Source: Lachnospiraceae bacterium (GTDB taxonomy: Bacteria; Bacillota; Clostridia; Lachnospirales; Lachnospiraceae). Taken from it: a DNA stretch of 38,089 nt. A model generated the notes under the pieces. That model searched no databases. It had not been told where the DNA came from and saw only the letters and a list, made by a program, of their open reading frames with translations. A program made the position numbers and the translations under genes. The stretch spans positions 1 to 38,089 of the forward strand of contig JAFUKH010000098.1 in NCBI GenBank assembly GCA_017467845.1, given 5' to 3'. Of this stretch, positions 1-38,089 are shown one piece after another. The stretch's first letter is position 1. Each line of letters starts with the position of its first letter.

Positions 1-277
1 GTTCCAGCAAAGTCTTGACCAGATGATGGATACAAAGAAATTCGGAAGTGCGGATAATGCAGATGCACTGAAGAAGAATCTGTCTAAGCTGATTCTCTGC
101 GTAGAGATGGAAAACTGGGAAAAGGCAGAAAGCTTTATGGAAGGTATCAGGCAGCTGACGGAGGATGCACCAAGAGAAGTAAAGACATCAGTGCTAAAGC
201 TGAAGATGTCTGTGCAGAAGGAAGATTACGATAAGACAATGGCAGCATATGAGGCTTTTTTGGAGCTTTTGCAGTGA
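1..277 (+). CDS. C-terminal end of an Hpt-like helical signalling protein (5' partial)
   Basis: The reading frame is open from base 2 with no stop before the first in-frame ATG at 23, so the true start most likely lies left of the window. The visible part, about 91 residues, is all helical and charged and has no membrane segment. A stretch around NWEKAESFMEGIRQL resembles the helix of Hpt domains that carries the phospho-acceptor histidine, but no histidine is present: the usual HxLKG reads EGIRQ by eye. The same helical pattern recurs in the last 80 or so residues of the kinase at 7876-10629 and in the small protein at 17488-17823. It may therefore be the tail of another hybrid kinase, or of a response regulator with a pseudo-Hpt module. 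The gene ends 19 bases before the next start and is probably co-transcribed with it. Specific function is not known. Confidence 0.6.
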   Translation, partial: FQQSLDQMMDTKKFGSADNADALKKNLSKLILCVEMENWEKAESFMEGIRQLTEDAPREVKTSVLKLKMSVQKEDYDKTMAAYEAFLELLQ

Positions 278-296
278 TACCAATGAGGGATTTGCA

Positions 297-1355
297 ATGG
301 AAATGAGTTTACCACGCGTCATGATTGTGGATGACGTAGAAGCCAACAGGTTTATTCTAAAAAATATTATTGAGACAATGGAATGTCAGCCGATTCTGGC
401 GGAGAATGGCATTCAGGCACTGAAAATTGTGCAGAAGCTGATGCCTTCTTTGATACTTTTGGATGTAGCCATGCCGGAGATGGATGGCTATGAATTTTGT
501 AAGATTATGAAGGGGAATCCTGCTACCAGAAATATTCCCATTATCTTTATCTCTGCATATGATGAGCCTAAGGATATTGTAAGGGGATTTGAACTTGGAA
601 GTGAAGATTACATCACTAAGCCCTTTATTCCCGAGGTGGTTAAGGCCAGAGTAGGTGTTCATTTAAAGCTTCATAATGCTACAAAGGATTTGCTGGATAT
701 GAATCGAAAGCTGACAGCTTCTGTAACAGAGCAGCTAAGGCAGATTGAGCAGGAGAAGAAAAATGTTCTTTATGCAATCGCCAATGTGGCCAGAGAGAAT
801 TCCAGCTATGAAGAGGCTCATATGGAGCGTCTGGGACACAATTGTAGTATCTTGGCACAGGCAATGCAGTTGTCTGCATCCTATGAACATTTGATTTCTG
901 ACAGTTATGTGGAGACAATCCGGGTGGCATCACCTTTGTGTGATACCGGTAATCTGGTGGTTCCCAGAGATATTTTACAGAAGAACTCGGCTCTTACTCC
1001 GGAAGAAGTGGAGATTATGCGTACCCATACCACTGCGGGAGCTAAGATGTTCCGGGATATTAATGCCGGCGGCGATTATAATGACTTTATGTCCATGTGT
1101 ATTGATATTGCACAGAGCCACCATGAGAACTGGGATGGAAGCGGTTATCCGGAAGGACTAAAGGGAGATGCTATTCCGATTTCGGCGCAGATTGTGGCAA
1201 TTATGAGTGCGTATTGTGCACTTACAGAGATTCGTACATATCGTGATCCCTTCTCTAAGGAGCAGGCATTAGAGATTTTAGAGCAGGATGCGGGAAGAAA
1301 GTTTAATCCGGAGATTTGTGCAATCTGCAAGAAGATTTCAAGGCAATTACAATAG
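297..1355 (+). CDS. Response regulator with a degenerate HD-GYP domain
   Basis: This is a 352-residue cytoplasmic protein. Residues 7-120 form a receiver domain with the acidic pair VDD, phospho-acceptor Asp56 (LLDVAMPEMDG) and Lys108 (ITKPF). A short coiled linker leads to an HD-GYP domain at about 160-345. HD-GYP proteins normally hydrolyse cyclic di-GMP using a metal centre. Here the HD motif HDIGK reads CDTGN (residues 215-219), and the later DxxDAL motif reads SAYCAL (304-309). His175, His244, HHE 275-277 and GYP 283-285 remain. Loss of the HD histidine and of a metal-ligand aspartate suggests a catalytically dead or altered domain. I chose ATG 297 because GAGGGA lies 6 bases upstream; an in-frame ATG at 249 has no such site and falls inside the previous gene. 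Its place just ahead of cheR suggests a role in chemotaxis or motility control. Confidence 0.88.
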   Translation: MEMSLPRVMIVDDVEANRFILKNIIETMECQPILAENGIQALKIVQKLMPSLILLDVAMPEMDGYEFCKIMKGNPATRNIPIIFISAYDEPKDIVRGFELGSEDYITKPFIPEVVKARVGVHLKLHNATKDLLDMNRKLTASVTEQLRQIEQEKKNVLYAIANVARENSSYEEAHMERLGHNCSILAQAMQLSASYEHLISDSYVETIRVASPLCDTGNLVVPRDILQKNSALTPEEVEIMRTHTTAGAKMFRDINAGGDYNDFMSMCIDIAQSHHENWDGSGYPEGLKGDAIPISAQIVAIMSAYCALTEIRTYRDPFSKEQALEILEQDAGRKFNPEICAICKKISRQLQ

Positions 1356-1369
1356 AGCTAGAGGTTATC

Positions 1370-2182
1370 ATGACAGAAGAGGAATTTTATCGGATTTATA
1401 CATTTCTGAAAAATCGTTACGGAATCGACATGAGCCGGAAGAAGGAAATTATAAAAGGCCGATTGGAGAATTATGTAAAAAATCATGGCTTTGAGGATTA
1501 TCACTCCTATATGAATGCAGTGGAAGCAGATAAAACCGGTGAAATGGAAAAAAAGCTGGTGGATATGTTGACCACAAATCATACCTATTTTATGCGGGAG
1601 TCGGAGCATTTTGACTATCTGCGCAAGGAGGTGCTTCCTTATCTGAAGAAGAAGGAAGAGAAAAATAAAGACTTGCGAATATGGTGTGGAGCGGCATCCA
1701 CAGGAGAAGAACCCTATACCTTGGCTATGTTGCTTATGGATTTTCTGGGTCTGGAAAAAGAGCAGTGGGATACCCAGATATTGGCGACGGATATCTCAAC
1801 AGAGGTATTGACCCATGCTATGCAGGGGATATATACAAAGGAGCAAGCAGAACCTCTTCCGGAGCACTTTAAACGAAGATTTTTTAAGAATCTGCCGGAT
1901 GGAGAGCATGTGAAGGTGACAGACGAGCTAAAGAGTGAAGTTCTTTACCGGAAATTCAATCTGATGGATCCGTTTCCTTTCCGCAGAAGGCTGCATGTGA
2001 TTTTTTTAAGAAATGTCATGATTTACTTTGATGACAAAACAAAAACAAAAATTTTACAAAAGGTATACGATGCTCTGGAACCGGGGGGATACCTTTTTAT
2101 AGGACGTACCGAGACCGTGGACCGAAACGTAGTTCCGTTTGAACTGGTACAGGCGTCTATTTTTCGTAAACGGGAGGTTTAG
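1370..2182 (+). CDS. cheR: Chemotaxis protein methyltransferase CheR
   Basis: CheR methylates specific glutamates of chemoreceptors with S-adenosylmethionine, giving the adaptation memory of chemotaxis. The 270-residue protein has the short helical N-terminal domain, then TTNHTYFMRE, the SAM-binding stretch LRIWCGAASTGEEPYTLAM, and LRNVMIYFD, which corresponds to the usual CRNVxIYF. It ends with the GGYLFIGRTE strand typical of the family, and its length is normal. The start is ATG 1370, preceded by AGAGG with about 5 bases of spacing. An upstream in-frame ATG at 1316 would lie inside the preceding gene and lacks a ribosome binding site. The cheB gene follows 3 bases after the stop. The methylation/demethylation pair being adjacent fits a standard adaptation module. 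Confidence 0.96.
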   Translation: MTEEEFYRIYTFLKNRYGIDMSRKKEIIKGRLENYVKNHGFEDYHSYMNAVEADKTGEMEKKLVDMLTTNHTYFMRESEHFDYLRKEVLPYLKKKEEKNKDLRIWCGAASTGEEPYTLAMLLMDFLGLEKEQWDTQILATDISTEVLTHAMQGIYTKEQAEPLPEHFKRRFFKNLPDGEHVKVTDELKSEVLYRKFNLMDPFPFRRRLHVIFLRNVMIYFDDKTKTKILQKVYDALEPGGYLFIGRTETVDRNVVPFELVQASIFRKREV

Positions 2183-2185
2183 AAA

Positions 2186-3220
2186 TTGCGGCAAATCAGA
2201 GTATTAGTAGTTGAAGACTCTATGGTATTTCGGGAGCTTTTGGTGCAGGCACTTAATAAAGACCCTGCAATTACGGTTGTGGCAACTGCCAAGGACCCCT
2301 TTGAAGCAAGGGATGCCATTATAACCTATAAGCCGGATGTTATGACCTTGGATATTGAGCTTCCGAAGATGTCCGGACTTGAATTTTTGAAGAAGCTGAT
2401 GCCTCAGTATCCCCTTCCGGTGGTAGTTATCAGTTCCCTTAGTGATAAGGTATTTGATGCGATGAATGCCGGAGCAGTGGATTTTGTGGCGAAGCCTCAG
2501 ATGACTGACAGGCAGCAGTTATCCGTACTCCTTAATAATGAGTTACCCATTAAGATCAAGATTGCATCTACGGCGCGAATCAGCAATATTAAGAATGCCC
2601 TGGGAGCCGCAGATTTAAAGAAAACGGTATCGAAAAAGGATGGCGTGTCTATCGTAGCTATCGGTGCCTCCACAGGAGGAACCGAGGCCCTTACCACAGT
2701 GATAAAGGAGTTTGGTCCGGATATTCCGGGAACGGTGGTGGTGCAGCATATGCCGGCAGGATTTACGGCTATGTTTGCAAATCGTTTGAATGACGTAAGC
2801 AGGGTAATGGTAAAAGAAGCGAAAAATGGCGATAAGATAGTGCCGGGGCAGGTACTGATTGCACCCGGAGGTGATGAGCAGATGCGGATAAAGCGTGTGG
2901 GAGAAGACATCCAGGTGGAGATTAAGAAAGGACCTAAAGTAAATGGTCATTGTCCGTCGGTGGATGTGCTCTTTGATTCTGTGGCATCTGTGGCTGAGGA
3001 TAGTGCCATCGGTATTATTCTTACCGGAATGGGTGGCGACGGTGCCAAGGGACTGTTGGCCATGCGCAAGGCCGGGGCGGTAACCATTGGCCAGGACGAA
3101 TCTACATGTGTGGTGTACGGAATGCCCAAGGTGGCATATGAAATGGGAGCGGTGCAATATCAGGACAAGCTTACGGATATTGGGAAAAGAACCTATTCCG
3201 TTTTGGGAAAACTAAAATAG
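2186..3220 (+). CDS. cheB: Chemotaxis methylesterase/deamidase CheB
   Basis: CheB removes receptor methyl groups, opposing CheR, and is switched on when CheA phosphorylates its receiver. The 344-residue protein has an N-terminal receiver domain (about 1-120) with the ED pair, Asp56 (TLDIELPKMSG) and VAKP. A linker leads to the esterase domain from about 153. The catalytic triad is visible: Ser162 in GASTGGT, His188 in VQHMP and Asp285 in GMGGDGAKG. The start codon is TTG at 2186, supported by GGGAGG about 8 bases upstream; no ATG or GTG start fits as well. It is tightly packed between cheR and the cheY-like gene. Nothing appears broken or truncated. Confidence 0.97.
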   Translation: MRQIRVLVVEDSMVFRELLVQALNKDPAITVVATAKDPFEARDAIITYKPDVMTLDIELPKMSGLEFLKKLMPQYPLPVVVISSLSDKVFDAMNAGAVDFVAKPQMTDRQQLSVLLNNELPIKIKIASTARISNIKNALGAADLKKTVSKKDGVSIVAIGASTGGTEALTTVIKEFGPDIPGTVVVQHMPAGFTAMFANRLNDVSRVMVKEAKNGDKIVPGQVLIAPGGDEQMRIKRVGEDIQVEIKKGPKVNGHCPSVDVLFDSVASVAEDSAIGIILTGMGGDGAKGLLAMRKAGAVTIGQDESTCVVYGMPKVAYEMGAVQYQDKLTDIGKRTYSVLGKLK

Positions 3221-3246
3221 TATAATATGTTATAGGAGGATAATAT

Positions 3247-3639
3247 ATGAGGATTCTATTAGCGGAAGACGATTTCGTCACAAGAAAGTTTATGACAAAC
3301 TTTTTGTCTAAGTACGGGGAATGTGATGTGACCGTAGATGGCATGGAGGCCGTGGACGCATTCATGATGGCATTGGAAGAGGGAGACCCATACGATTTGG
3401 TATGTCTTGATATTATGATGCCGGTTATGGATGGTTATCAAGCTCTGGTGGGAATTCGTAATCTGGAAAAGGAGCGAAATATTCCGGCGGAGAAGGCTGC
3501 GAAGGTTATTATGGCTACGGCACTGAATGAGGAGAAAAATGTTAAGATGGCATTTGATCTTGGTTGTACCGTATATTCAGGAAAGCCAATCGACCAGGAC
3601 CGCTTTGAACAGGCGATGAAAAAATTGGGACTAATTTAG
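3247..3639 (+). CDS. Single-domain response regulator, CheY-like
   Basis: This 130-residue protein is a receiver domain and nothing else. It shows the acidic cluster AEDD near the N-terminus, phospho-acceptor Asp55 in VCLDIMMPVMDG, a conserved small hydroxyl residue in MATALNE and the lysine in SGKPID. With cheB on one side and cheA on the other, it is most likely the diffusible regulator phosphorylated by CheA that acts on the flagellar switch, that is CheY. A receiver with another partner cannot be excluded, because stand-alone receivers look alike. The start ATG has a perfect AGGAGGA site 6 bases upstream. Confidence 0.9.
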   Translation: MRILLAEDDFVTRKFMTNFLSKYGECDVTVDGMEAVDAFMMALEEGDPYDLVCLDIMMPVMDGYQALVGIRNLEKERNIPAEKAAKVIMATALNEEKNVKMAFDLGCTVYSGKPIDQDRFEQAMKKLGLI

Positions 3640-3672
3640 CAAAATACTAGATGGCGGGGAAAGGAGCAGCAA

Positions 3673-5829
3673 ATGGCCGAAGAGTTCAATACAGAGAGCA
3701 TGCTGGACATGTATCTCTTTGAAAACACACAATTACTCGAACGGCTTCAGGAGATCGTTTTGGAGCAGAAGGATGAAGAGTGCTTTGATGAAGACAGTAT
3801 CAATGAAATCTTCCGTTCTATGCATACCATAAAGGGGTCTTCGGGCATTATGATGTTCGATGAGATTACGACAGTATCTCATAAGTTAGAGGATGTATTC
3901 TTCTATCTCAGAGAGTCTCATCCGGACAATGTACCGCATATTACGTTGGTGGAATATGTTCTGGAAGTGTCTGATTTCATTATGGGAGAAATGGACAAAT
4001 TACAGAATGGCGAGTCTGCAGACGGAAGCAGTGCAGATTTGGTTGCCCGAATTGATGATTTCCTGAAATCTATTAAGGGAGAAGATAAGGGAAGCAAAGG
4101 CAAGAAGAAAGAAGAGCCGGCAAAGGCGCCGGAGGCAGCACCGCCGATGCAGTTTTATATTGCACCGATGGCAACGGCGGCAAGTCATTTTTACAAGATT
4201 TATATCACTTTTACGCCGGGGACTGATTTAGTAAATGTGCACGCGTATAAAATCGTATTTGGATTGAAGGATATTGCGGAGGATTTACTTCATTATCCGG
4301 AGGACATTATTTCCGATGAGAGCAGTGCCCAGGAAATCTTAGACAATGGATTTAAGATGCTTCTGCAATCTCAGAGCAGTGAGGAAGAAATCCGTAAGTT
4401 AATAGGCATCGGTTACGATGTACAGAAGGTAGACATTTATGAATGTACCGCTGCGGAGTATCAGCAGGGCTTTGACTCTGTGGGAAGTGAAATCCGTATC
4501 GATTTAGAATCCAGTGTAGAAGAGATTCAGGCGAAGGCCAAGGAAGCGGAAAAGGTAAAAGAGGAAGCGAAACCTATTGCTCCCGGTGATTTCGTTATTC
4601 AGACCAAGGAACCCGGTAAGGTGAAGAAGCTTGCCAAGGACAAGCCTAAGAAAGCAGAAAAGACCAGCTATATCAGTGTGGATGTGGCGAAGATGGATAT
4701 GCTGATGGATTTAATCGGTGAGCTTGTTATTTCCGAATCTGTAGTATTGCAGAATCCTGACTTGAAGGTACCGGGCTTAAAACTGGATAACTTCAATAAG
4801 GCAGCGCAGCAGATGTCGAAGATTTCTACGGATTTGCAGAATGTGATTATGGCAATGCGAATGGTGCCTCTTACAAACACATTCCAGAAGATGAACCGTA
4901 TCGTATTCGATGTTTCCAGAAAGCTGGGCAAAGATATTGATTTTGAAATGATTGGTGACACCACGGAAGTTGATAAGAATATTATTGAACATATTTCAGA
5001 TCCTCTGATGCATATGGTTCGAAATGCGGTTGACCACGGTATTGAATCCAAGGAAGATCGTGTGAAGGCGGGGAAACCGGAGAGAGGAAAGGTTACTCTT
5101 TCAGCTAAGACAGAGTCCGGTAAGGTATGGATTGTTGTAACAGATAATGGTGCCGGACTGAATCGTGAGAAGATTATGGCAAAGGCAAGACGTCAGGGAC
5201 TATTAGAACCGGGCAAAATGGAAAGCAGCTATACCGACAAGGAAGTATTCCAGTTTATTACGCTTCCGGGATTTTCCACCAATGAAAAGGTTACGGAATA
5301 TTCCGGACGTGGTGTAGGTATGGACGTAGTAATGCAGAATATCCAGTCTATCGGTGGTACTTTAGAAATTGAAAGTACCTATGGACAGGGCTCCAGCATG
5401 ATTATGAAGATTCCTCTTACCCTTGCAATTATTGACGGTATCGTTATGGAAGTTGGTTCCTCCACCTTTGTAATAGAGACCGGAGTAGTCAAAGAGTTTA
5501 TCAGGGTAAGCAAGAGCATGATGCTTCAGGAACCAAACGGCAGTGAGTGCGTAATGATTCGTGGAGAGTGCTATCCGGTACTCAGACTCGGTGAGTGGTA
5601 CAATCTTAAGGAGTACCGCAAGGATGTGGAAGAGGGCATGATGCTGATTCTTGATATTGACGGCAGGAAGATGTGTCTCTTTGTAGACCATCTGGTAGGT
5701 AAGCAGGAAATCGTAGTTAAGCCCATTCCTAACTATATTAAGAAGGTTAAGGGAATGTCCGGTTGTACACAGCTGGGCGATGGAAGTATTGCACTTATTT
5801 TAGATCCGGCAGGATTAGTAGACTTATAG
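3673..5829 (+). CDS. cheA: Chemotaxis histidine kinase CheA
   Basis: CheA is the kinase of the receptor array; it autophosphorylates and passes phosphate to CheY and CheB. The 718-residue protein keeps the usual order. The P1 Hpt domain carries the phosphorylated His51 in MHTIKGSSG. A ferredoxin-like P2 region lies at about 155-265, followed by a Lys/Glu-rich linker. The P3 dimerisation helices begin near 325. The P4 ATPase domain has MVRNAVDHGIE, VTDNGAGL and GRGVGMDVV. The P5 CheW-like domain forms the last 140 residues or so. Length is in the normal range. AAGGAG sits 6 bases before the ATG. The gene lies between the cheY-like gene and cheW, as expected for one polycistronic message. Confidence 0.97.
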   Translation: MAEEFNTESMLDMYLFENTQLLERLQEIVLEQKDEECFDEDSINEIFRSMHTIKGSSGIMMFDEITTVSHKLEDVFFYLRESHPDNVPHITLVEYVLEVSDFIMGEMDKLQNGESADGSSADLVARIDDFLKSIKGEDKGSKGKKKEEPAKAPEAAPPMQFYIAPMATAASHFYKIYITFTPGTDLVNVHAYKIVFGLKDIAEDLLHYPEDIISDESSAQEILDNGFKMLLQSQSSEEEIRKLIGIGYDVQKVDIYECTAAEYQQGFDSVGSEIRIDLESSVEEIQAKAKEAEKVKEEAKPIAPGDFVIQTKEPGKVKKLAKDKPKKAEKTSYISVDVAKMDMLMDLIGELVISESVVLQNPDLKVPGLKLDNFNKAAQQMSKISTDLQNVIMAMRMVPLTNTFQKMNRIVFDVSRKLGKDIDFEMIGDTTEVDKNIIEHISDPLMHMVRNAVDHGIESKEDRVKAGKPERGKVTLSAKTESGKVWIVVTDNGAGLNREKIMAKARRQGLLEPGKMESSYTDKEVFQFITLPGFSTNEKVTEYSGRGVGMDVVMQNIQSIGGTLEIESTYGQGSSMIMKIPLTLAIIDGIVMEVGSSTFVIETGVVKEFIRVSKSMMLQEPNGSECVMIRGECYPVLRLGEWYNLKEYRKDVEEGMMLILDIDGRKMCLFVDHLVGKQEIVVKPIPNYIKKVKGMSGCTQLGDGSIALILDPAGLVDL

Positions 5830-5845
5830 AGAAAGGATTGCGGGT

Positions 5846-6415
5846 ATGGATATTTCAAAAGATGCGATGCCCATAGCGGATGAGTCCCAGGAATCGCTTT
5901 TTTCACAGCTTGGTAAATATGTAACATTCAAGTCCGGTAACGAGTATTTCGGTATCAAGATTGAATACGTAAATGAGATTATTGTATTACAGGAGATTAC
6001 GGTTATTCCGGAAAGTGTAGATTACATTAAAGGACTCATTAATTTAAGAGGTAAGATTATTCCGGTAATCGATGTGCGTCTGCGTTTCAAACAGGAGCCA
6101 TTTGAGTACAATGACAGAACCTGTGTAATTATCATTAAACTTAATGATATGACCGTTGGATTAATCGTAGAGCAGATTGCAGAGGTGGTAGAGATTAAAG
6201 AAGATAATATTCTTCCATCACCCTCCTTTGGACATGCAGATACTTCTAAGAATAAGTATGTGTATGGTATTGGTAAGGTGGGAGAAGAAGTAAAGCTTCT
6301 GTTAGATCCGGATAAGTTATTGAATGACAAGGATGTTGATATTATTGAATCATTGACGGATGAGGACAATGAACAGTCAGAGGATGCTAAGGGCGATTCC
6401 AAGGAGGATAAATAG
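5846..6415 (+). CDS. cheW: Chemotaxis adaptor protein CheW
   Basis: CheW couples chemoreceptors to CheA in the signalling array. Residues about 20-165 make one CheW domain, with characteristic stretches such as [30 protein letters not shown] and [11 protein letters not shown]. The final 30 residues are strongly acidic and look disordered; they extend beyond the usual CheW end. The gene starts 16 bases after cheA, with an AGAAAGG site. Its own 3' end contains the AAGGAGG used by the chemoreceptor gene two bases downstream. This implies coupled translation of adaptor and receptor. Confidence 0.96.
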
Positions 6416-6417
6416 AA

Positions 6418-7788
6418 ATGGGCAATAAAAAGAGAAATTATTTTCAAAATATATCACTTAGTAAGGGACTTACGATTGGATTTCTGATAACAGGACTTTT
6501 GTTTTTTGCAGCATTAGCATTGGGATATAGAGCATGTGCGGAAATTACCACTGTGTCAAATCCGGAAAAATGGTTATGGAGCTACCAGATTTTTGTGGTT
6601 GTAATGCTTGTTATTAACAGTGTGGTGACAACAGGACTCAGACAGATTGTTACAGGTATGTTAAAGAGTGCTTCTGAAGAAGTAACGCGTGTGGCAAATC
6701 AGGTTGCAGAAGGTAATGTGGATATTGAGGTTGCTGATATAGGTAAGAATGAATTCGGTGATATTCTATCTAATTTACAGGCAATTATTGATAATATTAA
6801 GCTTCAGGCAGGCGTGATCACTGAGCTTTCCCAAGGTGATTATACAATGAATGTAACTCCTAAGAATGACAATGATATGCTTGGTAATTCATTAAAGAGA
6901 CTGGTTGAGGGTAATAGAAATACTCTTACCGATATCCGTGATGCGGCATATCAGGTAACAACCAGCTCTTCCCAGGTGGCAAGTGCATCCGAAGCTTTGG
7001 CACAGGGCTCTACCGAGCAGGCAAGTGCCATTGAAGAGATTACCGCATCCATTACCGAAATTGCAGAAAAGACCGCTAAGAATGCAGTAGAAGCAAACAC
7101 CGCCGCAGAGCTTGTGGGTACTGCAATTGCGGATGTAAGACGCGGAAATGCAGAGATGCAGGAAATGATGAAGGCTATGGATGACATCAACAAAGCATCT
7201 GAGAGCATCAGCAAGATTATTAAGGTTATTGATGACATTGCATTCCAGACCAATATTTTAGCATTAAATGCAGCTGTGGAAGCAGCAAGAGCAGGGGATG
7301 CAGGTAAGGGCTTTGCAGTAGTTGCAGAAGAGGTTCGTAATCTGGCAGCAAAGAGTGCAGCAGCAGCGCAGGAAACAGCAGAACTTATCGAGAATTCTAT
7401 TGCTAAGGTTGGCGTTGGTTCTAAGATTGCGGATGGTACCTTTAAGGCTCTTGAGCAGATTACCAATGCTGTATCTGAAAGTGAAAGTATTATTACCGGT
7501 ATTGCGGAAGCTTCCAATTATCAGGCAACTGCAGTGGCACAGATTACTCAGGCCATCGGTCAGGTATCTCAGGTTGTTCAGACCAATTCAGCAACTAGTG
7601 AGCAGTGTGCAGCAGCAAGTGAAGAACTTTCAAATCAGGCTGCTATGATGCGTGAGTTAATCAGCGTCTATAAGCTTGGGAATGATGTACCTTTGAAGGC
7701 AAAAAAGGCAAGAAAAGAACGTGTGATTATGGCAGGTAATGCCAACGAGCAGATTATTTCTTTAGGCGAAGGCTTTGGAAAGTACTAA
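6418..7788 (+). CDS. Methyl-accepting chemotaxis protein with minimal sensory loop
   Basis: This 456-residue chemoreceptor has two membrane segments, about residues 17-37 and 56-74, separated by only about 18 residues. There is thus no room for an extracytoplasmic ligand-binding domain. One or two HAMP-like regions follow (about 75-170), then a long helical methylation/signalling region. The conserved hairpin tip is [20 protein letters not shown] with [13 protein letters not shown] after it. No C-terminal CheR/CheB-binding pentapeptide of the enterobacterial type is seen; the protein ends GEGFGKY. It is the last gene of the chemotaxis operon, since a strong terminator follows. Receptors of this build may sense membrane state, energy level or a partner protein, but the signal cannot be read from sequence. 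Confidence 0.95.
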
Positions 7789-7802
7789 ATAAAAGGGAAG
7801 TA

Positions 7803-7830
7803 CCGGCGCCTTTTACGGCGCCGGGTTTTT
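7803..7830 (+). terminator. Intrinsic terminator of the chemotaxis operon
   Basis: A perfect 8-bp GC-only stem, CCGGCGCC (7803-7810) with GGCGCCGG (7817-7824), closes a 6-base loop. It is followed by G and a run of five T (7826-7830). It lies 14 bases after the chemoreceptor stop codon and separates that operon from the kinase genes. Confidence 0.93.
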
Positions 7831-7875
7831 CTGTAGTTATAACCTGTTAATTTTATTCATATTCGGAGGCAACAA

Positions 7876-10629
7876 GTGAACATAGGATATGGCTCAAAAG
7901 AAAAGAATATGGCGATGGAACGAACCATCATTCTGGCAGATACTGTGTATGATTTCGGAATGTTGTTTGTTGCCTACAAATATGAATGGGGCTTGGGAAT
8001 GCTTACCTTTATCCTCTGCGGAATACTGATGTGCTGGATTGTACATGTAACTCAGTTTAAGTCCTATAAGTTCCGGGCATACTGGGTTGCAGGAATCATG
8101 CAGATTTTCGTAGCAATTTTCTCTATCCGCATGGAGACTATGTTGGGAGTTACGGCTACTTTTATGACGTTGACTATATTGATCGGATTGTTTGCTATTC
8201 CCCAGCTGATGTTTTTGCCTGCTGCAAACCTGACCATTTTAATGTTTTACCATGCGGCACATCATACCACCATGTATGACGGTGGTGAGGCGGATGTGGC
8301 CAGATCGATACTGATGTATGGTAGTATTTATGCCACCATTTTTATTGTTTACTGTTTTATCAAGACCCAGCTTGCCAGTCAGCACTATCTTCGTGCTACC
8401 ATTGAAGAACTCAGAGAAGCGGAGCGCAGTAAGACGGATTTCCTTGCCAATGTCAGTCATGAAATTCGTACCCCTATTAATACTATCTGCGGTATGAGTG
8501 AAGTGACGCTGAGAGAGGAACTTCCCCAGAAGGTAAAAGACAGTCTTTTTGATATTCAGACTGCAGGACGGAATCTTCAGTCCGTAGTGAGTGATATCTT
8601 AGATTTCTCAGAGCTTGACAGTGGTAAAATGGAAGTAGTGGAGGAGGTATATAACATAACCTCTACCATCAATGATATCATCAATCTGGCGGTAGCCCGT
8701 AAGAGCGAAAAGGATATTGAGTTGATTGTAGATTGTGACAGTAATATACCAGGTGGCCTTTTAGGCGACGAACAGAAGCTTCGAAGAGTGATTATGAATT
8801 TGATGGATAATGCAATCAAATTCACTAATGAAGGCTGCATTACCATCGGGATTACTGCACGAAAAGAGGCTTATGGCGTAAACTTGTGCGTAACCATTAG
8901 AGATACCGGAATAGGTATGAAACCGGAGAATCTGGAGAAGCTTTTCGCCAGTTTCAGTCAGGTGGATTCTAAGAGAAACCGTGCTGCCGGTGGTGTGGGA
9001 CTTGGACTGGCCATATCCAAAGCATTGGTACAGAAAATGGGTGGTTTTATAACTTTGCAGAGTGAATATGGCAAAGGAAGTGAGATTAAATTTGTTATTC
9101 CTCAGAAGGTTGTGGATGAAACTCCGATAGTCAGCTTAAAGAATCCCGAGAAGCTGCGCATGGCGATATATATCAATATGGAGCAGTTCGGCTATGAAAC
9201 CATTCGTGATGAGTACACCAATTATATTATTCATATGGTGACCCAGAATGGGGTGTCCTGTCATATGTCACGTAATCTGGCGGAACTAAAGCGTCGTATT
9301 GAGAGAGAGAGCTTTACCCATGTCTTTATTACAGATGTAGAGTATTGGGAAGACAGAGAGTATTTTGACCGACTTGCAGAAACTACCAAGCTGATTGTTG
9401 CTATGGACAGGCAGGATGATGTGGATATCAATAATCCGAAATTGCACAAGCTTTATAAACCATTTTATGTTGTGCCTATCGTAATGTTCCTGAACGAAGA
9501 ACTTGACCACAAATCTATTACTGAAGGCATGGTGCGAAAAGAGCATTTTGTGGCACCGGAGGCAAAGATTCTGGTAGTAGATGACAGTCCGATGAATATC
9601 CGTGTGATTCAGGGGCTTTTAAAGCCGTATCAGGTGCAGATTGATACCGCTCTCAGCGGTTTTGAAGCAATAGATAAGGTGGATACCAATGTATATGACT
9701 TTATTTTTATGGATCATATGATGCCGGAAATGGATGGAATCGAGGCGCTTCACAGAATTCGTCGTAAGCCGGGAAACTATTTCAAGACGGTTCCGATTAT
9801 TGCCCTGACCGCCAATGCCATCGCCGGTATGCGTGAGAAATTTATGTCAGAGGGCTTTAATGATTTTGTGGCAAAGCCGGTATCCCTGTCTGTGCTGGAG
9901 CGTGTACTGTTACGAACCCTTCCTAAGGAAAAGGTTCAGCGAGTGGTGGAATTTGTCAAAGAGGAAAGTGTGGCCGTAAAGGCGAAAGAATCGGAAGCTA
10001 TAAAAGAAGAGCCGGGTTTTAAGCTGGGTGACTTGGATGTGGAGAGCGGAATTACTTATTGCGGAACACTGGAAAGTTATATTGATATCTTAAAGCTTCA
10101 TGCAGAAGAAGATGAAGAGAATATGAAGCTGATTGCAGATTTGTTTGAGCAAAAGGATTATAAGAATTACTCTATTCAGGTACATGCATTAAAGAGTGGA
10201 ATGAAGAGTATTGGTGCTACCAAGCTTTCTAAATTGGCCATGAAGCTGGAGAAAGCATCAAAAGAAGGTGACTACAATTATGTTCTGGAGCATCATGGTG
10301 AAATGATGATGGAGTATGAGCGGATTATCGATTTGCTTACCGGGGATGAGAGGCTGGTAAGCGTAGGTGAGCTTTCAGAGGAAATTCTTAATCTAAGAGA
10401 AATCGGAGAGGAAGATCTTAACAAGCTGTATAAGGATTTCGAGGATGCGGTATTTACTTTTGAGCGGAACAAGGTACTTACGTCACTTAAAGCATTTGAT
10501 GAATGCAGTTATAAGGGTACGTCCCTGAAACAGCATTTAGCCATTGTATATAAGAAAGCGGATATGCTGGATTATATGTCAGCATTGGATATGGCACTTA
10601 AGCTTAAGGAGGAACTCACCCATGCGTGA
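7876..10629 (+). CDS. Membrane hybrid histidine kinase with pseudo-receiver, receiver and Hpt domains
   Basis: This 917-residue kinase begins with about five membrane segments (residues 25-165) and very short loops, so it has no large external sensor. The phospho-acceptor helix has His195 in NVSHEIRTPINT. The ATPase domain shows DNAIKFTNEG, RDTGIGM and GVGLGLAISK. Residues about 425-545 resemble a receiver that lacks the N-terminal acidic pair. A full receiver follows (VVDDSP, Asp613 in FMDHMMPEMDG, Lys667), then an Hpt domain with His770 in QVHALKSGMKS. The last 90 residues or so form another helical module without an obvious acceptor histidine. The start is GTG 7876, with CGGAGG 6 bases upstream; an ATG at 7909 is less well placed. 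The Hpt domain implies a phosphorelay to a separate regulator, perhaps encoded elsewhere. It overlaps the next kinase gene by 8 bases. Confidence 0.93.
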   Translation: MNIGYGSKEKNMAMERTIILADTVYDFGMLFVAYKYEWGLGMLTFILCGILMCWIVHVTQFKSYKFRAYWVAGIMQIFVAIFSIRMETMLGVTATFMTLTILIGLFAIPQLMFLPAANLTILMFYHAAHHTTMYDGGEADVARSILMYGSIYATIFIVYCFIKTQLASQHYLRATIEELREAERSKTDFLANVSHEIRTPINTICGMSEVTLREELPQKVKDSLFDIQTAGRNLQSVVSDILDFSELDSGKMEVVEEVYNITSTINDIINLAVARKSEKDIELIVDCDSNIPGGLLGDEQKLRRVIMNLMDNAIKFTNEGCITIGITARKEAYGVNLCVTIRDTGIGMKPENLEKLFASFSQVDSKRNRAAGGVGLGLAISKALVQKMGGFITLQSEYGKGSEIKFVIPQKVVDETPIVSLKNPEKLRMAIYINMEQFGYETIRDEYTNYIIHMVTQNGVSCHMSRNLAELKRRIERESFTHVFITDVEYWEDREYFDRLAETTKLIVAMDRQDDVDINNPKLHKLYKPFYVVPIVMFLNEELDHKSITEGMVRKEHFVAPEAKILVVDDSPMNIRVIQGLLKPYQVQIDTALSGFEAIDKVDTNVYDFIFMDHMMPEMDGIEALHRIRRKPGNYFKTVPIIALTANAIAGMREKFMSEGFNDFVAKPVSLSVLERVLLRTLPKEKVQRVVEFVKEESVAVKAKESEAIKEEPGFKLGDLDVESGITYCGTLESYIDILKLHAEEDEENMKLIADLFEQKDYKNYSIQVHALKSGMKSIGATKLSKLAMKLEKASKEGDYNYVLEHHGEMMMEYERIIDLLTGDERLVSVGELSEEILNLREIGEEDLNKLYKDFEDAVFTFERNKVLTSLKAFDECSYKGTSLKQHLAIVYKKADMLDYMSALDMALKLKEELTHA

Positions 10630-13291
10630 GAAAATAGTGAGATTACTACAAGGGGAAAATAAGGATATCAAGGAGAGGTTATTCCGAATTATTATTATGG
10701 TGGCGACAGCTGCCGGAATAGTGGGATTAATCGAGGGAATTACAGTAAATACTTCTATGGAGTATTATGTGGTTTTGGGAGGACTATTGGTTATACTTGC
10801 AGTTTCTCTGATTCTGGTATTTAAATACAATAGGATACATGCGGCATCATGGCTTCTTGGTATTTTTATTATTGTATTTGCTTTTCCGTTTGTTTTCCTT
10901 TATAGCGGTGCATTGGAAAGTGGTGCATCCATCTGGTTTGTACTCTCCATTTATTACTTGTTTTTGATGTTCAGAGGAAAAGAATTGGTCTTTTTCCTGG
11001 TGTTAGCTGCGGTTGTAAACGGAATAACTTATTACATAACCTATTCCCATCCGGAGATTGTGCATCTTCTGGATTCCAGATTTGCCGGTTATTTTGATTC
11101 TTATTTTTCCGTAATGGTAGTAGGAATTTCGTTAGGTGTGTTATCCAAGTTCCAGCAGAGTGTGTATGATAAAGAGAGGCAGATTAATGAAAAGCAGAAA
11201 GCGGAGCTGGAAGCATTAAGTGTTTCCAAGGATACCTTTTTTGCCAGTATGAGCCACGAGCTTAGAACTCCTATTAATACGATTATTGGTCTCAATGAGA
11301 TGATTCTTCGCGAGGAAACCAGTGATGAGGTTAGGGAGAATGCCGAGAATGTAAGAAATGCCGGTAAGATGCTTTTATCTCTGGTAAATGATATTCTGGA
11401 TATTTCTCAGATGGAAACCCATAGAATGAAGATTGTATCGGTGAATTATGATCTTTCCGTTTTGGTTAGGGAGCTGGTAGACATGATAGCTGTTCCACTG
11501 AAGGAGAAGGAACTGGAATTCCGTCTGGAGGTGGAAGAGGATCTGCCAAGAGTACTTTATGGTGATGAGAAGCGTATAAAGCAGGTATTGATTAATTTAC
11601 TGACCAATGCAGTCAAATACACCAAGGAGGGCAGGGTTACCCTTACCGTAAAGGGGGAGCCGGTGGAAGGAGATAAGCTTCACCTATCCTTTTCCGTAAC
11701 AGATACAGGAATCGGTATCAGAAAAGAGAATCTGGCGTATCTGTATGATTCCTTCCGCAGGTTTGATCAGGGAAGTAATGCTAAGATTGAAGGTACCGGT
11801 CTTGGACTTGCCATTTCCAAACAGCTATTGGATTTAATGGGCGGCGAAATCAAGGTGGACAGTATCTATACCAAAGGATCCGTTTTTACAGTGACTTTGG
11901 ATCAGGCAATTGTGGAAAGAGAACCGGTAGGAAAGATTAAAACAGACAATATCGCCAAAGCGGCAAATGCAAGATATACACAGAGTTTTGAGGCACCGGA
12001 AGCAAGAATTCTGGTAGTGGATGATTCCAGCATGAACCTGACGGTAGTAAGGAAGCTTCTTAGAAGCACTAAGGTGAATGTGGATGTTGCCCAGAGCGGT
12101 GAAGATTGTCTGAAGATGACAAAGCAGAAGTTTTATCATGTGATTTTACTGGACCACTATATGAGTCCCATGGATGATGTAGAAACACTGAAGGGTATCC
12201 GTAAGCAGGAAAACGGGCTTTGTAGAGAGGTTCCCGTGATTGCAGTAACTGCTAATTTTTCTGTGGATAGTGAAAAGGCTTATCAGGAGCTGGGATTTGA
12301 TGATTATCTAACTAAGCCCATTGAAAGTGCAGTTATGGAAGAGAAGATTTTAAGCTATCTTCCGGAGGATATTATTGAGTACAGACGTTCCGATAATGTG
12401 GATTTGGCTCAGGAAAATAACATGGAAATGTTAAACAGCAGGAGACGCAAGCGTGTGCGTATTACATCAGACTGTTTTTGTGATATCAATAAGGGACTAC
12501 TTGAGAAATACGATATACATCTGGCATATGCGTATATTAAGACTGCAACAGGACGCTTTAAGGATACCCTGGAAATTGATGTGGACAGTATTTCCAAGTA
12601 TTCCAGAACCATTACGGATATTGCAGTACCGGAAGCCGTTCCTGTGGAGGAGTATGAGGGCTTTTTTGCAGATATGCTTACCGAGGCAGAAGAGATTATA
12701 CATATTTCCATCGCATCCGGAATCAGCAAGAGCTATGAACATGCCACAAAGGCTGCCAGTGGGTACGGACATGTGCATGTAATTGATTCGCAGCAGTTTT
12801 CCTGTGGCCTGGGACTGCTGACTCTTTCGGCAGCGCAGCTTGCTATGGAGCGTAAGAGTGTGGATGAAATTTGTAAGGAGATAGAATACTTAAAGACAAA
12901 GGTGAAGAGTCACTTCCTTACACCATCTCACAGAGCATTGATTCAAAAAGGCTTTGGTAACAATATTATAAATATGCTTTGTGAAAAACTGGCACTTCAT
13001 CCGGAGGTATGCATTGTCAATAATCGTCTGCAGGTACAGGGGCTTAGAAGCGGAGATATTGATACTGCCAGAAGGCGTTTTATCAGAAAGCATTTGTTTA
13101 TGAGAAAACACATTGATTCAGAAGTAATTTATATTGCTCAGGCAGGTATCTCAGTGAAGGAGCAGGAGTTTGTTGTTTCTGAGGTTCAAAAGAGTATCAA
13201 CTTCGAGCGTATGATTTTACAAGGTGCATCCGTATCCAATACCAGTATCGGTGGTGTCGGTACGGTGGGTATTGCGTACTTTTTAAGATAA
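10622..13291 (+). CDS. Hybrid histidine kinase fused to a DegV-like (fatty-acid-binding) domain
   Basis: This 889-residue protein has six likely membrane segments in residues 21-175. A kinase core follows, with His212 in SMSHELRTPINT, TNAVKYTKEG, VTDTGIGI and GTGLGLAISK. A receiver (about 460-580) has VVDDSS, Asp511 in LLDHYMSPMDD and Lys565. Residues about 611-889 then match the DegV fold in order: RITSDCFCDI (usual ITDSTADL), EEYEGFFADM, IIHISIASGISKSYEHA (usual SSxLSGTYQSA), VHVIDSQQFSCGLG, and the ending GVGTVGIAYF (usual HTGPGALGIAF). That span is the length of a complete DegV protein. The fatty-acid-contacting TSxPS, GGR and His of HTGPG are not preserved by eye. ATG 10622 has AAGGAGG 9 bases upstream; an earlier in-frame ATG (10544) would overlap deeply. 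It lies between the other hybrid kinase and the glycan-lyase-like gene. Confidence 0.88.
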   Translation: MREKIVRLLQGENKDIKERLFRIIIMVATAAGIVGLIEGITVNTSMEYYVVLGGLLVILAVSLILVFKYNRIHAASWLLGIFIIVFAFPFVFLYSGALESGASIWFVLSIYYLFLMFRGKELVFFLVLAAVVNGITYYITYSHPEIVHLLDSRFAGYFDSYFSVMVVGISLGVLSKFQQSVYDKERQINEKQKAELEALSVSKDTFFASMSHELRTPINTIIGLNEMILREETSDEVRENAENVRNAGKMLLSLVNDILDISQMETHRMKIVSVNYDLSVLVRELVDMIAVPLKEKELEFRLEVEEDLPRVLYGDEKRIKQVLINLLTNAVKYTKEGRVTLTVKGEPVEGDKLHLSFSVTDTGIGIRKENLAYLYDSFRRFDQGSNAKIEGTGLGLAISKQLLDLMGGEIKVDSIYTKGSVFTVTLDQAIVEREPVGKIKTDNIAKAANARYTQSFEAPEARILVVDDSSMNLTVVRKLLRSTKVNVDVAQSGEDCLKMTKQKFYHVILLDHYMSPMDDVETLKGIRKQENGLCREVPVIAVTANFSVDSEKAYQELGFDDYLTKPIESAVMEEKILSYLPEDIIEYRRSDNVDLAQENNMEMLNSRRRKRVRITSDCFCDINKGLLEKYDIHLAYAYIKTATGRFKDTLEIDVDSISKYSRTITDIAVPEAVPVEEYEGFFADMLTEAEEIIHISIASGISKSYEHATKAASGYGHVHVIDSQQFSCGLGLLTLSAAQLAMERKSVDEICKEIEYLKTKVKSHFLTPSHRALIQKGFGNNIINMLCEKLALHPEVCIVNNRLQVQGLRSGDIDTARRRFIRKHLFMRKHIDSEVIYIAQAGISVKEQEFVVSEVQKSINFERMILQGASVSNTSIGGVGTVGIAYFLR

Positions 13292-13314
13292 AACTGACTA
13301 TCAAGGAGATGACC

Positions 13315-15600
13315 ATGAATATTACATTCCCCAAATTATATCGCTATGACAGAATTCGTGAGCATGCTTATGTGGCAATTCCTTTTAAGATGGGAGAACT
13401 GCAAAGTGAACAAAAAGCACAAATCTGGGACGGGGATATCTTACTTCCTACACAAAATAAAGTTACCTCTTATCATAAGGACGGAAGTATCCGATATTTA
13501 TTTGTAAGATTTATGGCTGACCTGCCGGCGAATCACAAGAAACAGCTGGAGATGAAAATAGGCGATGAGAAAAACTGTGAAGTGCAGGGGATTAAGATTT
13601 TAAAAAAGGAAGATGAACTTGAAGTGCATGGCGGAGTGGAATTCGCTGTGAAGGATGATTCAGAGAACTTGTTTGAATATGTAAAAGTGGCAGAGAAAGC
13701 ATATCGGGCAAAGCAGTTTGTAGGTCCGGTGCTGGTAGATGGTGATGATTGCTGCTACCAGACAAAGCTGGGAGCTTGGGAGCTGGAAGAAGAGGGGCCT
13801 CTTGTGACTATTCTTTCCTGCATGGGCAAGTGTGTGGGCAATAGGGACATTTCATTTCAGATGCGGGTTATCTGTTATGCGGAAAAGCCATGGCTGGAAA
13901 TTAGCTATCGGATTATTAATACAACCACGGATCCTCTTCATGTAAAGTCGCTGGTATTTGGAATTCTTTCTGAGGAGGAGGGCGTATTTTCTCCTATGCT
14001 TAAGAAGGACGATTTTAAGGGAGATTATCATACTGTAGGAATCAAAGAGCTTCCGGAAATCGAGAAGGAAATTACCGGAGTGCGCACCTGTGTGGGAAGT
14101 TCCAATTATAAGACAGATTTCATTATTGGAAAAGATGGAAAATCTGTGGAGAAATATGTGGATGCTGAGATGCTTTTGAAGGAAGCAAATGAGCACTTCT
14201 TTGAGGTATTTTATGGAACCTTCTTCGCAGACAGAACAGATGAGAATGGTGGTATCTGTGCTACTATTTTTCAGGCACAGCAGAATTATCCAAAGGCAGT
14301 AAAGGCGGACGTGAGTGGAATTTATGTAATGCTGGTTCCGGAGAATGTAGGTAAGATTGTAATGCAGCCGGGAATGTCCAGAGAACAGCGCTTTTTGTTA
14401 CATTTTCATGATGCGGCAGAGACTTTGACAGAGCTGGATAACAGAAGTCTGATCTACCAGATGCCGGACAAGCCCTTTATTTCACCCGAGGTATTTGCGA
14501 AGGCTGATGTGATGCCGGATATCTTTGTGGCACCGGAGAGGGTTAACCAAGAGGTGGAGCTTGCGTTGATTGCAAGATGTGACGGTCATGGCAGGGCTAT
14601 GGGTATGTTAAACTTTGGTGATGCACCGGATGCCAATTATACCTCTCAGGGACGAGGAAACGGCAAGCTGGTCTGGTCAAATAATGAATATGATTTCCCA
14701 CATGCATGTGCACTGCAATATGCGCGTACGGGAGAGAGACGATTTTTAGATTATCTGATTGCATCTGCAAGACATTGGATGGATGTGGATGTGTGTCATT
14801 ATAGTGATAATCCTCTTCATGTAGGAGGACAGTGGGAGCACTGTGCAAATCATTGTGGCATGGATATGGTGTGCTCTCATGAATGGGTGGAGGGTCTTTT
14901 GGACTATTATCATTTCACCGGAGAAAAAAGAGCATTTGACACAGCCATCGGAATCGGAGAAAATATATTAAGGTTGTTAGAGACTCCGACATATCAGGTG
15001 TCGGGGGAGAGTAACGCAAGAGAGACCGGCTGGGCGCTTCGAACGTTAACGGCTCTGTATGTGGAAACACATGATGAAAAATGGCTTGCGAAGGCAGATT
15101 GGATTATTTCCCACTTTAAGGAGTGGACCCGGGAATATGATGGCTGGATTGCACCCTATACAGATAATACATTGATTCGAGTGGGATTCATGATTTCTGT
15201 TGCAGCGGGAAGTCTGATGCGTTATTATAGAGTATTCCCGAATGAGGAGCTGAAAAAGATGCTGCTGGAAGCAGTGGATGATTTGATTGAAAATGGTATG
15301 CTGGGGAATGGGGTATTCTATTATAAAGAGCTTCCAAGCCTTAGCCGCATTGGAACGAATACACTTTTATTAGAGGCTCTTACCATTGGATACGAATTAA
15401 CCGGTGATACCGGATATTTGTCTTACGGAATGAATACCTTTAAGTCAAATATTAAGGCTATGCCGTCAGGTGCACCCGGAACGAAATCAATTGCAGAAGA
15501 TGCAGTGGTGTATAAGAATGCATCACCGAAAAATTTTGCACAGAGCTTTATACCACTTACGGTATTTTATAAAGCACTTACTGACCACGGGATGCTATAA
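13315..15600 (+). CDS. Predicted cytoplasmic carbohydrate-active enzyme, PcRGLX/YetA-like
   Basis: This 761-residue protein has no signal peptide or membrane segment. Its first 200 residues or so look like the RIFT-barrel N-terminal domain of the PcRGLX/YetA (exo-rhamnogalacturonan lyase-like) family. The supporting stretch is a strand-rich segment with DGDILLPTQNK and HKDGSIRYLFVRF. Residues about 400-755 are helical with repeated aromatic and His-rich motifs (FPHACALQYARTGERRF, GGQWEHCANHCG, ESNARETGWALRT), typical of an alpha/alpha-barrel found in polysaccharide lyases and glycosidases. Family assignment is from recalled patterns and is only moderately firm; another alpha/alpha-barrel glycoside hydrolase or lyase is possible. 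The start is ATG 13315 because AAGGAG (13303-13308) gives a 6-base spacer; it directly touches the other in-frame ATG at 13309. The 23-base gap from the DegV-kinase gene implies co-transcription and a possible shared trigger. Confidence 0.72.
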   Translation: MNITFPKLYRYDRIREHAYVAIPFKMGELQSEQKAQIWDGDILLPTQNKVTSYHKDGSIRYLFVRFMADLPANHKKQLEMKIGDEKNCEVQGIKILKKEDELEVHGGVEFAVKDDSENLFEYVKVAEKAYRAKQFVGPVLVDGDDCCYQTKLGAWELEEEGPLVTILSCMGKCVGNRDISFQMRVICYAEKPWLEISYRIINTTTDPLHVKSLVFGILSEEEGVFSPMLKKDDFKGDYHTVGIKELPEIEKEITGVRTCVGSSNYKTDFIIGKDGKSVEKYVDAEMLLKEANEHFFEVFYGTFFADRTDENGGICATIFQAQQNYPKAVKADVSGIYVMLVPENVGKIVMQPGMSREQRFLLHFHDAAETLTELDNRSLIYQMPDKPFISPEVFAKADVMPDIFVAPERVNQEVELALIARCDGHGRAMGMLNFGDAPDANYTSQGRGNGKLVWSNNEYDFPHACALQYARTGERRFLDYLIASARHWMDVDVCHYSDNPLHVGGQWEHCANHCGMDMVCSHEWVEGLLDYYHFTGEKRAFDTAIGIGENILRLLETPTYQVSGESNARETGWALRTLTALYVETHDEKWLAKADWIISHFKEWTREYDGWIAPYTDNTLIRVGFMISVAAGSLMRYYRVFPNEELKKMLLEAVDDLIENGMLGNGVFYYKELPSLSRIGTNTLLLEALTIGYELTGDTGYLSYGMNTFKSNIKAMPSGAPGTKSIAEDAVVYKNASPKNFAQSFIPLTVFYKALTDHGML

Positions 15601-15746
15601 CGCTTCAGAGGCATGCAGATTTATGAAAAATGCTCGAGCAAGTTCACTTGCAGAGGAGCATTTTCATGAATCTATATGGCGGAAGCTACACATTCGCAAA
15701 AGGAAAGCCTCAAAGAGGCGGTTTTGCGAATGGGGCTCTGAAGTGT
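15600..15746. repeat. Structured intergenic element with terminal inverted repeats and two hairpins
   Basis: The whole gap after the glycan-lyase-like gene folds on paper. An outer stem pairs 15600-15610 with 15736-15746 (11 pairs, one of them G-T). Inside is hairpin 2: 15623-15635 with 15656-15667, one bulged A. It continues into a 5-bp inner stem, GCAAG (15638-15642) with CTTGC (15647-15651). Hairpin 3 pairs 15691-15701 with 15722-15732 and has an inner GCCTC/GAGGC stem (15707-15711, 15715-15719). The outer stem begins at the last base of the upstream stop codon. The element could be a small non-autonomous transposable repeat with terminal inverted repeats, or a structured RNA leader of the downstream transglutaminase-like gene. 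I recognise no known riboswitch consensus. Confidence 0.7.
15691..15732. terminator. Possible bidirectional terminator hairpin inside the structured element
   Basis: The 11-bp stem is A-rich on the left and T-rich on the right, and has an inner GCCTC-AAA-GAGGC stem. Read on +, that inner stem is followed by GGTTTTG. Read on -, it is followed by a TTTCCTTTT run. Neither tail is a perfect U-tract, so terminator activity is only plausible. Confidence 0.35.
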
Positions 15747-15772
15747 GAGGATAATGAAAAGGGGATGAGAAG

Positions 15773-17467
15773 TTGAAACATCTAAAAAAAGTTTTTTATG
15801 TACTGGCATGTTGCTTAATGGCACTATGTATTTTCGTATTGGTAATTGCGTTGAATCCGCCAATGTCAGACGAAATTGCAAATATGTTATATGGAGAGGG
15901 CGGAATGCTGGTTTCTGAGGAGACTCCTGCTCCGGAGGAAGAGCCTACACAGTCACCGGTAGAAGAAAGTGAGCCACTTGCTACGGATACGCCTATCATG
16001 ACGCCTATGCCGCTATTTACAGCTGCTCCGGAAGCTACCTACGATCCGGCTGGCAGAGGTGCAGTATATGTGATAACTACCACCTTGAATGAAGAAGTAG
16101 TGACTCCTTATGTGGAGAGTGGTGCCTATCTTGTTGTACCGGAAGCAGTAGCAGGGCTGGCAGGTTATACCCCTATTGATGTGGAATTGGTTACCCAGGT
16201 AACACCGGAGCCAACAGCCACACCGGAGATTACCGCTACGCCGGAGCCCACAGCTACGCCAACTGTGAGTCCATCAGAGACGTCAGACCCTAATGCTACC
16301 ACAGCACCAACTGAGGCACCAACAGCCACACCGGAGGTGACAGCCACACCGGTGCCATCGCCAACAGCTACTCCCCATCCGGAAGCATCCTTGATTGAGC
16401 TGGAGTATGAGGATTTATATTTTGAACCGCTGTTCTATCCATATTATCATATGCTGGATACCAGAGAGCAAGTGCTTTATAACCAGATTTACGTGCATAT
16501 GGTGGAGAAGAGAGAGTATGTGGAGCCATATGCAGAGCTTCCTTCCGCAGTAGTAAAGAATGTATTTGAAGCGGTTTATAATGATCATCCGGAGCTGTTT
16601 TATGTGGACACAGCCTTTTCTTGTACCGTGGATGCTGACAGCAGGGTAGTGGCTATTACATTAAAATACAATGAACTGGCAGATGATTTGACTTCTGCAA
16701 AGAAAACCTTTGACTTAGAGGCCGGAAAGATTTTAAGCGAGGCAAAGAAACTGGATGGCAATTATGAAAAGGAAAAGTATGTGCACGATAAGCTGACAGA
16801 GCTGGTGACCTATACCGAAGGTGCGGATTTGTCTCAGAGTGCTTATAGCGCCCTGGTAAATAAAGAGACAGTATGTGCCGGTTACGCCAGAGCCTTTCAG
16901 TATTTGATGCAGCAGCTGGGTATTCCCTGCTACTACTGTACCGGATACAGCGGTGTAAATCATGCATGGAACATTGTATATCTCTATGGAGATTATTATA
17001 ATGTGGATGTGACCTGGGATGATACAGATCCTGCTACCTATGATTATTTCAATCGTACGGATGGGGATTTGACTAAGACTCATCAGCGTAAGAATCTTTC
17101 CGTGAATCTTCCTGCATGTCTGGGAACCACTTACAGGGATTTGGCTGTGATGGAAGAGACAGAAGCGGAAGATGATTGGTGGACACAGGAGGAGGAAGAT
17201 CCTCTGGAGAAGGAGTTGGCGCTATATTATGATACCTGCTTCGAGCGTATCGTAGGTAACGGAATGGGGACGAAAGAATATGTGGATGTATACAGCGCAG
17301 ATATGTGGAAGAAGCTATGTGAAGTATACGAGAATGGTCAGGTAAGCCAAGCATTCTTTACCAGAGCTTTCCATACTACCGGCGGCTCCAGCATGGCTAT
17401 GCGTGTGCAGGGACAGGTTCAGGAAAACGGAACCTATAAGGTTACCCATACCATTGTAATCGATTAG
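15773..17467 (+). CDS. Membrane-anchored transglutaminase-like protein with Thr/Pro-rich spacer
   Basis: This 564-residue protein starts with a single hydrophobic segment (about residues 7-27), read as an uncleaved anchor or signal sequence. A low-complexity acidic, Pro- and Thr-rich part (about 49-90) and a tandem TPEPTATPE-type spacer (about 144-203) follow. The transglutaminase-like cysteine-protease domain spans about 255-460, with the triad Cys368 (ETVCAGYAR), His397 (NHAWNIV) and Asp412 (NVDVTWDD). In bacteria such exported domains are usually thought to act on cell-wall or surface proteins; the substrate is unknown. The last 100 residues are not recognised. The start is TTG 15773, preceded by GGGGA with about 7 bases; the nearby ATG at 15765 runs into a stop. 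A second member of this family lies at 29707-30972. Confidence 0.85.
   Translation: MKHLKKVFYVLACCLMALCIFVLVIALNPPMSDEIANMLYGEGGMLVSEETPAPEEEPTQSPVEESEPLATDTPIMTPMPLFTAAPEATYDPAGRGAVYVITTTLNEEVVTPYVESGAYLVVPEAVAGLAGYTPIDVELVTQVTPEPTATPEITATPEPTATPTVSPSETSDPNATTAPTEAPTATPEVTATPVPSPTATPHPEASLIELEYEDLYFEPLFYPYYHMLDTREQVLYNQIYVHMVEKREYVEPYAELPSAVVKNVFEAVYNDHPELFYVDTAFSCTVDADSRVVAITLKYNELADDLTSAKKTFDLEAGKILSEAKKLDGNYEKEKYVHDKLTELVTYTEGADLSQSAYSALVNKETVCAGYARAFQYLMQQLGIPCYYCTGYSGVNHAWNIVYLYGDYYNVDVTWDDTDPATYDYFNRTDGDLTKTHQRKNLSVNLPACLGTTYRDLAVMEETEAEDDWWTQEEEDPLEKELALYYDTCFERIVGNGMGTKEYVDVYSADMWKKLCEVYENGQVSQAFFTRAFHTTGGSSMAMRVQGQVQENGTYKVTHTIVID
16202..16381 (+). repeat. In-gene Thr/Pro/Glu repeat tract
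   Basis: The DNA repeats short units close to CCGGAGCCAACAGCCACA, encoding variants of TPEPTATPE for about 60 residues. It forms an extended spacer between the membrane anchor and the catalytic domain. The unit sequences vary, so this is an old tract rather than a freshly expanded one. Tracts of this type often span the wall or carry O-linked sugars. Confidence 0.75.
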
Positions 17468-17487
17468 TAAGGCAGGATAGAGTTTTT

Positions 17488-17823
17488 ATGCTGGATAAAT
17501 TAAAGGCACTAAATATTGACACAGGGAAAGGTCAGGAAAGCTTCGGGGAGGAATATCTTACCGAGCTGGAAAAATATGTGAAAAGTCTTGATTTTATGAG
17601 ACTTGGGCAGGCGGTAAACGGTGGACGTTGGGAAAGTGCTATGATGACCATTCGCAGAATGACCATGCAGGCGGAGAAGCTTGGCCTTGTGTGTTTTGAA
17701 AGGCAGTTTACCGGGCTTAGACAAAATATTGCCCGGAAGGATGCCGTAGAAGTAAAAAACATCCTGAGTCTGGTAATTCGAAAGAGAATCCAGATTCAGG
17801 ATGCTTTAAAAAAACAAAATTAA
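17488..17823 (+). CDS. Small Hpt-like helical protein lacking the phospho-acceptor histidine
   Basis: This 111-residue helical protein has no membrane segment. Its spacing of hydrophobic and basic residues, particularly RWESAMMTIRRMTMQAEKLG followed by a second long helix, resembles Hpt domains. There is no histidine anywhere in the protein, so it cannot take phosphate in the usual way. It may bind a receiver domain as a decoy or scaffold, or simply be an unrelated helical bundle. It follows the transglutaminase-like gene by 20 bases with a modest AGGATAG site. Its stop codon overlaps that of the convergent cardiolipin synthase gene by 4 bases. It resembles the protein fragment at the left edge of the window. 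Confidence 0.6.
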   Translation: MLDKLKALNIDTGKGQESFGEEYLTELEKYVKSLDFMRLGQAVNGGRWESAMMTIRRMTMQAEKLGLVCFERQFTGLRQNIARKDAVEVKNILSLVIRKRIQIQDALKKQN

Positions 17824-19358
17824 ACCATTGGAGCAATAAGGCGGAGGATTGCTTGATAAATTCTTGTATGCAGCTTTCGCCTTAAACAATCTTCTAAAGT
17901 AATCTCATGACACTTAAGCAGTGTTTCTTCGAAGTCTCGTTTTATATCCAGAACAGCCTCCGTATCATAAAGATAGGTTGCACATTCAAAGTGCAGATAT
18001 AGAGAACGATAATCCATATTGATAGTCCCCACAACACCGATTTTATCATCACACACATAGTTTTTCGCATGCATGAAGCCGGGAGTGTATTGATAAATCC
18101 GGACTCCGGAACGAATCAATTTATTATAATAGGACTGGGTTAAAAGGAAGATTGCTTTTTTGTCCGGAATGTTGGGAGTAATGATGCGGACATCAATGCC
18201 ACGCTGTGCTGCCATACAGAGTTCCTTCTCCATTTCAGTGTCCAAAATCAAATACGGAGTGGTGATATACACATAATCGGTAGCATTTTTGATAATGTTC
18301 ATATACACATTTTCGCCCAGAGTGTTGTTATCTAATGGGGTGTCGGAATAGGGTAGGACATAGCCGGCTGCAGTATCAATTTTACGGGAATAGGGATTTA
18401 AAAACGGTGTATAATCCTTGTCTGTCTGCAGAATGTTATTCCACATCTGCAGGAACATTATGGTGTGACTCTTAACGGCATCACCTTCCATACGAATACC
18501 GGAATCCTTCCAATGACCGTAGGGAGGGTTGATATTGAAATACTCATCCGCCATATTAAAGCCACCGGAATAACTGATTTTGTTATCGATAACCATAATC
18601 TTTCGGTGGTCACGGTGATTCATAAAGGCGTAGACTAAAGGCACCAGCGGGTTAAAGACACGGCATTTGATTCCTTTTTTGTTCATGCGTTTCATGAATT
18701 CCGGTTTCACAAAGGCTATACTGCCGAAGTCATCATAAATCAGCCTTACTTCCACTCCCTGTGCAATTTTCTCTAACAGAACTTCTTCAATCATGTGCCA
18801 GCATTCCGCATCTTCAATGGCAAAATATTCCATAAAGATAAATTCTTTGGCATTTCGCAGATCTTCCAGCATGGAGACCAAGGCTTCATCCGCAAGCGGA
18901 AAATATTTTACCGAGGTATTCTTATATACCGGAAAGGTACTTGTGGTCTGGATGTATTTCAATTGATTATGAATATAAATATTGTTCTCCCTTAATTCCT
19001 CCAAGATATCTTCTTTGGGCAGAAGATAAGGGATAAAAGTACGATGTACCTGATCGTATCTTCTTTTAACTGTTCTGGTAATACCACGACGTCCGAACAT
19101 ACTGTAAAGACAGAGGCCAAATGCCGGGAAGGCTAAAATGACGGCTGTCCAAAGAAGTCTGGCCGCAGAGTATTCGCTTCTGGAATTGATTCGGATGACA
19201 ACGATTACAGCAATAGCCTCCAGGATAACCGTACATAGCACCGAATACTCACTAAAGGCGGTCCATAAACTGACCAACCACAAAATTTGAACCAGAATAC
19301 AAAGAAGGGTGAAAACAACACGGCCGAATACGACCTTTAAAATTTTATGCAAACTCAT
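17820..19358 (-). CDS. cls: Cardiolipin synthase
   Basis: This enzyme of the phospholipase D superfamily joins two phosphatidylglycerol molecules into cardiolipin at the membrane. The 512-residue protein has hydrophobic N-terminal segments at about 12-33, 38-56 and 66-87. Two HKD catalytic motifs follow: His251/Lys253/Asp258 in DHRKIMVIDNK and His430/Lys432/Asp437 in MHAKNYVCDD. Both are followed by the usual GGxN or GTxN stretches (SGGFNMADEY, VGTINMDYRS). Length and layout are normal for bacterial Cls. ATG 19358 is preceded on its strand by GAGGAAG at about 5 bases. It follows trkH by only 24 bases, so it is probably part of a trkA-trkH-cls operon. The gene symbol is by family; several cls paralogues may exist. 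Confidence 0.95.
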   Translation of the reverse strand: MSLHKILKVVFGRVVFTLLCILVQILWLVSLWTAFSEYSVLCTVILEAIAVIVVIRINSRSEYSAARLLWTAVILAFPAFGLCLYSMFGRRGITRTVKRRYDQVHRTFIPYLLPKEDILEELRENNIYIHNQLKYIQTTSTFPVYKNTSVKYFPLADEALVSMLEDLRNAKEFIFMEYFAIEDAECWHMIEEVLLEKIAQGVEVRLIYDDFGSIAFVKPEFMKRMNKKGIKCRVFNPLVPLVYAFMNHRDHRKIMVIDNKISYSGGFNMADEYFNINPPYGHWKDSGIRMEGDAVKSHTIMFLQMWNNILQTDKDYTPFLNPYSRKIDTAAGYVLPYSDTPLDNNTLGENVYMNIIKNATDYVYITTPYLILDTEMEKELCMAAQRGIDVRIITPNIPDKKAIFLLTQSYYNKLIRSGVRIYQYTPGFMHAKNYVCDDKIGVVGTINMDYRSLYLHFECATYLYDTEAVLDIKRDFEETLLKCHEITLEDCLRRKLHTRIYQAILRLIAPMV

Positions 19359-19382
19359 ATAACTTCCTCGTAAATAGTATAA

Positions 19383-20825
19383 TTAATATTTTTTCCAGCA
19401 TGCCGGATGGAAGAAAATCAACATGGGATAGATTTCCAAACGCCCTGCCAACATGTCAAAAATCATGACAAATTTGGAAAAGTCTGAGAAGAAAGAGTAG
19501 TTACAGGTTGGTCCTACCAGACCAAAGCCCGGACCTACGTTGTTAAGCATGGTTACTGTGGTGGTGAAGCTGGTAGTGAGGTCTTGGCCGTCAATAGATA
19601 TTAATAACAGGCTAAAGAGCAGAATAATAAAATATGCTGCAGTAAAAACATTTGTTGAACGGATGACTTCATCTTTTAGGGCGTGACCATCCATTTTGAT
19701 TACCTTTACCAGATTGGGATGAATCAGGTTGCTAAGCTCCTTGCGGATAGTTTTGAAAAGAATTACCACACGGGAGAATTTAAAACCACCGGCAGTAGAA
19801 CCGGCACAGCCTCCGGTAAACATCAAAAGGAGCAGGATGGTTTTAGAAAATGCAGGCCAGATATCAAAATCTGCACTGGCATATCCGGTGGTAGTAACAA
19901 TGGAGCCTACCTGGAAAAAGGCATGACGTAGTGCGTCGCCCACATTCTGATAAATCTGATAGATATTTCCTGCAATCAGCAGGCCGGAGACAAGTACAGC
20001 ACCTAAATATGCCCGTACTTCTTCCAGCATAAATGCATCCTTAAACTGTTTACTGATAATCAGGAAAAATGCGGAATAATTAATACCGCTGATAATCATA
20101 AAAACAGTAATAACAATCTGTGCGGCAACATTCCCGTTAGCTGTAAAGGAGTTGTCTATTGCAAAACCACCGGTTCCCGTGGTACCAAAGGCGAGAGTCA
20201 TACTGTCAAACAGTGGAAGACCACAAATCAATAAGAGAATGACTACTATAACAGTAAGGGAAATATAAATCATGTACAGAATTTTGGCGGTGTCCTTAAC
20301 TTTGGGAAGTAGCTTTCCTACAGAAGGTCCGGTACTCTCTGCTTTCATCAGATTCATGGTAGAGCCCCCCATCATAGGAAGAATAGCCATAATAAATACA
20401 AAAACCCCCATACCGCCAATCCATTGGGTAAAGCTTCGCCAAAAAATGCTGGCGTGGGAGAGTGCCTCCACATCCGTTACGATACTTGCACCTGTGGTGG
20501 TAAAGCCGGAAACCGTCTCAAAAAGTGCATCGGTAAAATGTGGAATTTCGCCGGTAAGCATAAATGGTAAACTACCAAAGAGACTAAGAACAATCCAACC
20601 TAGAGAAACTGCGGCAAAGCCTTCCTTTACGTATAGATTTCCCTTTCGGCTGCCAATGGTTGTTTCTAAAAAACCAAGACCACAGCAAAAAATAGCCACT
20701 GCTGCAAAACAAAGAGACTCCTTATATTCTCCGTAGCAAAGTCCGACAATTACAGGGAGAATCATAAACAGTGCCTCAAATTTTAAGATGCAGCCCACAA
20801 TATAGTGTAACACTTTATAATTCAT
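19383..20825 (-). CDS. trkH: Potassium uptake channel subunit TrkH/KtrB family
   Basis: This is the membrane channel of Trk/Ktr potassium uptake. The 480-residue protein is almost all membrane helices. The four selectivity-loop motifs are visible in order: SGFTTTGAS, GTTGTGGFA, TTTGYASADF and LNNVGPGFGLVG. The ending IYPMLIFFHPACW matches the conserved C-terminus of TrkH proteins. Length fits TrkH better than the shorter KtrB, though the family border is blurred. AAAGAGGT precedes the ATG on its strand. It lies 11 bases after trkA, whose product should gate it. Confidence 0.96.
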   Translation of the reverse strand: MNYKVLHYIVGCILKFEALFMILPVIVGLCYGEYKESLCFAAVAIFCCGLGFLETTIGSRKGNLYVKEGFAAVSLGWIVLSLFGSLPFMLTGEIPHFTDALFETVSGFTTTGASIVTDVEALSHASIFWRSFTQWIGGMGVFVFIMAILPMMGGSTMNLMKAESTGPSVGKLLPKVKDTAKILYMIYISLTVIVVILLLICGLPLFDSMTLAFGTTGTGGFAIDNSFTANGNVAAQIVITVFMIISGINYSAFFLIISKQFKDAFMLEEVRAYLGAVLVSGLLIAGNIYQIYQNVGDALRHAFFQVGSIVTTTGYASADFDIWPAFSKTILLLLMFTGGCAGSTAGGFKFSRVVILFKTIRKELSNLIHPNLVKVIKMDGHALKDEVIRSTNVFTAAYFIILLFSLLLISIDGQDLTTSFTTTVTMLNNVGPGFGLVGPTCNYSFFSDFSKFVMIFDMLAGRLEIYPMLIFFHPACWKKY

Positions 20826-20836
20826 GACATACCTCT

Positions 20837-22198
20837 TTAGTCCTCAATGATTTCACGAATATCTCCAAGATGGGCGTTGGTGGTTACCATAACAACGGAG
20901 TCACCTACATTCAGCATGTCCTGACCACTTGGGATGATAACGGTTCCTCTGCGGTAGATGCTACAAATCAGGATATTCTTACGGAGCTTCATATTAAGCA
21001 GAGTTGTGCCGGTAATGCCGGGGATTTCTTCGTTAATAAGAAATTCCAAGGCTTCGACTCTGCCGTCCTGCAGTTTGTACAGATTCTCCACATTGGTATG
21101 TAAGGAAGCGTTCATGGAACGGGCATATTTTACGATAGAATCTGCTGTCTGGAAACGAGGATAGGAGATACTATCCATTTCTAAATCATTAAGCACGGAT
21201 GTAAAGTTGGTACGGTCAATTTTAGTAACCACTTTGGCACCGGATACCTTCTTGGCAAAAAGGGAGAGAAGGATGTTTTCCTCATCCAGACCGGTAAGTG
21301 CAGCAAAGCCCTGCACACGTTCAAGACCTTCTTGCATAAGGAGTTTTTGGTTAGTTCCGTCGCCACAGATAATGGTGGCCTCCGGCAGAAGCTCACTTAA
21401 TTCCTTGCAGATTACTTCATTACTTTCAATAATCTTTGTCTCAATTCCTACCGCAATCAGACGCTGGGCAAGATAGTAGGCGATTTTACCACCGCCGACT
21501 AACATGGCAGTACGGATGCGGCCGATATTGATGCCGATTTTTTTAAAGAATTCACTTGCCTTGGATGGTGTGGACACGATTGCTACCGTATCACCTACGT
21601 GAAAGACAAAGTCACCACGAGGAATGAAAACTTCATCCTCACGGGTAACGGTACAAACCAGTACATTACATTTCAGATGTTGACGGATATATGTCATAGG
21701 CTGGTTCTTCAGCGCACATTCTTCGGTAACACGGAAATGTAGCATTTCAATTCTTCCCTTGGCAAAGGTATCTATTTTCAGGGCAGAAGGGAACTGGAAA
21801 ATGCGCGCAATCTCTGATGCGGAGGCAAATTCCGGGTTGGTAATCATGGAGATTCCCAGCTGCTCTCTTAAGAATTCTGACTCAGACTGATAGAGTGGGG
21901 TTCTGATTCTTGCGATGGTTTTGCAATTACCTGTTTTCTTTGCCAGTACGCAGCAAAGCAGATTCTGTTCATCAGAGCCGGTAACGGCAATCAGTAAGTC
22001 TGCTTTAGTAATTCCTGCCTCTAAAAGCGTCTGGTAGCTTACACCGTTACCGATGACGCCCATGGCATCTAATTCATCTGTAATAGCACGGACACGTTCT
22101 TCTTTTTCGTCAATAACTACGATGTTATGGTCTTCCCCACTGAGCTGTTCCACAAGGGTATAGCAGACCTTTCCACATCCTACGATAATTATTTGCAT
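20837..22198 (-). CDS. trkA: Potassium uptake regulator TrkA (two RCK domains)
   Basis: TrkA is the cytoplasmic nucleotide-binding gating partner of TrkH. The 453-residue protein has two repeats of an NAD-binding RCK_N domain plus an RCK_C domain. The first begins MQIIIVGCGKVCYTLVEQL; the second begins near residue 228 with MLVGGGKIAYYLAQRL. In both, the third glycine of the usual GxGxxG is replaced (Cys, Ala), while the acidic residue at the end of the second strand is kept (VVIDE, KIIES). Two RCK domains in one chain is the TrkA form, as opposed to the one-domain KtrA/C. It is the first gene of the minus-strand operon. Confidence 0.96.
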   Translation of the reverse strand: MQIIIVGCGKVCYTLVEQLSGEDHNIVVIDEKEERVRAITDELDAMGVIGNGVSYQTLLEAGITKADLLIAVTGSDEQNLLCCVLAKKTGNCKTIARIRTPLYQSESEFLREQLGISMITNPEFASASEIARIFQFPSALKIDTFAKGRIEMLHFRVTEECALKNQPMTYIRQHLKCNVLVCTVTREDEVFIPRGDFVFHVGDTVAIVSTPSKASEFFKKIGINIGRIRTAMLVGGGKIAYYLAQRLIAVGIETKIIESNEVICKELSELLPEATIICGDGTNQKLLMQEGLERVQGFAALTGLDEENILLSLFAKKVSGAKVVTKIDRTNFTSVLNDLEMDSISYPRFQTADSIVKYARSMNASLHTNVENLYKLQDGRVEALEFLINEEIPGITGTTLLNMKLRKNILICSIYRRGTVIIPSGQDMLNVGDSVVMVTTNAHLGDIREIIED

Positions 22199-22244
22199 AA
22201 ACTTTTCCTCTCATGTCACATTGTGTCAAAACAAACACTTTTTT

Positions 22245-22274
22245 ATTATAGCACAAATTATATTTATAGGGGAA
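22245..22274 (-). promoter_or_regulatory. Possible promoter for trkA-trkH-cls
   Basis: On the minus strand a perfect TATAAT (22250-22245) lies 46 bases before trkA. The -35 at 18 bases spacing reads TTCCCC (22274-22269), a poor match. The gap also carries features of the opposite promoter, so this is tentative. Confidence 0.35.
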
Positions 22275-22301
22275 TTATTTTAGGTACATGCCTCATATAA
22301 T
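22272..22301 (+). promoter_or_regulatory. Possible SigE-type sporulation promoter for spoIIIAA
   Basis: GAATTATT (22272-22279) and CATATAAT (22294-22301), 14 bases apart, resemble the mother-cell SigE elements GMATATTT and CATACAMT. SigE drives spoIIIA in Bacillus subtilis. A start 6-8 bases downstream would place the 5' end of the message right at the GGAGG of spoIIIAA, giving a very short leader. This is a by-eye match. Confidence 0.45.
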
Positions 22302-22319
22302 TTCCTATGGAGGAATATT

Positions 22320-23276
22320 ATGAGTGTGGAGCTTGAAAAACTATTTCCGGCAGACATGAAAACTTTGTTTAAACAGGTGCTGGAAATGAAGGAACTTCCC
22401 GAGGAAATCCGTATAAGGCTGGATAAACCTGTGATGATCTCCGGGTATGGGAAAGAATATTTTATCAAAGAAGACGGCAGTCTGTCGGAGCATCTGTCAG
22501 AGGGATACCTTGTGCGTAAGGGTGATTTACATAGAATCATGGAGCATTTTACCAGATATTCGCCTTACGCCTTTGAATCAGAGCTGAGTCAGGGATATCT
22601 ATCTCTTCCGGGAGGGCATCGTATCGGTGTAACCGGAGAAGTTGTATCCGATGTGGATGGTAGTGTTAAGACATTGAAAAATATCAGTGGTATTAATATT
22701 CGAATTGCCAGATTTATGATGGGAGTTTCCGAAGGATTGCTTCCCTTTGTATATGAAGATGGAGCTCCTGTAAGTCTACTGATTGTTTCTCCACCGGGGT
22801 GCGGAAAAACAACCATGCTGCGTGACTTTATCCGTTTGTATTCAGAGGGGAATACCTGTGGAAAGGGCCTAAATGTAGGAGTGGCGGATGAACGCATGGA
22901 GATTGCCGGTTCCTATATGGGACAGGCACAGATGCCTCTTGGAGCAAGAACGGATATCCTGAGTGGCTGCAAAAAGGCGGAGGGGGTACTTATGCTGATT
23001 CGTTCCATGAATCCTCGGGTAATTGCTGTGGATGAAATCGGAAGAGCGGATGAAATCCGAGCATTAAAGTATGCGTCAACCTGTGGAATCACGCTGTTAA
23101 ATACCATACATGGCACAGATATGCAGGATTTAATGGGGAAAGAAAAAATTCTGGGAGAGAGCTGGCTCAATATGTATGGGAGAATTATCTTTTTGTGTAA
23201 GGAAAAGGGGCGTTTCGGTGTCAGAACCCTATGGAAGAAGGATGAGGAGGGAGAGTGGTTATGTGTAAGATTTTAG
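22320..23276 (+). CDS. spoIIIAA: Stage III sporulation protein AA (ATPase)
   Basis: SpoIIIAA is the cytoplasmic ATPase of the SpoIIIA-SpoIIQ channel, related to secretion ATPases, and works in the mother cell. The 318-residue protein has the Walker A motif SPPGCGKTTMLRDF at about residue 160 and Walker B-like VIAVDEIGRADE at about 236-247. It also has the family stretch YSPYAFESELSQGYLSLPGG before the ATPase core. GGAGG lies 6 bases before the ATG. It is the first of eight spoIIIA genes and overlaps the next by 16 bases. Confidence 0.96.
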   Translation: MSVELEKLFPADMKTLFKQVLEMKELPEEIRIRLDKPVMISGYGKEYFIKEDGSLSEHLSEGYLVRKGDLHRIMEHFTRYSPYAFESELSQGYLSLPGGHRIGVTGEVVSDVDGSVKTLKNISGINIRIARFMMGVSEGLLPFVYEDGAPVSLLIVSPPGCGKTTMLRDFIRLYSEGNTCGKGLNVGVADERMEIAGSYMGQAQMPLGARTDILSGCKKAEGVLMLIRSMNPRVIAVDEIGRADEIRALKYASTCGITLLNTIHGTDMQDLMGKEKILGESWLNMYGRIIFLCKEKGRFGVRTLWKKDEEGEWLCVRF

Positions 23277-23779
23277 GGCTTCTCTGCATGTTCCTTGGAT
23301 GTAGCTTTCTGGGAATCGGACGAGCCATGGAGTATAAGGAAAGAGAGGAAAATACCCGTTATCTGGTATATATACTGGACTGTCTGGTTAGTCAGATTGT
23401 CTATCAGCAAAGTACCTTAGAGGATTGTATGTATGAGCTCTCAGGGAAGGTGAGGGAACCGTATAAGGGGTGTTTTCTTGATATCTATACTAAGATTCGG
23501 GAAAATACGCAGGTTACCCCCTTGGAAATAATGGAGCAGGAACTGAGGGCGCTTCTGGAAAGGCTTCACATTAACAAGGACATTGCAAAGCTTTTTGTGG
23601 AGTGTTTTACCTGCTGTGGATTTCAGGATACTGGGGGGATGGAGAAGGTCCTTAAGGGGATTAAGGAAAGACTTCTGGAGTTTAATGCAGGAGCCTTGGA
23701 GGAAAGTAGAAAACAGAGCAGACTGGCAGTGTATCTGGGGATGTTTGGCGGGATGTTTTGTGTGATTTTATGTCTGTAG
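23261..23779 (+). CDS. spoIIIAB: Stage III sporulation protein AB
   Basis: This membrane protein of the SpoIIIA complex is distantly related to type II secretion F-type proteins. The 172-residue chain has an N-terminal hydrophobic segment (LGLLCMFLGCSFLGIG), a helical middle part with a family-typical CFTCCGFQDTGGMEKVL-type stretch, and a C-terminal hydrophobic segment (GMFGGMFCVILCL). I chose ATG 23261, with GGGAG 7 bases upstream; a GTG two codons earlier (23255) is also possible. Length then equals that usual for SpoIIIAB. Confidence 0.93.
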   Translation: MCKILGLLCMFLGCSFLGIGRAMEYKEREENTRYLVYILDCLVSQIVYQQSTLEDCMYELSGKVREPYKGCFLDIYTKIRENTQVTPLEIMEQELRALLERLHINKDIAKLFVECFTCCGFQDTGGMEKVLKGIKERLLEFNAGALEESRKQSRLAVYLGMFGGMFCVILCL

Positions 23780-23788
23780 GGAGGGCCT

Positions 23789-23983
23789 ATGGAGGTCGGA
23801 TTAATCTTTAAAATTGCGGCAGTGGGAATCTTGGTTACCATACTCAGTCAGGTGCTTAAGCATAGCGGAAGAGAGGAACATGCATTTCTTCTTAGTCTGG
23901 CAGCTCTGCTACTGGTGCTTTCATGGATTGTACCATACATATATGAGCTATTTACTACGGTGCAAAGTCTGTTTGAATTGTAG
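23789..23983 (+). CDS. spoIIIAC: Stage III sporulation protein AC
   Basis: This 64-residue protein has two membrane helices, the first around IFKIAAVGILVTILSQVL and the second around HAFLLSLAALLLVLSWIV. That is the standard SpoIIIAC form. An AGGGAGGG site overlaps the stop of spoIIIAB. It is part of the membrane base of the mother cell-forespore channel. Confidence 0.95.
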   Translation: MEVGLIFKIAAVGILVTILSQVLKHSGREEHAFLLSLAALLLVLSWIVPYIYELFTTVQSLFEL

Positions 23984-23993
23984 GAGGAGGAAT

Positions 23994-24377
23994 ATGGTAA
24001 CTATAATTAGGATAGGTGCAATCTGCATTTTTTCAGTGCTGGTGGCACTCTTTTTTCGTTCTGTTAAACCGGAATACGGAATATATATGGGGTTCGCCGC
24101 AGGGCTTCTTCTGCTGGGATATGTGCTGGATGTGTTTGGCAGCGTGTATGGGATTCTTCAGGAGATTAAGAACTATTTGGGAGAGACCTATGATTACCTG
24201 GTGTTATTGATTCGGCTTGTGGCGATTACATACGTGTGTGATGTGAGCGGAAGTCTTTGCAGAGATGCGGGCTATGGAACCATGGCATCCCAGATTGAGG
24301 TGCTGGGAAAGCTGACGGTTCTTTTGTCCGGTATGCCCATACTTTTATCCGTTTTGGATACTATTCGTTTTCTGTAA
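23994..24377 (+). CDS. spoIIIAD: Stage III sporulation protein AD
   Basis: This 127-residue membrane protein has about four hydrophobic helices and the family-like central part LGETYDYLVLLIRLVAITYVCD, followed by DAGYGTMASQIEVLGK. AGGAGGAGG (23982-23990) precedes ATG 23994. An in-frame ATG at 23814 is ignored because it would overlap nearly all of spoIIIAC. It is part of the SpoIIIA membrane complex. Confidence 0.94.
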   Translation: MVTIIRIGAICIFSVLVALFFRSVKPEYGIYMGFAAGLLLLGYVLDVFGSVYGILQEIKNYLGETYDYLVLLIRLVAITYVCDVSGSLCRDAGYGTMASQIEVLGKLTVLLSGMPILLSVLDTIRFL

Positions 24378-24386
24378 GGAGAGGTC

Positions 24387-25454
24387 ATGGATATTATTTC
24401 ATATGATTCACTGCTTAAGGAGCTGGGGCTTAAGGATTTGCAGCAGGAATTTGATATGCTGTTCCCGGGCTATACCTTTTCCATGGATGGCATCTTAAGC
24501 AGGCTCTTTGAGGGTGATTTGCTGGGAGCGGGGGAGCTCTTTTTGCAAGGTGTGATAAGCGGGATGCAGCTGGAATTTGGGGGAATAAAGCAGATGCTGG
24601 TAATGCTTTTAACCCTTGGGATTTTGACCACACTTCTTTCAAGACTGGTTATGGTATTTGATAAGCAGCAGACCGCAGATATGGCAATGTATGTATTTTA
24701 CGTGGTACAAGCCGGGATTATGATGCGGTGCTTTCAAAGGATGGCAGAGGTAGCGGGAGAGACCATAGGAAATGTTTTGGAGTTTGTTAAGTTTATGCTG
24801 CCGACGTATCTGCTCACTCTTACTATGTCGGGGGGAAATGTTACGGAAAAGACTTATACCACCATTTTACTTGGGATAATTCTTCTTATTGAGTATCTGT
24901 TTGTGAATATATGTCTCCCCCTTTGTTACATATATCTGCTGCTTGCAATTGTAAATACCATCTGGGGTGAGGAGAGGCTGGTGCTTTTTATGGGACTGAT
25001 TCAGAAAGGAATAAGCCTTCTTTTGAAAGGGAGTCTGGGGGTGGTGACTGCGGTCAGTGTGGTGCAGAATATTCTTACCCCAAGTTTGGACAGACTCTCC
25101 AGAGGCACTATACAGAAGCTGGCAGGGGTACTGCCGGGAATCGGTCAAGTGACGGAAAGTACCATTGAGCTGATGTTGGGAACCATGTCCGTTTTAAAAA
25201 ATGGTGTAGGAATATTGTTTTTAGTGCTTTTGATAGGGATTTGTATCGCACCCGTCATATATTTGTATATCGTAGCCTTTTTGCTGGAGGTGGTAGCAGC
25301 GTTTACGGGAATCGTAGCCGGGAAAGGAAGCACGCTGCCCATTCACCGGACGGCGGAAAGTATCTATATGCTCCTAAAAACAACAATGACAGCTTGTCTT
25401 TTGTTCCTGTTATCTGTCAGTATGGTGACCTTATCCACGGGAGGACTGAGATGA
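24387..25454 (+). CDS. spoIIIAE: Stage III sporulation protein AE
   Basis: This 355-residue multi-pass membrane protein of the SpoIIIA channel has six or more hydrophobic segments after residue 70. It contains the conserved-looking middle region GLIQKGISLLLKGSLGVVTAVSVVQN and ends in another helix. The chain starts with a soluble helical stretch (SYDSLLKELGLKDLQQEFD) and shows no N-terminal signal peptide. As I recall, the B. subtilis protein is longer and has one, so the N-terminus is shortened here. AGGAGAGG precedes the ATG. Its stop overlaps the next start as ATGA. Confidence 0.93.
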   Translation: MDIISYDSLLKELGLKDLQQEFDMLFPGYTFSMDGILSRLFEGDLLGAGELFLQGVISGMQLEFGGIKQMLVMLLTLGILTTLLSRLVMVFDKQQTADMAMYVFYVVQAGIMMRCFQRMAEVAGETIGNVLEFVKFMLPTYLLTLTMSGGNVTEKTYTTILLGIILLIEYLFVNICLPLCYIYLLLAIVNTIWGEERLVLFMGLIQKGISLLLKGSLGVVTAVSVVQNILTPSLDRLSRGTIQKLAGVLPGIGQVTESTIELMLGTMSVLKNGVGILFLVLLIGICIAPVIYLYIVAFLLEVVAAFTGIVAGKGSTLPIHRTAESIYMLLKTTMTACLLFLLSVSMVTLSTGGLR

Positions 25455-25684
25455 CGGCAGTCGTAGATTTTATTAAGCAGATGACCATTTTCCTGATAAT
25501 GGCGAAAATGATTTTGCACCTACGGCCTAAGGCAGAATATGAGAAATATCTGAAGCTGATAGTGGGAATCATGGTGCTTGCTATGGTGATGGAAATGGGA
25601 ATCGGACTTGTGCGGGGAGGCGGAGAACTTCTATGGGAGGAGAAAATGATTTTATGGGAGAGAATACTATCCGAAAGCTATTAA
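25451..25684 (+). CDS. spoIIIAF: Stage III sporulation protein AF, very short form
   Basis: This 77-residue protein has two membrane helices (about residues 6-22 and 36-54) and only about 20 residues after them. The N-terminal part, with VVDFIKQMTIFLIMAKMILHL and then EKYLKLIVGIMVLAMV, fits SpoIIIAF and its position between AE and AG is exact. SpoIIIAF proteins usually continue with a soluble ring-building-type domain and reach about 200 residues; that domain is missing. The reading frame ends cleanly and overlaps spoIIIAG by 52 bases. The start ATG 25451 is set by GGGAGG 6 bases upstream. Confidence 0.8.
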   Translation: MTAVVDFIKQMTIFLIMAKMILHLRPKAEYEKYLKLIVGIMVLAMVMEMGIGLVRGGGELLWEEKMILWERILSESY

Positions 25685-26085
25685 AGAAAGAGAATATGGT
25701 GCTACTGATTCTGGGAGGTCTTTTGTTGGTGGTAATCGCCATGCCCGTGGGCAGTGGAGAGAAGAAGAAAGATGCTACAGAGACCGGAAACTACTCTGTG
25801 GTACAGGCAGAAGCTGTGGTAGATGAGTACAGCAGCCTTTTGGAAAAGCAGCTGGAGGATATGCTTTCCAAGGTAACGGGAGTGGGCAGTGTAGAAGTAA
25901 TGATTACCTTAGAAACAACTACGGAGAAGGAGCAGATTCTCTATCCACAGGTGGAGGGGGTGCTGGTAAGCTGCGAGGGTGCCGGAAAGGGGACTGTAAA
26001 TGCAGAGATTACAGAAGCTCTACAGGCACTTTTTAATCTGGACGCCCACAAAATAAAAGTTTTATCTATGAATGGAGGAAGCTAG
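25633..26085 (+). CDS. spoIIIAG: Stage III sporulation protein AG, shortened ring domain
   Basis: SpoIIIAG forms a large ring in the space between mother cell and forespore. The 150-residue protein has one membrane helix (ENMVLLILGGLLLVVIAM) and a ring-building domain running from VDEYSSLLEKQLEDMLSKV through VGSVEVMITLETT. It continues with VEGVLVSCEGAG and ends with ITEALQALFNLDAHKIKVLSM. Compared from memory with B. subtilis SpoIIIAG (about 229 residues), the long insertion between the VxVxVxxD strand and the RGVLVVA strand is absent. ATG 25633 has GGAG 7 bases upstream; ATG 25654 is the alternative start. Confidence 0.88.
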   Translation: MGGENDFMGENTIRKLLKKENMVLLILGGLLLVVIAMPVGSGEKKKDATETGNYSVVQAEAVVDEYSSLLEKQLEDMLSKVTGVGSVEVMITLETTTEKEQILYPQVEGVLVSCEGAGKGTVNAEITEALQALFNLDAHKIKVLSMNGGS

Positions 26086-26148
26086 GATGCATATCGGGAG
26101 AGCCGGAGGCATACAATAAATTAGGAAAAATGTATAAGGAGTCTATTC

Positions 26149-26823
26149 ATGAAAAACCTTATTAAAAAAAATCAACTGATGATTACCGCACTTGCACTTA
26201 TGCTTGCTATTGCAGGATATTTGCAGTTTGCAGGAACTACGGTAGATGACCGGCCAAGCTACGCGTCTGATATGGAAAGCCTGGATACGGATGCACAGGT
26301 TGTAATGGAAGATTATCTGGAAGAAGACATGGAATTTGTTTTGGATGAAACCTACAATGTGAATGAGACAGAGACCGCAGATGCAGGGGAGATTACTGTG
26401 GAGGCAGATTTGGCACAGGTACTTCCGGAGAACGGAGAAGTGCCGGGAGAAGCTGTGTATACCTCAACCGGTGGTGTGGCAGTTCTTTCCGATGCAAAGC
26501 TTTTAAAGGAGCAGGTTCGCTCAAAGAACAAGGAAACACTGATGGAAATCATCAATAGTACAACAATTGCAGATGATAAAAAGCAGGAGGCTTTAGATAC
26601 CATGGTGGAGATGACAGAGATTGCGGAGAAGGAAATGGAAGCGGAGATTCTTCTTGAGGCAAAGGGCTTCTCTGATGTAGTGGTAAGTATCGGAGAGAAC
26701 GAAGTGGATATCGTTGTGGCAGCAGTATCCTTGAGTGACGCAGAGCGTGCACAGATCGAAGATATTGTAAAGCGTAAGACCGATATCGGTGCGGAAAATA
26801 TTATTATCAGTACTGCAAATTAA
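26149..26823 (+). CDS. spoIIIAH: Stage III sporulation protein AH
   Basis: SpoIIIAH is the mother-cell ring protein that docks onto SpoIIQ of the forespore. The 224-residue protein has one N-terminal membrane helix (about 9-29) and an acidic linker. A C-terminal ring-building domain spans about 120-224, with helices LMEIINSTTIADDKKQEALD and EMEAEILLEAKGF and a final strand ENIIIST. This is the usual length and layout. AAGGAG lies upstream of the ATG. It is the last spoIIIA gene; no SpoIIQ homologue lies in the window. No clear terminator was found behind it. Confidence 0.94.
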   Translation: MKNLIKKNQLMITALALMLAIAGYLQFAGTTVDDRPSYASDMESLDTDAQVVMEDYLEEDMEFVLDETYNVNETETADAGEITVEADLAQVLPENGEVPGEAVYTSTGGVAVLSDAKLLKEQVRSKNKETLMEIINSTTIADDKKQEALDTMVEMTEIAEKEMEAEILLEAKGFSDVVVSIGENEVDIVVAAVSLSDAERAQIEDIVKRKTDIGAENIIISTAN

Positions 26824-26860
26824 CTTACATAATAAAAAGATACCAAAGAGAAAAGTTTTG

Positions 26861-26869
26861 TGGTATACT
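26861..26869 (+). promoter_or_regulatory. Extended -10 promoter ahead of deoB
   Basis: TGGTATACT combines an extended -10 TG with the hexamer TATACT (26864-26869), 42 bases before the deoB start. No good -35 is seen at 16-18 bases, which extended -10 promoters can tolerate. It would free deoB from the sporulation operon. Confidence 0.5.
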
Positions 26870-26910
26870 CTAGACAATAATGCGCTAGTTTTGAAAATGG
26901 GAGAGCATAA

Positions 26911-28071
26911 ATGAATACAAAAAGAGTATTTCTAATTGTACTTGATAGCTTTGGAATCGGTGAAATGGAGGATGCAGCTGCCTATGGTGATTACAATGTA
27001 AACACCCTACGCAGCGTATCTGCCAGCCCGTTTTTTCATATGCCCAATATGAAACGTTTGGGGCTTTTTAATTTGGATGGTGTCGCCGTGGGAGAAAAGG
27101 AGGAGCGTCCTCTTGGCAGAATCGCCAGACTAAAGGAGGCCTCTAAGGGAAAGGATACCACCATCGGTCATTTTGAGATTGCCGGTGTGTACAGCGGTAG
27201 TCCTTTGCCCACTTATCCCAATGGATTCCCGGAGGAAATTATAGAAGAATTTTCCAAGGCCTGCGGAAGAAAGGTACTTTGTAATAAGCCCTATTCCGGT
27301 ACAGAGGTAATCAAGGATTACGGCAAGGAGCATATGGAGACGGGGGCACTGATTGTCTATACCTCGGCAGACAGTGTATTTCAGATTGCAGCTCATGAGG
27401 ATATCGTCCCAGTGGAGCAGCTTTATGAATACTGTAAAATTGCAAGGAAAATCCTGACCGGGGAGCACGGTGTGGGAAGAGTTATCGCCAGACCCTTTGT
27501 GGGGGAACCGGGCAATTTCACCAGAACCAGCCGCAGGCACGATTATTCCATAGAACCACCTTCAGTGACCATGCTGGACCAGCTTCGGGCAGCAGGCAAG
27601 GATGTCATCGGTGTAGGTAAAATCAATGATATCTATGCAGGCAAGGGTATCACAGAGTACGTGTATACCAGCGGTAATGCAGATGGTATACAGAAGACCT
27701 TAGAATATTTGGATAAGGACTTCGAGGGCTTATGCTTTGTGAATCTGGTGGATTATGATATGCTTTATGGTCATCGTAGGGATGTGGATGGCTATGCCAA
27801 GGCACTTTCCTATTTTGATGAAAAGCTTCCTGAGATAATGGAGAAGCTCAAGGAAGATGATATTTTGATTATTACCGCAGACCATGGCTGTGACCCGGGC
27901 TATGACAAAACCACGGATCACACCAGAGAATATGTACCCATGGTGATGTATGGTAAGTGTGTAGTACCCGGGAATCTGGGAACAAGGGATACCTTTGCAG
28001 ATATCGGTGCGACTGTGCTTGACTATTTTGGAATAAAATCACAGTTTTCAGGAGAAAGCTTATTTAGATAA
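26911..28071 (+). CDS. deoB: Phosphopentomutase
   Basis: DeoB interconverts (deoxy)ribose 1-phosphate and 5-phosphate, linking nucleoside salvage to central metabolism. The 386-residue protein belongs to the alkaline phosphatase-like superfamily. The metal site motif LIVLDSFGIGEMEDA is at the N-terminus, and the threonine that carries phosphate sits in KGKDTTIGHFE. The second metal cluster is RRDVDGYAKAL, ITADHGCDPG and TDHTREYVPM. Length is normal. The next gene, prfC, starts only 16 bases later, so the two are probably transcribed together despite unrelated roles. Confidence 0.97.
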   Translation: MNTKRVFLIVLDSFGIGEMEDAAAYGDYNVNTLRSVSASPFFHMPNMKRLGLFNLDGVAVGEKEERPLGRIARLKEASKGKDTTIGHFEIAGVYSGSPLPTYPNGFPEEIIEEFSKACGRKVLCNKPYSGTEVIKDYGKEHMETGALIVYTSADSVFQIAAHEDIVPVEQLYEYCKIARKILTGEHGVGRVIARPFVGEPGNFTRTSRRHDYSIEPPSVTMLDQLRAAGKDVIGVGKINDIYAGKGITEYVYTSGNADGIQKTLEYLDKDFEGLCFVNLVDYDMLYGHRRDVDGYAKALSYFDEKLPEIMEKLKEDDILIITADHGCDPGYDKTTDHTREYVPMVMYGKCVVPGNLGTRDTFADIGATVLDYFGIKSQFSGESLFR

Positions 28072-28087
28072 ATAAAGGAGAAAAATT

Positions 28088-29686
28088 ATGTCAAATTACG
28101 CTAATGAAATTAACAAACGAAGAACGTTTGCTATCATATCCCACCCGGATGCGGGTAAAACAACATTAACAGAGAAGTTCTTGTTATATGGTGGTGCCAT
28201 TAACCTTGCAGGTAGTGTTAAAGGTAAGGCAACTGCCAGACATGCAGTTTCCGACTGGATGGAAATTGAGAAGCAGAGAGGTATTTCTGTAACCTCTTCT
28301 GTACTTCAGTTTAATTATGACGGCTATTGTATCAATATTTTGGATACTCCGGGACATCAGGATTTCTCAGAGGATACCTACCGTACCCTGATGGCAGCAG
28401 ACTCTGCAGTGATGGTAATCGACGCATCCAAGGGTGTAGAGGCACAGACCAGAAAGCTTTTCAAGGTATGTGTTATGAGACATATCCCTATTTTTACCTT
28501 TATCAACAAGATGGACAGAGATGCCAACGATACTTTTGAGCTTTTAGATGATATTGAGAAAGAGCTGGGAATTGCTACCTGTCCCGTAAACTGGCCAATC
28601 GGCTCCGGTAAGGGCTTTAAGGGTGTATATGACAGGGAGAAGAAGAGCGTGTTTACCTTCTCTGATACCGAAAAGGGAACTAAAGAAGGTGAGACTCAGG
28701 AGGTTTCTATTCAGGATGAGGCACATCTTCGTGAACTTCTTGGTGATGAGGCAGCAGAAAAGCTTCTGGATGAAGTGGACTTGCTTGACGGTGCAAGTGC
28801 AGAGTTTGATTTAGAAGCAGTACAGGCCGGTGAACTTACTCCGGTGTTTTTCGGTTCTGCGCTCACTAACTTTGGTGTAGAGATTTTCTTACAGCACTTT
28901 TTACAGATGACTACCACACCGCTTCCCAGAAAAGCGGACAAAGGTCTTATCGACCCGGTAGAAAATGAGTTCAGTGCTTTTGTATTTAAGATTCAGGCAA
29001 ATATGAATAAAGCCCACAGAGACCGAATTGCATTCATGAGAATCTGTTCGGGTCGTTTTGATGCCAATATGGAAGTAAGACATGTACAGGGAAACAAGGT
29101 AATGCGTCTTTCTCAGCCTCAGCAGATTATGGCGGACGAGCGTAAGATTCTGGACGAGGCTTATGCGGGAGATATTATTGGTGTATTTGATCCGGGTATC
29201 TTCTCTATCGGCGATACTATCTGTATGCCTAAGGAGAAGTTCTGCTACGAGGGTATTCCCACCTTCGCACCGGAGCATTTTGCCAGAGTACGTCAGGTGG
29301 ATACCATGAAGAGAAAGCAGTTTGTAAAGGGTATTGAACAGATTGCACAGGAAGGTGCTATTCAGATTTTCCAGGAGTTTAACACCGGTCTCGAAGAAAT
29401 TATCGTAGGCGTGGTAGGTGTGCTTCAGTTTGACGTTCTGAAGTATCGTCTGGAGAATGAGTATAACGTGGAAATCCGTCTGGAGAATCTTCCTTACGAG
29501 CATATTCGCTGGGTAGAGAATAAAGAGGAGATTGATTTGACCAAGATTGTAGGTACTTCTGATATGAAGAAGGTAAAAGACATGAAGGGTAATCCGCTTC
29601 TTCTCTTCGTGAATTCATGGAGTGTGGGTATGACCTTAGATCGTAATAAGGGTCTTATCTTATCTGAGTTTGGACGAAATAACTAA
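28088..29686 (+). CDS. prfC: Peptide chain release factor 3
   Basis: RF3 is the GTPase that recycles release factors 1 and 2 from the ribosome after termination. The 532-residue protein has the G-domain motifs SHPDAGKTTLTE, RGISVTSS, DTPGHQDFSEDTYRT and NKMDRD. The long middle and C-terminal domains are typical of RF3 rather than EF-G. TARHAVSDWMEIEKQRG is a strong RF3 signature. An AAAGGAG site lies before ATG 28088. Confidence 0.97.
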   Translation: MSNYANEINKRRTFAIISHPDAGKTTLTEKFLLYGGAINLAGSVKGKATARHAVSDWMEIEKQRGISVTSSVLQFNYDGYCINILDTPGHQDFSEDTYRTLMAADSAVMVIDASKGVEAQTRKLFKVCVMRHIPIFTFINKMDRDANDTFELLDDIEKELGIATCPVNWPIGSGKGFKGVYDREKKSVFTFSDTEKGTKEGETQEVSIQDEAHLRELLGDEAAEKLLDEVDLLDGASAEFDLEAVQAGELTPVFFGSALTNFGVEIFLQHFLQMTTTPLPRKADKGLIDPVENEFSAFVFKIQANMNKAHRDRIAFMRICSGRFDANMEVRHVQGNKVMRLSQPQQIMADERKILDEAYAGDIIGVFDPGIFSIGDTICMPKEKFCYEGIPTFAPEHFARVRQVDTMKRKQFVKGIEQIAQEGAIQIFQEFNTGLEEIIVGVVGVLQFDVLKYRLENEYNVEIRLENLPYEHIRWVENKEEIDLTKIVGTSDMKKVKDMKGNPLLLFVNSWSVGMTLDRNKGLILSEFGRNN

Positions 29687-29706
29687 TTGTTGAATGGAGA
29701 ATGATT

Positions 29707-30972
29707 TTGAAAAAGTATAGGTTAGCCATTGGAATTCTCGCAGCGTTTCTACTGACCGGCTGTGGTATGGAAGAGTACTTTGCTCCGGCAGTGATGGAGA
29801 CTCCGGAGGATGAAAAAATACTGACCATAGAGCTTTTGGAAAGTGAAATCAGTGAAGAAGTTTCCGGAGAGGAGGAGACTGAGAACGGGACTCTGCCGGA
29901 GCCTACTGCAGAGTCTACCGGAGAATTTGATGATCCGGCACAGTGGACCTATGCTTATGATCAGCTGGATGAAGCATCAAAATCCTGGTACAGGGTTATC
30001 AATGCTTCCCTGCTTGCCATGGGGGATTCCCCGGTGACTCTTACAGAGGAAGGGCTGGCAGGAGGACTTACGGAAGAGGATATAGATAGGATTTTCCAAT
30101 GTGTTCTCTTAGATCATCCGGAATATTTCTTTGTAACCGGATATCAGTATACCAAGTATACAAGAGGGGATGAGCTGGTCTCCATTGATTTTATCGGTAC
30201 ATACTCAATGGATAAGGAGGCAGCACTTGTCCGTAAAGAAGAAATCGAAGAGAGCGTCGCAGGGATTTTGGCGGGAATTGCTCCGGATGTATCTGACTAT
30301 GAGAAGGTGCGCTATGTGTATGAGACCATTATCAAAAACACAGAATATAATATGGATGCACCGGATAACCAAAATATATATTCCGTACTTAAAGGCGGTG
30401 CTTCTGTATGTCAGGGATATGCTAAGACAACGCAGCTTCTTTTAAACCGTTTGGGTGTGGAGTGTACGCTGGTACAGGGAGATATAAAGGAAGGCGGGGG
30501 ACATGCCTGGAATATGGTTTTGGTAGATGGTGAATACTACTACATGGATACCACATGGGGAGATGCCTCCTATCAGATGGAGAATATGGAGAGTAGCAAT
30601 GTGAGGATTCCGGACATTAGTTATGACTATCTGTGTGTAACGTCGGCAGATTTGTTTCGGACGCATACTCTGGACTGTGTTGTAAGTATGCCGGAATGTA
30701 CCGCTGTGAATGCCAATTACTATGTAAAAGAGGGGTGCTTTTTCTCTTCCTTTGATGAGGCTCAGGTGAACAGTTTGATTCAAAAGGTGACTGCAGAGGG
30801 TCGGGAGGAAATATATTTTAAGTGTGCGGATGAGAGTGTTTACGCCACTTTTAAGGAAAAGCTGATTGATGGAGGTAGTATCTTTGACTACTTGGGAGAT
30901 ACCCATTCTGCTGTGGCCTATACCCAGAATGACCAAGCATTTCTCTTGACATTTTGGATGACAAAGGGTTAA
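29707..30972 (+). CDS. Transglutaminase-like lipoprotein
   Basis: This 421-residue exported protein has a lipoprotein signal peptide, GILAAFLLTGC, with lipidation predicted at Cys19. An acidic spacer rich in Glu and Thr precedes a transglutaminase-like domain at about 125-300, whose triad is Cys235 (SVCQGYAKT), His266 (GGGHAWNMV) and Asp281 (YYMDTTWGD). The C-terminal 110 residues are unassigned. I favour the TTG at 29707, because GGAG (29696-29699) leaves 7 bases. The in-frame ATG at 29701 touches that site and would leave almost no spacer. It is a paralogue, in the catalytic part, of the anchored protein at 15773-17467. Its gene follows prfC by 20 bases. Substrate unknown; surface protein or peptidoglycan-linked peptides are reasonable guesses. 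Confidence 0.85.
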   Translation: MKKYRLAIGILAAFLLTGCGMEEYFAPAVMETPEDEKILTIELLESEISEEVSGEEETENGTLPEPTAESTGEFDDPAQWTYAYDQLDEASKSWYRVINASLLAMGDSPVTLTEEGLAGGLTEEDIDRIFQCVLLDHPEYFFVTGYQYTKYTRGDELVSIDFIGTYSMDKEAALVRKEEIEESVAGILAGIAPDVSDYEKVRYVYETIIKNTEYNMDAPDNQNIYSVLKGGASVCQGYAKTTQLLLNRLGVECTLVQGDIKEGGGHAWNMVLVDGEYYYMDTTWGDASYQMENMESSNVRIPDISYDYLCVTSADLFRTHTLDCVVSMPECTAVNANYYVKEGCFFSSFDEAQVNSLIQKVTAEGREEIYFKCADESVYATFKEKLIDGGSIFDYLGDTHSAVAYTQNDQAFLLTFWMTKG

Positions 30973-30987
30973 GGCTTGTGTTATAAT
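30958..30987 (+). promoter_or_regulatory. Housekeeping promoter for the asp23-nusB-xse-isp operon
   Basis: ATGACA (30958-30963) and TATAAT (30982-30987) are 18 bases apart, with an extended -10 TG at 30979-30980. The -35 lies inside the end of the preceding lipoprotein gene. A start near 30994 would give a leader of about 30 bases. Confidence 0.72.
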
Positions 30988-31025
30988 CAAATGAAGACTA
31001 CCATTAAGCGATGGAGGTAATTTAG

Positions 31026-31403
31026 ATGGAAAAGAACTTGGATAGAAAAACTCTTGTAATCTCTAAAGATGAGGGCATGGGGGTTGTTGCGGTTGCAGAT
31101 GATGTGCTTGCTATGATTGCAGGACTTGCAGCTACGGAAGTAGAAGGCGTATCCTCTCTTGGCGGCAACATTACCAATGAAATGATGAGTAAGGTGGGGC
31201 CTAAGAGCTTAAATAAGGGTGTCAGAGTAAATGTTTCCGAGGGAATGGTGAAAATTGATTTGGCAGTAGTGATGGAATATGGCTACAGCATTCCTGTTAC
31301 CTGCGGAAAAGTGCAGGATAAGGTTAAGACCGCAATTGAAAATATGACCGGTATGACATGTAACGATGTAAATATCCGCATTGCCGGTGTAAAATTAAGA
31401 TAA
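31026..31403 (+). CDS. Asp23/Gls24 family protein (YqhY-like)
   Basis: This 125-residue small alpha/beta protein has the family stretches VVAVADDVLAMIAGLAATEV, EGVSSLGG, VRVNVSEGMVKIDLAVVMEYG and the closing VNIRIAGVKL. Members located next to nusB are called YqhY in Bacillus, where they are tied to control of fatty acid synthesis; that link is known for the family, not shown here. The gene is first after a good promoter and is followed 19 bases later by nusB, the conserved Firmicute arrangement. Confidence 0.92.
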   Translation: MEKNLDRKTLVISKDEGMGVVAVADDVLAMIAGLAATEVEGVSSLGGNITNEMMSKVGPKSLNKGVRVNVSEGMVKIDLAVVMEYGYSIPVTCGKVQDKVKTAIENMTGMTCNDVNIRIAGVKLR

Positions 31404-31422
31404 TAAATACTAAGGAGTTTGT

Positions 31423-31833
31423 ATGGGCAGACACGAGCAGAGAGAACAGCTTTTCCGACTGTTGTTCCGTATTGAATTTAATTCTCCGGAGGATATGCCG
31501 GAGCAGCTACAGCTGTTTTTTCAGGATGATGAGGTAAATTTTTCACAGAAAGTCAGAGACAGTATTGAGGATAGATATGAATTAGTGCTGGCAAAGCTTC
31601 CAGAGATTGATAAGATGCTGGATGAAAAGGCAGAGGGCTGGGATACTAAGCGAATGGGTAAGGTAGAGCTTACCGTGCTTCGTCTGGGCGTTTTTGAGAT
31701 GCTTTTTGATGATGATATTCCGGTAAATGTGGCTATTAACGAAGCAGTAGAGATTGCAAAGCAGTACGGACAGGAGACTTCCGGAGGCTTTGTGAATGCA
31801 GTTTTAGCAAAATTTGTTCCTGAGAAGGAATAG
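31423..31833 (+). CDS. nusB: Transcription antitermination factor NusB
   Basis: NusB binds boxA RNA together with NusE (S10) to support ribosomal RNA transcription. The 136-residue all-helical protein starts with REQLFRLLFRIEF and contains DDIPVNVAINEAVEIAKQYG and SGGFVNAVLAKF, the last being the strongest family signature. Length is normal. It sits between the asp23-like gene and xseA. Confidence 0.96.
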   Translation: MGRHEQREQLFRLLFRIEFNSPEDMPEQLQLFFQDDEVNFSQKVRDSIEDRYELVLAKLPEIDKMLDEKAEGWDTKRMGKVELTVLRLGVFEMLFDDDIPVNVAINEAVEIAKQYGQETSGGFVNAVLAKFVPEKE

Positions 31834-31838
31834 GATAT

Positions 31839-33041
31839 ATGGCGAAAAGCGTATACACGGTAACACAAGTAAATGCTTATATTAAAAATATGTTCACGCA
31901 GGATTATATGTTGCAGTCCGTTTTCGTAAAAGGCGAGATATCGGGCTGCAAGTATCATTCCTCTGGACATATTTATTTTACGTTAAAGGATCAAAAAGGT
32001 GTCATCGCCTGTGTGATGTTTGCAAGGGATAGGTATCATCTGGATTTTACCTTAAAGGACGGACAGCAAGTGGTGGTTGGGGGCACGGTGGATGTCTTTG
32101 AGCGTGACGGTAAATATCAGCTGTATGCAAAGCAGGTAGTGCTTGACGGAACCGGCCTTTTACATGAGCGCTTTGAACAGTTAAAAAGAGAACTGGAAGA
32201 GCGGGGGATGTTTGCACCCCAGTATAAGCAGCAGATTCCCAAGTTTATTAAGACTCTGGGAGTGGTAACTGCGGATACGGGAGCTGCAGTCAGAGATATT
32301 ATTCAGATTGCCACAAGACGCAATCCCTATGTGCAGATTATTCTTTATCCTGCTATTGTGCAGGGAGAGCAGGCAAGTGCCAGTATTGTAAAAGGTATCC
32401 GTGCTCTGGAACATTTGGGCGTGGATGTGATGATTGTAGGACGCGGTGGAGGCTCCATTGAGGATTTGTGGGCGTTCAATGAGGAAGTGGTGGCCCAGGC
32501 TATTTTTGATTGCAGCGTACCAATTATCTCTGCGGTAGGGCATGAGACGGATACCACCATTGCGGACTATGTGGCAGATTTGCGTGCACCCACACCGTCT
32601 GCGGCAGCTGAACTGGCAGTTTATGATGTGAGACTTTTCTTAAGTCAGCTGGAGGGGTATGCACAACTTCTGGAAAAGGATTTAAACAGAGTCGTAGCTG
32701 CAAGAAAAAGCAGACTGGAGCAGTACGAGGCCAGCCTTAAGTATTTAAGCCCCCAGAACCGCATCCGGGAGAAGCGCACTTATCTGCTGAAGCTGGAAGA
32801 AAGACTTGAGGAGCTGATGCAAAGTCGACTTACTAAGAATCGTCATCAGCTTGCAATATATATTGAACGGTTGAAGGGCGTTAGTCCTTTGAATAAATTA
32901 AACAGTGGATATTCCTATGTATCGGATGAGAATGGTAAAAATGTGAAAAGCGTGCAAGGGATATCAGAGGGACAGCCTCTTACAATACAGGTGACAGATG
33001 GTAAACTGTCTGCCACTGTAACAGGCATTTTGGGGGAATGA
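31839..33041 (+). CDS. xseA: Exodeoxyribonuclease VII large subunit
   Basis: XseA is the catalytic chain of the single-strand-specific exonuclease VII. The 400-residue protein has an OB-fold at the N-terminus (VTQVNAYIKNMF to IACVMFARD). The catalytic region has VVTADTGAAVRDI, VGRGGGSIEDLWAFNEE, SAVGHETDTTIADYVADLRA and PTPSAAAELA. A long coiled-coil follows and the end is NSGYSYV. All signature regions are intact. The start follows nusB by 5 bases. Its small-subunit partner lies 78 bases downstream, an unusually wide gap for this operon. Confidence 0.97.
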   Translation: MAKSVYTVTQVNAYIKNMFTQDYMLQSVFVKGEISGCKYHSSGHIYFTLKDQKGVIACVMFARDRYHLDFTLKDGQQVVVGGTVDVFERDGKYQLYAKQVVLDGTGLLHERFEQLKRELEERGMFAPQYKQQIPKFIKTLGVVTADTGAAVRDIIQIATRRNPYVQIILYPAIVQGEQASASIVKGIRALEHLGVDVMIVGRGGGSIEDLWAFNEEVVAQAIFDCSVPIISAVGHETDTTIADYVADLRAPTPSAAAELAVYDVRLFLSQLEGYAQLLEKDLNRVVAARKSRLEQYEASLKYLSPQNRIREKRTYLLKLEERLEELMQSRLTKNRHQLAIYIERLKGVSPLNKLNSGYSYVSDENGKNVKSVQGISEGQPLTIQVTDGKLSATVTGILGE

Positions 33042-33047
33042 GGAAAT

Positions 33048-33067
33048 TTTGAAAGTACCCTTTCAAA
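33048..33067 (+). other. Hairpin 1 in the xseA-xseB gap
   Basis: TTTGAAAG (33048-33055) and CTTTCAAA (33060-33067) form a perfect 8-bp stem with loop TACC. It starts just after the xseA stop codon. No T-run follows, so it is not a normal terminator; it may protect the 3' end of a processed message. Confidence 0.6.
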
Positions 33068-33082
33068 TATTTATTAAGGCAG

Positions 33083-33104
33083 TATCGCAGGCTTGCCTGC
33101 GATA
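33083..33104 (+). other. Hairpin 2 in the xseA-xseB gap
   Basis: TATCGCAGG (33083-33091) and CCTGCGATA (33096-33104) form a perfect 9-bp stem with loop CTTG. It ends a few bases before the AGGGGG ribosome binding site of xseB, so it could influence xseB translation or mark an RNA cleavage site. Confidence 0.7.
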
Positions 33105-33119
33105 TGCAGGGGGATAATT

Positions 33120-33314
33120 ATGACAATAGAAGAGAATTTTGCCAAATTGGAAGAGACCATAGAGAAGCTGGAAAGTGAGGATGTATCCTTAGAGGATGCT
33201 TTTGCTGCTTATGCAGAGGGTATGAAGATATTAAAGGACTGTAATGACCAGATTGATAAGGTGGAAAAGCAGGTACTGAAGCTGACAGCAGAAGGGAAAT
33301 TGGAGAATCTGTAA
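33120..33314 (+). CDS. xseB: Exodeoxyribonuclease VII small subunit
   Basis: This 64-residue helical-hairpin protein partners XseA. The core is FAKLEETIEKLESEDVSLED with AFAAYAEGMKILKDCN, the standard XseB pattern. The start is ATG 33120, preceded by AGGGGGA; an in-frame ATG at 33093 lies within hairpin 2 and lacks a binding site. It is followed one base later by the ispA start. Confidence 0.95.
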   Translation: MTIEENFAKLEETIEKLESEDVSLEDAFAAYAEGMKILKDCNDQIDKVEKQVLKLTAEGKLENL

Positions 33315-33315
33315 T

Positions 33316-34239
33316 ATGAGCAATTTTGACACTTCCATGAAGGAAAAAGTAAAAGAAATTGAGAAAATAATTGATAGCTTCCTGCCGCAGGAGTGCGGTT
33401 ATCAGAAAGTGGTAATCCAGGCGATGAACTATAGCGTGCAGGCCGGAGGGAAGAGACTTCGTCCCATGCTGATGAATGAGACCTATCGTTTGTTCGGAGG
33501 CAGGGGAGAAGAAATTAAGCCTTTTATGGCTGCTATGGAAATGATTCATACCTATTCCCTGGTACATGATGATTTACCTGCTATGGATAATGATGAATAC
33601 CGCAGAGGACGGAAAACTACCCATGTAGTATATGGAGAGGCTAATGCCATTTTAGCCGGTGACGCGCTGCTTAATTATGCCTTTGAGACTGCCATTAAGG
33701 CATTTGAAATTGCAGAAGATTTTGAACCGGAAAAAGTGAATGCAATGAAGGAGGTTTCTGTAGCGAGATCTCTTCAGGTGCTTGCGCGTAAGGCCGGTAT
33801 ATTCGGAATGATTGGTGGGCAGACTGCTGACATTCAGGCGGAAGAGAAGGAGTGTGTTTCTCTTGAGGAACTGGTATTTATTCATAAGCATAAAACGGCG
33901 GCTCTCATAGAAGCATCCATGATGATTGGTGCTATTTTAGCCGGAGCCAGCTTAAATGAAGTTCGTAAAATAGAAAGGTGTGCTTATAATGTGGGACTGG
34001 CATTCCAGATTCAGGATGATATTTTGGATGTGACCGGTACCCAGGAGGAGCTTGGAAAGCCTATCGGAAGCGATGAGAAGAATAATAAGCAGACCTATGT
34101 AACATTAAAAGGCTTAGAAGAGTCAAGGAAGGAAGTAGAAAGATTATCTCAGGAAGCAGTTGAAATTCTACAGGAAATTCCCGGAGATAGCAGCTTTTTA
34201 ACAGAGCTCATTCATTCCTTAATTTATCGTACAAAGTAG
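33316..34239 (+). CDS. ispA: Polyprenyl (farnesyl/geranyl) diphosphate synthase
   Basis: This enzyme condenses isopentenyl diphosphate with allylic diphosphates to make short prenyl chains. The 307-residue helical protein has the first aspartate-rich motif DDLPAMDND preceded by HTYSLVH, the RRGRKTTH segment, and the second aspartate-rich motif QIQDDILDVTG. GGKRLRPML near the N-terminus is also typical. The four-residue spacing in DDxxxxD marks the bacterial farnesyl type. Its neighbour dxs supplies the same pathway. Confidence 0.96.
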   Translation: MSNFDTSMKEKVKEIEKIIDSFLPQECGYQKVVIQAMNYSVQAGGKRLRPMLMNETYRLFGGRGEEIKPFMAAMEMIHTYSLVHDDLPAMDNDEYRRGRKTTHVVYGEANAILAGDALLNYAFETAIKAFEIAEDFEPEKVNAMKEVSVARSLQVLARKAGIFGMIGGQTADIQAEEKECVSLEELVFIHKHKTAALIEASMMIGAILAGASLNEVRKIERCAYNVGLAFQIQDDILDVTGTQEELGKPIGSDEKNNKQTYVTLKGLEESRKEVERLSQEAVEILQEIPGDSSFLTELIHSLIYRTK

Positions 34240-34247
34240 GAGCAGGT

Positions 34248-36110
34248 ATGTTACTTGAACAGATTAAAAATCCAAATGATATAAAGAATATTGAGGAAAA
34301 GGATTATGAGGCACTGGCAGAGGAAATCAGACAGTTTCTGATTCAGTCTATCAGTGTAACGGGGGGGCATCTGGGCTCTAATTTGGGCGCAGTAGAGCTT
34401 ACTATGGCACTGCATTTGTCATTGAATCTGCCGGAGGATAAGATTATCTGGGATGTGGGACACCAGTCTTACACGCATAAGCTTTTGACCGGAAGAAGAG
34501 AGGGCTTTAATACTCTGCGACAGTATCAGGGACTCAGCGGTTTTCCTAAGAGAAAAGAGTCTAATTGTGATGCCTTTGATACGGGACACAGCTCCACCTC
34601 TGTTTCTGCAGGTCTGGGGCTGGCTAAAGCCAGAGATATTCAGGGAGAGGACAATACCATTGTATCGGTAATCGGCGACGGTTCCCTGACAGGTGGCATG
34701 GCATATGAAGCTCTGAATAATGCTGCAAAGCTGGAAACTAATTTTATCGTGGTTTTGAATGATAATAATATGTCCATCTCAGAGAATGTAGGCGGTGTCT
34801 CCAAATATCTTAACAATATCCGAACCGCAGACAGTTATCTGGGACTTAAGAAGGGGATCTATGATGCGCTTCTTGGAACCAGGCATGGAGACAACATGGT
34901 GTCCGGCATCCGTAGAGCCAAAAACAGTGTGAAGCATCTGGTAATCCCGGGAATGTTTTTTGAAGACATGGGACTTACCTATTTGGGGCCTGTGGATGGT
35001 CACGATATTAAGGGACTTTTAAGAGTATTCAAGGAAGCAAAGCGTGTGAAGGGCGCAGTGCTTGTTCATGTAATTACCCAGAAAGGAAAGGGATTTGCAC
35101 CGGCAGAAAAGCATCCTGCAAGATTCCATGGAGCAGAGCCTTTTGAAATAGAGACAGGTCTGCCCAGCAAGCCAAGAAATAAGGCAAACTATACCGATAT
35201 TTTCTCAACGGTAATGTGTAAGCTGGGGCAGCGTGATGAGAAAGTAGTAGCAATTACTGCCGCAATGCCGGACGGAACGGGATTAAAACGCTTCCGCAAC
35301 ATGTATCCGGATAGGTTTTTCGATGTAGGAATTGCAGAGGAGCATGCTGTGACCTTTGCTGCAGGACTTGCGGCGGGAGGCTTAAAGCCTATTGTGGCCA
35401 TTTATTCCTCCTTCCTGCAGAGGGCTTATGACCAGATTTTGCATGATGTATGTATTCAGAACCTTCCGGTGGTATTTGCCATTGACAGAGCCGGAATCGT
35501 AGGAAGTGACGGAGAGACTCATCAGGGTATTTTTGATTTATCATTTTTATCCAGTATTCCCGGTATGACGGTCTGTGCACCTAAGAATAAATGGGAGCTG
35601 TCCGATATGCTGAAGTTTGCAGTGAATTTGGAGGCACCCATTGCCATCCGTTATCCCAGAGGAGAAGCCTATGATGGTCTGAAGGAATATCGTGAGCCTA
35701 TTGAGTATGGTAAAGCAGAATGGATTTATAGGGAGCAGGATATTGCCCTTTTCGCAGTTGGAAGTATGGTAAAGACTGCAGAGGCTGTATATACGTCACT
35801 TAAGGAAAGGGGCTACAATGTCAGTCTGATTAACAGCCGTTTTGTAAAGCCTATTGATAAGGATGCGGTCAAGGAAGCTGCCAGAAATCATTCCATCATT
35901 GTGACCATGGAAGAGAACGTTGCAAGCGGCGGTTTTGGAGAAAAGGTTCTGCAGTACATGCAGGAGGAAGGGTTATCCTGTGATTTTATTCCTGTTACCA
36001 TACCTGACGCATATGTGGAGCATGGTAATGTAGAACTTTTAAAGAAAGAAATCGGATTGGATAGCGAAAGCATTGTTCAGACGATTATTAAAAGAATGGA
36101 ACAGATTTAG
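34248..36110 (+). CDS. dxs: 1-deoxy-D-xylulose-5-phosphate synthase
   Basis: Dxs performs the first step of the MEP isoprenoid pathway, joining pyruvate and glyceraldehyde 3-phosphate with thiamine diphosphate. The 620-residue protein shows GGHLGSNLGAVELT, DVGHQSYTHKLLTGR and the cofactor motif GDGSLTGGMAYEALNNA. It also has VDGHDIKGL, the second-domain stretches DVGIAEEHAVTFAAGLA and DRAGIVGSDGETHQG, and the transketolase C-terminal domain. Length is normal. It starts 8 bases after ispA with TAGGAG, and tlyA follows, the common clostridial order. Confidence 0.97.
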   Translation: MLLEQIKNPNDIKNIEEKDYEALAEEIRQFLIQSISVTGGHLGSNLGAVELTMALHLSLNLPEDKIIWDVGHQSYTHKLLTGRREGFNTLRQYQGLSGFPKRKESNCDAFDTGHSSTSVSAGLGLAKARDIQGEDNTIVSVIGDGSLTGGMAYEALNNAAKLETNFIVVLNDNNMSISENVGGVSKYLNNIRTADSYLGLKKGIYDALLGTRHGDNMVSGIRRAKNSVKHLVIPGMFFEDMGLTYLGPVDGHDIKGLLRVFKEAKRVKGAVLVHVITQKGKGFAPAEKHPARFHGAEPFEIETGLPSKPRNKANYTDIFSTVMCKLGQRDEKVVAITAAMPDGTGLKRFRNMYPDRFFDVGIAEEHAVTFAAGLAAGGLKPIVAIYSSFLQRAYDQILHDVCIQNLPVVFAIDRAGIVGSDGETHQGIFDLSFLSSIPGMTVCAPKNKWELSDMLKFAVNLEAPIAIRYPRGEAYDGLKEYREPIEYGKAEWIYREQDIALFAVGSMVKTAEAVYTSLKERGYNVSLINSRFVKPIDKDAVKEAARNHSIIVTMEENVASGGFGEKVLQYMQEEGLSCDFIPVTIPDAYVEHGNVELLKKEIGLDSESIVQTIIKRMEQI

Positions 36111-36123
36111 TAAGGATTAAGGA

Positions 36124-37014
36124 ATGAAGGAACGTCTAGATATCATTTTGGTAAATAATGGGTATGCACCCTCCAGAGAGAAGGCTAAGGCCATCATTAT
36201 GTCCGGTAATGTGTATGTAAATGGGCAGAAAGAGGACAAGGCCGGCTCTACCTTTGATGAAAGTAAGATTACCTTAGAGGTCCGGGGCACGCAGATGAAG
36301 TATGTAAGCCGCGGAGGTCTGAAGCTGGAAAAAGCAATGGAGTGCTGGGATATTTCGCTGGATAATAAGGTGTGTATGGATATCGGAGCATCTACAGGCG
36401 GCTTTACGGACTGTATGCTGCAGAATGGTGCCAGCAAGGTATATTCAGTAGACGTAGGTCACGGTCAGCTGGCGTGGAAGCTTAGAAACGATGAGCGTGT
36501 AGTGTGTATGGAGAAAACCAATTTCCGCTACATGGTGCCCTCTGATATTGAAGACAAAATTGATTTTGCCAGTGTGGATGTATCCTTTATCTCTTTGACA
36601 AAGATTCTTATACCGGCAAGAAATCTGTTAAATGAGAATGGCCAGATGGTCTGCCTTATTAAGCCACAGTTTGAAGCAGGAAAGGATAAGGTTGGGAAAA
36701 AGGGTGTTGTTCGTGAAATCAGCGTCCATGAGGAGGTTATCCGTAAGGCACTGGATTTTGCAGATTTTATCGGATTTGATGTGTTGCATCTGGAGTTTTC
36801 ACCGATTAAAGGACCGGAAGGAAATATCGAGTATCTGATGCATATTCAGAAAAATGCAGAGAAATCGGAAGAAAAAGCGGATTTTACGGAGAAAGAAGCA
36901 GAAGATGCTTTAAATGAAATTATCACAGAAAAGAGTGGTATTTCTTACAGCGAAGAAGTAAATAAGCTGGTAAAGGAGATTGTGGGCAGAGCCCATGAGA
37001 GTCTGGATAAATGA
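36124..37014 (+). CDS. tlyA: rRNA 2'-O-methyltransferase TlyA
   Basis: TlyA-type enzymes methylate riboses in 16S and 23S rRNA; some relatives were called hemolysins. The 296-residue protein has an S4 RNA-binding domain at residues 1-60 (RLDIILVNNGYAPSREKAK, IIMSGNVYVNG). An FtsJ-like methyltransferase fold follows with MDIGASTGGFTDCML, VYSVDVGHGQLAW, ASVDVSFISLTK, LIKPQFE and GPEGNIEYL. The likely catalytic Lys-Asp-Lys-Glu set is present. The last 50 residues are a charged helical tail, longer than in many relatives. The stop overlaps the NAD kinase start as ATGA. Confidence 0.95.
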   Translation: MKERLDIILVNNGYAPSREKAKAIIMSGNVYVNGQKEDKAGSTFDESKITLEVRGTQMKYVSRGGLKLEKAMECWDISLDNKVCMDIGASTGGFTDCMLQNGASKVYSVDVGHGQLAWKLRNDERVVCMEKTNFRYMVPSDIEDKIDFASVDVSFISLTKILIPARNLLNENGQMVCLIKPQFEAGKDKVGKKGVVREISVHEEVIRKALDFADFIGFDVLHLEFSPIKGPEGNIEYLMHIQKNAEKSEEKADFTEKEAEDALNEIITEKSGISYSEEVNKLVKEIVGRAHESLDK

Positions 37015-37856
37015 AACATTTTCTAATTTATACCAATCATCATAAAGACCCGGAGATGGAAATTACCGGTAGGATTTCCACCTATCTGGAGGGGAAGGGC
37101 TGTAGATGCAGCTCTCTTACCAAGGAGAATGGCAGCGTTCTGGAGGAGACTGCGATTCCGAAGGATGTGTACTGTATGATTGTTATCGGTGGAGACGGAA
37201 CCATGCTGCAGGCAGCCTGGGATACCAAACGTCTGGATATTCCCTTAATCGGTGTGAATCGTGGTACTCTTGGTTATATGACAGAGATTGAGCCGGGAGA
37301 TCTGGAGGAGGCACTGGATAAGCTGGTAGCAGGTGATTTTACCACGGAGAAGCGAATGATGCTTCACGGAAGTATCAAGTGGAACAGTGGGGATGTACAG
37401 GAAGATTGGGCACTGAATGATATTGTAATTTCCAGAAAAGGTTCGTTGCAGATTCATAAATTGAAGGTATATGTCAACGGACAATTTTTAAATGAGTATA
37501 ATGCAGACGGTGTGATTGTCAGCACACCCACCGGTTCTACCGGATATAGCTTATCTGCAGGAGGTCCTATTGTAGAGCCCAAGGCAAGGCTTATTATGCT
37601 GACGCCGATCTGTCCACATACTTTGAATGCCCGCAGTATTATACTGTCACCGGAGGATGAGATTGTGATTGAAGTGCCGGCAGACAGAAACGGAGAAGCG
37701 CAGGCAGTGGAAGCCAGCTTTGATGGAGCACATATGGTTTCTATGAAGACAGGGGAGAAGATTAAGATTGTTGCTTCAGAAAAGACCACAGAGATTATTC
37801 AGATTAATAAAGTGAGCTTTTTGGAAGTGTTACATAAAAAGATGAGTGACCATTAA
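37011..37856 (+). CDS. nadK: NAD kinase
   Basis: NadK phosphorylates NAD to NADP. The 281-residue protein has the nucleotide motif [13 protein letters not shown] at about residue 60, [11 protein letters not shown], and the core motif [20 protein letters not shown] followed by [11 protein letters not shown]. All key glycines and the aspartate of GGDG are kept. It overlaps tlyA by 4 bases, implying translational coupling, and is followed 14 bases later by argR. This is the known clostridial arrangement. Confidence 0.97.
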
Positions 37857-37870
37857 AAGGAGCGAGAAGG

Positions 37871-38089
37871 GTGAAAAAAAGCAGACATAGTAAGATTGTG
37901 GAGATTATCGAAAATAATGTAATTGAAACCCAGGAAGAGCTGGCTGCGAAATTGAAGGACTCCGGCTTTGAGGTAACTCAGGCTACGGTTTCCAGGGATA
38001 TCCGGGAGCTAAATCTGACAAAGGCACCTACCGGCGATGGTAAGCAGAAGTACATTGTTTTAAAGAATGATGACAGACATCTGGAAGGA
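37871..38089 (+). CDS. argR: Arginine repressor ArgR, N-terminal part (3' partial)
   Basis: The right edge cuts this gene after 73 codons. The visible part is the winged-helix DNA-binding domain of Arg[43 protein letters not shown] and KYIVL. The SRDIREL recognition helix is diagnostic. The start is GTG, set by AAGGAG 8 bases upstream. ArgR represses arginine biosynthesis when arginine is bound. The C-terminal arginine-binding domain lies outside the window. Confidence 0.94.

Follow-up and report, generated by a model that had tools for sequence, protein, structure and literature searches.

A hybrid histidine kinase that carries a DegV-fold domain behind its receiver is encoded directly downstream of a second hybrid histidine kinase in a gut-type bacterium of the family Lachnospiraceae, and the two genes appear to form a conserved cassette in which an HK-REC-Hpt protein is followed by an HK-REC-DegV protein. 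We put the probability at about 0.55 that the pair functions as a two-kinase phosphorelay that shares one Hpt domain and contains a DegV-fold domain repurposed for regulation. The window, which is the whole stretch of DNA that was analysed, comprises 38,089 nucleotides (contig JAFUKH010000098.1 of assembly GCA_017467845.1).

The fused gene (10622..13291, + strand) encodes 889 amino acids and overlaps the sister kinase gene by eight bases (10622-10629). Several hydrophobic segments at residues ~20-180 (10679..11161; limits set by eye), which include conserved Gly, Pro and Trp positions, form an N-terminal membrane region. This region is followed by Pfam matches to HisKA (residues 203-266, 11228..11419) with the phospho-acceptor His212, to HATPase_c (residues 314-428, 11561..11905) with Asn329, and to a receiver (residues 463-576, 12008..12349) with the phospho-acceptor Asp511 as well as Asp468 and Lys565. 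A linker (12350..12451) leads into the DegV domain (residues 611-889, 12452..13288). Reading frame, start and domains are as given in the preliminary description, which had proposed a membrane-bound hybrid histidine kinase with a full DegV-like domain after its receiver. The four domains are found in each of the 43 aligned fused proteins, a set of better-scoring matches and chosen outliers rather than a random sample, and His212, Asn329 and the three receiver residues are invariant in all of them, the window's protein included, as is required of hybrid histidine kinases. The motif MSPMDD in the window's receiver had been considered odd. It is indeed present, but the consensus of the 43 fused relatives is the usual MPxMDG, and this local change has been discarded as a functional clue. 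The distance from the Lys-Pro of the receiver to the start of DegV is 40-45 residues in 41 of the 43 proteins. The remaining two are permuted, with DegV preceding the second kinase, and both are encoded directly behind a sister gene (L070, 5808-10544, - strand, where the kinase has a dCache sensor and an Hpt domain; L074, 5431-8304, + strand). At two further loci the DegV frame is interrupted by a stop (L126, G342) or DegV and its kinase are in different frames (L077, G274); either case may be a real split or an assembly error. Compared with its counterpart in L036, a Lachnospiraceae MAG from roe deer colon with a 74% identical DegV domain, the window's gene has a dN/dS of ~0.1 at a dS near saturation, and purifying selection on the fused gene is indicated.

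Profile searches with the C-terminal region, as had been proposed for checking the DegV assignment, gave significant matches. PF02645 is hit at 1.8e-23 (83.7 bits against a cut-off of 27) in an alignment limited to residues 612-794, and TIGR00762 spans the whole domain (model positions 2-275 of 276) with 92.4 bits, slightly below its cut-off of 99.7. Solved FakB/DegV chains are covered over their full length by a profile built from the 43 relatives (4x9x, E 2.8e-37), and this whole-domain match places the domain in the DegV/FakB family. AlphaFold models built from three sequences (window, L036 and L037) were poor, with mean pLDDT values of 43.1 and 44.7. All 38 PDB chains retrieved by Foldseek at E<=0.001 with the first, low-confidence model are DegV/FakB proteins; the superposition covers mainly the N-terminal half, and the two-domain structure itself is therefore unconfirmed. 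The high-Z families returned by VIA for this model are all EDD-fold relatives, a result that excludes nothing. The fold and many positions are conserved across the fused relatives. The DegV assignment is correct, and the fusion is common, conserved and under selection. The domain resembles FakB/DegV proteins such as FakB1 and FakB2 of S. aureus (PF02645, TIGR00762) in its full-length profile and Foldseek matches but differs from them in being fused to, or encoded beside, kinases and in the loss of the FakA-docking Arg and the carboxylate His.

The fusion is widespread in Lachnospiraceae, where a survey of the architecture had been suggested. The DegV domain as query gave matches in 183 of 397 genomes at E<=1e-10, and at least 92 matches, in at least 68 of the 397 genomes, lie in frames of 680 or more amino acids. 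In 398 genomes sampled across the phylum, frames of more than 600 amino acids were confined to Lachnospiraceae among the matches listed, most of the others being ~280-400 amino acids long and one 580. Restriction of the pair to one family was nevertheless dropped, because a class sample probed with a domain of the sister kinase (see below) gave matches in nine of 391 genomes, six from Lachnospiraceae and three from another family; in the latter, the pair was found at all three loci (three genomes of one genus), each time with a 4-base overlap. An 862-amino-acid protein at L120 (6790-9378, + strand) combines HATPase and DegV without a Pfam match to HisKA or a receiver and has no standard sister adjoining. 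The titles and abstract openings surveyed, with subscription papers and preprints outside this scope, contained no DegV-kinase fusion. Unfused DegV genes have been linked to hemolysin III genes in one report (PMC3146951).

The sister kinase (7876..10629, + strand; 917 amino acids from the listed GTG) has the order HK, middle domain, REC and Hpt. The middle domain (residues 424-556, 9145..9543) lies between kinase and receiver and is receiver-like by position only; it is conserved, has no Pfam match and marks the kinase family well, and it was used as the marker for finding sisters. The directly upstream neighbour on the same strand best matches the window's sister kinase in 39 of the 42 fused genes not located at a contig edge. 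The exceptions are two copies at L064, whose neighbours are more similar to the fused protein than to the sister, and L076, where a 266-amino-acid piece is the direct neighbour and the sister comes next. L064 (10750-18592, - strand) carries two tandem fused HK-DegV genes behind one Hpt kinase without the middle domain. The gaps between the 42 fused genes and their upstream neighbours range from -86 to +42 bases, the value of -86 being that of the window if its alternative TTG start is used; with the ATG start, the overlap is eight bases. Strong matches to the middle-domain probe (E<1e-25) were found in ten of ten genomes with the fusion vs none of 40 control genomes, three of which had weak matches; the controls were chosen for having no long DegV frame, with a small but not nil chance of a wrong choice through unseen weak matches. 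Across Lachnospiraceae, the probe gave 101 matches in 76 of 397 genomes. A DegV match follows within 6 kb on the same strand, among the matches listed, in 88 of the 101 cases. In four of the other 13, a fused-type gene begins at the contig end; six are cut off by the contig boundary; and the remaining three (G372, G066 and G188) are clear exceptions, having a sister kinase without an adjoining DegV gene. Conversely, a sister match lies upstream of 82 of the 92 long DegV frames among the matches listed. The sister frame at L119 is broken by a stop. All 41 aligned sisters keep the kinase His and Asn and the receiver Asp and Lys.

The Hpt domain of the window's sister kinase (10096..10266, + strand; Pfam) contains the phospho-His motif HALKS and is the only one found in the window's pair. 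An Hpt domain with its His is present in 33 of 41 sisters. Seven others, of ~685 amino acids, stop after the receiver; the DegV partners of six of them carry an Hpt domain with its His beyond DegV, and the seventh partner is truncated by the contig end. In L076 the Hpt His is lost. An Hpt domain with its His is thus available to 39 pairs, 33 times in the sister and six times in the DegV protein, and exactly one Hpt domain was found in 39 of 41 pairs, in either gene; no pair was found with two. DegV had been said to occupy the place of the Hpt domain. The Hpt domain of the sister is confirmed, but the six proteins that carry Hpt after DegV, next to sisters without one, speak against such an equivalence, and replacement of Hpt by DegV has been rejected because these proteins have both. 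One Hpt domain per pair is what a shared relay would predict, and two parallel pathways could also be conceived.

Both membrane kinases, being encoded by overlapping or closely spaced genes, would most likely form one complex with the single shared Hpt domain. Phosphate may pass from the His of either kinase via a receiver and the shared Hpt domain to separate receiver proteins, presumably HD-GYP proteins, lone receivers or, in some operons, CheY. In the RcsC/RcsD phosphorelay, two membrane proteins share one common Hpt domain, and the kinase of RcsD has decayed. The pairs described here are similar in their single shared Hpt domain, but both kinases keep the residues that were checked, and a DegV domain is added. 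BarA, TorS and ArcB, the best NCBIfam models for the fused kinase although far below their cut-offs, share HisKA, HATPase and receiver with it; they differ in that here DegV stands instead of or before Hpt and two kinases lie side by side.

The DegV domain was probably an operon partner of the sister kinase before the fusion took place, since unfused DegV genes are found behind sister-type kinases and group with the fused proteins. In all four cases examined (L121-L124), such a gene immediately follows one for a sister-type kinase, with a spacing between a 13-base overlap and a 9-base gap. In a tree of 88 DegV domains, which contains some unfused genes in duplicate because loci overlap (L102-L108 and L109-L116), the 47 fused domains form one clade (99.7/100) that groups with the four unfused partners (99.4/100), the order among the four being weakly supported. 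The simplest history is probably that a FakB-like carrier began as an independently encoded partner of the Hpt kinase and subsequently became attached to a second kinase through a linker of nearly fixed length.

The residues that would be needed for a FakB-like function have been lost to different degrees. The FakB2 signature, which we take to consist of T61, S93, R170, R202 and H266, presumably includes Arg170 for activity and Arg202 for FakA binding. These positions were mapped with an offset of 20 from chain 4x9x and compared between the 43 fused and 24 unfused DegV proteins, the latter including two Asn-type proteins and two divergent proteins of the window's own genome, one of them truncated. 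For FakB1, PMC8892158 describes Thr62, Ser95, Ser171 and His270 as a network with the fatty-acid carboxylate and the variant R173A as inactive; a variant R205E lowered the apparent affinity for FakA (PMC9136124). The window's protein has P, S702, F778, S and I876 at the five positions and keeps only S93, so that neither the carboxylate network of Thr, Ser and His (here P, S and I) nor the pair of Arg170 and Arg202 (here F778 and S) is preserved. The docking Arg202 is found in two of 43 fused vs 20 of 24 unfused proteins, and His266 in one (Asn in 39) vs 20 of 24. Arg170 is retained in 20 of 43 vs 24 of 24, T/S61 in 31 of 43 vs 24 of 24 and S93 in 26 of 43 vs 24 of 24. In the four unfused partners, T/S61 and S93 are present, whereas Asn stands at 266 and Arg is absent from 202. 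Since the docking Arg and the carboxylate His are gone from nearly all 43 proteins, the entire lineage seems to be disconnected from the FakA pathway.

A further loss is concentrated in the window's branch, whose 15 members were picked by hand from a tree. T/S61 is kept in only three of these 15 vs all 28 other fused proteins, and S93 is replaced by Gly in 12 of 15 vs two of 28, being kept in 24 of the 28. Retention of T/S61 and mostly S93 makes some ligand binding possible outside the window's branch, where DegV may still accommodate an acyl or another hydrophobic ligand. Members of the window's branch have additionally lost most of the carboxylate site; here DegV may bind something else, ligand binding of another kind being possible, or only dock partners. 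A lipid reading, judged from these residues, is open for the other branches and weak for the window's protein. The proposed link between two-component signalling and fatty acids therefore survives in part: the connection of DegV to a receiver and a kinase is real, conserved and selected, but with one of five signature residues left, its interpretation in terms of lipids and FakA is unsupported for this protein.

As the fusion of DegV, receiver and kinase is conserved and under selection, a regulatory link is likely, and a regulatory role of DegV can be argued from its position and conservation. The DegV domain would act in the cytosol and shift the balance of the relay. We suggest, tentatively, that this whole DegV lineage left fatty-acid metabolism to become a dedicated regulator of a single family of sensor kinases, initially as a separately encoded partner and afterwards as a fused domain. 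The relay of two kinases and one Hpt domain may inform c-di-GMP enzymes of a lipid or other hydrophobic signal in the cell; in the window's branch, a chemotaxis operon would be a further recipient. A comparable protein is DhaQ of L. lactis (2iu4), which is likewise an EDD-fold relative of a kinase subunit turned regulator. The co-activator DhaQ has dihydroxyacetone as its ligand and targets a transcription factor rather than a kinase.

It is also possible, at a probability well short of even, that DegV is a ligand-free docking or dimerisation scaffold that holds the two kinases, or a kinase and its output, together. The nearly fixed linker length, the one specific sister kinase as partner and the loss of carboxylate-site residues, which is most complete in the window's branch as the home of the che-linked loci, would fit a scaffold; conservation of the fold and of many positions, together with T/S61, mostly S93 and in part R170 in the other branches, argues against it. 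A true fatty-acid sensor that uses the FakB carboxylate site is doubtful. T/S61 and S93 persist in the majority of fused proteins, and a lipid input into a two-component system has a precedent in S. aureus, where the fatty-acid pool affects SaeRS (PMC5539427, abstract). The effect is described as indirect, via free fatty acid levels, and the abstract mentions no DegV-kinase fusion. Against such a sensor, His266 has become Asn in 39 of 43 proteins, and T61, R170 and H266 are all changed in the window. Still less probable is an output function, in which phosphorylation of the receiver would control the capture or release of fatty acids by DegV and thereby feed FakA. DegV does have the position expected of an output domain, immediately behind the receiver, and the host genome encodes a FakA-like Dak2 protein. 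The Dak2 gene lies on another contig (C3), ~3 kb from an unfused DegV gene with all five FakB residues, and the docking and catalytic arginines are rare or reduced among the fused proteins and both absent in the window; for the window's protein, this model has been rejected on the loss of signature residues. The draft host genome is fragmented (105 contigs, 85.84% complete), and one could suspect an artefact or remnant, such as a fortuitous fusion or a domain in decay; this is refuted by the four domains common to all 43 examined relatives, the low dN/dS and the closely similar domain in L036.

For the favoured relay with a regulatory DegV domain, candidate outputs are encoded nearby. The window's pair is preceded on the + strand by a gene for a receiver-HD-GYP protein (249..1355), a candidate output with a degenerate HD metal motif, and, directly upstream of the pair, by cheR, cheB, a cheY-like gene, cheA, cheW and an MCP gene (1316..7788; Pfam). 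Hand counts over the 43 fused genes, with neighbours labelled by their best match to window proteins, gave cheA in the upstream same-strand run of ten and a receiver-bearing gene (HD-GYP, lone receiver or CheY) in that of 27. The HD metal motif is lost in five of 14 HD-GYP proteins of 330-480 amino acids (window, L037, L038, L045 and L053) and kept in nine. In the window's protein, LHD reads LCD and the later DxxDA is also lost; the same holds for four of 13 relatives, all from the window's branch. The five loci without the motif all fall into the branch whose DegV site is weakened, which points to a rewiring there, towards chemotaxis or protein binding. The window's MCP (6418-7788) has, by eye, two hydrophobic segments separated by no more than a short loop and lacks a Pfam sensor domain; it may receive its signal from the cell interior or from the kinase pair. 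The gene downstream of the pair (13309-15600) has a weak match to GH127 beta-L-arabinofuranosidase (6.6e-08) and is kept behind the pair in L036, with no match at the other loci compared.

The pairs are common in a large bacterial family and present a metabolic lipid-carrier fold that appears to have been recruited into two-component signalling, with an apparent intermediate, the separate partner gene, still visible. Pairs with a single Hpt domain in either gene would provide a natural test system for two hybrid kinases that share a relay. If the DegV domains outside the window's branch bind lipid, they would connect lipids directly, and in a way open to experiment, with signalling through c-di-GMP or chemotaxis.
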